Assembly (NCBI RefSeq): GCF_014279775.1
Contig: NZ_CP047961.1
Span: 310,001-374,000, forward strand
DNA from: Synechococcus sp. PROS-9-1
GTDB lineage: Bacteria; Cyanobacteriota; Cyanobacteriia; PCC-6307; Cyanobiaceae
Direction: 5' to 3'
DNA: 64,000 nt
Shown: positions 1-64,000 of the stretch, piece after piece
How positions within the stretch are numbered: position 1 is the first letter of the stretch
Layout of the letters: every line of letters starts with the position of its first letter
Notes under the pieces: generated by a model
What the model was told of the DNA's origin: nothing
The model's input: the letters and a program-made list of their open reading frames with translations, nothing else
The model's database searches: none
Translations under genes and position numbers: made by a program

Positions 1-1
1 G

Positions 2-958
2 GGCATCGCCCTGGTTCTTGGTTTTTGTTTGTCCCTTGGGGTGACGTGGTGGATGGGCGGTTTTGGCATGTTGGCTCCGGCCCGTGACCAGCTCATCTGG
101 ACCACACTTGCCGGTTCTCTTTGCTTTTTCGTGATCGGTCTTGCAGACGATCTTTTTGCCCTATCTCCTTGGCCGCGCTTGGCTGGTCAAGTTGCGGTTT
201 CGGTGGTTGTTTGGTCCCAGGGCGTGCGGATTGGAGCGATTGATCTGCCCTGGTTAGCCAGCAGCTCTGAAGCCTTGCTGCTTCCTGATCTGCTCAGCTT
301 GGTTGCCACGGTGATTTGGCTGGTGGGCATCACCAATGCGATCAACTGGCTGGATGGCCTTGATGGTTTGGCCGCAGGTGTTGGTGGAATCGCAGCAGTT
401 GGCTTGGTGTCAGTTAGTTTTTCGCTCCATCAGTCAGCGGCTGCTTTTCTTGCTGCAGCCTTAGCTGGAAGTTGTCTTGGTTTCCTCCGCCACAACTTCA
501 ATCCAGCTCGCATCTTTATGGGTGATGGCGGATCGTATTTTTTGGGGTTCACCCTGGCCGCCGTGAGCATTGTTGGTCCGGCAAAAGGGCTGACAACGGT
601 GAGCTTGTTGCTGCCGTTGTTGATTCTTTCTTTGCCTTTAGCCGACATGTCGGCTGTGATTATGGGGCGTCTCAGCGATGGTCACTCCCCCTTCTATCCA
701 GATCGGCGCCATCTCCATCACCGCCTTCTTCGTGCTGGCTTTAGCCATCGCCGCACGGTTGTTTTGATCTACGTGTTCACGCAGTGGTTGGCGTCGTTGG
801 CCATGGTGGTGGCCAACGTGGAAATGCGTTTTCTTTGGCTCGGTCTGGCTACGGCCATCCTTGTTGCCACGGTTGTGACTATCAATCGTCAGCGTCATCT
901 CGAAGCGGCGATTGACCCTTCAAGCCTGGAATCTCCAGCTTCTGACCGCCATGGCTGA
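2..958 (+). CDS. Polyprenyl-phosphate sugar-1-phosphate transferase, MraY/WecA family (5' partial)
   Basis: Integral-membrane enzyme of the glycosyltransferase-4 (MraY/WecA/TagO) family, which moves a sugar-1-phosphate from a UDP-sugar to a polyprenyl phosphate to start envelope polysaccharide synthesis. The reading frame is open from base 2, so the true start lies upstream of the window; the TTG at 29 is probably internal. Family signatures seen: a DD motif in [25 protein letters not shown] and, late in the protein, a histidine-rich RRHLHHRLL loop. Most of the rest is hydrophobic helices. The HHRL loop suits WecA/TagO-type enzymes better than MraY. The exact sugar cannot be read from the sequence. 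Its stop codon overlaps the start of cinA. Confidence 0.85.
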
Positions 959-2222
959 TCGCTCGGAGCGTTCTGGTGTTGAGATTCTCTGTGTTGGAAC
1001 GGAGCTACTGCTTGGCAACATCCTCAACGGCAATGCCCGTTGGCTGTCTGAGGAGCTTGCTTGCCTTGGCCTCCCTCATTTTCGCCAAACCGTTGTGGGC
1101 GACAACCGCGATCGCCTGATTGCCCAGGTTCAGGAGATATCGCAACGCGCCAGCGTGTTGATCGTTACCGGTGGGCTTGGACCAACCCCGGACGATCTCA
1201 CCACGGAGGCGATTGCAGCTGCGTTTTCTGTCCCTTTGGAAGAGCGAGCAGACGTTTGGTCTGACATACAAAAGAAGGCCCAAAGCCGTGGTCGCAGCCC
1301 TGGCCCTGAAACCCGTCGTCAGGCGCTTTTGCCCGTAGGGGCTGAGGTTTTATCGAATCCAACCGGAACTGCCCCCGGCATGATCTGGACCCCGGTGCCT
1401 GGATTCACAGTGCTCACGTTTCCTGGAGTGCCCAGTGAGATGAAAGCGATGTGGCACGCTACGGCCGCGCCCTGGTTCCGGTCGTCCGGGCTCTCCAAAG
1501 GTGTGTTTGTGAGTCGTGTCCTTCATTTCTGGGGAATTGGCGAATCCACGTTGGCCGAACAGCTGGCCGATCTATTGGAGGGAGTGAATCCCACCGTTGC
1601 TCCCTATGCCGGTTGCGGAGAGGTGAAGCTGCGGATTACGGCCAGCGCTGATGAGCCTTCGAAGGCTTGGCTGCTGGTGGATCAAACCGAGCAGGCGTTG
1701 CGCCAGCGCACGGGCAACCTTTGCTTTGGCGTGGATCAAGAGTCGCTTGCTTCTGTTGTTTTGAAACGGCTGGGGCAGGCAGGCCAAACCTTGTCTGTGG
1801 CGGAATCCTGCACGGGTGGGGGTTTAGGTGCTGAGCTCACAGCGGTGCCTGGTGCATCTTCCGTGATGCTTGGCGGGGTGATCTCCTATGCCAATGGCAT
1901 CAAGCGAGATCTGTTGTCCGTGCCTGAAGAACTGCTCGAGCAGCACGGTGCCGTGAGTGCGCCAGTGGCCGAGGCGATGGCGCTGGGTGTACGTCGTCTC
2001 ACTGGATCGGACTGGGCGCTTTCGATCACTGGAATCGCCGGTCCTGATGGCGGAACACTGGAAAAGCCCGTTGGGTTGGTGTTTGTTGGTGTCGCTGGTC
2101 CCGATGGATGCAGCAGTGAGATGTTGCGCTTGGGTCCTACCCGCGGTCGGGAGTGGATCCGGACCGTCAGCGCTGGTGAGGTTTTGAATTGTCTGCGCTT
2201 GCGCTTGCTGGCCCTCTCTTAG
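951..2222 (+). CDS. cinA: CinA family protein (competence/damage-inducible; NMN amidohydrolase C-terminus)
   Basis: 423-residue two-domain protein. The N-terminal part is a molybdopterin-binding-like domain (VGTELLLGN, then [13 protein letters not shown] near residue 80). The C-terminal part is the CinA/PncC domain ([14 protein letters not shown], then [10 protein letters not shown]), known in other bacteria to deamidate nicotinamide mononucleotide; the N-terminal domain is linked to ADP-ribose pyrophosphatase activity. The ATG at 951 is chosen because it overlaps the stop of the upstream gene and leads directly into the conserved [12 protein letters not shown]; an upstream start at 912 would only add residues read in another frame of the transferase gene. 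Translational coupling with the upstream gene is likely. Confidence 0.9.
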
Positions 2223-2319
2223 GAGGAGGGTGAGAAGAAAGAATGTTGTAAGGCGAGTTCAAGTGGATTGGATTGAACTTCGTTTGCCTCTAGGGTTTTG
2301 AGCGAATTGTCGAGTGGGA

Positions 2320-3726
2320 ATGAGCAGCGGAACCCTGTACGACAAAGTTTGGGATCTTCATCGCGTTGCCGAACTCTCTGGTGGCTCCACCCAGCTGTTG
2401 ATTGGGTTGCATCTGATCCATGAAGTGACGAGCCCTCAGGCTTTTGTTGCCCTTGAAGACAAGGGGTTGAAGGTGCGTTGTCCGGAGCGAACGGTGGCGA
2501 CCGTGGATCACATCGTTCCCACCACCAATCAGTCCAGGCCGTTTGCTGATCCGTTGGCGGAGCAGATGCTCAGCACCCTGGAGCGCAACTGCAGCAAGCA
2601 TGGAATCGTGCTCAATGGGATTGGCAGTGGTCGTCAAGGAATCGTGCATGTAATTGCGCCGGAGCTGGGATTGACGCAGCCCGGCATGACAGTGGCCTGC
2701 GGGGACTCGCACACGTCAACACACGGTGCCTTTGGGGCGATCGCCTTTGGTATCGGCACGTCTCAGGTTCGTGATGTGCTGGCAAGTCAAAGCTTGGCGA
2801 TGAACAAACTCAAGGTCCGTCGCCTTTGGGTTGACAATCAGCTGAGCCCTGGGGTGTTTGCCAAAGACTTGATCCTGCATGTGATTCGTTCGCTTGGGGT
2901 TAAGGCTGGGGTTGGCCATGCCTATGAGTTCGCTGGACCGGCAATCGATGCTCTTTCGATGGAGGAGCGGATGACCCTTTGCAACATGGCGATTGAGGGG
3001 GGCGCACGCTGCGGCTACGTCAATCCCGACCAGACAACCTTTGACTACTTGGAGGGCCGTCCTTCCGCACCGAGTGGTGAAGCCTGGCATCGGGCGACGC
3101 ATTGGTGGCGTTCCCTGGCCTCGAATGCCGATGCCGTCTTTGACGACGAGCTGCGCTTTGATGCAGCAACGATTGCCCCAACGGTGACCTGGGGGATTAC
3201 CCCCGGACAGGGGATCGGCGTGGATGAGCAGGTTCCAATGCCTGAGCAACTGGATCCTGCCGATCGACCGATCGCGGAAGAGGCTTACCGCTACATGGAT
3301 TTAACGCCTGGTCAGGCCATTGCCGGAGTGCCGGTGGATGTCTGCTTTATCGGCAGTTGTACCAATGGTCGCCTGAGTGATCTCAAGGCGGCGGCCGCTG
3401 TGGCACGGGGGAGGCAAGTGGCCGCTGGGATCAAGGCCTTTGTGGTTCCGGGCTCAGAGCAGGTGGCTCGTGCTGCTGAGGCTGAAGGCCTAGACCAAGT
3501 GTTTCGCGATGCGGGATTTGAGTGGCGTGAGCCTGGCTGCTCGATGTGCCTCGCGATGAATCCTGACCGTCTTGAGGGGCGTCAGATCAGTGCGAGCTCC
3601 AGTAACCGCAACTTCAAGGGGCGCCAGGGATCGGCTAGCGGCCGCACGTTGCTGATGAGCCCTGCCATGGTTGCGGCCGCTGCGGTGACCGGTCATGTCA
3701 GCGATGTTCGCTTGCTCGGAACCTGA
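2320..3726 (+). CDS. leuC: 3-isopropylmalate dehydratase large subunit
   Basis: 468-residue aconitase-fold enzyme that isomerises 2- to 3-isopropylmalate in leucine synthesis, working as a heterodimer with LeuD. Iron-sulfur cluster cysteines are visible in [10 protein letters not shown] and in [11 protein letters not shown]. The conserved [12 protein letters not shown] motif lies near residue 130 and RNFKGRQG near the C-terminus. The ATG at 2320 begins [14 protein letters not shown], the usual family start; a GTG two codons earlier is less likely. leuD follows after 72 bases on the same strand, so the two probably form an operon. Confidence 0.97.
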
Positions 3727-3798
3727 TCTTCGGCTGGTGTGGCAAGGTCCCGCGCTATTTCAGTGTTTTGGTTGCAGTTTTATTCCTTTTGATCCTTC

Positions 3799-4434
3799 AT
3801 GACTCAGACCCACGATTTTCCCCAAGGCCTGATTACCAAGATTGAAGGCCGCGCCCTTGTCTTGCGGGGTGATGACATCGATACCGACCGGATTATTCCG
3901 GCTCGATTCCTGAAATGCGTGAGTTTTGAAGCGCTCGGCGCTCAGGTCTTCGCTGATGACCGAAAGGAGCTTGAAGGAGGTCATCCCTTTGACCTTCCTG
4001 CGCATCAGGGCGCCTCGATTTTGGTGGTGAATGACAACTTCGGTTGTGGCTCCAGTCGTGAGCATGCGCCTCAAGCCTTAATGCGTTGGGGGATCCGTGC
4101 GCTGGTTGGGGTCAGTTTTGCGGAAATTTTTTATGGCAATTGTTTGGCATTAGGAATCCCTTGTGCCAAGGCCAGTCAGGACCAGGTGCGCGCTTTGCAA
4201 GATGCAATCGCCCAAGACCCTTCCACAACCTGGACGTTCGACCTGGAGACCTCGAGTTGCAGCAGTGATCTGGGGCATTGGTCGATGGAAGTGGATCCAG
4301 GCCCGCGCGACATGCTCCTTTCAGGCCGTTGGGATGCAACGGGGCAGCTTTTGTCTCGGGATGCGGAGCTACAGAGCACGCTCGATCGGCTTCCTTACTT
4401 GAACGGGTTCTGCACGGATACGGCAGGCACTTGA
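3799..4434 (+). CDS. leuD: 3-isopropylmalate dehydratase small subunit
   Basis: 211-residue partner of LeuC forming the swivel domain of isopropylmalate isomerase. Seen: GDDIDTDRIIPARFL near residue 34 and NFGCGSSREHAP near residue 80, both diagnostic. Length is normal for the cyanobacterial family. It sits directly downstream of leuC, and a secreted pentapeptide-repeat gene follows after 36 bases, possibly on the same transcript. Confidence 0.96.
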   Translation: MTQTHDFPQGLITKIEGRALVLRGDDIDTDRIIPARFLKCVSFEALGAQVFADDRKELEGGHPFDLPAHQGASILVVNDNFGCGSSREHAPQALMRWGIRALVGVSFAEIFYGNCLALGIPCAKASQDQVRALQDAIAQDPSTTWTFDLETSSCSSDLGHWSMEVDPGPRDMLLSGRWDATGQLLSRDAELQSTLDRLPYLNGFCTDTAGT

Positions 4435-4470
4435 TTTAGTGTCTATGAAGGAAGAAGCGGCATCGACGTT

Positions 4471-4962
4471 ATGACAACCCTTCTTAAGCGCATCTGGTTT
4501 GCTTTTGGCTCGATGGCCCTGTTGCTGGGCCCTACGGCTGTTGAGGCAGGCTCGGTGACAGCGATTGCGGTTGAGCCTTTCGGTACCCCGCTTGAACGTT
4601 TGCTTGAGAGTGGTGCTTGTCAGGGATGTGATCTCCGCGATGCGGATCTACGCGGCCGACATTTGATCGGGGCTGATTTGCGTGATGCTGATTTGCGCGG
4701 GGCAAAGCTCACCGGGGTGAATCTTGAAGGTGCCGATTTGAGTGGTGCCAGGTTTGATGGTGCCCGCTTGCAGGGGGCGATGCTGAGCAATGCCGATCTC
4801 TCAGGCACTGATCTGCGCCAAGCCGACTTACGAGATTCGGTTGTGATCAATGCGTATGCGCCTGGAGTGCAAACCGAGGGAATGCAGTTTGCAGGTTCGG
4901 ATCTCACAGGAAGTCATTTGATTTATGGCGGTGGTCCTGATGACGAAGCCACAGCTTTTTAG
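4471..4962 (+). CDS. Secreted pentapeptide-repeat protein
   Basis: 163 residues. An N-terminal signal peptide (basic residues, then a hydrophobic stretch ending in TAVEAG near residue 27) is followed by a short linker and about sixteen A(D/N)LxG-type pentapeptides from residue about 50 to 125 (for example CDLRDADLRG, GADLSGARFDG, NADLSGTDLRQ). Such repeats form a right-handed quadrilateral beta-helix. Cyanobacteria carry many, and exported ones are placed in the periplasm or thylakoid lumen, usually without a known partner. Specific role unknown. The gene converges on the OstA-like gene with only nine bases between stops. Confidence 0.8.
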   Translation: MTTLLKRIWFAFGSMALLLGPTAVEAGSVTAIAVEPFGTPLERLLESGACQGCDLRDADLRGRHLIGADLRDADLRGAKLTGVNLEGADLSGARFDGARLQGAMLSNADLSGTDLRQADLRDSVVINAYAPGVQTEGMQFAGSDLTGSHLIYGGGPDDEATAF

Positions 4963-4971
4963 AAAGAGGTT

Positions 4972-7900
4972 TTAGAAGGGGCGGTTATTGAGCTCGTTCG
5001 AGGGGTTGTAAGGGACGAAGGGCACTCCAGTGCCTATGAAATTGAAGTCATTGAGGCGGAATCGGAATCCACCAATGCCTTGATAGGGGTTGAAGTAGAA
5101 GCCAAAGTCGTAGGAGCGCCGCTGCCAGCGCAGTTCAATATTGGAATTGATCACATCGCCATAAAATTCTGAAGCGGGATCAATATTTAAGCCTATGCCT
5201 GCATTAATAATCAAAGGCCCTGCAATCTGTTGTGTCACACCAAGTCCCAAGGTCCCGAGGTCAATGGCTTGGTCAAAACTGAACGGACTCGAACCTTGTT
5301 TAAGTGTTCCCCCTCCAGTGATAGACAGCCGGGTGTAATCAAGGAAAGGTTTGCTAAAAGTGCCTAAGGTAAGAGTGGGCCCACCACTGAGGCTGATCGT
5401 GGTTTGACGTTTACCATCTCCGTAAGCGGCTAAGAGTGTGTTGATGTTGGTGTTAAACGTTAAGCCTGGATCGATGGCAATGGGAGAATAGCGATAGGCA
5501 GCTTGAGGCGTTAATGCCGCATGGTTGCCACGCCAAATTGAATAACTGCTGTTTAAAGAACCGTAAAAGTTTGCTCGCCATAAATCTGTGAGATTTTCGC
5601 TTTCAAATTGATCGGCTTGATAGTTTCCAGCTCCGATACGCCAGATGTAGTTGTTGGAAATCTTGCCAACATTGAAACCTCCTCTTTGTTCGAGGAAGCT
5701 GCCGAATGCGGAATAGACATCAGTTTCTCCTAATGATCCGTTGTAGGCCTTGTAGCGATAAGCGGAAAAGAGCCTGGCCTTGACGTCACCGAGCAAGGGA
5801 AGATCAATGGTTTTTTTCAGTTCACCCCAGAAGCGACTTCCATTGGCGAAGTTGTCAGGATTAAAGGTGCTGATATCAGCATTGCCTTCTGCTGTCCATC
5901 CCCAGAGCTCACTGGTTAATTCAGCCTCTAGGCCAAATAAATCGCCGGCTGTTGTGGGTTGATTGGCCTTATCTCTGTCGATTGAACTGCCTGGCTTGAC
6001 GTAACTTTTAGTTGTGCCATCAACCGCTCGTTGCAAAAGAAGTTGAGGTTGGAGGCTCAACAGAGTTTTTGGATTGAGTTCAATTGGTCTGAGTGTTCTG
6101 CCGACAAAGAATCCGTCTCTGTCATCATTATCGATTTCGAAGACCCACCGATTTTCAACTTCCTCTTCTTTTGTGATCCTCTGGGTGCGGCTCACAGGAA
6201 TAGGTAGACGCTCCTCCACAATCAGTTGATTGCGAGAACTTTTGATCAAAATGTCGCCGTTGGGCTGCTCCCTCGCAACAACATTTTCCGTGTCGATTCT
6301 GGTTTGTGCAGGTGTGAAGGGATCATTCGTGAACCCCATGCGATCCGCTGTCCATCCTTCAGGTGTGAGCGAAACCTGGGCTGCTTGGATGCGCCAGCGG
6401 CTGATTTGGCCATCAATCAGTTGCGCTTTTCCGTAAGAAGGAAGTTGCTCAGGTCGAACCAAACCATATTTTAATTGTTCTTCTATGTTTCTATTTGAGA
6501 GCCCCTTAATCGCATCATTGCTGCCTACGCGACTCTCGATTGTGAATCGTTGTTGGAGCTGGATGCTGCTAATTCTTTGATCGATCATGGCGATCGCTTG
6601 TTCGCGCAGCAATTCCTGTTCGGCTGGGGACATCGCTGAGAAGCGAGATTGGGCCAGTGGTTGAACGGGCTGGGCTGCTTGCTTTCCGCCTGTGCCGAGT
6701 GTGATTTCCTCGAGCTTTTCGTTCAGGGTGAGCAGGGGCTGGCGGCTGGCGCGATCAGGATCTGGGCAGCCCAAGGGAGGTGGAACCTCGGCTATTTGGG
6801 TTGGAATGGGATCTTCCCCCCAGCGGTAGCGCAATCCGAGGAGGTAGGCATTGCTTCCTTCGTTGACGCCGCTGTAGGTGCCGAATGCGCCGGAGCGATG
6901 GTGAATCCTTCCTACAAATGAAAGCTGATCAGAGACGGAGGCTTCGAGCTCGAAGGCCAAATAGTTCAGCAGCTGGGTGTAGTTCTCGCGATAGGTGCGT
7001 TCGTAGTTGCTGGCCGAGGAGTTGAAACTGACTCCTTCCACAAGCCCAAAGCTCAGCCAAGGCTGCAGCCAGAGTCTTGCCCCAAGCCCAAGGATGGCTT
7101 CTCCGAACTGTTGCTCTGGCGTGTCGGCATTGGGAACAGCCTGGTTGAAGGGGCCTCCAGGTTGTTTAAACGCCTGATGGCCGAATAGATCGGCCTCCAA
7201 TTCGATAGCAAAAGGTCCGGCGCGCCAAATCCGCTTTTGCATGCTGACCCCCAGGAGATACTCCTCCCGCATTCGCCCGTTGAACACGAACGTGTCTCCA
7301 AAATTTGAATCAATCATTTGGCCGCCCCACGCGGTCACCGCCCAAGGGTGGGGGTGCCAGTCCGGGATCGGCGGAAGCGGCACCGGACAGGCCATGCCTG
7401 AGCCCGATGAGGTTGATGTGCTGAGGTTTGCTGCGGGTTCCGGAACGTCCCAGGTGGGCGTTGGCTCGAGCTCTCTCTCCCAGATGCTGTCTCCACTTGG
7501 CTGATCACTGATCTGCCCAGCAGTTCTGCCGCCCAACTCCATGTCAAGAGCGGTTGGGAAGCCAAGGCCTGAGCTCTCGAGGACAGGAAGGGTCTTCTTG
7601 GACGGTGGTTTGACAGCCTGCGGTGAGGATTGGAAGCCTGCGGACAGCTCATCTAGCTCAAGGACGCCGTAGACGTCTTTAAGCTCTCCGCTGTTTTGAA
7701 TCAGGCTGTAGCGGAACGTGCTCGCTTGGAAATACTGCGATCCACGGCGTAAGCGCACACTGCCGCGGGCGTAAAGGGTGTTGAAGTTGCTGTCAAATTC
7801 GACGCGATCGGCTTGAAGCAAACCACCTCGAAGCTTGGCGCGAACGTTGCCTTCGGCTACAAAAACTCCCCGACGATTATCAAATGATTGTCGATCAGCC

Positions 7901-8091
7901 TTGAGGTTGATCGCTTCTGGAGGTTTGGGAGATTCTGCAAAGGGCTGAACCTCAAGTGCTGAAGGTTCCTTAGCAGCATCGATCTCTTCAGCTAAGGCGT
8001 TCACACTCTGAGAGTGGACGGGAACTCCCGTCAGCGCAGCGGCAACAGCCAGTGATCCTGCGATCCTGGTGATGGGGCTAAACGCTGGCAA
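4972..8091 (-). CDS. OstA/LptD-like outer-membrane protein with DUF3769 domain
   Basis: 1039 residues starting with a signal peptide (hydrophobic AGSLAVAAALTG). Residues about 60-130 form an OstA/LptA-like N-terminal domain (INLKADRQSFDNRRGVF, GNVRAKLRGG, ADRVEFD, ARGSVRLRRG). The long C-terminal part has the alternating polar/aromatic pattern of outer-membrane beta-strands and ends in an aromatic residue (NNRPF), a classic barrel ending. In cyanobacteria DUF3769 proteins stand in for LptD, the lipopolysaccharide-insertion barrel. Function is inferred from architecture. It is transcribed toward the pentapeptide gene and away from psbI. Confidence 0.85.
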   Translation of the reverse strand: MPAFSPITRIAGSLAVAAALTGVPVHSQSVNALAEEIDAAKEPSALEVQPFAESPKPPEAINLKADRQSFDNRRGVFVAEGNVRAKLRGGLLQADRVEFDSNFNTLYARGSVRLRRGSQYFQASTFRYSLIQNSGELKDVYGVLELDELSAGFQSSPQAVKPPSKKTLPVLESSGLGFPTALDMELGGRTAGQISDQPSGDSIWERELEPTPTWDVPEPAANLSTSTSSGSGMACPVPLPPIPDWHPHPWAVTAWGGQMIDSNFGDTFVFNGRMREEYLLGVSMQKRIWRAGPFAIELEADLFGHQAFKQPGGPFNQAVPNADTPEQQFGEAILGLGARLWLQPWLSFGLVEGVSFNSSASNYERTYRENYTQLLNYLAFELEASVSDQLSFVGRIHHRSGAFGTYSGVNEGSNAYLLGLRYRWGEDPIPTQIAEVPPPLGCPDPDRASRQPLLTLNEKLEEITLGTGGKQAAQPVQPLAQSRFSAMSPAEQELLREQAIAMIDQRISSIQLQQRFTIESRVGSNDAIKGLSNRNIEEQLKYGLVRPEQLPSYGKAQLIDGQISRWRIQAAQVSLTPEGWTADRMGFTNDPFTPAQTRIDTENVVAREQPNGDILIKSSRNQLIVEERLPIPVSRTQRITKEEEVENRWVFEIDNDDRDGFFVGRTLRPIELNPKTLLSLQPQLLLQRAVDGTTKSYVKPGSSIDRDKANQPTTAGDLFGLEAELTSELWGWTAEGNADISTFNPDNFANGSRFWGELKKTIDLPLLGDVKARLFSAYRYKAYNGSLGETDVYSAFGSFLEQRGGFNVGKISNNYIWRIGAGNYQADQFESENLTDLWRANFYGSLNSSYSIWRGNHAALTPQAAYRYSPIAIDPGLTFNTNINTLLAAYGDGKRQTTISLSGGPTLTLGTFSKPFLDYTRLSITGGGTLKQGSSPFSFDQAIDLGTLGLGVTQQIAGPLIINAGIGLNIDPASEFYGDVINSNIELRWQRRSYDFGFYFNPYQGIGGFRFRLNDFNFIGTGVPFVPYNPSNELNNRPF

Positions 8092-8184
8092 AAGAAAGCA
8101 GCAGTGGCCGGTGATCCTGCCATGTGCAAAGGCTTTTTAACGCGAGCTCTAACCAGTGCTCGGCGTGACCCTGTTATCTAGGAC

Positions 8185-8304
8185 TCAATCTTCGAGATCT
8201 TTCCGGCTGGGTGTGCGGCTTGGGTCGCTGGCAAGGAAGCCAAAGACAAAGATGCCGAGAAAGAAAAAGACGACGGAATAAACCGAAATCTTGAGGGCAA
8301 GCAT
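8185..8304 (-). CDS. psbI: Photosystem II reaction center protein I
   Basis: A 39-codon gene. The translation begins [15 protein letters not shown] and ends [13 protein letters not shown], matching PsbI: one transmembrane helix with a conserved positively charged, cytoplasm-facing tail. PsbI sits beside D1 in photosystem II and helps early assembly. ATG at 8304 (minus strand), stop TGA at 8187-8185; length agrees with the family (36-39 residues). It is divergent from the alpha-mannosidase gene, with 61 bases between starts. Confidence 0.95.
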
Positions 8305-8365
8305 GGCAACCGACCGGCGTCTGAAATTTAATCGCCATCCTATGGCGGAATGATGAAATATCACG

Positions 8366-11300
8366 ATGGAGAAGCCTCTGCAAGCCCCGGGATCGGGGTG
8401 GATTGAAACGTTTCGATGTCGGAGTCGCGTTGATCTGCACCCTGGGTGGTGGCGACGGGGCGATCAGGAACGGCGACCGGTACTGGCAGATCCCTGGGGG
8501 CGTCACCACCGTCCCGATTGGGCTGAGCGCGGACTTTTGATTTGGCCGCGAGGTGGCAATTGGTTGCACCTCGAGCAGACCCTGGTCTGTCCCACGCCCT
8601 GGATGCAGGCCAGCGCGTCCTGCGAGCGACTGGTGCTCAGCTGGTGGGCGGATGCAGTGCGCCTGCGCATTGATGGGGTCCTGGTGCATGAGGGGGACCT
8701 TTTCGATACCCGCTGCCGATGGCTCCTTCCTGAGGATTGGAGGGACCGTGCGGGCCTGCGGATCCAGCTGGATTTGCGCAGCCCTTGTCATGACGATGGG
8801 GCTCTCATTCACAGCGCTCTCGTCCAGGAACCTCTGATCGCAGACTGCGACTCGGATCGGGCGTTGCTTCCTGAAGCCTTGGAACTCTCCTGGGCAAGAG
8901 GAGAGTCGCTTCCGGATGCTGTGTTGTCTTGCGACCCGATGGCATCAGAGGCCATTGCCTTGGTCGATCGCCACTTGGCGGCTTGCCCTAAGCCAGTGGG
9001 TGCGGTGCATTGGCTGGGCCATGCCCATCTCGATCTCGCCTGGCTTTGGCCCGTGGCTGACACCTGGCAAGCGGCAGAACGCACCTTCCGTTCTGCTCTC
9101 GATCTGATGGAGCGTTATCCGGAGCTGCACTTTGCGCACTCCACCCCGGCTCTCTATGCCTGGGTGGAACGCCATCGACCGGCCTTGCATGCGCGAATTC
9201 AGCAGGCCAGTCGTGAAGGTCGCTGGGAGCCGATTAATGGCCCTTGGGTCGAAACCGATTGTGTTCTGGTGAGTACGGCATCCCTGTCGCGTCAGTTCAG
9301 TCTTGGACAGGAGGACAGCCAAAGGCGTTTCCCGGAATGGCGGCATGACTTGGCTTGGCTGCCAGACAGTTTTGGGTTCGCGGCCGGACTTCCTGCTGTG
9401 GCGGTTGCCAACGGAGTGCGCTGGTTCTGCACACACAAACTGGCTTGGAATGCCACCAACCGCTTCCCCCATCGTTTGTTTCGCTGGCGCAGCCGCGGAG
9501 GCGCGGAGGTTTTGGCGCTGATGCTGCCGGGAATCGGCACCGATGGCGATCCGGTAGCGATCGCAAAAGAGCAGCGTGATTTTCAATCTGCCACTGGGGT
9601 GGAGCAGGCGATCTGGCTCCCAGGGGTTGGCGATCATGGCGGCGGTCCCACTGCCGAGATGCTGGAACAGCTAAGGCTTTGGGAAGGACAGCCGCAGGCT
9701 GTGACACAGCAGCCCGGAACGCTGCGCTCCTATCTCGATCAATTGGAGCCTTGCTGCTCCACCTTGCCGGTCTGGCGCGATGAGCTTTATCTCGAGCTGC
9801 ATCGGGGGTGCGCGACCAGTCGACCTGATCAGAAACGTCACAATCGCAGTTTGGAACGGCTTCTCCGAGAGGCTGAGCTTGCTGCTGCGTTGCTTGGCCC
9901 TCGGGCGAAGGCTCTCGAGCCCAGCCACGAGCAGGCCAGCGATTGGCGACCTCTGCTGTTCCAACAATTTCATGACATCCTTCCGGGCACATCGATTCCG
10001 GAGGTGTTTGAGCAGGCTGAACCGATCTGGTGTGATGCTCGCCGCCGTGCGGCCCGCTGTCGAGATCAGTTGTTAGGTCATCTACTCGCGTCCAACCATG
10101 AGGGGTGGGCGTCAGATCCCTATCGCTCCCATTGGACCTGGTGCGGCTTACAGCCCCTTGCGCACTGGTCACCGTTGCTGCGCTTGCCTCGAGGGCATTG
10201 GTCCAGCGGTGGGCAGATCCTTCCTCAGCAGGCGGCCCCTTCAGGCGGTGTTTGGGTGCAACTTCCTTGTAGCGAAGGCGTTTGCGCGCTGCCGCTGCAG
10301 CGCAGCCTTGAGCCACTGGGGTCGGCCTTGCCCGTTCGTCATCCCGTGAATGTGGAGGTTTTGTCGTCAGGAGTGTGGAGGCTGAGCAATGGGCTGGTGT
10401 CTGCGGATGTGAGCGCCCATGGACTGGTTCAGCTGCGCGACGGGAATGGGGTGCCACAGCTCAGCGAACCCATGCGATTGCTGCGTTTCTCCGATCGAGG
10501 GGAGTTCTGGGACGCTTGGGATCTTGCCGCTGATTACCGCCAACATCCGCTGCCGATGGCTGCAAGCTGGTCGGCAGAATTGGTGGAGTCGGGCCCTCTG
10601 GCCGCACGGATTGTGCTGCGCACGGTTGCTGGATTGAGCAAGGTGCGTTTGGACCTCATGCTGCAGGCCGATTCGCCCTGGCTCGAGGCCCAGCTCAGCG
10701 TCCATTGGCAGCAGACCCATGAATTGCTGAGGTTGGAATTGCCGTTGAAGAGCCCTGCTGTGCGTTGGGCTGCCGATACGAGTGGTGGAGTGATCGAGCG
10801 ACCAGCAGAAGCGATTACTCCTTTTGAACAAGAGCGTTGGGAATTGCCTGTGATTTCATGGCTGGCTGCCGAAGCAGAAGCTCCCGGGGGTGGGATGGCT
10901 GTCTTGCTGGATGGTCCTCAGGGTGTCGATGCCAGCGCCAACCACCTGGGAGTGTCCCTGCTTCGAGGCCCAACCTGGCCAGACCCTTCAGCCGATCACG
11001 GATGGCACAGGCATCGGTTGGCCTTCATGCCAGCCCTGCTCGGTTGGAACCGCAGTGGTGTAGCCCAGGCGGCGATTCGATTCAGGGAGCCAGGATGGAT
11101 GGGTCCTCGTGGGCTGGATCAGCCTTGGCAAGGGCTTCCCGCCTTGCCCATCGGTCTGGTGCCGATTTCAATCCGATCAGCGCAGGGTGACGGGCTCAGC
11201 GATAACGCGGTTAAAATTGAGTTGCTTAATCCCGGACCAGCTCGTCAGCGTTGGCTGCCTGGGAGCGATTGGAGGCTGAGCTGCGCCAAGTCCAACTCCC

Positions 11301-11371
11301 GAAGGACCTTCTGGGAGGTGCACCCTGGCGAGCTCATCACATTGGTCTTGGAGAGCGTTCAATCCTCGTGA
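8366..11371 (+). CDS. Alpha-mannosidase, glycoside hydrolase family 38
   Basis: 1001 residues. An N-terminal beta-rich region (about 1-210) is followed by the GH38 catalytic domain with zinc-site motif [14 protein letters not shown] near residue 213, [10 protein letters not shown], and the nucleophile region [13 protein letters not shown] near residue 330, in which the Asp matches the catalytic nucleophile of the family. A helical middle domain ([19 protein letters not shown]) and C-terminal beta-sandwich domains follow. GH38 enzymes remove alpha-linked mannose; no signal peptide is visible, so a cytoplasmic role in glycan turnover is likely. The last 13 bases overlap psbN on the other strand. 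Confidence 0.9.
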
Positions 11372-11499
11372 TCATCGAACGGATCGTCGAGGTTTTTGGA
11401 TGGAGGGCCAAAGGCTGTGTACACCCCCAATCCTGTTAACCCAAGCAGGGCTGCCAGCACGGCAATCGCCACTGACATGGCCGGGGACGAACTTTCCAT
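11359..11499 (-). CDS. psbN: PsbN, photosystem II assembly/repair protein
   Basis: 46-codon gene. The translation begins [18 protein letters not shown] and continues [27 protein letters not shown], the typical PsbN pattern: one membrane helix, then the [17 protein letters not shown]-type tail. In plants PsbN is needed for assembly and repair of photosystem II and is not a stable subunit. As in other cyanobacteria and chloroplasts it lies opposite and upstream of psbH, with divergent starts 86 bases apart. Confidence 0.95.
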
Positions 11500-11585
11500 C
11501 ACAACTCTCCACAGGATCGACGCCTTTACGGGTCGGAGCCCCTACAGTATCGAGACTTAATTCCACCCGAGACTTCAGCGCTGCC

Positions 11586-11792
11586 ATGGCTCAACGCACT
11601 CGTCTGGGCGATTTGCTCCGCCCCCTGAATTCGGAATACGGCAAGGTTGTCCCTGGCTGGGGAACGACACCGGTAATGGGCATTTTTATGGCCCTGTTCC
11701 TTGTGTTCCTGCTGATCATTCTTCAGCTGTACAACAAGTCACTGATCCTTGAAGGAATCAATGTCAACTGGAATGGCTTAGGTCTCGGCTGA
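11586..11792 (+). CDS. psbH: Photosystem II reaction center protein H
   Basis: 68 residues: basic N-terminal segment [19 protein letters not shown], one transmembrane helix ([21 protein letters not shown]) and short tail [16 protein letters not shown]. PsbH stabilises D1/CP47 and bicarbonate binding in photosystem II. The ATG at 11586 is chosen because homologues begin MAQRT; an upstream in-frame extension reads through the psbN/psbH promoter region. tatA follows after nine bases. Confidence 0.96.
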
Positions 11793-11801
11793 CATCAGGT
11801 C

Positions 11802-12080
11802 ATGAATGTTTTCGGCATTGGACTGCCAGAGATGGCCGTCATCGCGGCGGTCGCTCTCTTGGTGTTTGGACCTAAACGGCTCCCTGAGTTCGGCCGTACC
11901 CTTGGAAAAACACTGAAGGGGTTTCAGTCGGCTTCCAAGGAATTTGAACGCGAAATTAATAAGGCTATGGCTGAACCTGAACCCGTAGCGGATCAGGACA
12001 AAGCTTTAGAAGCATCAGCTGAAACTGTTGTCTCTCCAGTGGTTGCGCCAAAATCAGAGCCAACATCCCCTTCCGATTGA
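11802..12080 (+). CDS. tatA: Sec-independent (Tat) translocase protein TatA/E
   Basis: 92 residues. A short membrane helix with the conserved GIGLPEMAVIAAVALLVFGPKRLPEFGR is followed by an amphipathic helix (GKTLKGFQSASKEFEREI) and an acidic, proline-rich tail. TatA oligomers make the passage for folded proteins across the thylakoid and plasma membranes. It lies between psbH and pth on the same strand with very short gaps, suggesting one transcript. Confidence 0.93.
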   Translation: MNVFGIGLPEMAVIAAVALLVFGPKRLPEFGRTLGKTLKGFQSASKEFEREINKAMAEPEPVADQDKALEASAETVVSPVVAPKSEPTSPSD

Positions 12081-12084
12081 GTCG

Positions 12085-12708
12085 ATGAATCGCGGTGATC
12101 TCCGCTTAGTGGTGGGGTTGGGGAACCCAGGCAACCGCTACGCCAACACACGACATAACGTTGGCTTCATGGTCTTGGAACGTCTGGCTTCTCGGGAGGG
12201 TGGCGGCTTCCGTTCCATTCCCAAGCTCCAAGGTCAGCTTGCTGATCTGGGTGCTGGGGACAAGCGATTGCGGTTGTTGATGCCCCAAACCTTCATGAAC
12301 GACAGCGGGCGCTCGATTCGGTCTGCATTGGATTGGTTTGGGTTTGAGCTGCATCAGCTCTTGGTCCTCGTCGACGATATGGATCTGCCGCTTGGACGTT
12401 TACGTTTGCGGGCCCGCGGGTCTGCTGGTGGCCATAACGGCCTTAAAAGCACCATTCAGCATCTCGGCACGCAGGATTTTGCGCGTCTGCGGATTGGAAT
12501 CGGTGCACCCGGACAAAATCCCAGTGAGCGCAAGGCACGAACGGTGTCGCACGTGCTGGGAAGTTTCAGTCGTGATGAGGAGCTCCTTCTCGACAAGGTT
12601 CTGTTGGAGGTCGTTGATGGTTTGGAGAGGATTCAGCGGCAAGGTCTCGATCTGGCAGGGAATCACATCAATGGGCTTCAGCTGGCTCCCACCAGCACTG
12701 AGGCGTGA
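12085..12708 (+). CDS. pth: Peptidyl-tRNA hydrolase
   Basis: 207 residues. The N-terminal VVGLGNPGNRYANTRHNVGF carries the family's conserved Asn and catalytic His; FMNDSG, DDMDLPLGRLRLR and GSAGGHNGLKS follow. The enzyme releases tRNA from prematurely freed peptidyl-tRNA. The ATG at 12085 (MNRGDLRLVVG) sits four bases after the tatA stop; an upstream start would overlap tatA in another frame. The stop overlaps the ATG of the next gene (TGATG), indicating translational coupling. Confidence 0.96.
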   Translation: MNRGDLRLVVGLGNPGNRYANTRHNVGFMVLERLASREGGGFRSIPKLQGQLADLGAGDKRLRLLMPQTFMNDSGRSIRSALDWFGFELHQLLVLVDDMDLPLGRLRLRARGSAGGHNGLKSTIQHLGTQDFARLRIGIGAPGQNPSERKARTVSHVLGSFSRDEELLLDKVLLEVVDGLERIQRQGLDLAGNHINGLQLAPTSTEA

Positions 12709-12965
12709 TGGCAGCGCTACCCGTTACTACCGCCCATCTGCGGGTTCAACGCCAGAGTTTTGCGGATCAATGTTTGGAAGGAGACGTCCGGGCCGGAGGC
12801 TTCAATTGGCAGTTCAGCTGGTTTTTTGATCGTGGTGAGCTGAGTGTGGAGCCCTCTCTGGGGCGAGCTTTGATTCAAGACGCGCTCCTGCGTTTTCTTG
12901 TGAAATCTGACTATGACCTTGAGCCGGGAGGGGACTACACCTTCACGGTGAGGGCCCGGTTTTGA
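12708..12965 (+). CDS. DUF3146 family protein
   Basis: 85-residue soluble protein. The pattern GEFxWxFxW/RGELxVEPSLGRALI and a C-terminal YDLEPGGDYTFTVRARF resemble the cyanobacterial DUF3146 family as I remember it. No catalytic motif is visible. The ATG overlaps the pth stop. The 3' end overlaps by 23 bases with the convergent RuvC-fold gene on the minus strand. Function unknown. Confidence 0.7.
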   Translation: MAALPVTTAHLRVQRQSFADQCLEGDVRAGGFNWQFSWFFDRGELSVEPSLGRALIQDALLRFLVKSDYDLEPGGDYTFTVRARF

Positions 12966-13395
12966 GGGGATCGGGACCTGGCCATTGCAAAGGCCGATCT
13001 AAATAATCTTCGAGGATCACGAGTGCGGCGATGGCGTCGAGATCGCCATATGGGATGCGCAGGCCCGCAGGAAGCAAGCGTTTCCAGCCCCGTGAAGGCC
13101 ATAACTGCCAGTAACGCTCTCGGGCTCGCAGGGTGGTCCCGGTTTCGTCCACGACGCGGACCTTCAGGCTTGAGGGAAGTTGTTGTTGCCAGATCGTGCT
13201 GCTGGTGCCATCACCGATCACCAGCTCATCAATCTGAGCTGACGTCCCCTGAGCCTCCTCCATCCAGGCGCGAAGCTGCTCAAGGACCTCAGTGCTGGGG
13301 ATCACCCTGCCTTGAAGCACGGTGTTCGTGGCGGTGTCTGCTAGCAGCAACCCACATTTGCTTCGACCGGGATCCAGGGCTACGACGCGTTTCAT
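12943..13395 (-). CDS. RuvC/YqgF-fold nuclease-like protein
   Basis: 150 residues. The N-terminal VVALDPGRSKCGLLLAD is the first strand and acidic residue of an RNase H/RuvC fold; ELVIGDG and VRVVDE supply the later acidic positions, and YGDLDAIAALVILEDYL the last helix. It is related to, but distinct from, the YqgF pre-16S rRNA nuclease. The start overlaps the stop of the DUF3084 gene by four bases (ATGA), so the two are coupled. Substrate unknown. Confidence 0.75.
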   Translation of the reverse strand: MKRVVALDPGRSKCGLLLADTATNTVLQGRVIPSTEVLEQLRAWMEEAQGTSAQIDELVIGDGTSSTIWQQQLPSSLKVRVVDETGTTLRARERYWQLWPSRGWKRLLPAGLRIPYGDLDAIAALVILEDYLDRPLQWPGPDPLKTGPSP

Positions 13396-14522
13396 TGGCT
13401 GAGGCGCAACTGAATGGCGATCGGATCTGCCGTTTCGCTGCGCCGTAAAGCGACCGCTTCCAGCGCAGTGAGTCCTCCGTTGCGGTCGATCAGCTCTTGG
13501 CCAAGCGCATTGATGGCACTGCCATCAAATTGCAGGCCCTTGCTGAGAGAACCGCGTCTTTGCACCTCGGCCAAGGTGGAGGCAAGGAGAAGGTTCAGTC
13601 GGTTGCGTACGGCTTCTGGGTCACGTTCATTGCTCGCGAGGGTGGTGCGGGCTAACACCTCACCCTCCCTGGTTACCGTGACATTGGGGCGCACTTCAGG
13701 GAAGGCGTACACAACGGTTTCGCCAAGGAGCACATTGGCTGCTGAGCGGATGTTCACAACCCAGGTTCCAGGTTTGCGAATCGTTTGCTCCAAGCGCTGG
13801 ATATCGGGTCGAGGAACCAGCAGGAGCTGGCGCTCAACCGGTTGGCCAGGAAGCACTTTTTGATAGGCCTGAAGATTGGCGTCTCGCAGTAGCTGATCAA
13901 TGACCGCTTTTGCCTGATCGGGGCGTTCGAGCTTCAGGGTCGCGGTGGCAAGTGGCTGACCGCTGCTAATGGCGACGTTTCCGCGCCGCAGCGCTAAGAG
14001 AGAGTCTTCCAGTTGATTGAGTTCCTTCTCGCCACTACGAATTTGCGAGCGCACGGCCGAGAGTTCCTGCTCGGTGCGTTGGATCTCAACATCTTTCGCA
14101 TCCACGTCTTGGCTCAATCGCTGCCGCTCCTCTTCTAAGGATCGGGTTTGTTCCTGGAGGGGCTTGAGGGTGCGACGCAGTTCTGCCGCTCGCTGTTGGG
14201 CCGTTGTGAGCTCTTTGCCGGCTTGCTTCTGAGCGCGTTTGCTTGTTTTGAGGTCGGCGCGACTGCTCCGCAATTTGGATTCGAGAGCATTGAGTTCAAA
14301 CAGGCCGACCCTCAGCTGCCGACTCACCAACAGCAAGAGTCCAAGGGAAAGCGCACTAATCAGGCTGCCCGTTAACACCGTAATCACCACTGCCGTGCGC
14401 TTCGGACGCAGTCCAAGCAAGCTCAGCCGAGCTTTCCCTACGCGAGAGCCAAGGCGGTCTCCCAGAGTGGAGAGCACGCCTCCAAGCACAAGCAAAGCGA
14501 GAAGTAGAAACCAACCGGTCAC
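13392..14522 (-). CDS. DUF3084 coiled-coil membrane protein
   Basis: 376 residues. A first hydrophobic helix (MTGWFLLLALLVLGGVLS) and a second (VVITVLTGSLISALSLGLLLLV, near residue 50) are followed by a long coiled coil (about 75-165, rich in L, E, K, Q: LESKLRSSRADLKTSKRAQK) and a mixed alpha/beta C-terminal domain. This is the cyanobacterial DUF3084 architecture, function unknown. It is 51 bases downstream of ntcA and overlaps the following RuvC-fold gene, so a ntcA-DUF3084-RuvC-like transcript is plausible. Confidence 0.85.
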   Translation of the reverse strand: MTGWFLLLALLVLGGVLSTLGDRLGSRVGKARLSLLGLRPKRTAVVITVLTGSLISALSLGLLLLVSRQLRVGLFELNALESKLRSSRADLKTSKRAQKQAGKELTTAQQRAAELRRTLKPLQEQTRSLEEERQRLSQDVDAKDVEIQRTEQELSAVRSQIRSGEKELNQLEDSLLALRRGNVAISSGQPLATATLKLERPDQAKAVIDQLLRDANLQAYQKVLPGQPVERQLLLVPRPDIQRLEQTIRKPGTWVVNIRSAANVLLGETVVYAFPEVRPNVTVTREGEVLARTTLASNERDPEAVRNRLNLLLASTLAEVQRRGSLSKGLQFDGSAINALGQELIDRNGGLTALEAVALRRSETADPIAIQLRLSQ

Positions 14523-14573
14523 GGAGAATGAAGGATCAGAGTTCGGACGTGAGCTCCATCTTCACCTGAATGG

Positions 14574-15308
14574 TCAGCTGAACCGTTTGGCTAGAGCGAT
14601 TGGATCGAGAACAGTGATCTTTTTGCGATCGATATCGACAAGGCTCGATGACTTGAGGTCCCCAAGGAGACGAGTGATTGTCACGCGTGTGGAACCGATG
14701 GCCTCGGCGATGGCTTGGTGTGAAAGGCGTAGGTCGATGGTGATGCCACGTTGACCAGGCACGCCGAAATCTCGACACAGCACCAGCAGAAAACTCACCA
14801 GCCGAGATGACATGTCCCGATGGGTGAGGGTTTCGATCATCGTTTCGGTCTGAAGAATCCTGCTGGACAGACCCTGCAACAACAGCAAGCCAACACTGGT
14901 GTCAGCTTCGATAGCCTGCCGAACAGATGTGGCTGGAGCCGTCACCATCTCCACTCTTGTGAAAGCGATTGAGTGGTAGAAGCGATCAGAGCGGTGACCT
15001 GTTAGTAACGACAGAACCCCAAACAAACTGTTTTCACGTAACAAGGCAACAGTGATTTCCTCTCCAGATTCGTAAACCCTGGAGAGGCGGACGGCACCTC
15101 GTCGAATGAGATAGACCTTTTCAGCAGGGTCGCCAGGGAAAAAGATGGTTTTCCCACGCTCCACCATCTCGGTATTGGCACCATCGAGTCCCCGAATAAC
15201 GTCTTGAAGGGTGCGGCTGGCTGGAACCGAGGGGCTTCCGAAGTTCGAGCCCACCGGGCGAATTGTTGGTGGTGCGTAGCGGCTGAAGCCGCGGCTGACC
15301 TCGCCCAT
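14574..15308 (-). CDS. ntcA: Global nitrogen regulator NtcA
   Basis: 244 residues, CRP/FNR family. A cyclic-nucleotide-like effector domain ([40 protein letters not shown]), which in NtcA binds 2-oxoglutarate, is followed by a dimerisation helix and a winged helix-turn-helix ([21 protein letters not shown], residues about 195-216) whose recognition helix matches NtcA. It controls nitrogen assimilation genes at GTA-N8-TAC sites. An NtcA-type promoter lies immediately upstream (separate entry), implying autoregulation. rph lies upstream and a DUF3084 gene downstream. Confidence 0.97.
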
Positions 15309-15329
15309 GGTCCCTACTCGTACTTCGGG

Positions 15330-15371
15330 ATGCTATGGATCAGCCCCTCCTGCTCATGTAGCAAGGAACAC
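15330..15371 (-). promoter_or_regulatory. Predicted NtcA-activated promoter of ntcA
   Basis: Read on the minus strand: GTG (15371-15369), eight bases, TAC (15360-15358), exactly 22 bases, then TAGCAT (15335-15330). The known NtcA class II promoter is GTA-N8-TAC, about 22 bases, then TAN3T. One half-site base differs (GTG for GTA); the other half-site, the spacing and the -10 match. The -10 lies about 21 bases before the ntcA ATG, so the leader would be very short. Confidence 0.6.
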
Positions 15372-15385
15372 GAAACTCCGCATTT

Positions 15386-16111
15386 TCACCTAGCGGAGAG
15401 CGCCGTTCTTTGATCGTTCATGATCTGCTTCAGGCCAGGCTCGGCTAGGTCAAGAAGGGCATTGAGCTGGTCACGGCTAAAAGGAGCTCCTTCCGCAGTG
15501 CCCTGCAGCTCCAGCAAATGCCCTTCTTCGTTCATCACGATGTTGAGATCCACATCGGCTTGGCTGTCTTCGCTGTAGTCGAGATCGAGAAGGGGGCGAT
15601 TGTGGATCACGCCAACGGAGACGGCGGCCACCTGGGATTGGACAGGGTTGGTGTTGAGGACCCCTTGTTGAACAAGACGCTCACAGGCGCGTTGAAGCGC
15701 GACCCAAGATCCGCTGATCGCAGCGGTGCGGGTGCCTGCATCCGCCTGAATCACATCGCAATCGATTCTCAACGTGTTTTCGCCGAGAGCTTCCATGTTG
15801 ATGGCTGCGCGCAGGCTGCGGCCGATTAGGCGCTGAATCTCTTGGGTGCGTCCGCTCAATTTGAGCAGTTCTCTGTTTTGACGCTCCGGAGTTGATCCAG
15901 GCAGGAGTCGGTATTCGGCGCTGAGCCACCCCTTGCCTTGATCTTTGCGCCAGCGAGGCACCCCTTCTTGATGACAAACGCTGCAAAGAACAGCGGTGCG
16001 TCCGCTGTGGATGATCACTGAACTCAGGGCAAATCCCATGGGATCCCAGCTGATCGAGAAGGGGCGAAGGTCGCCCGGCTGACGTCCGTCATTGCGAGAG
16101 GTATCGGTCAT
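15386..16111 (-). CDS. rph: Ribonuclease PH
   Basis: 241 residues. The 3'-to-5' phosphorolytic exoribonuclease that trims tRNA 3' ends. Seen: [18 protein letters not shown] near residue 28, [39 protein letters not shown] at about 95-135 (the phosphate and metal site region, shown in parts: [19 protein letters not shown]) and a C-terminal helix. Length is as usual. It lies just upstream of the ntcA promoter and on the same strand. Confidence 0.95.
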
Positions 16112-16245
16112 AAGCCCAGGGTGCGGAGGTGCTTTGAGCCTGCCAGTTGGCTTGGCACACCATGGATGGTGTTAAAACACTTGTGCATTCGATTTTCACC
16201 GCTAGATTCATCCACATCCGGATTTGCCGGACCTCGGCGAATGTG

Positions 16246-16854
16246 ATGACCATCAGCCTCAGCCCTCTCCATCATTCCCGTGAGCCGCGCACTGGTGACC
16301 ACAGGACTCTCGAGCAAGCAGGGCTTCGAAGACTTCCCTCAGTAGAGGCTCGTCCACCCCTGCGTTTGGTAGCTCCAGAAGGGCAGCTCCAGGTGCATAC
16401 CGCCTCATTTCGGGGGAGCTTTTCTGGTGTGCTGAGCCAGGCGCTGCGGACGGCAGGCCTGGGTAGCAATGTCTTGATCGCCCAGTTCCTCAAGGGTGGT
16501 GTGGGCCAAGGGCCCGAGAGCCGCCTCACCCTGTGCGATCGACTTCGATGGTTGAGGCCTTCCGTGACGGAATGCCTTTCAGAGGAAGCTTCTAGCCGCG
16601 ATGATGAGGTCAAGGAGGCTGTTCAGTCGGTCTGGGAGATCTGCAAAACCCATCTCTTGGAAGGCACGTTGGACCAACTCGTGCTGGATGAGATTGGCTT
16701 GGCGATCGAGCTGGGCTATCTGAGCCATGAGGATGTCTTGTCGGTGTTGGAGCAAAGGCCATCAGCCATGGATGTGATCGTGACGGGGCCGGCGATCCCT
16801 GCAGAGATGATGGAGATGGCTGATCAAGTCACGGAATTGCGTAGAGGTTTCTAA
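16246..16854 (+). CDS. CobO/BtuR-like P-loop-fold protein lacking the Walker A motif
   Basis: About 202 residues. The C-terminal half matches cob(I)alamin adenosyltransferases of the CobO/BtuR type: LVLDEIGLAIELGYL followed by VIVTGPAIPAEMMEMADQVTE. After the first strand (LQVHTASF), however, the loop reads RGSFSGVLSQALRTAG where CobO has GxGKGKTTAA, so the phosphate-binding lysine is missing; the next stretch SNVLIAQFLKGG is normal. ATP-dependent adenosyl transfer is therefore doubtful. The ATG at 16246 is favoured; upstream in-frame residues look non-coding. The stop overlaps the dcd start (TAATG), so the two are co-translated. Confidence 0.75.
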   Translation: MTISLSPLHHSREPRTGDHRTLEQAGLRRLPSVEARPPLRLVAPEGQLQVHTASFRGSFSGVLSQALRTAGLGSNVLIAQFLKGGVGQGPESRLTLCDRLRWLRPSVTECLSEEASSRDDEVKEAVQSVWEICKTHLLEGTLDQLVLDEIGLAIELGYLSHEDVLSVLEQRPSAMDVIVTGPAIPAEMMEMADQVTELRRGF

Positions 16855-17447
16855 TGCTGAAGAACGATCGCTGGATTACGGATCAGGCTGATGCAGGGAT
16901 GCTCGAGCCTTTCCAAAATGGATTAGTGCGCCATCTAGATCCGGATCAACGGAAAAGTCCGGTTCTTAGTTTTGGCTGCTCTTCTTATGGGTACGACTTG
17001 AGGCTTTCGCCTAAGGAGTTTTTGATTTTTCGCCATGTTCCTGGCACGATCATGAATCCCAAGCGATTCAACCCTGACAACCTTGAATCAACCCCCATTC
17101 ATCATGACGAGGATGGGGACTATTTCATCCTTCCGGCGCATTCGTATGGCCTCGGTGTTGCCCTCGAAAAGATGCGAGTGCCACCCAACATCACGGTCAT
17201 TTGTCTTGGCAAGAGCACCTATGCCCGTTTAGGCATCATTGTGAATACGACTCCGGCAGAGGCTGGCTGGGAAGGTCATCTCACCTTGGAATTTAGTAAT
17301 AGTTCTGGTGCTGATTGTCGTATTTACGCCAATGAAGGGATCTGCCAGTTGTTGTTTTTTGAAGGGGATCCTTGTGAAACCACCTACAGCGACCGACAAG
17401 GTAAATATCAGCATCAACCCGAGCGGGTGACGCTGGCCAAGGTTTAA
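16854..17447 (+). CDS. dcd: dCTP deaminase
   Basis: 197 residues of the dUTPase/dCTP-deaminase fold. Seen: SSYGYDLRLS, LEKMRVPPNITVICLGKSTYARLGI and the conserved TPAEAGWEGHLTLEFSN with the catalytic Glu region. The enzyme makes dUMP precursor dUTP for thymidylate synthesis, which fits the neighbouring thyX converging from the other side. The start overlaps the stop of the CobO-like gene. Confidence 0.95.
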   Translation: MLKNDRWITDQADAGMLEPFQNGLVRHLDPDQRKSPVLSFGCSSYGYDLRLSPKEFLIFRHVPGTIMNPKRFNPDNLESTPIHHDEDGDYFILPAHSYGLGVALEKMRVPPNITVICLGKSTYARLGIIVNTTPAEAGWEGHLTLEFSNSSGADCRIYANEGICQLLFFEGDPCETTYSDRQGKYQHQPERVTLAKV

Positions 17448-17485
17448 ATCAAGCTGAATTCAGAGATGAATGATGATTGTTAATT

Positions 17486-17503
17486 CCTAAAATTGTTTTT
17501 AGG
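17486..17503. terminator. AT-rich stem-loop between convergent dcd and thyX
   Basis: CCTAAAA, loop TTGT, TTTTAGG: a perfect 7-bp stem at the junction of the two convergent genes, overlapping the thyX stop. It lacks a clear T-tract on either strand beyond the stem, so termination activity is a guess from position only. Confidence 0.35.
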
Positions 17504-18251
17504 GAGCAAGCCGGGCTTTATGCAATCTTGTCTTTTCGTACCAAGTTGCAAATTCTGGAGTCCAAGCTTTGAGATGGGGCCACATCAAATCGCAGAGTTC
17601 GCGGATTTCTTGCTGGGCATCGAGCTTGGCGCGTAGATCCATGAAATGCAGGAAGGCCCTGAGCGTGAAACTCACCACGAAATGTTGCCTGTAATCGAAG
17701 GGGAGGATGCCGCGAGCATGTTCTTCCGCAAAGCCCGCCTGAAGCAATTCCTGATACCGCTCGGCGCTGATTTTGCAGTGGTTTAAATCTTTTTGGCGTT
17801 CAGCCTCGCTGTAGAGGTATTTCTTGCCCTTGCGGTCGCTGTACTCACCAACGGGGCGCAGATAAAACACCTCTTCGAGATCGAGTTCTCCAAGTGCAGC
17901 CCTACAGATGCGATCGCCTGTGTAGCGCATGGATTGAACATCAAAACTGACGCCCACCCGGTGCGTCCGCGCCTGTTGCATCACGGAATGAGGAAACCAG
18001 CCCACGTTCAACACAATCTGGGCATGCTCCATGGGCCCGTAATGCCCCCGTTCTCCCGCTAGGAGGCGTTTGACGCAGATTTCGCCTGCTTTGGTCTCAT
18101 CCGGCCATTGCTCGCGATCGCCCGCGACGAAGCCCTCGCTGTAGTCCTGGTGCATTCCCACATACACGCACTGTTGCGGATTCGGGGTTGCGGCAATCAG
18201 GTCAACTCGAAAACGAGAGTCCATTGGTGTCGTCTGCGATGAACTGTTCAT
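17499..18251 (-). CDS. thyX: Flavin-dependent thymidylate synthase
   Basis: 250 residues. ThyX converts dUMP to dTMP using FAD and methylene-tetrahydrofolate. The signature region reads RTHRVGVSFDVQSMRYTG; canonical ThyX has RHR-x7-S, and here the corresponding Ser is one residue further on, a variant spacing. HYGPMEHAQ (substrate-side His) and the C-terminal FLHFMDLRAKLDAQQEIRE region are present. The convergent dcd supplies the dUTP branch of the same pathway. The downstream end of the txlA-like gene is eight bases from the start, so both may share a transcript. Confidence 0.93.
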   Translation of the reverse strand: MNSSSQTTPMDSRFRVDLIAATPNPQQCVYVGMHQDYSEGFVAGDREQWPDETKAGEICVKRLLAGERGHYGPMEHAQIVLNVGWFPHSVMQQARTHRVGVSFDVQSMRYTGDRICRAALGELDLEEVFYLRPVGEYSDRKGKKYLYSEAERQKDLNHCKISAERYQELLQAGFAEEHARGILPFDYRQHFVVSFTLRAFLHFMDLRAKLDAQQEIRELCDLMWPHLKAWTPEFATWYEKTRLHKARLAP

Positions 18252-18258
18252 GCTTTGT

Positions 18259-18804
18259 CTAGCTGTGGCTGCGGGGGCCTGGGCTTGAAACCGTCTCAGC
18301 AGCGGTCACGCTGCTGATGGAACCAACTCCTGCAAGCTGAGGCAGCGGCTCATTATTAATCAATGCAACCGCCAATGATTCCAGTTGGTCTGCTGTTCTC
18401 GCTCCAAGCGAACGGCCGCGCATCACACCGTCGGCTGAAAATAAATTGAGCTGTGGAATCCCTGTGACGTCATACCGGTCGATCAAATCCAGCCAGCGTG
18501 GGTTGTCGATATTCACCAGAACAACGTCAAGTTGATCGGCATGATTCTGTTCCGTTTGGAGCATCGCGGGTGCCATGGCTTGGCAGGCCTCACACCAATC
18601 GGCGTAAAACTCCAGCACGGTGGGCCGGGAGTTGTTGAGGGCGACCTCAGGATCCAGCGATTGCCTGGCCAGCTGGTCGAGAGGTGCTTCCTGGTTGAGA
18701 CCGTTGCGCAGCAGAAATAATCCAGCAGCGAGGACCAGTGCCGTCATGAGCAGCAACCCCTTTTGCAAGGGGGTCAGGGTGGCGGGGGCGGAACTGCCGG
18801 TCAT
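18259..18804 (-). CDS. Membrane-anchored thioredoxin-like protein (TxlA/HCF164 type)
   Basis: 181 residues. One N-terminal membrane anchor (GLLLMTALVLAAGLFLL, residues about 15-31), then a thioredoxin fold with the redox centre FYADWCEACQAMAP (CxxC near residue 72) and the cis-proline region VTGIPQLNLF. TxlA/HCF164 proteins pass reducing power across the thylakoid membrane for cytochrome b6f and photosystem assembly. Family assignment is by architecture; the exact partner is not shown here. It is followed closely by thyX. Confidence 0.85.
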   Translation of the reverse strand: MTGSSAPATLTPLQKGLLLMTALVLAAGLFLLRNGLNQEAPLDQLARQSLDPEVALNNSRPTVLEFYADWCEACQAMAPAMLQTEQNHADQLDVVLVNIDNPRWLDLIDRYDVTGIPQLNLFSADGVMRGRSLGARTADQLESLAVALINNEPLPQLAGVGSISSVTAAETVSSPGPRSHS

Positions 18805-18934
18805 GCCGGGAAGACTTGAATGGTTTTACTTTGGCAGGCTGTTGGGTGTGTTGTTGCTAGCGTCTGAAAGCCAATTCCGTTGTTGTGATCTGCTTTCTCG
18901 CTGATTTCATCAGTCAACCGTTGGCTCCTTGCTG

Positions 18935-19432
18935 ATGTCTCTTCTTCGTTTCCTCGTCCTGCCGCTGCGGGCCCCCTTGCTGCTTGTGCTGTTTGGTGTT
19001 GCAGTTTTCCTTGGCCATCACTGGTCGATCGAGAGCGAGCATTTGATTGCTCTGCAAAATGTGTCTCCCGCCCTGTTCTGGACGGTGGAGGTGTTGCAAT
19101 CGCTCGTGATTGTGCTCTTCTGCACGATGCCAGATCTTCTTCTTCGCCAGCTGTCGTTATTGATGGCCTCTAGCCGGGTGCTCAGCCTGATCACCACCCT
19201 TCTGCTTGTGATCATGGTGGGCCTCTATCTGCTCAGTCTGAGCTTGCTTTCCGATGTGTTGATCTTGGCGTCTGCCACCTTGCTGGCCCGTCTGGACCTC
19301 ACCCGGATCAAGGTGGTGCCTCCACCTCAGGTCATGGCCTTTTGGTTGTCGGCGTTGGTGCTTGTGGGCATCTGGTTGGGTCAGGATCTGCCGAATCCCC
19401 TTGCATCAGCTGTCGCAGCGGTCGGGACCTAA
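18935..19432 (+). CDS. Four-helix membrane protein of unknown function
   Basis: 165 residues, with about four hydrophobic segments (LRAPLLLVLFGVAVFLG; VLQSLVIVLFCTMPDLLL; LITTLLLVIMVGLYLLSLSL; VMAFWLSALVLVGIWLG). No catalytic motif seen. The ATG at 18935 is favoured over upstream TTG/CTG codons. The 3' end overlaps the convergent lytic transglycosylase gene by 27 bases. Looks like a conserved picocyanobacterial protein, but I do not recognise the family. Confidence 0.75.
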   Translation: MSLLRFLVLPLRAPLLLVLFGVAVFLGHHWSIESEHLIALQNVSPALFWTVEVLQSLVIVLFCTMPDLLLRQLSLLMASSRVLSLITTLLLVIMVGLYLLSLSLLSDVLILASATLLARLDLTRIKVVPPPQVMAFWLSALVLVGIWLGQDLPNPLASAVAAVGT

Positions 19433-21517
19433 TCCGAGATAGGCCCAGAGATTTCCTAGTACTTTTTTTGTGTAGAGGCGTGTTTCTGGATAGGGGATTT
19501 GCTCGATCCATAACTCGGGATCGTTCTTTAAAGCGGGGGTGACCCATTGGCTGGCGGCGCCAGGTCCTGCGTTGTAGCTCGCAATAGCCAGCACAATGTT
19601 TCCTTGCCATTGCTCGAGCAATTGCGCGAGGTAGCGCGCTCCGAGCCTTGCATTGCGTGTTGGCTCGCGCAGCTGATCCTGGCTGAGTGCACCTCCGGCT
19701 AGTTCTTCCGCTGTGGCTGGCATCAGCTGCAGCAACCCGATCGCCCCGACTGGCGAGCTAACGCCTGGGGAGAAGCGGGATTCCTGCTTGGCGATGGCCA
19801 TCAGAAGTTCATTCCGGACCGTCTCCTTTTGGGATGCGGTCTCAAACACCTCCGAGAGCAGGCGCGGATGCTGGCTGCGGTGGAGGAGCTGTCGCTCTTC
19901 GCAGGTTTGATTCACCAGTCTCAAACTGGCGCGCCAAAGACGACTCAGGCCCGTCCATGCATCGCCGACGGCAACACGAAGGCGACCTTCCACGAGTTTT
20001 TTTCCTGGATTGGATGGCTGATCGGATGGGGGTTGTTGGTTCCTCCAGGTTTCCCATGCTTCCTGGGTTTGGCCGAGTCGCCAGAGACGATCAAGGAATG
20101 GATCGCCACTTTTTAATGGTTCCCAGTGCGATGGAAACGAATCACCGAGATCTGCAGAGCGAGAGGCTGATGCTTGATTGAGATCTGGAAGATCTCCCCG
20201 TCCCAGTCTCACCTCGGCGCGCCAGGTGTAATAACTCCTCGGATGGGTTTTGACCAACTTTTCCCAGATGTTTTGGGCTTGCGCTGTTTGGTCTTGCTTC
20301 GACAGTGTGAAACCCAGCCAGAACTGCTGCCTTGCGGCCAAAGGTTCAGGAAGATCTGAGCTCGGAATGGCGTTCAGCAATGTTTCTGCCGTTGTCCATT
20401 GGTCTTTTAGAAGGGCTTCGCGGGCCAAGTCCCACTGCAGTTGCCAGACCGCTGGATGGTTAGGCCAGCGTTGAAGAACGGCCATGGCATTCGCCGAGTC
20501 ACCATTCGCCGAGTCACCATTCGCCCAGACACCGAGGCGCACCCGCGCTGCTGCAACATCGGCGGAGCGTTGTTGCAACGCTTGCGGCAGTGCATCCAAT
20601 AGAGCGAGATCTGGTCGCAGCGGTTCGCTAAGGAGCGCTGCTGCCTTGAGCGCCGCAGGATCGTCTGGATTGCTGATGGCGAGCTCTAGCAAGTGCTGCT
20701 TTCCACGCACTTGCTGTTCAGCGGTACCTCTGAGCAGGACCTGACCAATGGCCAAGGCGCTGGCTGGAGTGGTGGGTGTGCCCTGGAGACAGGCTTCCGC
20801 TGCACGGCCATCTCCAAGGGCCGCGAGTGCTTGAACGAGCGTCAGTCGATCGTCTTGGTTCAAGCCATTGCCGCTGATCCTTTTGCAGGCTTCCCTGAGC
20901 TGCGTGGCAGCTCCTGGCCAACGGGCGCCCCAGCGGGCTAGATGCAAGGCGGCGATGGCTTGCTTGGGAGAGTCCTTTTTGGTTTCTGTTGCTGCCGCTA
21001 ACGCGGCTGGATGGCCAGGTTGTTGTCGGAACAGCTCGGTGTGGAGCGCTGGCTTGGCTTGCCCGAGGTCATAACGGGCATCGGCACTAGCCGCACTTTG
21101 AGGGAACCGTTGGAGCAAGCCTTGCCAATGCTTCTGTGCCTCTGAGGGACGCCCGAGTTTTGCTGCATTTAATGCTTGCTGTTTCAACGTGACCGCAGCC
21201 AGTGGATCGATGCCCCAGCCCTGATTGGCCAGCAACCGCTGGGATCTCTCCGCCGCATCGGTGCTGCGCGCTGCGAGCAAGAGAGCTGCTTCCCTCCGTT
21301 CACTGGGATTGATCGACCAGCGATAACGGGTCCAGAGATCAGTGCTCGAAAGGGATGGTGTGAGTGGAGTGTGCAGGCGGCGCAAGACCGACTGTCCGCC
21401 GAGGACTAGCGCAATGGTGAGGATTGGAGTTCCAGCCAGAAGCAAAAGGCCACGGGTGTGTTGAACGGTCAAGCCTCGGCCAGAAACTGATGGCATTCTG
21501 TTCCGAGCGCATGGCAT
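19406..21517 (-). CDS. Lytic transglycosylase (Slt70-like, GH23)
   Basis: 703 residues. A single N-terminal membrane anchor (LLLLAGTPILTIALVLGG), a long alpha-helical superhelix of TPR-like repeats (about 60-520) and a C-terminal goose-lysozyme-type domain: LLMAIAKQESRFSPGVSS (catalytic Glu), GAIGLLQLMPATAEELAG and ASYNAGPGAASQWV. It cleaves peptidoglycan to 1,6-anhydromuropeptides during wall growth or turnover. Two ATGs are possible, 21517 and 21496; the first is only four bases from the divergent small gene. A 15-bp tandem repeat at 20488-20525 encodes ANGDS twice within the helical domain. Confidence 0.9.
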   Translation of the reverse strand: MPCARNRMPSVSGRGLTVQHTRGLLLLAGTPILTIALVLGGQSVLRRLHTPLTPSLSSTDLWTRYRWSINPSERREAALLLAARSTDAAERSQRLLANQGWGIDPLAAVTLKQQALNAAKLGRPSEAQKHWQGLLQRFPQSAASADARYDLGQAKPALHTELFRQQPGHPAALAAATETKKDSPKQAIAALHLARWGARWPGAATQLREACKRISGNGLNQDDRLTLVQALAALGDGRAAEACLQGTPTTPASALAIGQVLLRGTAEQQVRGKQHLLELAISNPDDPAALKAAALLSEPLRPDLALLDALPQALQQRSADVAAARVRLGVWANGDSANGDSANAMAVLQRWPNHPAVWQLQWDLAREALLKDQWTTAETLLNAIPSSDLPEPLAARQQFWLGFTLSKQDQTAQAQNIWEKLVKTHPRSYYTWRAEVRLGRGDLPDLNQASASRSADLGDSFPSHWEPLKSGDPFLDRLWRLGQTQEAWETWRNQQPPSDQPSNPGKKLVEGRLRVAVGDAWTGLSRLWRASLRLVNQTCEERQLLHRSQHPRLLSEVFETASQKETVRNELLMAIAKQESRFSPGVSSPVGAIGLLQLMPATAEELAGGALSQDQLREPTRNARLGARYLAQLLEQWQGNIVLAIASYNAGPGAASQWVTPALKNDPELWIEQIPYPETRLYTKKVLGNLWAYLGLGPDRCDS

Positions 21518-21521
21518 TGGG

Positions 21522-21725
21522 ATGGCAAAGGGGCAAGGGACTCGGCGCCCAGGGAACGAGCAACGCCGTCGCTGTGCAATTGCCGCTGGCCTGGCTTTGT
21601 TGGTCTGGGGATTGCGTTGGCTGTGGCCCCTTCAATTCGTGCCTGGCTGGCTGGTTGCAGGGCTGTTGGCTTGGGCGTTGCTGGAAGTAGCAGGGCTGTT
21701 GCTCGCCCCGCGACGTTGGCGTTAG
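21522..21725 (+). CDS. Small two-helix membrane protein, unknown
   Basis: 67 residues: basic N-terminus (GTRRPGNEQRRR), then two hydrophobic stretches (AIAAGLALLVWGLRWLW and WLVAGLLAWALLEVAGLLL) and a basic end. It lies between the divergent transglycosylase and glmM on the same strand as glmM, 43 bases upstream. Position, membrane-protein composition and a proper ATG support it as a gene; there is no recognisable family. Confidence 0.5.
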   Translation: MAKGQGTRRPGNEQRRRCAIAAGLALLVWGLRWLWPLQFVPGWLVAGLLAWALLEVAGLLLAPRRWR

Positions 21726-21768
21726 AACCAGCGGTCCGGCTTAAGATTGAGTTCATATTTGAGTCGCC

Positions 21769-23160
21769 ATGGCTGAAGCTGCCATCCATCCGTTGGGGCA
21801 TCTCCCGAAGCCATCGCAGATCAGCTTTGGAACGGACGGCTTGCGTGGTCGGGTGGACACCATGCTCACTCCGGCTTTGGCCCTTCAGGTTGGGTACTGG
21901 TGTGGACGCGTGCTTCAGGCCGAGGGGCCTGTGCTGATTGGCATGGATTCGCGCAGCAGCGGCAGCATGTTGGTCGCGGCACTCACCGCTGGCCTCACGG
22001 CTTCTGGCCGCGAGGTGTGGACCTTGGGACTCTGTCCCACTCCGGCCGTGCCCGGTTTGATTCGCCGCTACTCAGCGGCTGGTGGCTTGATGGTCTCGGC
22101 GAGTCACAACCCTCCGGAAGATAATGGGATCAAAGTGTTTGGCGCCACTGGCAGCAAGCTGTCCCCTGAACGTCAGCAGGCGATTGAAGCCGGCCTTTGT
22201 GGTGGAAACGGGGCTGGGATTGCGTTGCCGGCATCTGGAGTGGCACGCCATCGCCCTGAACTTCTTGACGACTACCGCGCGAGCTTGTTGTCCAGCGTTG
22301 GGCAGCTCCGACTCGATGGTTTGCCCATTGTTCTGGATCTCTGCTGGGGGTCGGCAACAGCCTGCGGCGCAGAGGTGTTTTCTGCTCTTGGCGCCGATCT
22401 CACGGTGTTGCACGGTGATCCGGATGGAACCAAGATCAATGTGAATTGCGGATCAACCCACCTTGAGCCGTTGCGCCGAGCGGTGATCGAGAAGGGCGCC
22501 GCCATGGGCTTTGGCTTTGATGGGGATGCCGATCGCATGTTGGCGATTGATGGCCAAGGACGTGTGGTGGATGGCGACCATGTCCTTTTTCTCTGGGGGT
22601 CGGTCTTGCAGGAGCAGGGACAGCTGCCGGATCAGCGCTTGGTGGCCACGGTGATGTCGAATTTGGGTTTTGAGCGGGCTTGGCAGGCGCGTGGTGGTCT
22701 CTTGGACCGGACACCGGTTGGTGACCAGCATGTGCATGCTGAGATGGTCCGCACGGGGGCAGCCCTTGGCGGCGAGCAATCGGGTCACATCCTTTCCTCC
22801 TCCCATGGTTTGGCCGGTGATGGTGTCTTAACGGCTCTTCAGCTCGCAAGCCTCTGCCATGCCCAGCAGCTCTCCTTAGCCGAATGGGTGGATCAGAGCT
22901 TTCAGGCCTATCCCCAAAAACTGGTGAATGTGCGCGTCGAGAATCGCGAGCGCAGAAAGGGTTGGGCGGAGTGTGCTCCTCTTTATTCCCTGGTTCAAGA
23001 GGCGGAGGCTTCGATGGCTGAAGACGGGCGCGTGCTTGTGCGGGCGAGTGGGACAGAACCACTGCTACGCGTGATGGTTGAGGCTGCCGATCAAGCGGTG
23101 GTCGATCACTGGACCTCCCGCTTGGCCGCAGCAGCAGAACAGCATCTCAATGCGTCTTGA
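21769..23160 (+). CDS. glmM: Phosphoglucosamine mutase
   Basis: 463 residues. It turns glucosamine-6-phosphate into glucosamine-1-phosphate on the way to UDP-GlcNAc. Seen: FGTDGLRGRVD at the N-terminus, the phosphoserine loop GLMVSASHNPPEDNG (catalytic Ser near residue 112), the metal loop GFDGDADRM and the C-terminal phosphate site VRASGTEPLLRVM. It converges on a GlcNAc-kinase-like gene, 14 bases apart, which suggests an amino-sugar theme. Confidence 0.96.
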   Translation: MAEAAIHPLGHLPKPSQISFGTDGLRGRVDTMLTPALALQVGYWCGRVLQAEGPVLIGMDSRSSGSMLVAALTAGLTASGREVWTLGLCPTPAVPGLIRRYSAAGGLMVSASHNPPEDNGIKVFGATGSKLSPERQQAIEAGLCGGNGAGIALPASGVARHRPELLDDYRASLLSSVGQLRLDGLPIVLDLCWGSATACGAEVFSALGADLTVLHGDPDGTKINVNCGSTHLEPLRRAVIEKGAAMGFGFDGDADRMLAIDGQGRVVDGDHVLFLWGSVLQEQGQLPDQRLVATVMSNLGFERAWQARGGLLDRTPVGDQHVHAEMVRTGAALGGEQSGHILSSSHGLAGDGVLTALQLASLCHAQQLSLAEWVDQSFQAYPQKLVNVRVENRERRKGWAECAPLYSLVQEAEASMAEDGRVLVRASGTEPLLRVMVEAADQAVVDHWTSRLAAAAEQHLNAS

Positions 23161-23174
23161 TCAGCGCCTCTTGA

Positions 23175-24107
23175 TCAGCAGCTTTCGAGAGCCAGCGTGA
23201 GCGCTCCATCGCAGGCGTCACCATTCCGGTCGTCCCAGCGCGCATCGACCTGGCGACGCAGTAGGGATGTATCCACGGCTTGTTGAAGGGGCGCCAGATT
23301 TAGGAGTGCCCCACCTCTGGCGCAGAGCACGGGCTTGGTGAGCCCCAGGGATGACGCCACGGCTTGAACAGCTTCTGCAAGGGCATTGCCGGAGCGGTCG
23401 AGAATGGCCGCGGCTTCAACATTGCCTGCTTCAGCGGCGGCGGAGACGAGCGGTGCTAATTGGGCGAGCTGGGCTGGTTGGTAATCGGGCTGCACAACGA
23501 AGGCCTTGATCTCTGCGGCTGTGCGGCAACCAAGGACTTGCCACAATTGGTTGCGCAGTGGTCCGTCTGGGAGTCGGCCATCGGCCATACGCAGGCTGAG
23601 CTGGAGCCCCTGATGGCCGAGATCAAAGGCAGCTCCTGCTCCATCCAGTTGCCATCCCCAACCGCCACAACGCTGTTCAAGCCCGTTGTCGTTGCGTCCA
23701 ACCACAATCATCCCTGTGCCGCTGATCAGCACAATGCCGGCATCGTTGGGGAATGCTCCGCGCAGGGCTGTGCGTTCGTCGCCAGTGGCGACGCAGTGCT
23801 CTGTTGGTAGCTCAAGACTGGCTGCAAGCAGGTCTCTAGCGCGGTTCTGAAGCGCGGTGCCCTGCTCCACTCCGCTGGCCCCAACGGCCGCAGCGGTGAT
23901 CTCCAGCCCGCTGGGATTGGCGGCCTGCAGGCTGCTGCGAATGGCCTCCATGAACCGCGTTTCGCCTCCGGCGGCTTGGAGGTGGCTGACGCCACTGCCC
24001 TGGCCCTCGCCTAGCGGTTGCCAGTTCCCGTTGTGCCAACGGCTCAGCTTGCAGCGGCAATGGGTTTGGCCAGCATCGAAACCAACCAAGATCAGTGCAT
24101 CACTCAT
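23175..24107 (-). CDS. BadF/BadG-family ATPase, N-acetylglucosamine-kinase-like
   Basis: 310 residues of the ASKHA (actin/hexokinase) fold. Phosphate loop VGFDAGQTHCRCKL at the N-terminus, second loop IVLISGTGMIVVGRN, GGWGWQLDGAGAAFDLG (the NAGK-type substrate region) and VLCARGGALLNLAPLQ near the C-terminus. Closest in pattern to GlcNAc kinases that recycle wall sugars. It is the last gene of a minus-strand run after ictB (10 bases) and converges on glmM. Confidence 0.8.
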   Translation of the reverse strand: MSDALILVGFDAGQTHCRCKLSRWHNGNWQPLGEGQGSGVSHLQAAGGETRFMEAIRSSLQAANPSGLEITAAAVGASGVEQGTALQNRARDLLAASLELPTEHCVATGDERTALRGAFPNDAGIVLISGTGMIVVGRNDNGLEQRCGGWGWQLDGAGAAFDLGHQGLQLSLRMADGRLPDGPLRNQLWQVLGCRTAAEIKAFVVQPDYQPAQLAQLAPLVSAAAEAGNVEAAAILDRSGNALAEAVQAVASSLGLTKPVLCARGGALLNLAPLQQAVDTSLLRRQVDARWDDRNGDACDGALTLALESC

Positions 24108-24117
24108 CGGTCGATAC

Positions 24118-25428
24118 TCATGGGTCGGTCTGGGTGGTCTGGTGGGCCTGACTCAGGGTTGCCAGGCAAAACCAACCGATGATTTGCACTTCTGGTCGGA
24201 AGAAAATGGTGTCTGTGGCACCTTGGATGACCAGCCCGGCGATGGCGGCCAGGCACCCCAGCCAGGGCAATGCCAGATCAGCCGTTGAGCGCAGAGCTCT
24301 GAGGCCGTTGCGAACACTGGCTCCAGCCAACCCGAGCACGGCGATCAGGCCTGGAATGCCTGTTTCCACAAGCAGCTCGAGGGGAACGGAATAGGCGCTC
24401 AGGGCATTGAACTTGGGCTGTTGATACAGGGGATAAATGGCATTAAATGCAGCGTTGCCTGGCCCGATGCCGAGCCAGGGGCGGTCTTGAATCATTTCGA
24501 CTGCGGCCAACCACACGTTGATGCGGAAGTTGTTGGAGCTATCGCCTCGTCCAGCCAGGAGGCTGGCGACCCGCGTACGGATGGGATCCACCTGCGTGAC
24601 CGCGATCGCCAAGGCCACACCAGCCAGCACCAGCAGGGCGATGGGGACGAGACGTCGCCATAGTTTTGGCCAGCTGCGGATGGCACGCAGCACGAGCAGC
24701 AGGACCAGCACACCAAGGGCCGCGAGCATGCCCAGCCAACCCCCGCGGCTGTAGCTGAACATGGTGGCCGTTGCTCCCAACACCAGGGCAACAGCTGCAT
24801 AACAGCGTGCCCCCCAGCCCCGCCAGCGGATCAAGGCAACGAACGCCAACGGCAGAATTGGCACCAGATATCCCGCCAGCAGATTGGGGTTGCCAAGGGG
24901 CCCGTAGATCCTGATCGTGCCTGCCGATACCGAGTTGGGATCGGCCCAGAGTGCAAGCTCCTCGGTGGGTCCGTAGAGCTGGCGCAAGGCCATCACACTG
25001 CTGAGCACTTCGCCGCCCAGCATCGCGGCCACGAGGCGGTCCCACCATTCGGGGCGATCGGCCAGCAGCTGTCGCATCAAGGCATACACGCCGAGGTAGC
25101 TGAGCAGCTTGATCAGGCCTTTCGCTGCTGCGGTTGGAACAGGGGAGAACCCCGTAGCGAGCACGGCGATGCCAAGAAACACGAGCACCAAGGCGCTGAT
25201 CGCACCGATTCGCTTGGGTTGACTCACGCTGGACCAGAGGATCCATAGCGCTCCGCAGGCCAGAACCACAAGGCCCAGCCCCGTTCGCGTGAGGAAGGGA
25301 AGTCCTGCGAGAAGAACCATGAGCAGGATGCTTGCCCACCAGGTCAGGCGCTGGCGCTGCTGATCAGTAGCGGGAAGCAGGCCTTGCCAGCGCAGCAACA
25401 GGGGTGGTGGGGCCGGAGCCTCAGCCAT
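24118..25428 (-). CDS. ictB: IctB family membrane protein (O-antigen-ligase-like)
   Basis: 436 residues with about ten hydrophobic segments. Resembles IctB, once proposed to be a bicarbonate transporter and structurally of the Wzy/O-antigen ligase superfamily. The ligase-type region [32 protein letters not shown] and the periplasmic [14 protein letters not shown] are seen. Real substrate is unsettled in the literature. The ATG at 25428 overlaps the trmB 3' end by eight bases; an upstream start would run into trmB. Confidence 0.85.
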
Positions 25429-26134
25429 GAGGTGTGGGTGCAGCGTCCTTGGAATTATCAACCTGTTGCCAAGCCATCTCCAGATCCCTTAATGCTGGAA
25501 GTGGGGCATCAGTGCGCTCAAACAGCACGCGATAGGTGGGTTGTCCCTGCTCATGGACATAGCGCTCCCGTTCCGTTGCTACCGGCAATGGGTTGTCGGT
25601 TCGCCATGGCCGTTGATCGTCTTTGGGGCGTGCAAAGCAGTTTGAGAGTTCCACCAGGGCCACCATTGGTTCGATGACGGCCAACACATCGCTTTGTAGA
25701 AAGAGGTGTCGGCCGGGATGGAGCCCTGAGGCGATCGAGAGCAACAGGGCGGGTTGCAGCACGCGGCGCTTGCGATGGCGCTGTTTGAACCAGGGATCTG
25801 GAAACTGAATGCTGACCAGCTGCAACTGGTCTGCTGGCAACGCTCCTATCCAAGCTTCAAGGCTGATGTTGGCATTGCAAAATAAAAAATGAAGGTTGTG
25901 CTGTTGCTGTCGGTCGCGATCGCGTTGGGCTGCTTGCACCAGGGGCAGGCGGATCTCAACTCCGAGATGGTTTCGCTCGGGTTGCAACGCCGCCAACTCC
26001 AACAGAAAAAAGCCTCGAGCGCAGCCAATATCGAGATGGATTGGAAGGTGGGGATGCTCAAACAGCTGCTGCGGCGCAGGTAGTTCCAGCGGCAACTGAA
26101 AAAAGCGGCTGAGGGGATTGACGTGCTGGCGCAT
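25421..26134 (-). CDS. trmB: tRNA (guanine-N7-)-methyltransferase
   Basis: 237 residues, class I SAM methyltransferase. The SAM loop is [17 protein letters not shown] near residue 33 and LGVEIR follows; the active-site region is [22 protein letters not shown], diagnostic of TrmB. It modifies G46 of tRNAs. Its ATG overlaps the stop of the FIST gene by one base, and its end overlaps ictB. Confidence 0.95.
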
Positions 26135-27393
26135 CAGTCCTCAGCTGACGCAATAAGAGGTGCGTGGCGGAGCAAACCCCAGCAAGCGGTGTACCCATGC
26201 AGGTAAGTGGTGTTGCTTAAGGGGCCGATCTCGCCATTGCAGAACGCGCCGGCGATTGGCAGATCGGGCAGAACGTCGCGGGCGATCGAAACATCACCAT
26301 TTGCTTCTCCGAACAGCCCGCTGCCGCGGCCGAGGCAGGCAAACAGGAGGCCACAGAGAGGTGGTGGAAAGGGGCAGCGTTCTTGGCTTGCCTCCAGCAG
26401 CTGGCGTGCCTCCAGCCTTGACGATTGCGCTTCTCGGAGCTGAAACTGCACGTGCTGGCCTGGACGCACCCGCTCAGCCACGGCGACTGCACCATTGCGT
26501 GGGTCGACGCCAATGAGATTGCGGACCAAGAAATCGCTGGGGCACTCCTGCATCAGATTGCGGCGTTCCACCCCGAGGAAGAGGGAGTGCTGCACCAGCT
26601 CTCTGTCCTCCGCATTGAGATCGGCGAGGATGCGCTGCAAGCAGGCCACAGGCGTGTCGCGACGATCGCCATCGCTGAGTTCCAGCAGGACGTTGCGTTG
26701 GGCTTGCTCAATCGCAAACACGGGACCAATCGGTCGGCATCCCTGGGCAACGACTGGATCAAGAACCCAGTCGCCGCCGATGCTCACTCCAGCGGCACCG
26801 TTAATGATCTGACCATCGAAGAGCAGCGAGCCATGACTGGCGTTATGGGGTGCGGCAATTCCACCGATGATCGCTGCGTTGGGATAGGCGTAATCCAGCC
26901 CACTGATCAGGTCATTGATCGCTCCACAACTGGGATCGATGAACAGCAGAAGAGATCGGCTGTCTGCTGGGTCAACGCTGACCCAGTCCTGCCAGTTTTG
27001 AACCGGTCCATCGAGATCCGGAAGAGACTCGGTGTCCAGTTGAAACGGCTTCAGCTGAGCTCCGGGGAGATTTAAGAGGGTGATGCTGAGTGCCGTGGTC
27101 TGTTCCAGCTCTTGCGATCGTCCGGCGCTATCGGTTCCAACAACGCCGCCCCCTACGAAGCCGATCCAGTGTTCTGCCTGCAGTCGCTGGCTGAGAAGCG
27201 GAAGCAACCGCGGCAGATCGCTAGCGAATTGGCTGGAAACAAACACCAGGGCTAAATCGCCTTTTTCCGAGCCGAGTTGATTGGTGACATCTTTCGTTGC
27301 CTCTTCCAAAGAGGCACAGCCACTGAGTGCAGTGCGGCACTTGGCCTGGGTTCCGGAGCCTCGGAACCAATCGAGGGGGTTGAACGGAACCAT
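26134..27393 (-). CDS. FIST-domain signal-transduction protein
   Basis: 419 residues with FIST_N ([21 protein letters not shown], then [17 protein letters not shown], about 45-110) and FIST_C ([21 protein letters not shown] through [15 protein letters not shown] and [23 protein letters not shown]). FIST domains are thought to sense small ligands such as amino acids; no output domain is attached here, so the protein may act alone or with a partner. The ATG at 27393 is followed in a run by trmB, ictB and the kinase-like gene. Function unproven. Confidence 0.85.
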
Positions 27394-27427
27394 GTATTGG
27401 ACCCTACCAATCTTGAGGGCTAGGTCG

Positions 27428-28075
27428 ATGGCATCGATAATGGCTCCAACTCGAACCTGCCTGGTGCCTGATCTCCCTTACCGCAGTTTGGTTTGGCTTA
27501 CCTATCGCTTAGGTGCAACCTTTGCCCTCGGTGTTCCGCTTGTTCTGCTGGTCTGGGCAGGGGTTCGGCGTGAGCCAGCCTTGGTGCGACTGCTGGGTCT
27601 GTATTGGAAGGTGGCAAGCCTGTTGCCCATCAGTGTGTTGCTGCTCACCGATCGGCGTCCGATCGGATATGTGATGGCCTTCATTGCACCCGTACTGATG
27701 GCGGTTTCGGTGTGGTTCTGGGTGGATCTCAATGAAGAATTGGCCGACAGTGCTCCCGGTAGTGCACTTCCGCTAACCGTTCGGATCTGGCGCTGGGCTC
27801 TCAGCGGATTCGCCTTGCTTGCGGCGGGGTTGTCGGCAACAGCGTTGCGCTGTGCAGACCAGCTGAGCGGTGCTGAGTGCCTGGCCTGGTTGGAAGGACC
27901 CCAGGGATTGCATCGTGTAGCGGAGCGTTTGTTTGACTTCGTCTTTGGGGGGCAGTGGAGTGAGGCGGTGGCCGCATTCATCGGCTACGTGGCTTTAGTG
28001 GCGTATGTGGTGGGGCTCCTCCAGTGGCTCCTGGTGCGCCTGCCGCGGCAGGGGCGGGTGGCTGGTGAATTCTGA
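27428..28075 (+). CDS. DUF3177 family membrane protein
   Basis: About 215 residues with five hydrophobic segments (FALGVPLVLLVWAGV; VASLLPISVLLL; VMAFIAPVLMAVSVWFWV; GFALLAAGLSATAL; FIGYVALVAYVVGLLQWLLV). The pattern PYRSLVWLTYRLG before the first helix fits the cyanobacterial DUF3177 family. Start could also be ATG 27440. It is divergent from the FIST gene; the longer in-frame extension is antisense to that gene and rejected. Function unknown. Confidence 0.8.
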   Translation: MASIMAPTRTCLVPDLPYRSLVWLTYRLGATFALGVPLVLLVWAGVRREPALVRLLGLYWKVASLLPISVLLLTDRRPIGYVMAFIAPVLMAVSVWFWVDLNEELADSAPGSALPLTVRIWRWALSGFALLAAGLSATALRCADQLSGAECLAWLEGPQGLHRVAERLFDFVFGGQWSEAVAAFIGYVALVAYVVGLLQWLLVRLPRQGRVAGEF

Positions 28076-28376
28076 TTCGTTGTTGCCGGCTCTTGAAGCG
28101 ATCAGTCGTGATCGTCCCGATCGGGTGTTGCGATTGAGAGGAATGGTGCAGTCCGCTGAAGGTGCGGAAGAAGCACTGGAAGTGTTGATTTTTCGAGGTT
28201 TCAGCAGCTGTACCACCCATCCCACGGATTTCGATCCGGACCGAACCGTGCTTCCTGATGGTGCGACGATCCAAACCGCTGAATTGCTGCGCGGCCCACT
28301 CAACCCTCAACAGGAGGAGCTGCTGATCGGGCCCCTTCCTCCTGAGCAATTGAGCAAAGCAGAACGCTGGATTTAA
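28065..28376 (+). CDS. Small conserved cyanobacterial protein (DUF7734-like)
   Basis: About 103 residues starting at GTG 28065, which overlaps the previous stop. The core reads RPDRVLRLRGM, EVLIFRGFSSCTTHPTDFDPDRTVLPDG and AELLRGPLNPQQEELLIGPLP: a compact beta-rich soluble protein also recalled from Prochlorococcus. No catalytic motif. Converges on ileS, three bases between stops. Function unknown. Confidence 0.7.
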   Translation: MNSDSLLPALEAISRDRPDRVLRLRGMVQSAEGAEEALEVLIFRGFSSCTTHPTDFDPDRTVLPDGATIQTAELLRGPLNPQQEELLIGPLPPEQLSKAERWI

Positions 28377-28379
28377 CTC

Positions 28380-31286
28380 CTAGCGCCGTTCCAGTACGGA
28401 CACGCATCGACCGCACAAGCTGGGGTGATCACTGTGCTGACCGATGTCGCTTTCATAGTGCCAACAGCGCTCACACTTCTCTCCTCGAGATAGGGCCACT
28501 TCGATGACGGCGAGCTCGTTGTCATCACTGGCCAGCAATTCGGCCCAGGGCTCGCCTCCAATCTGCAACTGGGAGACGAGTAGCCAGTCGCGAAGGCCAT
28601 CCACCTCTTGCTCCCCCTTGCTTTGGAGCCAGTGGAGGGCGTCTTGAAGCGTGGAGGTGCGCGCTTCGATGCGGACGGCCGCTTCAAGCGATGCTCCGAG
28701 CTTGCGCTTGCTTCGGCATTCTTCCAGCACTTTGTTCACCGCTGCGCGCAGCTCGCGAAGCTCCTGCATGGGGGCTTGAAGGCTTTCATCGCGCCACTCC
28801 TCTGGCACGGAGGGCCAGCCACTCAGAAACACCGACTCAGTCCCGGTGGGATAGGGGATGTTCTGCCAGATGTCTTCCGCCATGTGGCAGAGCACGGGGG
28901 CGATGGCCGCGGCCAGGCGTTCGATGATCAGGGCCATCACGGTTTGGCAGCTGCGCCGACGCTTGTCGTTGGGTGCGCTGACGTACAGCCGGTCTTTGGC
29001 AATGTCGAGATAAAAGTTCGATAGATCGGCGACGCAGAAGTTCTGCAGCAACTGGAAGAAGCGAAAGAACTCATAGCGTTCAAACGCCTCACTGATCTGG
29101 TCGAGCACGGTTGCGGTGCGCTGCAACATCCAGCGATCGAGCAACGGCAAATCGCTGATGGCGATCGCATCACGACTTGGGACGAAGTCGTGCAGATTGC
29201 CCAGCAGGTAGCGCGAGGTGTTGCGCACTTTGCGGTAGACGTCTGAAAGCTGCCGCAGGATGCCAGCACCGATCGGCACGTCTGCCGAATAATCCACAGA
29301 ACTCACCCATAGGCGGAGCACATCGGCGCCGTAGGCGGGCTCTTGCTTTTGGTTTTTACCGCCTTCGATGATCACCATCGGGTCCACAACATTGCCCAGT
29401 GATTTGCTCATCTTTCGGCCTTTCTCATCCAAGGCAAAGCCATGGGTGAGCACGGTCCGGTAGGGCGCTGTGCCATTGACGGCTACCGAGGTCAACAAGG
29501 AGGACTGGAACCAGCCGCGATGCTGATCTGATCCCTCTAGATAAAGATCTGCGGGGTAGCTGAGACCGTCGCGTTGGCTCGATACAGAGGCCCAGCTGGA
29601 GCCGGAATCGAACCACACATCCATGGTGTCGGTGCCCTTACGCCAGAGATGCGCTTCTGCGCTGTGGCTGGAAGGGAGCAGATCAACCTCGTCTTTCTCC
29701 CACCAAATGTCGGCTCCGTGTTCGGCGATCAGTGCTTTGACATGGGCAATGGAGTCTGCATTGAGCAGCACGTCGCCGGTTTCACGCTGGTAAAACACTG
29801 GAATGGGGACACCCCAGGTTCGCTGCCGCGAGATACACCAATCGCCCCTTTCGGACACCATCGATTCAATCCTGTTCCGGCCAGATGCCGGCAGCCATTG
29901 CACGCCATCGATGGCCGTTAGCGCCTCAGTGCGGAAGCCTTCAACAGAGGCAAACCACTGTTCCGTTGCTCTGAAGATCGTGGGTTTTTTCGTGCGCCAG
30001 TCGTAGGGATAGCGATGGCTGTAGTTCTCTTGCAGGAGCAGCGAACCGGAGTCCTCGAGCGCCGTGATGATCACGGCATTGGCATCTTTGAGCACGTTCA
30101 AGCCTTCGAATCGGCCTGCCTCTGCGGTGAGGGTTCCAGCTTCATCCACTGGGCAGAGCACGGGCAGCCCATGCTTGCGCCCGGTATTGAAGTCATCGAC
30201 GCCATGGCCTGGCGCCGTGTGCACCAAGCCCGTACCTGATTCAGTGGTGATGTACTCCCCACCAACAACGATCGGGCTGCGGCGCTCGAGCAGGGGGTGG
30301 CTGTAGGTGATGCCAGCAAGATCGACCCCTTTCACGGTGGCTTTGGCTTGAAGAGGGCGTTCAAGCTTGGAGGCGATGGAGTCGCAGAGTTCGGCTGCCA
30401 CGATCAGAAGCCGCCCGTTGCCGTCATCCGCCAGGCAGTAGTCGAGGCGATCGTTGACCGACACAGCCAGGTTGGCGGGCAGGGTCCAGGGGGTGGTGGT
30501 CCAGATCGCCACCTGTAGGCACTCACTTAAGGCGTTGCTATCAGCGGGTACGTCCAAGCCCTGCTCCTTGAGCTTGCTGCGTAGGCCTGCAGGGAGATCA
30601 ACAACAGGAAATCCCACGTAGACACTGGGGCTGGTGTGTCCATCGGGATATTCCAGTTCGGCTTCGGCCAGGGCAGTGCGTGAGCTAGGGCTCCAGTGCA
30701 CTGGTTTGAGCCCTCGGTAGATGTGGCCCTTCAGCGCCATCGTTCCAAAGACGTCGATCTGAGCGGCTTCATAGTCCTTTTGAAGCGTGAGATAGGGGTG
30801 ATCCCAGTCACCCCAGATGCCCCAGCGCTTAAAGCCGGCCATTTGGCCTGCAACTTGCTTTTGGGCGTAGACCGCAGCCTTTTTGCGCAACTTGATCGGG
30901 GTGAGCGCTTGACGCTGTTCCTGGCTCATGGCCTGGAGCACTTTGAGCTCGATCGGTAGACCATGGCAGTCCCAGCCAGGGACGAAACGCACCTTCCGGC
31001 CTTGCATCAGTCGATGCTTATTGATGATGTCCTTGAGCACTTTGTTCAAGGCGTGGCCCATGTGCAGGGCGCCGTTGGCATATGGGGGCCCGTCATGCAG
31101 GGTGAACATCGGGCCGGGATTGTTGCGTCCCAGATCCAGGTCAATGCCTTTCTCTTTCCAGAAGGCCTGGAGTTCTGGTTCGCGGTGGATGGCATTGGCA
31201 CGCATGCCAAACGCCGTCTCCAGCAGGTTGAGGGTGTCTTTATAGGACGGGCGCTGATTAGCGTCCTGGCCTGTCTGCTGGGTCAC
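28380..31286 (-). CDS. ileS: Isoleucyl-tRNA synthetase
   Basis: About 968 residues. Class I synthetase: HIGH-type [19 protein letters not shown], editing domain with the [14 protein letters not shown] motif, KMSKS motif in [10 protein letters not shown] and a C-terminal zinc finger (KCERCWHYE ... CGRCVSVLE). GTG 31286 ([20 protein letters not shown]) is chosen because homologues begin just before SYKDTLNLL; an upstream ATG at 31391 would overlap the Ycf66 gene by 80 bases. Confidence 0.95.
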
Positions 31287-31311
31287 GTTGGCGCTGCAGC
31301 AAAGGGGATTA

Positions 31312-32034
31312 TCAGTCTTCGTCGGTGCGTGCTGCTTCGGAGGCTGTGTTTGAGGCTGTGTCGATGGCGGTGTCAACACTTCCGTCATCAATGCTTTCCG
31401 TGCTCATTTCAGCCTTGGTTTCAGCTTGGGATTCATCGCTGCTGGACGTAGAACTCACCTTTTGAGTTTCCAGAGATGGTTCTGGGCTGTCTGGACGGAC
31501 CCAGCGCTTCTTGCGTTGTTTTTTGGTGTCTGGCGTTTCAGCTTTGGCGTCCTTGTCGTTGCTGGCCTCACTGCTCTCACTGCTGGGAGGAGTGTCTAGA
31601 TCTGCGTCCTTGGATGGCTGCTCAGGTCGCACCCACAGTTTGTTGGTTCCGGTTTTAGCGTCCGGCTTCAGGCTTTTGAGCGTGTCAGTGGTTGCGCTTA
31701 CAAGGCTGGCCAAGACGGTGGTGAGTTGTTGAAGGCTCGTGGTCCAGCGTTCTCGGGAGCCGAGTCTTTGCCGCTCCTCCACGCTGAGTTGTTGCCAGCG
31801 GGCTTGCCCTACTTCTGCTCCTAGGCGGCTGATTAGCAAACCAGCGCAGGCCACCCCCAGCATGGGAGCGCCTCGTAATCGATCACTGCTGGTCACGAGG
31901 ACCAGCCCAAGCAGGAGGACGACCGCTCCCCAGGCGCCATCGCGGGGCCGACTGAGTTCAGTGGCGAGCAGTGGCAGCAGCAGAACTGCAAGACCCGCCA
32001 GCAAACAGAGGTCTCCAGTGAGAGTGGCCAGCAT
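31312..32034 (-). CDS. Ycf66 family protein with disordered acidic tail
   Basis: About 240 residues from ATG 32034 (or 32064). Two membrane helices ([19 protein letters not shown] and [17 protein letters not shown]) with the [19 protein letters not shown] region match Ycf66 as known in cyanobacteria and plastids. After about residue 120 the protein becomes a low-complexity, acidic tail with two copies of WVRPxxP (LWVRPEQP and RWVRPDSP). Longer in-frame starts would read through the tRNA-Leu gene on the other strand and are rejected. Function unknown. Confidence 0.8.
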
Positions 32035-32092
32035 CGGGGAATCGAGTGTCGACGTTGCTCCCATTCTGCGTCGATGTATAGGATTCGCTTCT

Positions 32093-32174
32093 GCCCATCT
32101 GGCGGAATTGGTAGACGCGCTGGTTTTAGGTACCAGTGACTTCGGTTGTGCGAGTTCAAGTCTCGCGGTGGGCA
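32093..32174 (+). tRNA. trnL-UAG: tRNA-Leu (anticodon UAG)
   Basis: 82 bases with acceptor GCCCATC pairing GGTGGGC (one G-U), D-arm with TGGCGGAATTGGTAGACGC, anticodon stem CTGGT / ACCAG around loop TTTAGGT (anticodon TAG), a class II variable arm TGACTTCGGTTGT and T-arm CGAGTTCAAGTCTCG. The discriminator base is A and CCA is not encoded. Reads CUN leucine codons. Lies antisense to the long 5' extension of the Ycf66 frame. Confidence 0.95.
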
Positions 32175-32228
32175 TTCCTTTTCCTAGATTGGTGTTGCAT
32201 GTAGCAGCGGCAACACAGGAATCTTTCG

Positions 32229-33248
32229 ATGACTCAGGCACTCGCACAACCGGAGAGCTCGGGATTGACCCCCAGGCTTCGGTCAGTGCCTAAGGAGTTT
32301 GTGGATCCACCGTCTGTATGGAACCCAACCGTTGGCCTGTTTTTAGGCGGGTACGGCTTAGCAGCCTTGACTATTTGGGGCTGGTTTGTTGGTGGTTGGC
32401 CGTTGCCATTGCTCTTGATTTCCGGATTCTTAGCGCTTCATTTGGAGGGCACCGTTGTTCACGATGCCTGTCACAACGCTGCTCATCCGATCCCCTGGAT
32501 CAACCAAGCGATGGGGCATGGTTCAGCCTTGCTATTGGGATTTAGTTTTCCTGTTTTTACGCGAGTGCACTTGCAACATCATTCCCATGTGAATGATCCA
32601 AAAAATGATCCTGATCACATCGTTAGTACGTTTGGTCCTCTCTGGTTAATTGCTCCAAGGTTTTTTTATCACGAGTTTTTCTTCTTTCAGCGCAAGCTCT
32701 GGAAGCGTTGGGAGTTGATGCAGTGGGGATTCGAACGAGCAATCTTCTTTACGATCATTGCTGCAGCAATTCGATTCGACTTTCTGCCTTTTATTTTTAA
32801 TTGTTGGTTTGCACCCGCGCTCATGGTGGGGGTCACGCTTGGTCTGTTTTTTGATTACCTGCCCCATAGACCATTTTTATCGAGGAATCGCTGGCAAAAC
32901 GCTCGTGTGTATCCGGGCCGTACGATGAATTGGTTGATTATGGGCCAAAATTATCATTTAGTGCACCATCTTTGGCCCTCTATTCCATGGTTTGAATACA
33001 AGCCCGCCTATGAGGCAACCAAGCCTCTTCTTGATGCAAAAGAATCACCACAGAGGCTGGGAATCTTTGAAACTCGCTCTGATGTTGTCAATTTCTTCTA
33101 TGACATTCTGATTGGAGTTCGTAGTCACAAGCCAAGGGGCAGCAAGATGCGACCGATCGCCAAACTTTTGCCGAGCAGGCGTCTGAGGCGTGGCTGGCTT
33201 TCGTTGTTACGGCGGACAGCCGTTACTCCGGCACGCCAGCGTTTCTAG
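32229..33248 (+). CDS. crtR: Beta-carotene hydroxylase
   Basis: 339 residues of the membrane fatty-acid-hydroxylase/desaturase type. Three histidine boxes that hold the di-iron centre: HDACHNAAH (near residue 78), HLQHHSHVNDP (near 115) and NYHLVHHLWPS (near 240). CrtR turns beta-carotene into zeaxanthin, the main photoprotective xanthophyll of marine Synechococcus. Several hydrophobic helices between the boxes. Starts 55 bases after tRNA-Leu. Confidence 0.93.
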   Translation: MTQALAQPESSGLTPRLRSVPKEFVDPPSVWNPTVGLFLGGYGLAALTIWGWFVGGWPLPLLLISGFLALHLEGTVVHDACHNAAHPIPWINQAMGHGSALLLGFSFPVFTRVHLQHHSHVNDPKNDPDHIVSTFGPLWLIAPRFFYHEFFFFQRKLWKRWELMQWGFERAIFFTIIAAAIRFDFLPFIFNCWFAPALMVGVTLGLFFDYLPHRPFLSRNRWQNARVYPGRTMNWLIMGQNYHLVHHLWPSIPWFEYKPAYEATKPLLDAKESPQRLGIFETRSDVVNFFYDILIGVRSHKPRGSKMRPIAKLLPSRRLRRGWLSLLRRTAVTPARQRF

Positions 33249-33287
33249 ATCGTAACGCCAACGTGCCGCTTTCGATGCGTTAATTGC

Positions 33288-33581
33288 CTAGTCCGCGAGG
33301 ATCTTGGGAACCCTGAAGAAGTCCCCTTCCCGTTGCGGGGCTTGATCTAAGAGTTCCTGGCGCACATCTGTATCAACAACAATGTCCTCACGCGTTGCAT
33401 TGACCACTTCCACAGCACGTGTTGTAGGTAAAACCCCATCGGTCTCCACCGCTTGAAGCTGATCCACGTAATCGAGAATTCGCTCAAGTTGCCCGGTATA
33501 GGTGGCGATGGTGTCTTCAGGGAGGTCAAGGCGGGCAAGTTTGGCCACCTTGCGAACGTCGTCGGCGGTGATCTTGCTCAT
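33288..33581 (-). CDS. gatC: Aspartyl/glutamyl-tRNA amidotransferase subunit C
   Basis: 97 residues. The N-terminal helix [20 protein letters not shown] and the C-terminal [32 protein letters not shown] match GatC, the small subunit stabilising GatA in the GatCAB amidotransferase that makes Gln-tRNA from Glu-tRNA. Its ATG overlaps the stop of the upstream creatininase-family gene (ATGA), so the two are coupled. Converges on crtR. Confidence 0.95.
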
Positions 33582-34366
33582 GCAGCGGAGAGAAAGGTTT
33601 CAAGATCTTCGCGCAGTGCCGTGACCGCCGTATCCAGCAACCCCGCTCCATGTTCTGCCGTGGCGAGATAGGGGTGAGAGCCCATGCGGCCATCGGGATA
33701 ACGTCTGCGAAAATCGGCTGGGCCGTGAATCGCTCCGCATGGGGCGGGGTCAGGTAGGGGCCTTTGCTTGGCGATCAGGCTGTCGTGAAGGTGGAGGGTG
33801 ACGGCGATCTCGCTGGGGGTGGCATGTTGGCCTTCGCGATCGCCATAGAGCTCTCGGGCTTGGCGCATCACAGGTCCTGCCATGAACCAGTTGGAGAGTC
33901 TGCAGCGCAATTTGGATGCCACCGGAAGTCCTCGGCTGGCGGCCGTTCCATAGGCCTGGGCAAAGGCTGCTTTGGTCGTGGCCATGTTGCCTCCGTGGCC
34001 ATTCACCACAAAGATTCGCTCGAACCCATGGGTGGCCAACGACAAGACAAGGTCATGCATCACCGCCATCAGGGTGGCTGGCTGAAGACTCATCGTGCCC
34101 GCGAAGCCGAGATGGTGTTCAGCCATGCCATAGGCCTGAGCTGGGGTGACCAGCACGCCACTGCTGCGACCGAGCTCAAGCGCCACAGCTTCTGCTGTGA
34201 GGGCATCAGTCCCAATCGCACCTGTGGGTCCATGTTGTTCTGTGGAACCCAACGGAATGATGATTCCTTTGCAGCTGTTCAGATAGGCCTCAACATCGGG
34301 CCAACTCTGCAGAGCCAAACGAATGGCTTCGGTGTTGGCTGTGGGGCCAGGAAGGGTGGCGTTCAT
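33578..34366 (-). CDS. Creatininase family protein
   Basis: 262 residues. Metal-binding motifs of the creatininase/formamidase-like fold: [20 protein letters not shown] near residue 40 (Glu and His ligands) and [16 protein letters not shown] near residue 125, plus a late Glu/His region ([14 protein letters not shown]). Family members act as amidohydrolases on creatinine or on cofactor intermediates (e.g. MftE in mycofactocin, and FAPy deformylases in riboflavin-type pathways). Substrate here is unknown. It overlaps gatC. Confidence 0.85.
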
Positions 34367-34407
34367 GCCATCTCGATCAGTGGCTTGATGATCGCTCAGC
34401 TCGCGCC

Positions 34408-34551
34408 TTAGTGCGCTGTGCCGTTGCCGTCGTACTTGTCGGTGTTGTAGTAGCCGCCTCTAGTACCGAAGTAAAAGGTGGCGATCACGAACAGTCCGCT
34501 GCCAAAGACCAAGACGGTCCCGAGATTGAAGCCGGAGAGGGCGGCGTCCAT
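34408..34551 (-). CDS. Small single-helix protein, possibly NDH-1 subunit NdhP
   Basis: 47 codons, too short for usual gene calling. Translation begins MDAALSGFNLGTVLVFG, runs through one membrane helix, and ends YFGTRGGYYNTDKYDGNGTAH in a tyrosine- and glycine-rich soluble tail (only parts quoted). The size, single helix and such a tail are what I recall for NdhP of the cyanobacterial NDH-1 complex, but I cannot confirm the match. The start codon and coding pattern are convincing; the name is tentative. Confidence 0.6.
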   Translation of the reverse strand: MDAALSGFNLGTVLVFGSGLFVIATFYFGTRGGYYNTDKYDGNGTAH

Positions 34552-34638
34552 GCTTAGTAGGTCACTACATAGATCATGCCAAGGTCTTACAAGCTGAGTC
34601 GCCTTGGTGAGCTGATCGTCACCGGAGTAGCGCTGATC

Positions 34639-35385
34639 TCAGGGCATGATCTCCTCGCCGTCTCCCTCAATATCCAACCAATCGCGTAACCAGGCGGTGA
34701 GCCAGATGAAGGGAAGGGTGTCGGCAAAAGCAGCAAGGGCTTTGAACAAATAGCCGCTGGCGATGAAAGCTCCCAGCTGAGGAAGAACCGCTTCTCCAGC
34801 GCGGATGGGCAACACATGGGCGGCGTAGTGGCTGATTAACACCACGGCACTGGTGTCGACCAATTGGCTCACCAAGGTGGAGCCGTTGTTGCGCAGCCAG
34901 AGGGCCTTGCCATTCGTGCGTTTCTTCCAAAAGTGGAACAAACGCACGTCTACAAATTGGGCCGTGAGGTAAGCCACCATCGAGGCTCCGACGGACCCGA
35001 AGGCCAGGCGTTGAATCTCAAAAAATGTGGATTCAGGAGCACCATTGAGCCCTGGCATCAGGCCTCCGAGCCACAGGATTAAAACCACCCATCCATTGAG
35101 CAAGAGACCTACCCACACCACCTGAGTGGCCCTCTCCTCTCCCCAAAGCTCACTGATGAGATCAGTGCATAAAAAGGTCACGGGATAGGGAAGCGCACCC
35201 ACGGCAACCACGATGGGGAAGGACCCGATCTGCCCTAGAGCAAGAAACCGCGTTAGGCCAAGGATGTTCAGCATCCCCAGGGTGCCGAGGAAGAGTCCGG
35301 CCAGCACAAGAAAGACCAGGTCTCGCCTGGCTTGGATGTGGCTTGTGGTGGCTGTGGCTGATGCCGACATGGAGTCGTCGTTCAT
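34639..35385 (-). CDS. VUT family (YhhQ-like) putative queuosine-precursor transporter
   Basis: About 248 residues with six hydrophobic segments. The TFLCTDLISELWGEERA motif and the FDxR-type FVDVRLFHFWKKRTNGKALWLRNNGSTLVSQLVDT region are typical of the VUT/DUF165 family (shown in parts: LCTDLISELWG, SQLVDTSAVV). E. coli YhhQ takes up queuosine precursors. ATG 35385 is preferred; an upstream frame to 35505 would overlap the divergent glycosylase gene. Substrate is inferred only from the family. Confidence 0.85.
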   Translation of the reverse strand: MNDDSMSASATATTSHIQARRDLVFLVLAGLFLGTLGMLNILGLTRFLALGQIGSFPIVVAVGALPYPVTFLCTDLISELWGEERATQVVWVGLLLNGWVVLILWLGGLMPGLNGAPESTFFEIQRLAFGSVGASMVAYLTAQFVDVRLFHFWKKRTNGKALWLRNNGSTLVSQLVDTSAVVLISHYAAHVLPIRAGEAVLPQLGAFIASGYLFKALAAFADTLPFIWLTAWLRDWLDIEGDGEEIMP

Positions 35386-35465
35386 CGTTTGCGTTTTGAC
35401 AGTCTGGTCATTCGGGTTGTGTTGACATGCCATCTGGAGTGGCGTGGTTGGGTTGCCTGCGCTTG

Positions 35466-36161
35466 ATGACAATGGGTCAACCGGATTGCTGTACCCATGG
35501 ATCAATCTCCTCAGTTCCTCCTCTAGCTATCCAACCCATCGCCAAGGATTTCCCAGCACTCAGCCAATCCTTCTTCTGCCGCCCAGCGGAGGTGGTGGGA
35601 TCAGAGCTGGTGGGCTGCAGATTGGTGAAACTCCAGAAGGACGGCAGCTTGCTTTGGGGGGTGATCGTGGAAACGGAGGCATATGCGCAAGACGACCCCG
35701 CTTGTCACGGCTATCGCCGCCGCTCACCGCAAAACGAAACGCTGTTTGGTGAGCCAGGGCGTTTCTATGTCTATGTGAGCTATGGGATCCATCACTGCGT
35801 GAATGTGGTCACCGATCGGAGCGATTGGGCCAATGGGGTGTTGCTTCGCGCTGTTGCTATGCCTGGCGAGCCTGAACGGGTGGGTGCTGGTCCTGGGTTG
35901 CTGTCTCGGCGCTTCGAAATCAGCCGAGGCCATGACAACAGCTCCGCCTGTGGCGAGAATGAACTGTGGTTGGCCCATAGGCCCTCCGTTCTTAACAGCC
36001 CTGAGCTTGTGACCACCACGCGGATCGGAATCTCTCAGGCCCAGGATTTGCCCTGGCGTTGGTACTTGAAGGCCTCCCGCAGCGTGAGCCGGCGTGCCCG
36101 AGGTGACCGGATGCCTGCTTTGAGTCAGGCCTTCATTCCAACCCTGGAGTGCAAGCGATGA
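35466..36161 (+). CDS. 3-methyladenine DNA glycosylase (AAG/MPG family)
   Basis: About 231 residues. Conserved [20 protein letters not shown], then the active-site region [17 protein letters not shown] with the catalytic Glu, and [17 protein letters not shown], all typical of the alkyladenine glycosylase family that removes alkylated purines. Start uncertain: ATGs at 35427, 35466 and 35472 are all in frame before the conserved core. The stop overlaps the pyrB ATG (ATGA), so the genes are coupled. Confidence 0.88.
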
Positions 36162-37207
36162 GTGGCTGGTCGCACAGGCATGTTCTCGATTTGGCTGCGT
36201 TCTCGCCTGACGACTACGCCACCGTGCTCGAGCTTGCCCATCGTTTTCGTTCGATGCCAGTCACGGGTGCTCGCAAATTACCGGCATTGCAAGGTCGATT
36301 GGTTGCCACCTTGTTTTTTGAGCCAAGCACGCGCACGCGCAGCAGTTTTGAGCTGGCTGCGAAGCGGTTATCGGCTGATGTCCAGAGTTTTTCCCCGTCC
36401 AGCAGCTCTTTGAGCAAAGGCGAATCTCTGCTCGATACAGCACGCACCTATGTCGCGATGGGTGCTGATGTGTTGGTGATCCGTCATCGCTGCACGGATG
36501 TACCCGCGCAGTTGGCCTCTGAGTTGGATCAAGCAGGCGAGCGCACCGTTGTGCTGAATGGTGGTGATGGTCAGCACAGCCATCCCAGCCAGGGCTTGCT
36601 TGATCTCTATACGCTTGCGCACCATTTCGATCCCCGCCACCCTCATCCCGAAGCATTGCAGGGCAAGCGCATCGCGATTGTTGGCGATGTGCTGCATTCG
36701 CGTGTAGCGCGCTCAAACCTCTGGGCCCTCAGCGCTTGCGGCGCGGATGTGGTGCTTTGCGGGCCGGCCAGTCTCGTGCCCGAGGCCTTTGCTGACTTCT
36801 TAGATGCTCCGCCGCCTGGGCAAGCTTCAGATCCTGTCCGGGAGCGGGGAACGGTGCAGATCAGCCGCAACTTAGATGAATGCTTGTCGGGCGCGGATGC
36901 TGTGATGACCTTGCGCTTACAACAAGAGCGCATGACCGATCACCTGCTTACGAATCTGGATCGCTATCACCGTGACTATGGGCTCACGCATGAGCGGTTG
37001 CGACGCTGCTCTTTTTCAGGCCCTGTGCTGCATCCAGGCCCTGTGAATCGTGGGGTTGAAATGAGCGGTGCCCTTTTGGACGACCGCTCGATCTGCTTGG
37101 TGGAGGATCAAGTCCGCAATGGAATCCCGATCCGCATGGCGTTGCTCTATTTAATGGCGGCGTCTGATCCTGTGGCGGATTCGTCACAGGCATCAGCGCC
37201 ATCCTGA
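36158..37207 (+). CDS. pyrB: Aspartate carbamoyltransferase catalytic subunit
   Basis: 349 residues. Carbamoyl-phosphate site [19 protein letters not shown] near residue 55, [11 protein letters not shown], and [12 protein letters not shown] near residue 140; the C-terminal [11 protein letters not shown] is the aspartate-side loop. It makes carbamoyl-aspartate, the second step of pyrimidine synthesis. ATG 36158 overlaps the preceding stop. The 3' end overlaps the convergent NDH-2 gene by 61 bases, an unusually long coding overlap. Confidence 0.96.
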
Positions 37208-38661
37208 ACAGGAACACCAGAAACGGAACTGGAGTAGTAATCCATGGCTGCTTTGAGTGCCGCATCTGGAGAGGCAATCGAGGGTCCGCTGCCGCTCTTC
37301 ATTGGGAATGGGGAGTCTGCGGAGTCGAGACCAATGTGCTGACTTGGCATGCCTGTGAGCAGCATCGATGAGCGTTGCTGCGACAGAACAGCAAACATCC
37401 ACTTGATCAACAAGGTCCAGCGATTTTCTCGATCGGGCATGAAGGCCAGGTGTGCGGCGGCCCAAACAGCCCAGCCTGGGCTTCCACTGAATTTGAAGCC
37501 ACGCAGATCAGCAACAGCAGCAACACGATCCAGCACGGCCATGCTGCCGAAATCAAACCATTTGAAGTTCGGACGCTGGCTTCCACCCATGATTGCGGCG
37601 ATGTCTTTGCCAACGAAGCCACCAGCTTGTGTTGCTGGGCCGGCCATCCCGGGCAGCGGGTTGCCCGTGGACGTGTGTTTGTAACTGCAGAGATCGCCAA
37701 CCACTCGTATCTCTGGATGGTCTTTCACGCTGAAGTCGGATTCAACAATCACCCTCCCGCCACGATCCAATTCACAATCGATCGACCCTGCAAGGGTCTT
37801 GCCCAGGTGAGACGGTCGCACCCCAGCAGTCCAAATCACTGTTGCGGCTTGAATTGTTTGGTCGCCATCTGGAGTGCCAACGGTGACTTCTCCCGGCTGC
37901 ATGCTCTGAACCCGCCCTTTGAAGAGAGTTTCTACCCCGAGAGACTCAAGAGTCTTTTGAGCAGAGGCCGACAACGACTCAGGCATCGCCCTCAGCAAGC
38001 GATCGCCCGGGTCGATCACGATGATCCTTGAATCATCAGGATTGAGCTGCTTGAACTCACGGCGCATGGCATTGCGCATTAATTCGGAGGTGGCACCTGC
38101 CATCTCACATCCGGTAGGCCCCCCTCCCACAATCACCACGGTTTGAAGGAATTTGCGTGCCGCGGGATCGGGTGTCTGTTCGGCCTGCTCCATCGCCATC
38201 AGCAAGCGGCGACGAATCTCTTGGGCGTGCTCAAGGATTTTCATCGGTGGCGCAAAAGTGCGCCATTCTTCATGGCCGAAATAAGTACTGCCTGAGCCCG
38301 TTGCCAGGATCAAGTGGTCGTAGTTGAGAGTTTTCTCGCCGAAATGGATTTGCTGCTTCTTGGCGTCTAATCCTGTGACTTCTCCCAGCAGGACTTGAAC
38401 GTTGCTCTGCTTTCCCACCAGCTGTCTTAGTGGTGTCGCCACATCGCCAGGGGCTACTAGGCCTGTTGCCACTTGATAAAGAAGCGGTTGGAACAGGTTG
38501 AAATTGCGCTTGTCAATCAAGGTGACGCGCACATCGGCCTGAGCTAGCGCTTTGCAGGCCCGCACTCCAGCAAAGCCTCCTCCCACGATCACCACATGAG
38601 GGGCGTCGCGAAGACGTTCTTCGGGTGGTTCGAGTTCGAGGAAGAAATGCTCAGCAGCCAT
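37147..38661 (-). CDS. Type II NAD(P)H dehydrogenase (NDH-2)
   Basis: 504 residues, a single-subunit flavoprotein passing electrons from NAD(P)H to plastoquinone without pumping protons. FAD site [18 protein letters not shown] (near residue 22), second nucleotide site [19 protein letters not shown] (near residue 175), and [11 protein letters not shown] (FAD contact near 320) are seen. The C-terminal region with an amphipathic pattern likely binds the membrane. After about residue 440 the tail ([13 protein letters not shown]...) is low-complexity; that is the part overlapping pyrB. Which of the ndb paralogues it is cannot be told. Confidence 0.9.
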
Positions 38662-38731
38662 ATTCCAACGAACAGCAGATCTAAAGCCAGGCTATGGATC
38701 CCATTCAAGATTGTCTGGATTTAAGAGTGCT

Positions 38732-39073
38732 TTAAATCAACTTGAATCCTTCCAATAAGAGGCCATAGAGCAAGCCGATGCGTGACATATCCAACAGATC
38801 ACGTCCCAGATGCTTTTGCTTGTCTCGTGCCCAATGCCGCCTGGTTCGCACCATGAGTTCCCAGATCCCCACCGTGATGACAGCGGCCACTGGATCCATC
38901 AACTCCAAAGCACCTGCAACCGCTCCGATGCTGTTCCCCACAGCGAAGCTGGCTCCGAGAGCGATCAGCATCAGCGACGCCCTTCTCCAGGGGTTTACAG
39001 CCCACTGATCAAGCCTTGAGGTCGCTTCTCCGAAACTGATTTGAAGACGAGTCTTTTGAAGTCGAGCGGTCAT
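38732..39073 (-). CDS. Ycf20/DUF565 family protein
   Basis: 113 residues. The pattern SRLDQWAVNPWRRASLMLIALGASFAVGN is the conserved NPWRR + membrane helix of Ycf20/DUF565 (quoted in parts: WAVNPWRRASL), followed by a second helix region and RIGLLYGLLLEGFKLI. Ycf20 has been linked in algae to non-photochemical quenching; in cyanobacteria the role is unclear. The 184-base region to the next gene holds an AT-rich stretch consistent with a promoter. Confidence 0.85.
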   Translation of the reverse strand: MTARLQKTRLQISFGEATSRLDQWAVNPWRRASLMLIALGASFAVGNSIGAVAGALELMDPVAAVITVGIWELMVRTRRHWARDKQKHLGRDLLDMSRIGLLYGLLLEGFKLI

Positions 39074-39257
39074 ATATGGAACCCCTCAATCATCGTGATT
39101 ACAGGTTTGCCACCAACTGATCCCCATCACCCGGCCGGCAAACTGCCAAACAAATAATACTCGATTTTTATTGGTATCTTGTATAAATTGCTGGTTTTTG
39201 AGCATTTCCTGTTGAAGCAAGATTTGCTTTGGGTTAGCCACTAATTAGGGCCACTCT

Positions 39258-39458
39258 TTAGTCGGAATCGGCCTTCGCTTTACGAGATGATTTCCCCTCT
39301 AGAAGCTCAAGCAGCGCCTCCATCTGGGCCATGACTCCTCTCACCTCACCTGCTTCAGGGAGAAGTCCGTCTTCCATCACTCCTTGATGCATTTCTCGCA
39401 GCTCTTGGCGGATGTAACGCAGGTGGCTGACCACCTGCTCTCGTTTGGATTGCGACAT
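39258..39458 (-). CDS. Small helical protein, unknown
   Basis: 66 residues, soluble and charged, predicted almost all helix (REQVVSHLRYIRQELREMHQG ... MAQMEALLELLEGKSSRKAK in parts). A single good ATG (MSQSKRE). No known domain. Its composition and position between Ycf20 and a tiny membrane protein look gene-like. Function unknown. Confidence 0.6.
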   Translation of the reverse strand: MSQSKREQVVSHLRYIRQELREMHQGVMEDGLLPEAGEVRGVMAQMEALLELLEGKSSRKAKADSD

Positions 39459-39511
39459 CGTCTATGGGCTTAGCTGACATCCCTTTTACCGCATGGCCGT
39501 CCCGACTGACG

Positions 39512-39658
39512 TCAGCGACGGCCAAGCCCACCAGCCAGCGCGATCAGGCCGTAGGTCATTAAGGCGCTGGGTCTAGCCAGTGTTGAGACCAAAACAAGAA
39601 CCAAAAGGCCGGCAAACAGGGGCAGTCGTCTTGTGAAGTGAGTGCTTGTCGGGAACAT
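39512..39658 (-). CDS. Tiny membrane protein, unknown
   Basis: 48 codons: MFPTSTHFTRRLPLF, then a hydrophobic helix (LFAGLLVLVLVSTLA), RPSALMTYGLIALAGGLGRR. A basic N-terminus before a helix and a clean ATG/TGA suggest a real small protein. No family recognised with certainty. Too short to be scored reliably by length alone. Confidence 0.45.
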   Translation of the reverse strand: MFPTSTHFTRRLPLFAGLLVLVLVSTLARPSALMTYGLIALAGGLGRR

Positions 39659-39799
39659 CAGCGAGGCTCCAGCGCCAAAGAGTGAACCTGATGAGCGCCT
39701 GTAGTCCTAACGATGAACGGCTGCTCTTCAAGGCCCCAGGCCATGGCTGTCCTTGAAAGTGGAAATCAACCTTAAGGCACTTTTCTGAGAGGCTGAAGC

Positions 39800-40552
39800 T
39801 CAGAACCCTCGTGCTCTTGGCCGCTGACTCGAAAGCGAAATGTTTTGGTTCTGCTCAGGGGGCTGTGGATGCCCTGATGTGGGTTGGGCGACAACGTTAA
39901 AAGCGAGAGACCAGCGTTCTCCGCTCCCCCGGAAAGGCATGACGGAATGGGGTTGCCAGGCTGGAAAAATATAAAAATCACCCGGCCTGGGAAGCACGTA
40001 CTTGGCCATTCCCGTACGAAATGATTGAAGGTGATAGTCCTCAGGACCGTGAAAACAAAGCTGACCATCAAAACTTGTTCCGTTGATCTGTGAGGGCACT
40101 TTTAAAAAGACAACTCCAGAAAAACTTCCTCCATGGGTATGCATTGGGTTGTAATCACCCTCCATTTGGCAATTCAGCCAAATATCAATCAGCCTTAGCT
40201 GGTAGCGACCGGGCACCCATGGTCCACGCCCCTGAGGCGGTTGCTGGTCAATTACATGACGAATCCAGCGCTCGCAGCCTTCGAGAAGGACAGATTCGCA
40301 AAGTTCCCGAACGGCGGGTTGTGTTGGATTGAGTTCTCGTTGTTGGTTGAGCTGGCCAGCGAGGCGCTTCGAAGCGTCGGGATTAGCCCCTGGATTGTGA
40401 AGGACCTCTTCGCAATGGAGGAGCAGTTGATTGCGTAGTTTGAGCTCAAGCTCTCCTTGCACGATGGACCGTGGAAAGAGATCAATGACGTCCATGAAGG
40501 GATGGCTTAATTGATGCGTTGAAAAGGCCTGAGCTTGGATTGTTGTATTCAT
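39800..40552 (-). CDS. Putative 2-oxoglutarate-Fe(II) oxygenase (TIGR02466-like)
   Basis: 250 residues. The metal-site region reads YNPMHTHGGSFSGVVFLK (the HxH of this family where most have HxD/E), with later GDFYIFPAWQPHSVMPF (distal His) and an Arg in GSGERWSLAFNV that would bind 2-oxoglutarate. Similar proteins occur in marine phages and picocyanobacteria with unproven substrates. The upstream 320-base gap has no other convincing gene, so this gene likely has its own promoter or follows the tRNA-Ala on the same strand. Confidence 0.8.
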   Translation of the reverse strand: MNTTIQAQAFSTHQLSHPFMDVIDLFPRSIVQGELELKLRNQLLLHCEEVLHNPGANPDASKRLAGQLNQQRELNPTQPAVRELCESVLLEGCERWIRHVIDQQPPQGRGPWVPGRYQLRLIDIWLNCQMEGDYNPMHTHGGSFSGVVFLKVPSQINGTSFDGQLCFHGPEDYHLQSFRTGMAKYVLPRPGDFYIFPAWQPHSVMPFRGSGERWSLAFNVVAQPTSGHPQPPEQNQNISLSSQRPRARGF

Positions 40553-40872
40553 CCTGAGCTCAATATTTTGCTTTTCAATTCATAGGAGCCCTGACTTTAA
40601 GGGGGATGTTGCCCGGTCGTTGTTTCTGTTGCTACAGCAGATGGGGCTGCTCTGTGTTGACGCTCATTTGGCTCTTGTCGGCGAATATTGCTGCGATAAA
40701 TTGTGTTTAAGCCCAGCTATTTTCGTGTTATTTTCTGGTTTAGTCAGCGACAATTTGTGAGCCAATTGCTCTTCCCGGCCTATCGTGAAGTGCAAATCAT
40801 GGGCGCTGCACAATACTATCGCTAGGCGCATCTTTTTGACTTCAGTCGATCATTTAAGGCTCTTTAATGGCA
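40553..40872. other. Intergenic region between the oxygenase gene and tRNA-Ala
   Basis: 320 bases with no convincing protein gene. On the plus strand a 40-codon open frame from GTG 40703 to TAG 40825 is the only candidate (its end reads QLLFPAYREVQIMGAAQYYR). The stretch is AT-richer than its neighbours, as in a promoter region. No terminator hairpin and no known ncRNA was recognised. Confidence 0.5.
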
Positions 40873-40945
40873 TGGAGACTAGGGGATTCGAACCCCTGAC
40901 CTCTGCGGTGCGATCGCAGCGCTCTACCAGCTGAGCTAAGACCCC
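40873..40945 (-). tRNA. trnA-CGC: tRNA-Ala (anticodon CGC)
   Basis: 73 bases on the minus strand. Acceptor GGGGTCT with 3' AGTCTCC, anticodon stem CTGCG / CGCAG around loop ATCGCAC (anticodon CGC), T-arm AGGGGTTCGAATCCCCT. The alanine identity pair G3-U70 is present. The acceptor has a T-T mismatch at pair 5-68. The discriminator is A and CCA is not encoded. The anticodon arm contains GCGATCGC, the HIP1 octamer. Confidence 0.93.
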
Positions 40946-41016
40946 TTCGCTTGAAACTTAGCGTCACTTTCATTCTTGCCCGAGGCAGAATGGGGTCTTC
41001 GCTTCAGGGAACCAGC

Positions 41017-41220
41017 ATGCCGATCACGCCGGAATCTCTGGACGCGTTTGATGACGACAAGGTGGCTTTGCTCGCCAAGCGCCTTGAAGACGACGACTAT
41101 CCCACCCCTTTTGATGGTTTAAGTGATTGGCATCTTCTGCGTGCCTTGGCGATCCACCGACCGGAGCTCACAGGGCCATACGTTCACTTAGTTGATCAGG
41201 AACCATTCGATGAAGATTGA
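41017..41220 (+). CDS. Small acidic protein, DUF2555-like
   Basis: 67 residues. The pattern LAKRLEDDDYPTPFDGLSDWHLLRALAIHRPEL fits the cyanobacterial DUF2555 family as I remember it (quoted parts: LEDDDYPTPFDGL, DWHLLRALAIHRPEL). Highly acidic, helical, no catalytic motif. The ATG at 41017 is chosen; the upstream extension reads into the tRNA flank. Its stop overlaps coaBC by 11 bases. Function unknown. Confidence 0.7.
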   Translation: MPITPESLDAFDDDKVALLAKRLEDDDYPTPFDGLSDWHLLRALAIHRPELTGPYVHLVDQEPFDED

Positions 41221-42520
41221 GGCCCCAAGGCCTCTGGAGGGGCGTCGCCTTCTCGTAGCGGCATCGGGAAGCATCGCTGCGGTCAAGACCCCTCTTCTTG
41301 TCAGTGCGTTGGTGAAGGCAGGGGCCGAGGTGCGTTGTGTCATCACCCCTAGCGCCTCACGCCTTGTCAGCCCTGTGGCACTGGCAAGCCTGAGTCGTCA
41401 CCCGTGTTTGCAAGATCAGGATCAGTGGGATCCATCGCAACCTCGACCGCTGCATGTGGAGCTAGCTGAGTGGGCGGATCTTGTGGTTGTGGCTCCCTTA
41501 AGCGCCACAAGCTTGGCCCGTTGGACCCAGGGATTTGGAGATGGGTTGCTGGCCTCCTTGCTGTTGGCTTGCGAGCGGCCTGTGGTGGCGGCCTCAGCTA
41601 TGAATACAGGGATGTGGGGCAATGCTGCAGTCCGTCGCAACTGGGAGCTCTTGCAACGGGATGAACGGGTGCTCTGCCTTGGACCAGAGCCTGGTTTGTT
41701 GGCTTGTGATCGAATCGGAGAGGGGCGAATGGCCGATCCCGCTTTGATTCAATTGGCGGTTCTCCATGCGCTTCAGCAAGGGAGCAAGGAACGCCAGTTG
41801 ACGCGTGATTGGAGTGGTCGTTCCTTGCTCGTCACCGCTGGCCCAACGGTGGAAGCCCTGGATCCTGCCCGAATGATTAGCAACCGCAGTAGTGGACGCA
41901 TGGGTGTGATGCTCGCTCAAGCAGCCCGTTGGCGAGGTGCCCGGGTTGACTTGATTCATGGCCCCTTGCAGTTGCCTGACGCCTGGCTTGAAGGGTTGTG
42001 TTGCCACCCTGTGGAGTCGGCGCAAGCGATGGAGTCGGCTCTCATTGATCTGCAGCCGGGTGTTGATGCGGTGGCGATGGCGGCGGCGGTGGCGGATTTG
42101 CGCCGTCGTGGTGGAGCGCTTCCTGAGAAACCCGCGAAGGCCGCGTTGGCCAACGTTCTTTCGGACCAAATGGAGACTGTTCCAGATCTTTTGGCCGGTT
42201 TGGCTGAGCGCCGCCCGCCTGGTCAGGTGCTCTTGGGATTTGCTGCTCTCAGTGGTCAAGCCGATTCGCTGCTGGAGCGGGCACGTCACAAACTCTCTGC
42301 AAAAAAATGCGACCTGTTGTTTGCCAACCCCATTGATCAGCCCAATCAGGGGTTTGGTTCTGATCTGAATGGAGGCTGGTTGCTCAGGCGCGATGGCACG
42401 CAGGAGCAGTGCGTGCCTCAATACAAGCTTGAGCTCGCCAATCGCTTGCTGGATGAGCTCGCCAGGCAACTGCCCGCGCTGCAAGCCCTCAATTCATCGG
42501 AGGTTGTCTCAGACGTGTGA
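41210..42520 (+). CDS. coaBC: Bifunctional phosphopantothenoylcysteine decarboxylase/synthase
   Basis: 436 residues. CoaC half: VAASGSIAAVKTPLLVSAL, ADLVVVAPLSATSLA, and AMNTGMWGNAAVRRN (active-site AMN motif). CoaB half: LLVTAGPTVEALDPARMISNRSSGRMG and MAAAVADLR, then a Lys-containing KLSAKKCDLLFANPI near residue 370. Together they make 4'-phosphopantetheine for coenzyme A. ATG 41210 overlaps the previous gene. Confidence 0.95.
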   Translation: MKIEAPRPLEGRRLLVAASGSIAAVKTPLLVSALVKAGAEVRCVITPSASRLVSPVALASLSRHPCLQDQDQWDPSQPRPLHVELAEWADLVVVAPLSATSLARWTQGFGDGLLASLLLACERPVVAASAMNTGMWGNAAVRRNWELLQRDERVLCLGPEPGLLACDRIGEGRMADPALIQLAVLHALQQGSKERQLTRDWSGRSLLVTAGPTVEALDPARMISNRSSGRMGVMLAQAARWRGARVDLIHGPLQLPDAWLEGLCCHPVESAQAMESALIDLQPGVDAVAMAAAVADLRRRGGALPEKPAKAALANVLSDQMETVPDLLAGLAERRPPGQVLLGFAALSGQADSLLERARHKLSAKKCDLLFANPIDQPNQGFGSDLNGGWLLRRDGTQEQCVPQYKLELANRLLDELARQLPALQALNSSEVVSDV

Positions 42521-42706
42521 TGTTTTGAGATCGGTTTCAGTCACTGTTGAATTGGGCCGTTCAACGGTTTCAAAGTGCTCCCTTTAGGACCCACAACGCG
42601 AAGGCTTGTTGAGAGCTGCAAAAGGCTTGCCGGAACGCACGTTTTCCCCTTGTAAGATCGAAAAATCGGTGGATACCGTCTTCGTCCGGCTAATCAGCTT
42701 TCTTCT

Positions 42707-43528
42707 ATGCGCATCCGTCCCCTGCTGGCCATGGTGCTGGCCCTCTGTCTCTTCGTTGTAACCGCCTGCAGTGGTGGTGCTGAGGCCATAGATCGGTCCA
42801 ACGTCACCTATGACGACATCCGCAATACGGGCAAGGCCAATGATTGCCCCACCCTGCCTGATTCGGCACGTGGCTCCATCAGCCTTACGGCTGGCGGTGC
42901 TTATGAACTGCGTGGAATTTGCATGCATCCCTCCCAGGTGTTCGTTAAAGGCGAACCCGCGAACAAGCGTCAAGAGGCGCAATTCGTGGAGGGCAAAATC
43001 CTCACCCGCTACACCTCAAGTTTGGATGAAGTCTTTGGCGATCTCAGCGTTGGCGAGAACGGCTTGAGCTTCAGCGAAAAAGGCGGTATCGATTTCCAGC
43101 CGATCACCGTCTTGGTTCCTGGTGGTGAGGAATTCCCCTTCACCTTCTCCAGCAAAAACCTTCAAGCCACCGCTGAGGGTTCAGCACTTACAACCAGTAC
43201 CGACTTCAACGGCACCTACCGCACACCGAGCTACCGCACCAGTAACTTCATCGACCCCAAGGGTCGTGCCTTAACAACCGGTGTGGACTATCCCCAGGGC
43301 CTGATGGCATTGGGTGGTGACTATGAGGAACTTGAAAGCGAAAACGTCAAGCGCTACATCGATGGCACTGGCCTGATGAGCTTTTCAATCACCAAGGTGG
43401 ACCCAGAGACGGGTGAGTTTGGTGGTGTATTCACAGCGATTCAACCTTCCGACTCAGATATGGGCGGTCGGGAGATCGTTGACGTGAAGATCAGCGGAGA
43501 GCTCTTCGGCCGCTTTGAGGAGGCTTGA
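42707..43528 (+). CDS. psbO: Photosystem II manganese-stabilising protein PsbO
   Basis: 273 residues; the extrinsic lumenal protein shielding the Mn4Ca cluster. Signal peptide MRIRPLLAMVLALCLFVV, then mature NVTYDDIRNTGKANDCP with the two conserved disulfide cysteines (near 47 and 72). The signal ends VVTAC at residues 17-21, which fits a lipobox, so the protein might be a lipoprotein; cleavage after AEA at residues 25-27 is the alternative. Internal GVDYPQGLMALGGD and the C-terminal GGREIVDVKISGELFG are typical. A strong terminator follows. Confidence 0.96.
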   Translation: MRIRPLLAMVLALCLFVVTACSGGAEAIDRSNVTYDDIRNTGKANDCPTLPDSARGSISLTAGGAYELRGICMHPSQVFVKGEPANKRQEAQFVEGKILTRYTSSLDEVFGDLSVGENGLSFSEKGGIDFQPITVLVPGGEEFPFTFSSKNLQATAEGSALTTSTDFNGTYRTPSYRTSNFIDPKGRALTTGVDYPQGLMALGGDYEELESENVKRYIDGTGLMSFSITKVDPETGEFGGVFTAIQPSDSDMGGREIVDVKISGELFGRFEEA

Positions 43529-43554
43529 TCTCCCCTGTTCAGTCGCATTGATTC

Positions 43555-43583
43555 AAAAGGAGGGCTGAGGCCCTCCTTTTTTT
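43555..43583 (+). terminator. Intrinsic terminator after psbO
   Basis: AAGGAGGGC, loop TGA, GGCCCTCCTT followed by a run of T. Nine-base-pair GC-rich stem with a T-tract 27 bases after the psbO stop. Confidence 0.9.
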
Positions 43584-43632
43584 CTGTCTTCTGGGAGAAT
43601 CTCGCCATCCCTGATCCAGACACGAATCGCCG

Positions 43633-44802
43633 ATGACTGCCAGTTCCTTGTCCTCGCAGCGCTCCGGGGTGATTGCTCCTTACGGAGGCACCTTGGTGGA
43701 TTTGATGGTGTCAGCCACGGAGCATGCCGCTCTGAAAGCTTCTGCTACCACAAGCATCGAATGTTCCGATCGCAATGCCTGTGATGTTGAGCTGCTTGTG
43801 GTGGGTGGATTCTCTCCAGAGCGAGGATTCATGCATCAGGCCGACTACGACTCCGTTGTGGCCGGGCACCGCACCACGACTGGTTACCTGTTTGGGTTGC
43901 CGATCGTGATGGATACCGACCGTGAGGACGTGGCGGTTGGAGACAAGGTTTTGTTGAAATACAAAGGTCAGGACCTCGCTCTTCTCACCGTTGGAGATAA
44001 GTGGGAACCCGACAAGGTTGTCGAGGCCAAAGGCTGCTACGGCACCACCTCGCTAGAGCACCCGGCGGTGCGCATGATCGCCACAGAGCGCCGTCGTTAC
44101 TACCTCGGTGGCTTGATTCAGGGCTTGCAACTCCCGGAGCGTGTCTTCCCTTGCAAGACGCCTGCTGAGGTGCGCGCCGGTCTCCCTGACGGCGAAGACG
44201 TGGTGGCATTCCAGTGCCGAAATCCGATTCATCGCGCCCACTACGAGCTCTTTACCCGTGCACTGCACGCCCAAAACGTCAGTGAAAATGCGGTCGTTTT
44301 GGTCCACCCCACCTGTGGGCCCACCCAGCAGGACGACATCCCTGGCGCCGTTCGCTTCCAGACCTATGAACGCCTGGCCGCAGAAGTGGATAACTCGCGC
44401 ATTCGTTGGGCCTATCTGCCGTACGCGATGCACATGGCTGGTCCGCGTGAAGCCCTGCAGCACATGATCATTCGCCGGAACTACGGCTGTACTCACTTCA
44501 TCATTGGCCGCGATATGGCTGGATGTAAGTCCTCTCTCTCTGGGGATGATTTTTACGGTCCGTATGACGCGCAGAATTTCGCCAAAGAGTGTGCCCCTGA
44601 ACTCACCATGGAGACCGTGCCCTCCTTGAATCTCGTCTTCACCGATGAAGAGGGGTACGTCACTGCGGAACATGCGGAGGCCCGAGGTCTGCATGTCAAA
44701 AAGCTCAGCGGCACCCAATTCCGCAAGATGCTTCGCAGTGGCGAGGAGATTCCAGAGTGGTTTGCGTTCCGCAGCGTGGTTGAGGTCCTTCGGGCCTCCT
44801 GA
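43633..44802 (+). CDS. sat: Sulfate adenylyltransferase (ATP sulfurylase)
   Basis: 389 residues. Makes APS from ATP and sulfate, first step of sulfate assimilation. Seen: VAFQCRNPIHRAHYEL (HxxH nucleotide site near residue 195), VHPTCGPTQ, and GRDMAGCKSSLSGDDFYGPY. Single-domain, homo-oligomeric type, no kinase domain. psbO's terminator separates it from the previous gene; ftsH follows after 45 bases. Confidence 0.96.
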   Translation: MTASSLSSQRSGVIAPYGGTLVDLMVSATEHAALKASATTSIECSDRNACDVELLVVGGFSPERGFMHQADYDSVVAGHRTTTGYLFGLPIVMDTDREDVAVGDKVLLKYKGQDLALLTVGDKWEPDKVVEAKGCYGTTSLEHPAVRMIATERRRYYLGGLIQGLQLPERVFPCKTPAEVRAGLPDGEDVVAFQCRNPIHRAHYELFTRALHAQNVSENAVVLVHPTCGPTQQDDIPGAVRFQTYERLAAEVDNSRIRWAYLPYAMHMAGPREALQHMIIRRNYGCTHFIIGRDMAGCKSSLSGDDFYGPYDAQNFAKECAPELTMETVPSLNLVFTDEEGYVTAEHAEARGLHVKKLSGTQFRKMLRSGEEIPEWFAFRSVVEVLRAS

Positions 44803-44847
44803 TTTTTTCGATTTCTATTAACATTCCTTCATCAGAGGCGAAAAACC

Positions 44848-46701
44848 TTGAACAAGCGTTGGCGCAATGTGGGGCTCTACGTCCTGCTCGTAGTGGTAGT
44901 GATCGTTGTGGGTACGGCGTTCCTTGACCGTCCCGACCCTGCAACGGCAGCTCGCACGCTGCGGTACAGCGATTTTGTGGAATCTGTTCAGGAAGACCAG
45001 GTCAGCAGAGTTTTGCTCTCTCCCGATCGTGGAACTGCTCAGATCGTTGAGACCGATGGTCGTCGTGCGGAGGTCAACCTCGCTCCCGACAAGGATCTGC
45101 TGAAAATGCTGACGGATCACAACGTTGACATTGTTGTGCAGCCCTCCCGTCAGCCAGGCGCCTGGCAGCAAGCTGCGACCAGTTTGATCTTCCCGGTGTT
45201 ACTGCTCGGCGGTCTGTTCTTCCTGTTCCGCCGTGCCCAGGGAGGTGGCGGTGGCGGTGGAAACCAAGCCATGAATTTTGGCAAGAGCAAGGCTCGGGTC
45301 CAAATGGAGCCCACCACTCAAATCACGTTTGGCGATGTCGCTGGAATTGAAGGCGCCAAGCTTGAGCTCACTGAGGTGGTTGATTTCCTCAAGAATCCAG
45401 ATCGTTTCACCGCTGTAGGAGCAAAAATTCCTAAGGGTTGTTTGCTCGTTGGTCCTCCCGGTACAGGTAAAACCCTGCTCGCCAAAGCAGTGGCCGGTGA
45501 AGCCGGTGTTCCCTTCTTCTCGATCTCAGGTTCTGAGTTTGTGGAGATGTTTGTTGGTGTTGGTGCCAGCCGTGTTCGCGACCTGTTTGAGCAGGCCAAG
45601 AAAAATGCACCTTGCATTGTGTTCATCGATGAGATCGATGCTGTCGGTCGTCAGCGTGGCGCTGGCCTCGGCGGCGGCAACGATGAGCGGGAGCAAACCT
45701 TGAACCAGCTCCTGACGGAGATGGATGGCTTTGAAGGCAATACCGGAATCATCATCATTGCGGCAACCAACCGCCCTGACGTGTTGGATTCAGCTCTGAT
45801 GCGTCCAGGTCGTTTCGACCGCCAAGTCACGGTTGATCGTCCTGATTACGCCGGTCGCCTCCAAATTCTTGGCGTCCACGCCCGCAGCAAAACGCTGTCG
45901 AAGGATGTGGACCTCGACAAGGTGGCTCGCCGCACCCCTGGTTACACCGGTGCTGACTTGGCCAACCTTCTCAATGAAGCCGCCATCCTTGCCGCCCGCC
46001 GCCAACTCACTGAGGTGAGCAACGACGAGATTAGTGATGCGATCGAGCGCATCATGGTGGGCCCCGAGAAGAAAGATCGGGTGATGAGCGAGCGTCGCAA
46101 GCGTTTGGTTGCGTATCACGAGGCAGGCCATGCCCTGGTGGGTGCACTGATGCCTGATTACGACGCCGTTCAGAAGATTTCGATCATTCCCCGTGGCAAC
46201 GCCGGTGGTTTGACCTTCTTCACTCCGAGCGAAGAAAGGATGGAATCTGGTCTTTACTCACGCACCTATCTCCAGAACCAAATGGCTGTGGCGTTGGGCG
46301 GACGGGTTGCAGAAGAAATCGTCTACGGAGAAGACGAGGTCACAACGGGTGCCTCCAATGATCTCCAACAGGTGGCTTCCGTGGCCCGTCAAATGGTTAC
46401 CCGTTTTGGCATGAGCGACAAGCTTGGTCCTGTTGCCCTTGGCCGTGCGCAAGGAGGGATGTTCTTGGGTCGCGACATCGCGGCTGAACGTGACTTCTCA
46501 GAGGACACCGCCGCCACGATTGATTCCGAGGTGTCGGATCTTGTTGACGTGGCCTATCACCGTGCCACCAAGGTGTTGAACGACAACCGTTCTGTGCTTG
46601 ATGAGCTCGCTGAAATGCTGGTTGAAAGCGAAACTGTGGATTCTCAGGAACTACAGGATCTGTTGATCCGACGTGATGTACGAATTGCTGAGTACGTCTG
46701 A
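44848..46701 (+). CDS. ftsH: ATP-dependent zinc metalloprotease FtsH
   Basis: 617 residues from TTG 44848 ([14 protein letters not shown]), the start that begins the N-terminal membrane helix; no better ATG is near. Two helices flank a small lumenal domain, then AAA+ domain with Walker A GPPGTGKT (near 202) and Walker B FIDEIDA, SRH region, and zinc site [12 protein letters not shown] (near 424). Thylakoid FtsH hexamers degrade damaged D1 in photosystem II repair. A strong stem-loop with T-run begins 56 bases after the stop, inside the next gene. Confidence 0.97.
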
Positions 46702-47326
46702 TCGTCAGCAGTGGTTGATGGCTTCTTTGCGCCGTCAGCCACTCATCATTGTTTTGCGGCCCAAGGAGAGTGATCTCCTTGGGCCGTTTTTACAGTCACT
46801 GTTGTGTCATCGCCTCGATCAATTGGTTGATCTGGGTGTCCGTCACATTGAAATTGCCTGGATGGATCACTTGCGTTGGAGTGACCTGATAGCGACGATC
46901 CGTCTGAGGCATCCAACCGTTCAGCTGGGAGTGGCATCTGTCACGTCTCAACGCGGTCTCCAGGCGGTCATCGATCTCGATTTGCCCTATGCCATGTCGC
47001 CGCTGTTGGATCAGGGTCTGGTCTCGATGGCCCATCAACACAACTGTTGTCTCGTTCCTGGTGTGATGACGCCAACCGAAATTCGGCAGGCGTTGGTTCT
47101 TGGTTGCCATCTTGTGAAATTGTTTCCAGCGCTTGTGCTGGGCCTCGATTACCACCGGCAGATTTCAGCGCCGATGGGGGATCTGCCCTTCATGATTGCG
47201 GCTGGAGGTTTGACTGTGGCCGACTTGGATCCGTGGCTATCGGCTGGTTACGACGCCATCGCCCTCGGTCGCGGCGTGCTCAATACCACGGCCGCCGTCG
47301 ACGACCTACGTCATTGGTTGACGTGA
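46676..47326 (+). CDS. KDPG/KHG aldolase-like protein
   Basis: About 216 residues. [10 protein letters not shown] as the first strand, [28 protein letters not shown] and [10 protein letters not shown] with the Schiff-base lysine, [10 protein letters not shown] near the C-terminus; all fit the class I KDPG aldolase family of the Entner-Doudoroff route. ATG 46676 is favoured because [16 protein letters not shown] reads like the family's N-terminus; it overlaps ftsH by 26 bases. ATG 46718 is the alternative. A near-perfect intrinsic terminator lies inside the coding region at 46757-46791. Confidence 0.82.
46757..46791 (+). terminator. Strong stem-loop with T-run inside the KDPG-aldolase-like gene
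   Basis: A 13-bp perfect stem (CGGCCCAAGGAGA with TCTCCTTGGGCCG), a GTGA loop (a GNRA-type tetraloop), then TTTTT. It begins 56 bases after the ftsH stop. Shape and position are those of the ftsH terminator, yet it falls in coding sequence of the next gene. Confidence 0.8.
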
Positions 47327-47365
47327 GTCTTATCTGCTACAGATGGGATAGTGATTCAAATTCGG

Positions 47366-47965
47366 ATGTCTCAGTTATCCATCAAGCTGAGCGACAAGGC
47401 GGATGCTTTGATCGCGCAATTGCAGAAAGAGATCTTTAATCGTCGCCGTAAAAAGGTCACGGCAGCTGGCGTGGTTGAAACCTTGGTTGAAAGTGGTGCG
47501 CGCTCTCAGTCCGATAAGCGTTTTGCCACCTCTTGGATCAATCTGATTGAAGACATTGAGAAGGCGGCAAAGCTGGCCACTGCCCATGGAAGCAAGCCTG
47601 CATCCCTGACGGATGAGGAATGGGTGATGGTGTTGAGTCATCGCAATCGCCAAGCCTCCAAACCGCGTCAAGCCAGCAAAACAAGCAAAGCTGTGAAGGC
47701 TGCTCAGCCTGCTGCCGCCCGTACCACGACCTCAACGAAAACCAAACGAGCCGCCTCTTCCTCGCGGGTCGCCAAAGCTCGGGTGGCCAAGACAGCGGAA
47801 ACGTCTACCACCTCCTTGGCGTCAGTTGGCAAACCTCGTAAGGCACGCCATGCCCGTAAGTCGAGTCCTGAGTCAACGTCGGCTCGCTCGACGGCTGGGC
47901 GCATGGCGAAAGCAGCAGCACAGTTGGCGAGCAGCAATGGGATTCAATCTCCGGCCAGAAGCTAG
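47366..47965 (+). CDS. Basic DNA-binding-like protein with histone-H1-like tail
   Basis: About 199 residues from ATG 47366. The first 95 residues form a compact helical domain (KLSDKADALIAQLQKEIF, RRRKKVTAAGVVETLVESGA) with a ribbon-helix-helix-like feel at its start; from about residue 95 the protein is a low-complexity tail of K, A, S, R and T (SKTSKAVKAAQPAAARTT, SSRVAKARVAKTAE). Such tails bind DNA in histone-H1-like proteins. Function is inferred; no named family recognised. Converges on aroC. Confidence 0.65.
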   Translation: MSQLSIKLSDKADALIAQLQKEIFNRRRKKVTAAGVVETLVESGARSQSDKRFATSWINLIEDIEKAAKLATAHGSKPASLTDEEWVMVLSHRNRQASKPRQASKTSKAVKAAQPAAARTTTSTKTKRAASSSRVAKARVAKTAETSTTSLASVGKPRKARHARKSSPESTSARSTAGRMAKAAAQLASSNGIQSPARS

Positions 47966-47977
47966 GGGTGGCTCAGA

Positions 47978-49066
47978 TCACCAGAGGCTGCACTGCCCTT
48001 GCTGCCTGAGCAGGTGATCGGCGAGCACCAAGGTCACCATCGCTTCCACCATCGGAACGGCTCTTGGCAAGACACAAGGGTCGTGGCGTCCTTTGGCTGA
48101 GAGCGTGGTGGCCTCCCCTGCCGCGTTGATGGTCTGCTGCTCCTTGCGAATGGTGGCTGTTGGCTTGAAGGCCACGCGGATCACAATTGCTTCCCCATTG
48201 CTGATTCCTCCCTGAATCCCTCCGGAATAGTTCGTGGCCGTATGCAAGCTTCCGTCCTGGGTGGGTAGGAAGGCATCGTTGTGGGCACTGCCCTTCAGCA
48301 GAGTGCCTGCGAAGCCTGATCCGATTTCAAAGCCCTTGGTAGCGGGCAGTGACATCACGGCTTTGGCGAGGTCAGCCTCCAGCTTGTCGAACACGGGCAT
48401 TCCCAGCCCTGTGCTCGCTTGCCGCACCACGCACTCAATCACTCCGCCGCAGGAATCTCCCTCTTGGCCGATCGCTTCAATCCGTTCAATCATCTGTTCG
48501 GCCATCCCTGGGTCAGGGCAGCGCACGATATTGCTTTCCACTTGTTCGGGTGTGACTGAGCTGGGATCAATGCTCGCCTCGAGATCGTGGATTCGCTTTA
48601 CCCAAGCGATCACTTCGGTGCCATTCGCTTTCCTGAGAAGCTGCCTGGCGATAGCTCCCGCGGCAACCCGTCCGATCGTTTCCCGCGCAGAGGCCCTGCC
48701 GCCGCCGCTGCGTGCCTGGATGCCGTACTTCGCCTGATACGTGGCATCGGCATGGGAGGGGCGAAAGGCCACTTCCATGTCTTTGTAATCCTGAGGTCGT
48801 TGGTCCTTGTTGCGCACCACCATCGCAATTGGTGTGCCCAGGGTGACCCCATCCAGTAATCCGCTCAGAATCTCAACCTGGTCTGCTTCTTTCCTCGGTG
48901 TGGTGATACGACTTTGACCAGGCCGTCTGCGGTCGAGGTCGGCCTGAATGGCTTCAAGGTCTAACTCCAGCCTGGGCGGGCAGCCATCCACGATCACGCC
49001 CACGCCTCCACCATGCGATTCCCCAAAGGTGCTGATCCGAAATAGTTCTCCGAAGCTGCTGCCCAT
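47978..49066 (-). CDS. aroC: Chorismate synthase
   Basis: 362 residues, last step of the shikimate pathway, FMN-dependent. N-terminal [48 protein letters not shown] (near residue 120) and the C-terminal [18 protein letters not shown] are all signature stretches. Length is typical. Confidence 0.97.
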
Positions 49067-49137
49067 GGGGCCTCCCTGCTGGGATGAGCGTAATCAGTCG
49101 GGTTCAATCTTGAGCTGTGGCCTGCCCTAATCAGAGC

Positions 49138-49623
49138 TCAGAGCAGATCAGGTAGCGCTGCCGTTGGACGTTCGCTGTCTGGAAGATCTCTGAGCATGGT
49201 GAAATCTTCAAAGCTGAATCCAGGCCCAACACAGCAACTCACAAGGCTGTAAGGACCTTCAGCCTTAGCGGCCTGCCAGTGATCCGCTGGAATCACCTGA
49301 ACAGGGTTGTGCATCGACAACACCTCTCGAGTGGCCTGATCAGCCTCCGGCTTGAGGCACCACAGACTTAGGGGTGCTCCTTGCAGATGGGTCCATACCT
49401 CATCGGCATGGCTCACCCTGTGCCAGCGGCTAAGCGATCCTGCATCCAAGAGGTACAAGATCGTGCTGATGGCGCAGCGCTGTTGCTGATCAGGTCGAAC
49501 CACGAGCAAAGAGCTCCGATGCAGCTCGCGATACCAGCCACCCTCAGGATGCGGTTGCAGCTTCCATTCCTCAACCAGCTTTTCAACGACTTCAGCTGGG
49601 TTGCGTTCATTCATGAGCTTCAT
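49138..49623 (-). CDS. Cupin domain protein, DUF985 family
   Basis: 161 residues. LQPHPEGGWYRELHRS at the N-terminus and SRWHRVSHADEVWTHLQGAPLSLWCL in the middle match the DUF985 cupin (metal histidines in WHRVSHADE). The late CCVGPGFSFEDFTML is also typical. Family function unknown, likely small-molecule binding. Stands alone between aroC and gpgS. Confidence 0.85.
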   Translation of the reverse strand: MKLMNERNPAEVVEKLVEEWKLQPHPEGGWYRELHRSSLLVVRPDQQQRCAISTILYLLDAGSLSRWHRVSHADEVWTHLQGAPLSLWCLKPEADQATREVLSMHNPVQVIPADHWQAAKAEGPYSLVSCCVGPGFSFEDFTMLRDLPDSERPTAALPDLL

Positions 49624-49726
49624 CCTCCTCCCTTGTGATCACGAAGCAGGCCTAGGCAGAGGCTTTTGGTATGGCTTGCTTCAAGCCCATGCTCTGCTCA
49701 GCCTGAATGGAACGGGCAAAGCTCAT

Positions 49727-51007
49727 TCATGCCGCTGCGGCAGGACGTCTAGGTGGACAGGCCTTTAGGGGGCGACGGTAATGAGTTCGTGGCGTTCTGT
49801 TGGGCGCTGCAATGGTGTTTCGTTGCTGGCCTGCTTCGGTGAGGTCTGCTTGTAAGCGCTCGGTGCAGCACAGCAACCTCGACCAGCTCGGCAGCTGATG
49901 GGCCACAGGCGCCACCATCAATTCCTCCACTTTGGGACGCAACAAGGTGGCGAAGCTTTGGACCGCAAGCTCCTCGCTGTGTCGGTTGTATGGCAGACGA
50001 TTGATGGTTGAATCCAAGCCAAACTGCTGAACACGGTCTTCCCCGACCCGTCGGAACAGCACTTCAAGGGTTGGGATCTGGTCTGCAGACAACATCCGAC
50101 CTTCATGCTCCATGAGCCCACGAAGCACCGTGGCAAAAATTTCACCGGCCATGCGTTGCAAGCCTTCGGAAGGAGCATTGCCAAGTGTTTTGTGCTTGTG
50201 ATCAAACAGTCCAAGATCCACTTGGGCGATGCGTCGAGGAGCTACATGGCGATACACCTCTGAAAGCAAACCGATCTCGAGTCCCCAGTCGGAGGGAATG
50301 CGCAAATTCATGGCCAGATCTCTGGTGAACGCGAACTCGCCGGCTAACGGGTAGCGGAAGGATTGGAGATAGCGCAGATATGGCATCGGGCCAAAGATCT
50401 GCTCCAGGCTGGTGAGGAGTGGACCTACGAAAAGGCGAGTTGCTCTGCCATGGAGAGTTTGGGTCTCGAGCGAAAGGCGGCTGTAGAACGCTTTCACGTA
50501 GGCCACACCGAGCGAGGGATCCAGCAACGGTCGCAGCATTCTTTGGGGGTAGGCCGGTGAAAAGGTGCGGATGTCGGCATCGAAGAGTCCAACGATCTCC
50601 GCGTTTCTGCAAGCCACACCAAGCCCTTGCCAAACAGCCCAGCCTTTGCCAGGTGGTCCGGTCACGTTGAGGCCGAGGGTCTGAAGTGACTGCAGTGATT
50701 CGGCAACGGCAGGACCATTCGTCCAGTGCACGCGCACAGGGAATGGCATGTCAGAAAAGAATGCTTCCGCTGCAGCGACGTCGTCGCTGTTATCTGCGGA
50801 TAGTGCGATCACGAGTTCTTCTAGGCCGCTTAGTTCTGACAGAACCTCACGGATCAGTCCGAGCGCAGGACGGCTGAATTCCTCCATCAGGCAAGGGATC
50901 AACAAGGATGTTGGCCGTTGACTGAGCTGACGGCGAAAGTCTGGGAGATCCAGTTTCCCGAGGCCATAGTCGTGAATCGTGGCGATTAATCCCTGCTGAA
51001 AATCCAT
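49727..51007 (-). CDS. gpgS: Glucosyl-3-phosphoglycerate synthase
   Basis: About 426 residues, GT81-like glycosyltransferase that joins glucose from an NDP-sugar to 3-phosphoglycerate. Seen: TSLLIPCLMEEFSRPAL (near residue 36), a donor-metal motif GLFDADIRTFSP (near residue 145), and YPLAGEFAFTRDLAMNLRIPSDWGLEIGLLSE (acceptor region, quoted in parts: GEFAFTRDLAMN, SDWGLEIGLL). ATG 51007 (MDFQQGLIATIHDYG) is chosen. Divergent from the phosphorylase-like and gpgP genes, which complete the glucosylglycerate cycle; synthesis rises under salt or nitrogen stress in marine relatives. Confidence 0.9.
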   Translation of the reverse strand: MDFQQGLIATIHDYGLGKLDLPDFRRQLSQRPTSLLIPCLMEEFSRPALGLIREVLSELSGLEELVIALSADNSDDVAAAEAFFSDMPFPVRVHWTNGPAVAESLQSLQTLGLNVTGPPGKGWAVWQGLGVACRNAEIVGLFDADIRTFSPAYPQRMLRPLLDPSLGVAYVKAFYSRLSLETQTLHGRATRLFVGPLLTSLEQIFGPMPYLRYLQSFRYPLAGEFAFTRDLAMNLRIPSDWGLEIGLLSEVYRHVAPRRIAQVDLGLFDHKHKTLGNAPSEGLQRMAGEIFATVLRGLMEHEGRMLSADQIPTLEVLFRRVGEDRVQQFGLDSTINRLPYNRHSEELAVQSFATLLRPKVEELMVAPVAHQLPSWSRLLCCTERLQADLTEAGQQRNTIAAPNRTPRTHYRRPLKACPPRRPAAAA

Positions 51008-51071
51008 GCGGTGATCAATGCGACAACAAGTTGTGGAGCTCTGTTCCATACCATTTGCAATTGGCAAAGGC

Positions 51072-51299
51072 ATGGTGTCGAAGCAGTTAATGGCGCATGA
51101 GTGGTTGCCATCGCTTCTGACGGAGCTCTATGAACACCATTCTTCTGAGGATCTCAATCGCTTGTCGTCGCAATTGCTGCATTCCGAGCGGTCTAGGTCA
51201 GAGAGGCCGTTTCAGAGTCGCTTGATCCTGGGTCTGCAGACGCAAGGACAGATGCAACGGCAAAGGGTGCGCGTTGGGATTCCTCGAGTTGTGTGTTGA
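51072..51299 (+). pseudogene. N-terminal part of the GH13 phosphorylase in a different frame
   Basis: ATG 51072 (or 51018/51090) opens a frame reading MVSKQLMAHEWLPSLLTELYE and HHSSEDLNRLSSQLLHSERS, a helical stretch like the N-terminal extension of glucosylglycerate-phosphorylase-type GH13 proteins. It ends in TGA at 51297-51299 in frame 3, while the enzyme body continues in frame 2 from upstream (KGARWDSSSCVLIAYADTV before the GTG at 51293). One added base near 51262-51268 would join the two. Confidence 0.55.
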
Positions 51300-52849
51300 T
51301 TGCCTACGCCGATACGGTGAGTGCCCATGATCAGCCGGGGCTCCGTTGTTTGCAGGCCCTACTGCACGAGCATTTCAGCGGTCTCTCAGCGGTTGTGCAT
51401 GTTTTGCCCTTCTTGCGCGCAACCAGTGATGGAGGGTTTGCCGTTGCCAGTCATGAAGAGATTGCCCAACGCTTTGGTGATTGGAATGATTTAGCCGCGT
51501 TGGCGGAAGGTCGCCAGTTGATGGCTGATTTGGTCCTCAATCACATTTCAGCGTCTCACCCCTGGGTTCGGGCTTTTCAGAAGGGAGAGCAACCTGGAGC
51601 GCAATGTGTGTTGGCTGCTGCTCCCAACCCTTGTTGGGACAAGGTGGTGCGTCCACGTAGTTCCGCTCTCTTCACCACTCTGGCGACAGATCGGGGGCCA
51701 GAAACGGTCTGGACCACGTTTGGGCCCGATCAAGTGGATGTGAACTGGCGAGAGCCTGAGGTGTTGCTGGGATTCACACGCCTGCTCGATCTTTTTTGCA
51801 GTTATGGCGTCCAATGGTTGCGTCTGGATGCCGTGGGGTTTGTTTGGAAGCAGCCCTTTAGTGACTGCATCCATCAGCCTCAGGCCCACCGGTTGGTGGA
51901 AGTGTTGCGCCTTCTCTTGGAATCGCGATGTCCTCAGGGAGTGGTGGTAACGGAAACGAATGTTCCCGAGCAGGAAAATCTGTCTTATTTGACCACTGGT
52001 TCAGAAGCGCACCTCGCCTATAATTTTCCCTTGCCTCCGCTTGTCCTCGAGGCCTGTCTCAGTCGTCGTGCTGATCTGCTGAACGACTGGCTAGCGCGTT
52101 GGCCTCAGCTCCCACAACAGACAGGGCTGCTCAATTTCACGGCCTGTCACGACGGGATTGGTTTGCGGCCACTTGAAGGTTTGATGGAATCCGATCGATT
52201 GCTTCAGTTGCTGCAGCAATGCGAGCAGCGGGGTGGTTTGGTGAGTCACCGGCGCTTGGCCGATGGACTGGAGGTTCCCTATGAGATCAACATCAGTTGG
52301 TGGAGTGCCATGGCGGCTCCAGGGCGGGATCCATCACACCATCAACGCGCGCGTTTTTTGTTGACGCAGTTGCTGCTGTTGACGTTGCCCGGTGTGCCTG
52401 CGTTCTACCTGCCGGCATTACTGGCAACTCCGAATGACAATGCTCGCTTTCGCATTAGCGGTCATCGGCGCGATCTCAACCGTCCTCAGTTTCAACTCGA
52501 CCGTTTAGAGCGATTATTGGCGGATCTCGAAAGCGATACCAGTCAGGTGGTGGCGGCACTGCAACAAGCGATGGCTGTCCGTCGTGGCCAGGCGGCGTTA
52601 GATCCCTTTGCCCCGATGACGGTCCTGAGTCAAGGCCGCTCTGATGTGGTGATTTTGCGGAGGGGGGAAGGGGCAAGCACTCTGTTTGCGATTCACAATT
52701 TCAGTGATGTCCGCCTCAGTTTCCCCTTGAGCACCCTGGCTGATTCCTCAGGATCTGTTTGGCATGACGTGTTGACCGGGCATTCTTTCGTTGCGGGCCA
52801 AACGGCTCTCGACCTTGAGCCATTTGCTGTGCATTGGTTGATTCGATGA
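51293..52849 (+). CDS. GH13 subfamily 18 phosphorylase (sucrose/glucosylglycerate phosphorylase-like)
   Basis: 518 residues as read from GTG 51293. The (beta/alpha)8 barrel is complete: first strand LIAYADTVSAHD, LMADLVLNHIS, nucleophile RLDAVGFVW (near residue 180), acid/base in VVVTETNVPEQE (near 222) and third acid in FTACHDGIGLRP (near 286). Retaining phosphorylases of this subfamily cut sucrose or glucosylglycerate with phosphate. Beside gpgS and gpgP, glucosylglycerate is the likelier substrate. It is probably not the true start: see the frameshifted N-terminal fragment. Overlaps gpgP (ATGA). Confidence 0.82.
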   Translation: MLIAYADTVSAHDQPGLRCLQALLHEHFSGLSAVVHVLPFLRATSDGGFAVASHEEIAQRFGDWNDLAALAEGRQLMADLVLNHISASHPWVRAFQKGEQPGAQCVLAAAPNPCWDKVVRPRSSALFTTLATDRGPETVWTTFGPDQVDVNWREPEVLLGFTRLLDLFCSYGVQWLRLDAVGFVWKQPFSDCIHQPQAHRLVEVLRLLLESRCPQGVVVTETNVPEQENLSYLTTGSEAHLAYNFPLPPLVLEACLSRRADLLNDWLARWPQLPQQTGLLNFTACHDGIGLRPLEGLMESDRLLQLLQQCEQRGGLVSHRRLADGLEVPYEINISWWSAMAAPGRDPSHHQRARFLLTQLLLLTLPGVPAFYLPALLATPNDNARFRISGHRRDLNRPQFQLDRLERLLADLESDTSQVVAALQQAMAVRRGQAALDPFAPMTVLSQGRSDVVILRRGEGASTLFAIHNFSDVRLSFPLSTLADSSGSVWHDVLTGHSFVAGQTALDLEPFAVHWLIR

Positions 52850-53655
52850 ACAAAACAGATTCTCTGAACTCAATCCCCTGGTGGGTCGTGACCGATCTCG
52901 ATGGGACCCTGATGGACCATGCCTACAACTGGGAGCCGGCACGGGAGGCGATCCGTGGCTTGCAGTTGCAGGGAATTCCCGTGATCCCGTGTACGAGCAA
53001 AACGGCGGAGGAGGTGAAAAGTTTTAGGGCTGCAGCTGGGTTGAAGGATCCGTTCATCGTTGAAAACGGAGGGGCTATTCATGGGCAAACCAGTGATGGC
53101 GAGCCATGGGAGCTTGCGCTGGGATGCCCTGTGGCCGAGCTTCGTCCGGTTCTGCGAGAGCTTGCGCAGTTGCTTGGTGAGCCGTTGCAACCCATTGATG
53201 CGCTCTCGGATCAAGAGGCGTTGGAATTTCTTGGTCTGCAGGGCGAAGCGCTGCAGCTGGCTTGTCAGAGGCGTTGGAGTTTGCCCTTTGTGCCCCCTTC
53301 TGCGTCAGCGCGGCAACGCTTGCCAGATCTCGCCAATCGGCTTGGTTTCGCTGTCGTTCAGGGCAACCGTATGGGTCACCTGCTCGGCGCAGAGGTCAGC
53401 AAGGGTCGAGCCCTTGAGGTTTTAAAGCAGCGCAGTGGTGGCTCTCCAGTGCGGGTGCTCGCACTGGGTGACTCTCCCAATGACCAGCCCCTCCTAGAGG
53501 CTGGTGATCTCTCTGTTGTTGTGCCTGGTGCGAATGGCCCCCACCCGGTCTTTGCTGAAGCCATTGCTCAAGGCCGCTACCAGTTGGCGCCTGCTTGCCA
53601 TGCGCAGGGCTGGGCAGAGGCGGTCTTTCAGCACGTTCTCAACGCACAGTGCTGA
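52846..53655 (+). CDS. gpgP: Glucosyl-3-phosphoglycerate phosphatase (HAD, MPGP family)
   Basis: About 269 residues from ATG 52846, overlapping the GH13 stop. HAD motif I is VVTDLDGTLMDH; motif II PCTSKTAEEV; late VLALGDSPNDQPLLE. Belongs to the mannosyl/glucosyl-3-phosphoglycerate phosphatase family, removing phosphate from the GpgS product to give glucosylglycerate. Context with gpgS makes the glucosyl reading likely. The upstream frame to 52834 is a longer alternative. Confidence 0.88.
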   Translation: MNKTDSLNSIPWWVVTDLDGTLMDHAYNWEPAREAIRGLQLQGIPVIPCTSKTAEEVKSFRAAAGLKDPFIVENGGAIHGQTSDGEPWELALGCPVAELRPVLRELAQLLGEPLQPIDALSDQEALEFLGLQGEALQLACQRRWSLPFVPPSASARQRLPDLANRLGFAVVQGNRMGHLLGAEVSKGRALEVLKQRSGGSPVRVLALGDSPNDQPLLEAGDLSVVVPGANGPHPVFAEAIAQGRYQLAPACHAQGWAEAVFQHVLNAQC

Positions 53656-53744
53656 TGCTGAACACTTCACTCTTTTCTTCAAAGATCCAGTGAAGATCTC
53701 CCTTGAACGGGAGCAGACTTGATCAGAGACACGATCAAGCACGG

Positions 53745-54167
53745 ATGACAGCGATTCAATGCCGATACACCGGTGACTTGCACTGCACGGCTCAGCACGG
53801 TCCCTCGGGCACCGTCCTTAAGACCGATGCACCAACTGATCATGATGGCCTTGGCGAAAGCTTTTCGCCGACTGACCTACTGGCGTCAGCCCTTGGGACG
53901 TGCATTTTGACGATCATGGGGATCGCCGCACGGCGTCGCGGCTGGGACCTCGTTGACGCCAACGTCATCGTTGAAAAAACAATGACAAGCGAGGGACCGC
54001 GCCGCATTGAAAGCCTTCAAGCTCAGATCAGCCTCCCTGTTGCCCTTAGCCAGGAACAAAAGGCCTTGTTGAAGCGGGTCGCGAATGATTGCCCCGTGAA
54101 ACGAAACCTCGACGCTTCAATCACGATTGACTTGATCTGGAGCGACGCAAGTCCTAAGGCTCTCTAG
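53745..54167 (+). CDS. OsmC family protein
   Basis: 140 residues from ATG 53745. The pattern FSPTDLLASALGTCILTIMG with the peroxidatic-type Cys, and ANDCPVKRNLDA with the second Cys, fits OsmC/YhfA proteins (thiol peroxidases acting on organic hydroperoxides). An upstream start at 53703 is possible but less likely. Follows gpgP by 89 bases. Confidence 0.85.
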   Translation: MTAIQCRYTGDLHCTAQHGPSGTVLKTDAPTDHDGLGESFSPTDLLASALGTCILTIMGIAARRRGWDLVDANVIVEKTMTSEGPRRIESLQAQISLPVALSQEQKALLKRVANDCPVKRNLDASITIDLIWSDASPKAL

Positions 54168-54203
54168 TTGATTGATCAACGCCATCCAGGCGAGGAGATT
54201 TTG

Positions 54204-54689
54204 ATGAGACTCCAATTCATACCGATTCACGTCTTTCGCGAAACACCGTCTGTCACCTTTTTCGATGCAGGTGTGTCTGGCACCAATGGAACCGATGTTG
54301 TTGTTCACCGGGGTGCAGCGACGTCACCACCCGATGCGAATGGATTTCAGCAGTACTACGTCCACCAGCATCAAGTGGATCACAATTTGGTGCTTGAGGG
54401 ACAGCGCACTTTCGTTCTGTTGAACCCTGCTTGGGATCAGTCCCATCACGTCATTCATTTGATCCGGGAGATGGGTGCGCTTCAGATTCCTGTAGGCACC
54501 TATCACCGCTCAATATCTGGTGAAACGGGGAGCATCGTGTTGAACCAATCTCTGCGCGATTCCCAGTTTGATTTCAAGACCGATTTCATTCCCGTGAGCT
54601 TGGAGGTTCGAGAAGATCTCCGTCAGGCACAAGCCTCTGTTCCATGGATATGGAGTTGGAAAGACGGCAACATTTGCCGTACTCACTGA
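54204..54689 (+). CDS. Cupin-like protein, unknown
   Basis: About 161 residues. A beta-rich protein with YYVHQHQVDHNLVLEGQRTFVLL (His-rich metal-like loop, quoted in parts: HQHQVDHNLVLEG) and later HHVIHLIREMGALQIPVGTYHR, which resembles an RmlC-type cupin barrel. ATG 54204 has a GGAG ribosome site 10 bases upstream; a TTG at 54168 is the other option. Family not recognised with certainty; substrate unknown. Confidence 0.6.
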   Translation: MRLQFIPIHVFRETPSVTFFDAGVSGTNGTDVVVHRGAATSPPDANGFQQYYVHQHQVDHNLVLEGQRTFVLLNPAWDQSHHVIHLIREMGALQIPVGTYHRSISGETGSIVLNQSLRDSQFDFKTDFIPVSLEVREDLRQAQASVPWIWSWKDGNICRTH

Positions 54690-54700
54690 GCCATCACAAC

Positions 54701-54731
54701 AAAAAAGCCCCCACCTTTCGGCGGGAGCTTT
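54701..54731 (-). terminator. Intrinsic terminator of psbA
   Basis: On the minus strand AGCTCCCGCC, loop GAAA, GGTGGGGGCT followed by TTTTTT. Ten-bp stem (two G-T pairs), GNRA loop and T-run 38 bases after the psbA stop. Confidence 0.9.
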
Positions 54732-54768
54732 CTAGTTCAGTTGATCTGAACTTTGGATGATTTCCAGA

Positions 54769-55848
54769 TCAACCGATTGCAGGTGCCTGAAGAGCCACAG
54801 GTGTGGACTCAGCAGCAGCCAGGTCGAGAGGGAAGTTATGAGCGTTGCGCTCGTGCATCACTTCCATGCCAAGTCCAGCTCTGTTAAGAACATCGGCCCA
54901 GGTGTTCAGGACGCGGCCCTGACCATCAAGGATCGACTGGTTGAAGTTGAAGCCGTTCAAGTTGAAGGCCATGGTTGACACGCCAAGAGCGGTGAACCAG
55001 ATGCCGACAACAGGCCAGGCTGCAAGGAAGAAGTGAAGGCTACGGCTGTTGTTGAAGGAGGCGTATTGGAAGATCAGGCGACCGAAGTAGCCGTGAGCAG
55101 CCACGATGTTGTACGTCTCTTCTTCTTGGCCGAACTTATAGCCGTAGTTCTGGGACTCGGTCTCGGTTGTTTCACGAACCAAGGAGGAGGTCACCAATGA
55201 ACCGTGCATGGCGGAGAACAGTGAACCACCGAAGACACCAGCCACTCCAAGCATGTGGAAGGGGTGCATCAGGATGTTGTGCTCAGCCTGGAAGACCAAC
55301 ATGTAGTTGAAGGTTCCAGAGATGCCCAAAGGCATGGCGTCAGAGAACGAACCCTGACCGAAGGGGTAGACCAGGAACACTGCAGATGCAGCAGCAACAG
55401 GTGCGCTGTATGCAACACAGATCCAAGGGCGCATGCCCAAGCGGTAGGAAAGTTCCCACTCACGTCCCATATAGGCGTAGATGCCGATCAGGAAGTGGAA
55501 AACAACCAGTTGGAAAGGACCGCCGTTGTAGAGCCACTCGTCGAGTGAGGCAGCTTCCCAGATTGGGTAGAAGTGCAAGCCAATAGCGTTGCTGGAAGGA
55601 ACAACAGCACCAGAGATGATGTTGTTGCCATACATCAGTGAACCTGCAACAGGCTCGCGGATGCCGTCGATATCAACCGGAGGTGCGGCGATAAAAGCAA
55701 CGATGAAGCAAGTGGTAGCGGCAAGCAGTGTGGGGATCATCAGAACACCGAACCAACCGACATAAAGACGGTTGTTGGTGGAGGTGACCCACTCACAGAA
55801 CTGCTGCCAGCCGTTAGCGCCGGAGCGCTGCTGGATGGTGGTAGTCAT
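54769..55848 (-). CDS. psbA: Photosystem II D1 protein, high-light form (E130)
   Basis: 359 residues. Residue 130 is Glu (YMGRE), the D1:2 high-light type of marine Synechococcus; the low-light type has Gln. Seen: Tyr161 in [11 protein letters not shown]170, E189-H190 (FQAEH), and the Mn-site tail [13 protein letters not shown] ending at A344. A 15-residue C-terminal extension ([15 protein letters not shown]) is cut by CtpA. The core reaction-centre subunit carrying P680 and the Mn cluster. Other psbA copies are expected elsewhere in the genome. Confidence 0.98.
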
Positions 55849-55912
55849 GAGAACGGAAAAGAAGGTCTCGCAAGGAGACGGTTACGGAAGGGCAGGTTGC
55901 CCCGCCAAACGC

Positions 55913-55943
55913 ATTGTAAAGCAAGTTTGCGGTTTGTAACCGC
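55913..55943 (-). promoter_or_regulatory. Putative psbA promoter with inverted repeat
   Basis: On the minus strand a -10-like TACAAT (55918-55913) lies 65 bases upstream of the psbA ATG. Just upstream is a perfect inverted repeat GCGGTT-ACA-AACCGC (55943-55929) that covers the expected -35 area. No good -35 hexamer outside the repeat. Such a repeat could be an operator or a 5' element; the role is inferred. Confidence 0.4.
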
Positions 55944-56011
55944 TCGTTCATGAAGCAATTCTGAAGTCCGCGGCCGGGCGCTGCAGCTGATGCAGTTGTT
56001 AGCGTCCGCAC

Positions 56012-57616
56012 ATGAGCAACGCAGCGCCGATAAAGACTTCAAGGGCAGCAGGCGAAAGGGTCCTGTTTGTGCGTTTGCCCTGCAATCCGATTTTTCCGAT
56101 TGGCCCGATTTATTTGGCTGATCACCTGCACAAGTGTTTCCCGGATTTGCCTCAGCGCATTCTTGATTTGGCAGCCCTGCCGGTTCTTGATGTAGAGGGT
56201 GTTCTGCTCAACGTGGTGGATCAGTTTCGACCCACGCTGCTGGTGTTCTCCTGGAGAGACATTCAGATCTATGCACCTGTGGATGGCAGGGGTGGGAACC
56301 CCCTTCAAAACTCATTTGAAGTTTTCTACGCACGCAACCCTTTGAAGCGCATCAAAGGGGCCTTGGGTGGATTGCGCTTAATGACTAGTCATTACGGCGA
56401 GCTTCATCGCAATCAGAAGTTGGTGCGCCATGGTTTGAAAAGGGCGCGTCGCCATCGTCCCGAGGCGCGAGCTGTTCTTGGTGGAGGCGCGGTCAGCGTT
56501 TTCTATGAACAGCTGGGCCGGTCCTTGCCCAAGGGCACCATCATTTCAATCGGTGAGGGTGAACCGCTTCTAGAAAAGCTCCTGGCTCAACAACCGCTTG
56601 ATGGAGAGCGATGTTTTGTTGTGGGAGAGGCACCTCGTCCGGGTTTGATTCACGAGCAACCCGAGAGCAGGCCCAAAACCGCCTGCGATTACAACTACAT
56701 CGCTTCCATCTGGCCACAGCTGGATTGGTACTTGGAGGGCGGAGACTTTTACGTTGGCGTTCAAACCAAACGAGGCTGTCCCCACAACTGTTGCTATTGC
56801 GTTTACACCGTTGTGGAAGGCAAGCAAGTGCTGGTGAATCCTGTGCAGGAAGTTGTCGCCGAAATGCGTCAGCTTTACGACCGTGGAGTGCGTGGCTTCT
56901 GGTTTACCGATGCTCAGTTCATCCCCGCTCGCAAATACATCGAGGATGCCAAAGAGCTGTTGCGTGCCATTAAGGCTGAAGGTTTAACGGGGATTCGTTG
57001 GGCGGCCTACATCCGAGCCGACAACTTGGATCCTGAGTTGGCTCAGTTGATGGTTGAGACGGGCATGAGTTATTTCGAAATTGGTATTACCTCAGGGTCC
57101 CAGGAGCTCGTGCGCAAGATGCGCATGGGGTACAACTTGCGCACTGTTTTGGATAGTTGCCGGATGCTGGCCGAGGCGGGCTTCCGCGATCACGTGTCGG
57201 TGAATTACTCCTTCAACGTGATTGATGAACGGCCGGAAACGATTCGGCAAACCGTGGCGTATCACCGTGAACTTGAAGCGATTTTTGGTGAAGATCGAGT
57301 TGAGCCTGCCATTTTCTTTATCGGCTTGCAGCCGCATACGCATCTAGAGCAATACGGCTTCGATCAAGGCCTCATCAAGCCTGGCTACAACCCGATGAGC
57401 ATGATGCCTTGGACGGCACGCAAGCTCCTCTGGAATCCTGAGCCGATGGGCAGCACGTTCGGCAGGGTTTGCCTTGAAGCGTTTGATCGTGATCCCAGTC
57501 GTTTTGGCAAAACGGTGATGGAGCTTCTTGAGAGGGATTACGGAGTTGCGCCCCTCGATCAAGCTCTGCGTGCTCCTGTTCAGGGACGCGCCGCTTTGGC
57601 CAATGCCGTCAGCTGA
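56012..57616 (+). CDS. Radical SAM protein with B12-binding-like N-terminus, unknown substrate
   Basis: 534 residues. The N-terminus (RVLFVRLPCNPIFPIGPIYLADHL) is Rossmann-like, as in B12-binding domains, but I do not see the DxHxxG motif. The radical-SAM centre is RGCPHNCCYC (CxxxCxxC) near residue 258, followed by FWFTDAQFIPA and ELGITSGSQE-type SAM-barrel patterns. Substrate unknown. It is divergent from psbA with 163 bases between, which suggests a shared regulatory region, though a functional link is not shown. Confidence 0.8.
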   Translation: MSNAAPIKTSRAAGERVLFVRLPCNPIFPIGPIYLADHLHKCFPDLPQRILDLAALPVLDVEGVLLNVVDQFRPTLLVFSWRDIQIYAPVDGRGGNPLQNSFEVFYARNPLKRIKGALGGLRLMTSHYGELHRNQKLVRHGLKRARRHRPEARAVLGGGAVSVFYEQLGRSLPKGTIISIGEGEPLLEKLLAQQPLDGERCFVVGEAPRPGLIHEQPESRPKTACDYNYIASIWPQLDWYLEGGDFYVGVQTKRGCPHNCCYCVYTVVEGKQVLVNPVQEVVAEMRQLYDRGVRGFWFTDAQFIPARKYIEDAKELLRAIKAEGLTGIRWAAYIRADNLDPELAQLMVETGMSYFEIGITSGSQELVRKMRMGYNLRTVLDSCRMLAEAGFRDHVSVNYSFNVIDERPETIRQTVAYHRELEAIFGEDRVEPAIFFIGLQPHTHLEQYGFDQGLIKPGYNPMSMMPWTARKLLWNPEPMGSTFGRVCLEAFDRDPSRFGKTVMELLERDYGVAPLDQALRAPVQGRAALANAVS

Positions 57617-58410
57617 AAGCTGAGTAATGCAGCGAAGCAGATGATTCCCACCATGCCTCCTAGTGGATTGTCTCCAGGGCCTGTCAGCCAAAACGGAGAT
57701 TCTGGGGACCACTGAATTAAGCCGGACTGGAGCGCAAACCAGCCGCCAACCAATCCACCATGCAGCCCGACGCATCCCCACAGTGAGCCGCCGTCGAGTC
57801 GCCGGCGTGTTGCAAGGGCCATTCCCAGTAAAAACAGGCCTATCAATAGGCCCAGCATCGGCCAAAATCCCAAATCGAATCGGGTGTGCGCCAGGCTGAA
57901 AATCACTGCTTGAGCGGGGACCGCTCGCTTCGCCCCTATCAGCAGATTCAGCTCGCCCAAAAGCCAGCCCCTAAATACCAGCTCTTCGATCAGGCCAACG
58001 CCAAAGCAGAGGAGAAGGGCGTTGATCAGTTTGTCAGCACTGAAATCGCCAAGCCATTGCCCCCACTGACCTCCCAAGCTGATCACACAAATGATCAGTA
58101 ACAAAACGGCGGCCCATCCCAGGCCAATCAGAAAAGAACGGCTGCTACTCGGCCCATGGGCTGCCGCCTTGAGTCCAAGCTGTCGCCATGGATGGCGCGT
58201 TTCCCAGCGGGTGCGCGTCCATTTGGGCAGGATCAGCAAAAACAGCAACACACTGATTCCTGTGCCGATCAAGTCTTGAGAAGGAATCTCTCGTCCAGGG
58301 ACCATCAGGCTGATGGGTTGCAACACCAACCAACCCACGGCGTAGAGGACAGGAATGAGAGTGACGGTGGGGATCCAGCGTGGTTTCAGCGTGAACCAGG
58401 ACGTCGTCAA
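57580..58410 (-). CDS. CPBP (CAAX/Abi) intramembrane metalloprotease
   Basis: 276 residues with about seven hydrophobic segments. The active-site motif is GLIEELVFRGWLLGELN near residue 145, the EExxxR of CPBP proteases, and a later SLAHTRFDLGFW supplies a histidine. Family members cleave membrane proteins or process prenylated proteins. Substrate unknown. The 3' end overlaps the convergent radical-SAM gene by 37 bases. Confidence 0.85.
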   Translation of the reverse strand: MTTSWFTLKPRWIPTVTLIPVLYAVGWLVLQPISLMVPGREIPSQDLIGTGISVLLFLLILPKWTRTRWETRHPWRQLGLKAAAHGPSSSRSFLIGLGWAAVLLLIICVISLGGQWGQWLGDFSADKLINALLLCFGVGLIEELVFRGWLLGELNLLIGAKRAVPAQAVIFSLAHTRFDLGFWPMLGLLIGLFLLGMALATRRRLDGGSLWGCVGLHGGLVGGWFALQSGLIQWSPESPFWLTGPGDNPLGGMVGIICFAALLSFQLTALAKAARP

Positions 58411-58430
58411 CGCTGCAAAAAAGGTTGTTC

Positions 58431-58742
58431 TCAGCTTTCTGGTTCGATGGTGCTGGTCAGACCCTTGTTCTTCAAGGTTTCGCAGTAGAACTCTGCGGGT
58501 TCAATGTCGCAAACGATCACCAGGCCTACCCCCGTGTTGTGGGTTTCCAGCATCACGGCCATCGCGTCTTGCTCACTGAGCTGGGGAACCACCTGCTGAA
58601 GCGTGACGACGACGTACTCCATGCTGTTAACAGGGTCGTTGTGAAGCAAAACCTTGTAGCGGGGCGATGTCTTGCGCACCCGCTCGGTTTGCTTGTCAAG
58701 AACCGCAGCCCCACCGGGGCTACGGCTGGGTGTATCCACCAT
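58431..58742 (-). CDS. clpS: ATP-dependent Clp protease adaptor ClpS
   Basis: 103 residues from ATG 58742. The core YKVLLHNDPVNSMEYVVVTLQQV and MLETHNTGVGLVIVCD (quoted in parts: LLHNDPVNSMEYV) holds the conserved HNDxxN of the N-degron pocket. ClpS feeds proteins with destabilising N-termini to ClpAP/ClpCP. A disordered N-terminal arm precedes it. A GTG two codons earlier is possible. Confidence 0.93.
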   Translation of the reverse strand: MVDTPSRSPGGAAVLDKQTERVRKTSPRYKVLLHNDPVNSMEYVVVTLQQVVPQLSEQDAMAVMLETHNTGVGLVIVCDIEPAEFYCETLKNKGLTSTIEPES

Positions 58743-58783
58743 GGCCACTGATTCCCAATACTTCCAATCTAGAAGTGATCAGG

Positions 58784-60010
58784 TCATAAGTTGCGAATGC
58801 GGGCCATGGCTTCGTCCACATTGCGACGGCTGTTGAAAGCGGAAAGGCGGAAATAGCCCTCTCCTGCAGCACCGAAGCCACTCCCTGGGGTCCCCACCAC
58901 GTTGGCTTTCTGAAGGAGGTGATCAAAGAAGCTCCAGGAGTCCATTCCTGAGGGTGTTTTCAGCCATACGTAGGGGGCGTGCTCACCTCCATGCACTTCG
59001 ATGCCTGCAGCGCTGAGCTCGCGCCGGATGATGGCAGCGTTCTCCATGTAGAAGCTCACGAGCGCCTTCACTTCTTGTTGCCCTGCATCGGAATACACCG
59101 CTTCTGCGCCGCGCTGAATGATGTAGCTCACACCATTGAACTTGGTGCTCTGCCGACGGTTCCAAAGCCCCCAAAGCTCCACCTCTGAACCATCGTCGGC
59201 TTTGCCCTTGAGCCCTTTGGGAACAACGGTTAAGGCGCAGCGGGTGCCTGTGAATCCGGCGTTTTTGGAGAAGGAGCGGAATTCGATCGCACAGTCGCGA
59301 GCGCCCTCGATTTCATAGATGGAATGGGGCAGATCGGGATCTTGGATGAACGCTTCGTACGCGGCATCAAACAGGATCAAGGCCTTGTTGGCACGGGCGT
59401 AGTCCACCCATTCCTTGAGTTGCGCCTTCGTCGCGACAGCGCCGGTGGGGTTGTTGGGATAGCAGAGGTAGATCAGGTCAACAGGTTCACTGGGAATCTG
59501 CGCTGCAAACCCGTTGTCGGCGCTGATCGGCAGGTAGGTGAGGCCGCCATAACGACCGTCATCGCCAGACTCGCCTGTGCGGCCAGCCATCACATTGCTG
59601 TCGACGTAAACCGGATATACCGGATCGGTCACTGCAATGCGATTGCCACTCCCAAGGATGTCGAGAATATTGCTGCTGTCGCATTTGGAGCCATCCGAGA
59701 CAAAGATCTCCTCGGCGCTGATCTCACAACCCCTGGCTTGGAAGTCATCGCGGGCAATCGCCTCGCGAAGCCAGCCATAGCCCTGTTCTGGCCCATAGCC
59801 GTGGAATCCTTCTGCTGTGCCCATCTCGTCGATGGCTGATTTCATCGCGTCACGGCAGGCCTGCGGTAGCGGCTCTGTGACGTCTCCGATGCCGAGACGA
59901 ATCAGCTGGGCCTCGGGGTTTGCGCTGCTGAAGGCCTTCACCCTGCGGCCAATCTCAGGGAACAGATAACCCGCTTTGAGTTTCAGGTAATTGCCGTTGA
60001 CCTTGACCAC
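58784..60010 (-). CDS. dapL: LL-diaminopimelate aminotransferase
   Basis: 408 residues from GTG 60010 ([21 protein letters not shown]). PLP lysine in [16 protein letters not shown], and the substrate motifs [22 protein letters not shown] and [10 protein letters not shown] are typical of DapL, which makes LL-diaminopimelate directly in one step for lysine and peptidoglycan. The GTG start matches homologues; the longer frame to 60283 runs antisense to the next gene. Divergent from the large radical-SAM gene. Confidence 0.96.
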
Positions 60011-60067
60011 GAATGACTGGGGTTGCTTCGGGCATCCTGCTACATACGATGAAAGAAGCAGGGCCTG

Positions 60068-62758
60068 GTGGTCGTGATTGTCGCCCCGTCCCACACGAAG
60101 CAGGATCCTGCCCCCCACGCTGTCGTGGCGTTTGATCAGCTTGTTGATGCCTCCATCAATCGTCCGGCCCGCTACATGGGCCATGAATTGGGGGTTGAGC
60201 CACGGGATTGGGAGGCGGCGCGTGTGCGCTGGGCTCTGACCTATCCCGAGATTTACGAGGTGGGCTCCAGCAACCTCGGCCACATCATTCTTTATTCCAT
60301 CCTTAATGCTGTTCCTGGTCAGCTGTGTGATCGGGCCTACCTCCCGGCAGCGGATCTTTCAGAGAGGCTGAAAGAGCGGAATCAAGCCTTGTTTGCTGTG
60401 GAGAGCAGGAGGCCGCTCCCCGCCTTTGACATCCTGGGCTTCAGCCTCAGCTATGAGCTGGGTGCGACCAATATTCTCGCCATGTTGGATTTGGCGAAGG
60501 TGCCGCTTTATGCGGCAGAGAGAGGAGATTTGCCCCTCTCTCACCCTGAGTCTCCTCCGCTGATTTTTGCTGGTGGTCCCACTGCCACCAGCAACCCTGA
60601 GCCTTACGCAGCTTTTTTTGACTTCATTGCTTTAGGCGATGGGGAGGAGCTTCTCCCTGAGATTGGATTGGTGGTGGCAGAAGCCAAAGCTGCGGGCTGG
60701 ACTCGAACGGACTTGCTTCGTGATCTGGCTGTTGTCCCAGGGGTTTATGTGCCGTCTCTCTACGGACCTGATCAGCAAGGGATCAGCGTGGAGCCGCTGG
60801 AGGCTGGTCTTCCCGCCCGACTGTTGAGGCGTGTTGCTACGCCCATGCCCCATTACGCGATGGGACTCGTTCCCCATGTGGAGACCGTGCATGACCGATT
60901 GACGGTGGAAATTCGTCGTGGTTGCACCCGAGGCTGTCGTTTTTGTCAGCCGGGAATGCTGACGAGACCAGCGAGGGACGTGGAGCCTGAGGCCGTGATT
61001 GAGGCGATTGAAACGGGAATGCAGCGAACGGGTTACAGCGACTTTTCTTTGCTGTCGTTGAGCTGCAGCGATTACCTGGCGTTGCCCGCTGTGGGGGTAG
61101 AGCTTCGTAATCGTCTCGCTGATCGCAATGTCACGCTTCAGTTGCCCAGTCAGCGGGTGGATCGTTTTGATGACGACATCGCTCACATCCTTGGGGGCTC
61201 CCGCCAGTCGGGCCTGACGTTTGCACCGGAAGCCGGCACCCAACGGCTGAGAGACATCGTGAACAAAGGGCTCACGGATGCAGATCTTGTGGATGGAATC
61301 CGCACGGCAATGCAAAACGGCTTCCGCAAGGTGAAGCTCTATTTCATGATCGGGCTGCCGGGTGAGACCGATGCCGATGTGCTCGGCATTGCCGAGACCT
61401 GTCGGATGTTGCTCGATCGCTGCCGCGATTTGGGTCGCCTCAGTCTCAACATCACCATCAGCAATTTCACCCCGAAGCCGCATACGCCGTTTCAGTGGCA
61501 TAGCGTTTCGACTGAGGAGTTTCTAAGGCGTCAGCAGTTGCTGAGGGAAGCCGGAAAGCGCCTCCGCGGAGTGCGCTTCAACTTCACGGATGTGAGGCTT
61601 TCCGCTATGGAGGACTTCGTCGGTCGCGGAGACAGGAGCTTGGCGCCTGTTATCGAAGCCGCCTGGCGTGCGGGTGCAGGAATGGATGCATGGTTTGAGG
61701 CCCTCGATCGCACCTATGAGGCTTGGACGGGCGCTATTGCAGCAGCAGGCCTTGAGGGCCGCTATCGGGCCCTTGAGCTCGGCGGCTGGGGACGTGCGAA
61801 TGCGCTCAGCGAGGAAGGGTTGGATGCGTTTTGTTCTCAGCCGCTGCCTTGGGACCACATCGACACCGGGATTGATAAGCGCTGGTTGGCAGAAGATCTC
61901 AAGCGAGCTCTTGAAGCGGCTGTTGTGCCGGATTGTTCGTTCGAAGGATGTAGCAGTTGTGGGGTGTGTGGCCCGGATCTAGGCCACAACGTTGTGATTC
62001 CCCCTCCTGAGATCCCTGTTCAGAAACCAAGGCAGGCTCCGCCCAGCGATCGGGTGTGCAGGATCAGGTTTCGTTTCAGCAAAACAGGCGCGATGGCCCT
62101 GCTCAGCCATCTCGATTTGGTGCGCTTGTTTGAGCGTGCGCTTCGACGTGCTGAATTGCCGATCAGTTTCACCGGCGGCTTTCACCCCCTTCCCCGTCTT
62201 CAGCTCGCCTTGGCGTTGCCGCTTGGAGTGCAAGGGCAGGGGGAATGGATGGATTTGGAATTTATTGAACAGGTTGAGGCGCCCGATGTTTTGAAGCGTT
62301 GGCAACAGACCCTCCCCCCAGGGCTTTTGTTGATGGAGGCCTATGAAGTGCCCGTGTTTGGCCAGAGCCTCTCGCAACAACTGGAGGCAGCCCGATGGAG
62401 CTTTGAGCTGAAACCCCAAGCGGAAGACCCTGCGATTTCTTTTGAGCAGTGGAAGCAGGTGGTGGATGATTTGTTGTCGCGAGACACGCTTGTTTGGGAC
62501 GACACCGATAAAAAAGGACGTCCTCGTCAGCGCGATTGCAGACCTGCTTTAGAGACGCTTGAGATCGTGGCTCCGGTTGATGAAGCGGTTGATGAAGCGG
62601 CGGAGAGCGGGGTAACGCTTGAGTGCTTCGCTCAGATCGATGATCAAGGCAGGAGCCTCAAGCCCGCTCAGCTACAGCACTGGTTGTCTGAAGCCTTGGA
62701 GCAGCCTTTACATCTTCACAATGTCCGTCGCCTCGAGCTACGGCTTGTGCGGTGCTAA
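60068..62758 (+). CDS. TIGR03960-type radical SAM protein fused to DUF2344
   Basis: 896 residues. N-terminal B12-binding-like region ([23 protein letters not shown], about 50-80), radical-SAM domain with [17 protein letters not shown] (CxxxCxxC near 285), [10 protein letters not shown], and a C-terminal DUF2344 domain from about 680 ([28 protein letters not shown], in parts: [12 protein letters not shown]). The pair TIGR03960/DUF2344 is common and its substrate unsettled. Starts at GTG 60068 or 60074. rne follows after 260 bases. Confidence 0.88.
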
Positions 62759-63018
62759 ATTCAAAACAAGACGTCAAGCCACGGGCCTGCGCCACGGTTT
62801 CGTCCCGACCTTCTTGCTCCCACATCCTGCGGAATAAGAGGCCAGAGTCTCCTGTTTCAAACAACGCCTAGGCGTTGCAGTTGAGCTCCAAATCAGAGGA
62901 GTGATTCACTCCGAATGCTTAGACCTAATCGGTCAATTGAATTCATCCCAACCCCGTGCGACATGCCGGCTGGCTGTTGATCGGGCTCCAGTCCTGACGG
63001 GCTCGTCAGTCATTGTTT
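62759..63018 (+). other. Leader region of rne
   Basis: 260 bases before rne. Two perfect stem-forming sequences: the 16-base palindrome CAACGCCTAGGCGTTG (62863-62878) and the hairpin GGAGTG-ATT-CACTCC (62898-62912). No open frame of note. In other bacteria, including cyanobacteria, the 5' region of rne controls its own mRNA, so these could be targets; no experiment is implied here. Confidence 0.5.
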
Positions 63019-64000
63019 ATGCCCCAACAAATTGTTATTGCTGAGCAACTGCGTATTGCCGCAGTGCTCACAGATGAGTGCGTCGATGAATTAATCGTTG
63101 CCCAAGGGCGTTACCAGATAGGTGATGTCTATCTGGGCACTGTTGAAAATGTTCTCCCGGGGATTGATGCTGCTTTCGTCAACATTGGTGAAAGTGAAAA
63201 AAATGGCTTCATTCATGTCACTGACTTAGGTCCTTTGCGCCTTAGAAAAGGTGCCGCCGGAATTACAGAACTACTGGAGCCACGCCAAAAAGTGCTGGTT
63301 CAGGTGATGAAGGAGCCCACGGGGACGAAAGGTCCTCGGTTGACAGGCAATCTGGCGCTACCAGGTCGTTACCTCGTGCTTCAACCCAGCGGTCAGGGGG
63401 TCAATATCTCCAGGCGCATTGGTTCGGAAGGAGAGCGGAATCGGTTGCGTGCTCTTGGTGTGTTGGTCAAGCCCCCAGGTGCGGGCTTGCTGATTCGTAC
63501 GGAAGCCGATGGAATCAGCGAGGAATTGCTGATTGACGATCTCGAATCGCTTTTACGTCAATGGGAGGCGATCCAAAAATCTGCTGAGACGGCCTCCCCC
63601 CCGGTGCTTCTCAATCGCGATGAGGATTTTATTCATCGCATTCTTCGCGATCACACCGGCTTGGATTTGGAGCGTGTGGTGGTGGAGTCTCCTGCTGCGG
63701 TGGAGCGGGTGCGTTCCTTCCTCGGAGAGGAAGGAAGTCATGTTGTGCTGGAGGCCCATCCTGAGCCTTCTGAGCTGCTCGAGCATTACAAGGTCAATGG
63801 GGCCATTCGTGATGCCCTAAAGCCGAGGGTTGATCTCCCCTCCGGTGGCTACGTGATCATCGAGCCCACCGAGGCGCTCACGGTGATTGATGTCAACTCT
63901 GGTTCGTTCACCCGCTCGGCGAATGCCAGGGAAACGGTGCTCTGGACCAACTGTGAGGCAGCCATTGAGATTGCCCGGCAGTTGCGTTTGCGCAACATCG
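63019..64000 (+). CDS. rne: Ribonuclease E/G (3' partial)
   Basis: Starts MPQQIVIAEQLRIAAVL at 63019 and is open to the window end (327 codons shown). The S1-like domain (GDVYLGTVENVLPGIDAAFVN, GFIHVTDLG) leads to the 5'-sensor/RNase H-like part (VMKEPTGTKGPRLTGNLALPGR, in parts: KGPRLTGNLALPGRY), then VIDVNSGSFT near the right edge, the catalytic DxNSG. The main endonuclease of mRNA decay, known to cut psbA transcripts in cyanobacteria. The missing part is the rest of the catalytic core and the C-terminal tail. Confidence 0.95.
   Translation, partial: MPQQIVIAEQLRIAAVLTDECVDELIVAQGRYQIGDVYLGTVENVLPGIDAAFVNIGESEKNGFIHVTDLGPLRLRKGAAGITELLEPRQKVLVQVMKEPTGTKGPRLTGNLALPGRYLVLQPSGQGVNISRRIGSEGERNRLRALGVLVKPPGAGLLIRTEADGISEELLIDDLESLLRQWEAIQKSAETASPPVLLNRDEDFIHRILRDHTGLDLERVVVESPAAVERVRSFLGEEGSHVVLEAHPEPSELLEHYKVNGAIRDALKPRVDLPSGGYVIIEPTEALTVIDVNSGSFTRSANARETVLWTNCEAAIEIARQLRLRNI

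Follow-up and report, generated by a model that had tools for sequence, protein, structure and literature searches.

A gene for a probable 2-O-glucosylglycerate phosphorylase is split by a frameshift in the stretch of DNA analysed here (64,000 nucleotides, hereafter the window). With moderate confidence, we propose that in this strain a base has been lost, at about 51204/51205, from a gene that forms a single reading frame in its relatives, and that the catalytic core is perhaps still made by translational restart. The split is best read as a commonplace mutation of this strain or an error in the sequence rather than as a programmed switch. The window covers bases 310001-374000 of a single-contig genome of 2.27 Mb, which is of the marine Synechococcus type by its named relatives and has a G+C content of 54.95% over 400 kb, compared with the 53.9% published for the complete PROS-9-1 genome. 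A DnaN-like ORF, recognised by eye, begins at base 174, and the PROS-9-1 project likewise numbered its sequences from 174 bp before dnaN.

Organization of the locus

The features discussed below are the following (window coordinates):

49727-51007, minus strand: gpgS, probable glucosyl-3-phosphoglycerate synthase, divergent, matching NF040724
51090-51299, plus strand: ORF A, the N-terminal piece, 69 codons plus stop from the conserved ATG at 51090
51197-51299, plus strand: region of about 100 bases in which ORF A and ORF B are both open, ORF B being the -1 frame
51204-51205, plus strand: site of the base loss, located to within a few bases (about 51199-51207)
51237-51248, plus strand: 12-base in-frame insertion resembling a tandem duplication, private to the window (0 of the seven closest relatives)
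51293-52849, plus strand: ORF B, catalytic body of the probable glucosylglycerate phosphorylase, 518 codons from GTG 51293
52846-53655, plus strand: gpgP-type phosphatase, NF001217 at 426.7 bits, above the cut-off of 373

The two frames are as given in the preliminary description, with a stop ending at 51299 and the body one frame back, and the sequence as given does contain the break. The possible ATG starts of ORF A are at 51018, 51072 and 51090, and its single stop is TGA 51297-51299; ORF A follows the frame of the relatives only to about 51204 and then runs as an out-of-frame tail to that stop. ORF B lies in the -1 frame relative to ORF A, is open from 51197, after TAG 51194-51196, and ends at TGA 52847-52849, while TTG 51296 in its frame overlaps the ORF A stop as TTGA. 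The match of gpgS to NF040724 (E 2.9e-112, 375.5 bits) is under the curated cut-off of 700. The gpgP start codon overlaps the ORF B stop as ATGA (52846-52849), and by coordinates the same overlap of gpgP and phosphorylase occurs in seven close relatives, to which this comparison was confined, the gpgP matches of other clades beginning later in the protein. A promoter or terminator was looked for near the junction of ORF A and ORF B and none was found. A search of the window genome with ORF B gave no second intact copy of the phosphorylase, the sole other match being a distant GH13 protein (E 5.8e-15).

Position and nature of the lesion

In an alignment of eight sequences, the window and its seven closest relatives (82-93% DNA identity to the window in the body), a one-base gap falls between 51204 and 51205 in the window row alone, bearing out the earlier claim that one base is missing relative to homologues. 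The preliminary description had placed the loss in CAAAGGG at 51261-51267, some 60 bases downstream of this gap; since frame B is already the open frame of the relatives from 51206 on (AVSES...), that heptamer is not the lesion site. Its start at 51072 also has to be moved, as this codon is ACG in three of the seven close relatives and hence not conserved, whereas ATG 51090 is common to all seven.

The 12-base insertion at 51237-51248 is identical at 9 of 12 bases to the adjoining 51249-51260. In all, 511 bases of the window correspond to 500 in each of the seven closest relatives, that is, 12 extra minus 1 lost. Both the base loss and the nearby duplication are shown by this alignment to be private to the window genome among its close relatives.

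Intact homologues

ORF B was searched against 99 genomes, the window's own included, with E below 1e-100 as the threshold for orthologues, and 46 were found, again counting the window's own. At 550 codons the open frame of the window is the shortest of all; those of the remaining 45 span 575-894 codons and have no internal stops. A second collection contributed 29 loci. Upstream frames were read in 57 loci including our own (L002), leaving out L001, a copy of our own locus, and L057 and L058, where the start of the gene is absent. One locus, L059 from Campylobacterales, failed the core motif used; all 55 other non-own loci have at least 56 open in-frame codons upstream of VLI. Because nine occur in both collections, these loci amount to 46 distinct sequences, which come from the genus and family of the window, Synechococcus and Prochlorococcus being among those named. 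The extension has conserved columns (L9, L10, S27, L29 and W59). Upstream in-frame codons were thus present in all loci read besides our own, and therefore the family gene is one frame; homologues beginning at LIAYADTV with no extension, which would have spoken against a frameshift, were found in none of the 46 distinct sequences.

Among the 29 genus genomes with the phosphorylase, the break at this place occurs in the window's alone. In a more distant cyanobacterium of the class (G086:C335:29143-30134), the homologue consists of two overlapping parts that lie in different frames, a possible frame break situated in the body and not at the window's junction. Separately, the homologue in the single-cell genome AG-670-F04 (L048:2600-2640) retains the N-terminal portion but is matched only over query residues 1-419, its frame closing at 2632, a shortening that is either a real truncation or an assembly join.

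Selection on the two pieces and genome-wide frequency of breaks

The dN/dS of the body is 0.071-0.110 in the seven pairs that include the window, compared with 0.070-0.150 in the 21 pairs among the relatives, which indicates that the body is under purifying selection, as in the relatives. Its private codon changes (14 synonymous and 5 nonsynonymous) are likewise inside the range of the others, which runs from 20 and 3 to 9 and 13, with 88 and 37 in the most distant, L009. Normal evolution of the body fits a recent loss, a core that is still used, or an error. For the N-terminal piece we counted 28 synonymous and 21 nonsynonymous codon differences over 37 codons, summed over seven non-independent pairs, which points to weak constraint.

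Frameshift-like breaks were equally frequent over 400 kb in the window genome (8 of 272 ORFs) and, in the reverse test, in a neighbour genome (8 of 271). In-frame stops were found in 24 of 272 and 19 of 271 ORFs, respectively, counts that use mechanical ORFs and include antisense and other doubtful ones. An error-rich assembly is thus not supported. Of the other seven frameshift-like cases in the window genome, five are overhangs that precede GTG or TTG starts and do not exceed 33 codons, and two are pieces of doubtful coding; nonsynonymous differences equal or exceed synonymous ones in five of the six that could be counted. By the same count, the short piece of the phosphorylase taken whole, with its out-of-frame tail, has 7 synonymous and 17 nonsynonymous differences. 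What sets the phosphorylase apart is the comparison with further genomes, which covers the phosphorylase only of the eight cases.

Elsewhere in the genome, the phycocyanin beta subunit (G000:C1:473151-473612, L147) has N at residue 42, where the relatives L145 and L141 have S. Residue 42 of RpcB has been linked in print to thermal niche, in a source sentence that contradicts itself.

Structural context of the break

An AlphaFold2 model of an intact relative, L054, built from an alignment of 23 sequences (pLDDT 85.8, pTM 0.89), has helices at residues 2-13 and 19-41, with pLDDT block means of 78-89 for residues 1-30, pLDDT under 50 at 34-55 and the first barrel strand at 65-69. By our count the lost base falls at about residue 39, in the low-confidence stretch, and the ORF B start at residue 65. 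In the model, the base loss and the duplication are both shown to sit in the variable linker that joins two N-terminal helices to the GH13 barrel. Alignments of the listed solved GH13_18 phosphorylases begin at model residue 54-58, and those of the listed amylosucrases and sucrose hydrolases at residue 1, N-terminal helices included; phosphorylases that match from window residue 1-3 begin their match at chain residue 7-24. These alignment starts suggest that the protein from GTG 51293 would be a nearly complete phosphorylase fold, minus the helix pair, so that the shorter product proposed in the preliminary description is possible, with a core spanning nearly the whole solved fold.

Origin of the split

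The strongest competitor of a strain-private deletion is a sequencing or assembly error, in which the gene is whole in the strain and the consensus sequence omits a base; we give it substantial weight but consider it rather less probable than a real loss. It is favoured by a break private to 1 of 29 genus genomes with the phosphorylase, by a body without relaxed selection, by the longer open frames of the 45 other orthologues and by the slightly higher frequency of in-frame stops in the window genome, and short reads may have been hard to assemble across the 12-base duplication nearby. Illumina sequencing seldom produces isolated indels away from homopolymers, and the overlap of ORF A and ORF B, the site of the loss included, has no homopolymer of 4 or more. 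The genome project, according to the accessible text of PMC7522525, drew on two centres, one using Illumina and the other 250-base shotgun reads, with manual finishing. These read types and the finishing, together with the lack of a homopolymer, make an isolated indel error less likely, and the window genome shows no excess of frameshift-like breaks over the neighbour genome. Of the three origins offered earlier (error, real mutation leaving a shorter enzyme, or programmed shifting), the last finds no support and mutation is favoured, without being fully separable from error.

It is also conceivable, but unlikely, that the deletion is real and tolerated in a more specific sense, stop and restart at TTGA giving a phosphorylase in two pieces, one helical with 69 residues and the other the core of 518. 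If so, an enzyme of a family that normally bears an amylosucrase-like N-terminal helix pair would work, or have altered properties, with that part not covalently attached.

Programmed -1 ribosomal frameshifting, which would fuse the two ORFs to give the enzyme at full length, is suggested by the -1 overlap of the frames, some 100 bases long, but we regard it as very improbable. As had been noted before, no slippery heptamer is found in the right phase, the only XXXYYYZ in the overlap, AAAGGGT at 51262, being in the other phase. The RNA fold of 51200-51330 is weaker than the shuffle mean (z = +1.12, in a model without pseudoknots), 177 of 200 shuffles folding at least as well, and none of the 46 distinct homologues is split at this place. 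Slippery-site scan, fold and conservation together speak against this mechanism.

Least probable of all is an ancestral short form, with the upstream piece lying outside the gene: solved sucrose phosphorylases do start near the LIAYAD equivalent, but the alignment of homologues refutes the idea, with an in-frame extension bearing conserved columns in 46 of 46 distinct sequences and a shorter in-frame upstream part even in the Campylobacterales locus L059.

Predicted consequences of the proposed strain-private deletion

If one base was indeed lost in this strain, the change is probably recent, because the body shows no decay. Ribosomes starting at ATG 51090 would stop at 51299. A stop/start overlap of the TTGA type can allow restart, and some ribosomes may restart at GTG 51293 or TTG 51296; by eye, no strong ribosome-binding site was seen before GTG 51293. 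Judging from the model, restart would yield a core of 518 residues, possibly active, that covers almost all of the sucrose phosphorylase fold. Since the ORF B stop overlaps the gpgP start, restart might also keep gpgP translationally coupled.

An annotation pipeline would call an enzyme of 518 residues here, though the family gene is longer and probably encodes a glucosylglycerate phosphorylase. The enzyme is a likely outlet for the osmolyte glucosylglycerate. A real deletion would make this strain a natural test of the need of the enzyme for its N-terminal helices, and also of the dependence of gpgP on phosphorylase translation.

Identity of the enzyme and comparison with known systems

The gene is a probable 2-O-glucosylglycerate phosphorylase (GGaP, EC 2.4.1.352, GH13_18), a name given because of motifs and neighbours, the activity being a prediction. 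GGaPs are marked by a TETN motif and by a Glu in loop A, where most other clades have Gln, according to the accessible text of PMC7178133. TETN is present in the window protein (VVVTETNVPEQEN) and invariant in 23 of 23 aligned relatives, as is the Glu of its YEIN, E395. In the alignment of L059, this Glu faces the Q of 7qqj, 7qqi and 7xdq (YEIN versus YQIN, YQVN and YQLT), and we infer that its column is the loop A position of PMC7178133. The gene context agrees with this name, gpgS and gpgP flanking the phosphorylase. The best NCBIfam match is TIGR03852, sucrose phosphorylase, at 130 bits, below its cut-off of 334.4, and there is no GGaP model among the six NCBIfam matches listed. Pfam recognises domains of the alpha-amylase and amylosucrase-C-like types in ORF B; ORF A yields no match above cut-off.

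Within the genus, 29 of 31 genomes carry the phosphorylase, 28 carry gpgS and 29 carry gpgP. One genome (G001, 99% complete) lacks gpgS, phosphorylase and gpgP, the whole glucosylglycerate cluster. All three genes are also missing from G005 (58% complete), and gpgS only from G029 (85%).

In strain WH8102, SYNW2435 is in an operon with gpgP (SYNW2434) and adjoins gpgS (SYNW2436), as stated in the accessible text of PMC2874817, and from this place SYNW2435 appears to be the counterpart of the window phosphorylase. A gpgS-gmgG-gpgG cluster of marine Synechococcus is named in the accessible text of PMC7522525. Neither account, in those portions, mentions a split copy. A title-level literature search, of a design not meant to prove absence, gave nothing on a split phosphorylase, and none of the papers it gave on frameshifts or pseudogenes in marine Synechococcus treats this phosphorylase, by title.

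The nearest solved structures by sequence are amylosucrases and sucrose hydrolases (for example 3czk, 7esh, 1g5a and 2wpg), with 2wpg at E 7.9e-43, and the nearest by Foldseek belongs to the same group (3ucq, TMq 0.86); against the L054 model, 3czk, 7esh and 1g5a reach Z 36.9-37.9. The N-terminal part of these enzymes is included in the alignment, and that of the window gene consists of two helices, which are missing from ORF B alone. The highest Z (42.9) belongs to the GH13_18 enzyme 6s9v, a sucrose 6F-phosphate phosphorylase with the same barrel, which is also shared by 1r7a, 7qqi and 7znp of GH13_18 (Z 37.2-38.6), whose chains start at most 10 residues from the ORF B start. The listed solved GH13_18 phosphorylases are without the two N-terminal helices of the window family, and 7qqj, 7qqi and 7xdq have PEIH or PEVH where the window family has TETN. 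The gene thus resembles GGaP in TETN, in the Glu of YEIN and in its gpgS and gpgP neighbours, and differs in being split by a lost base.
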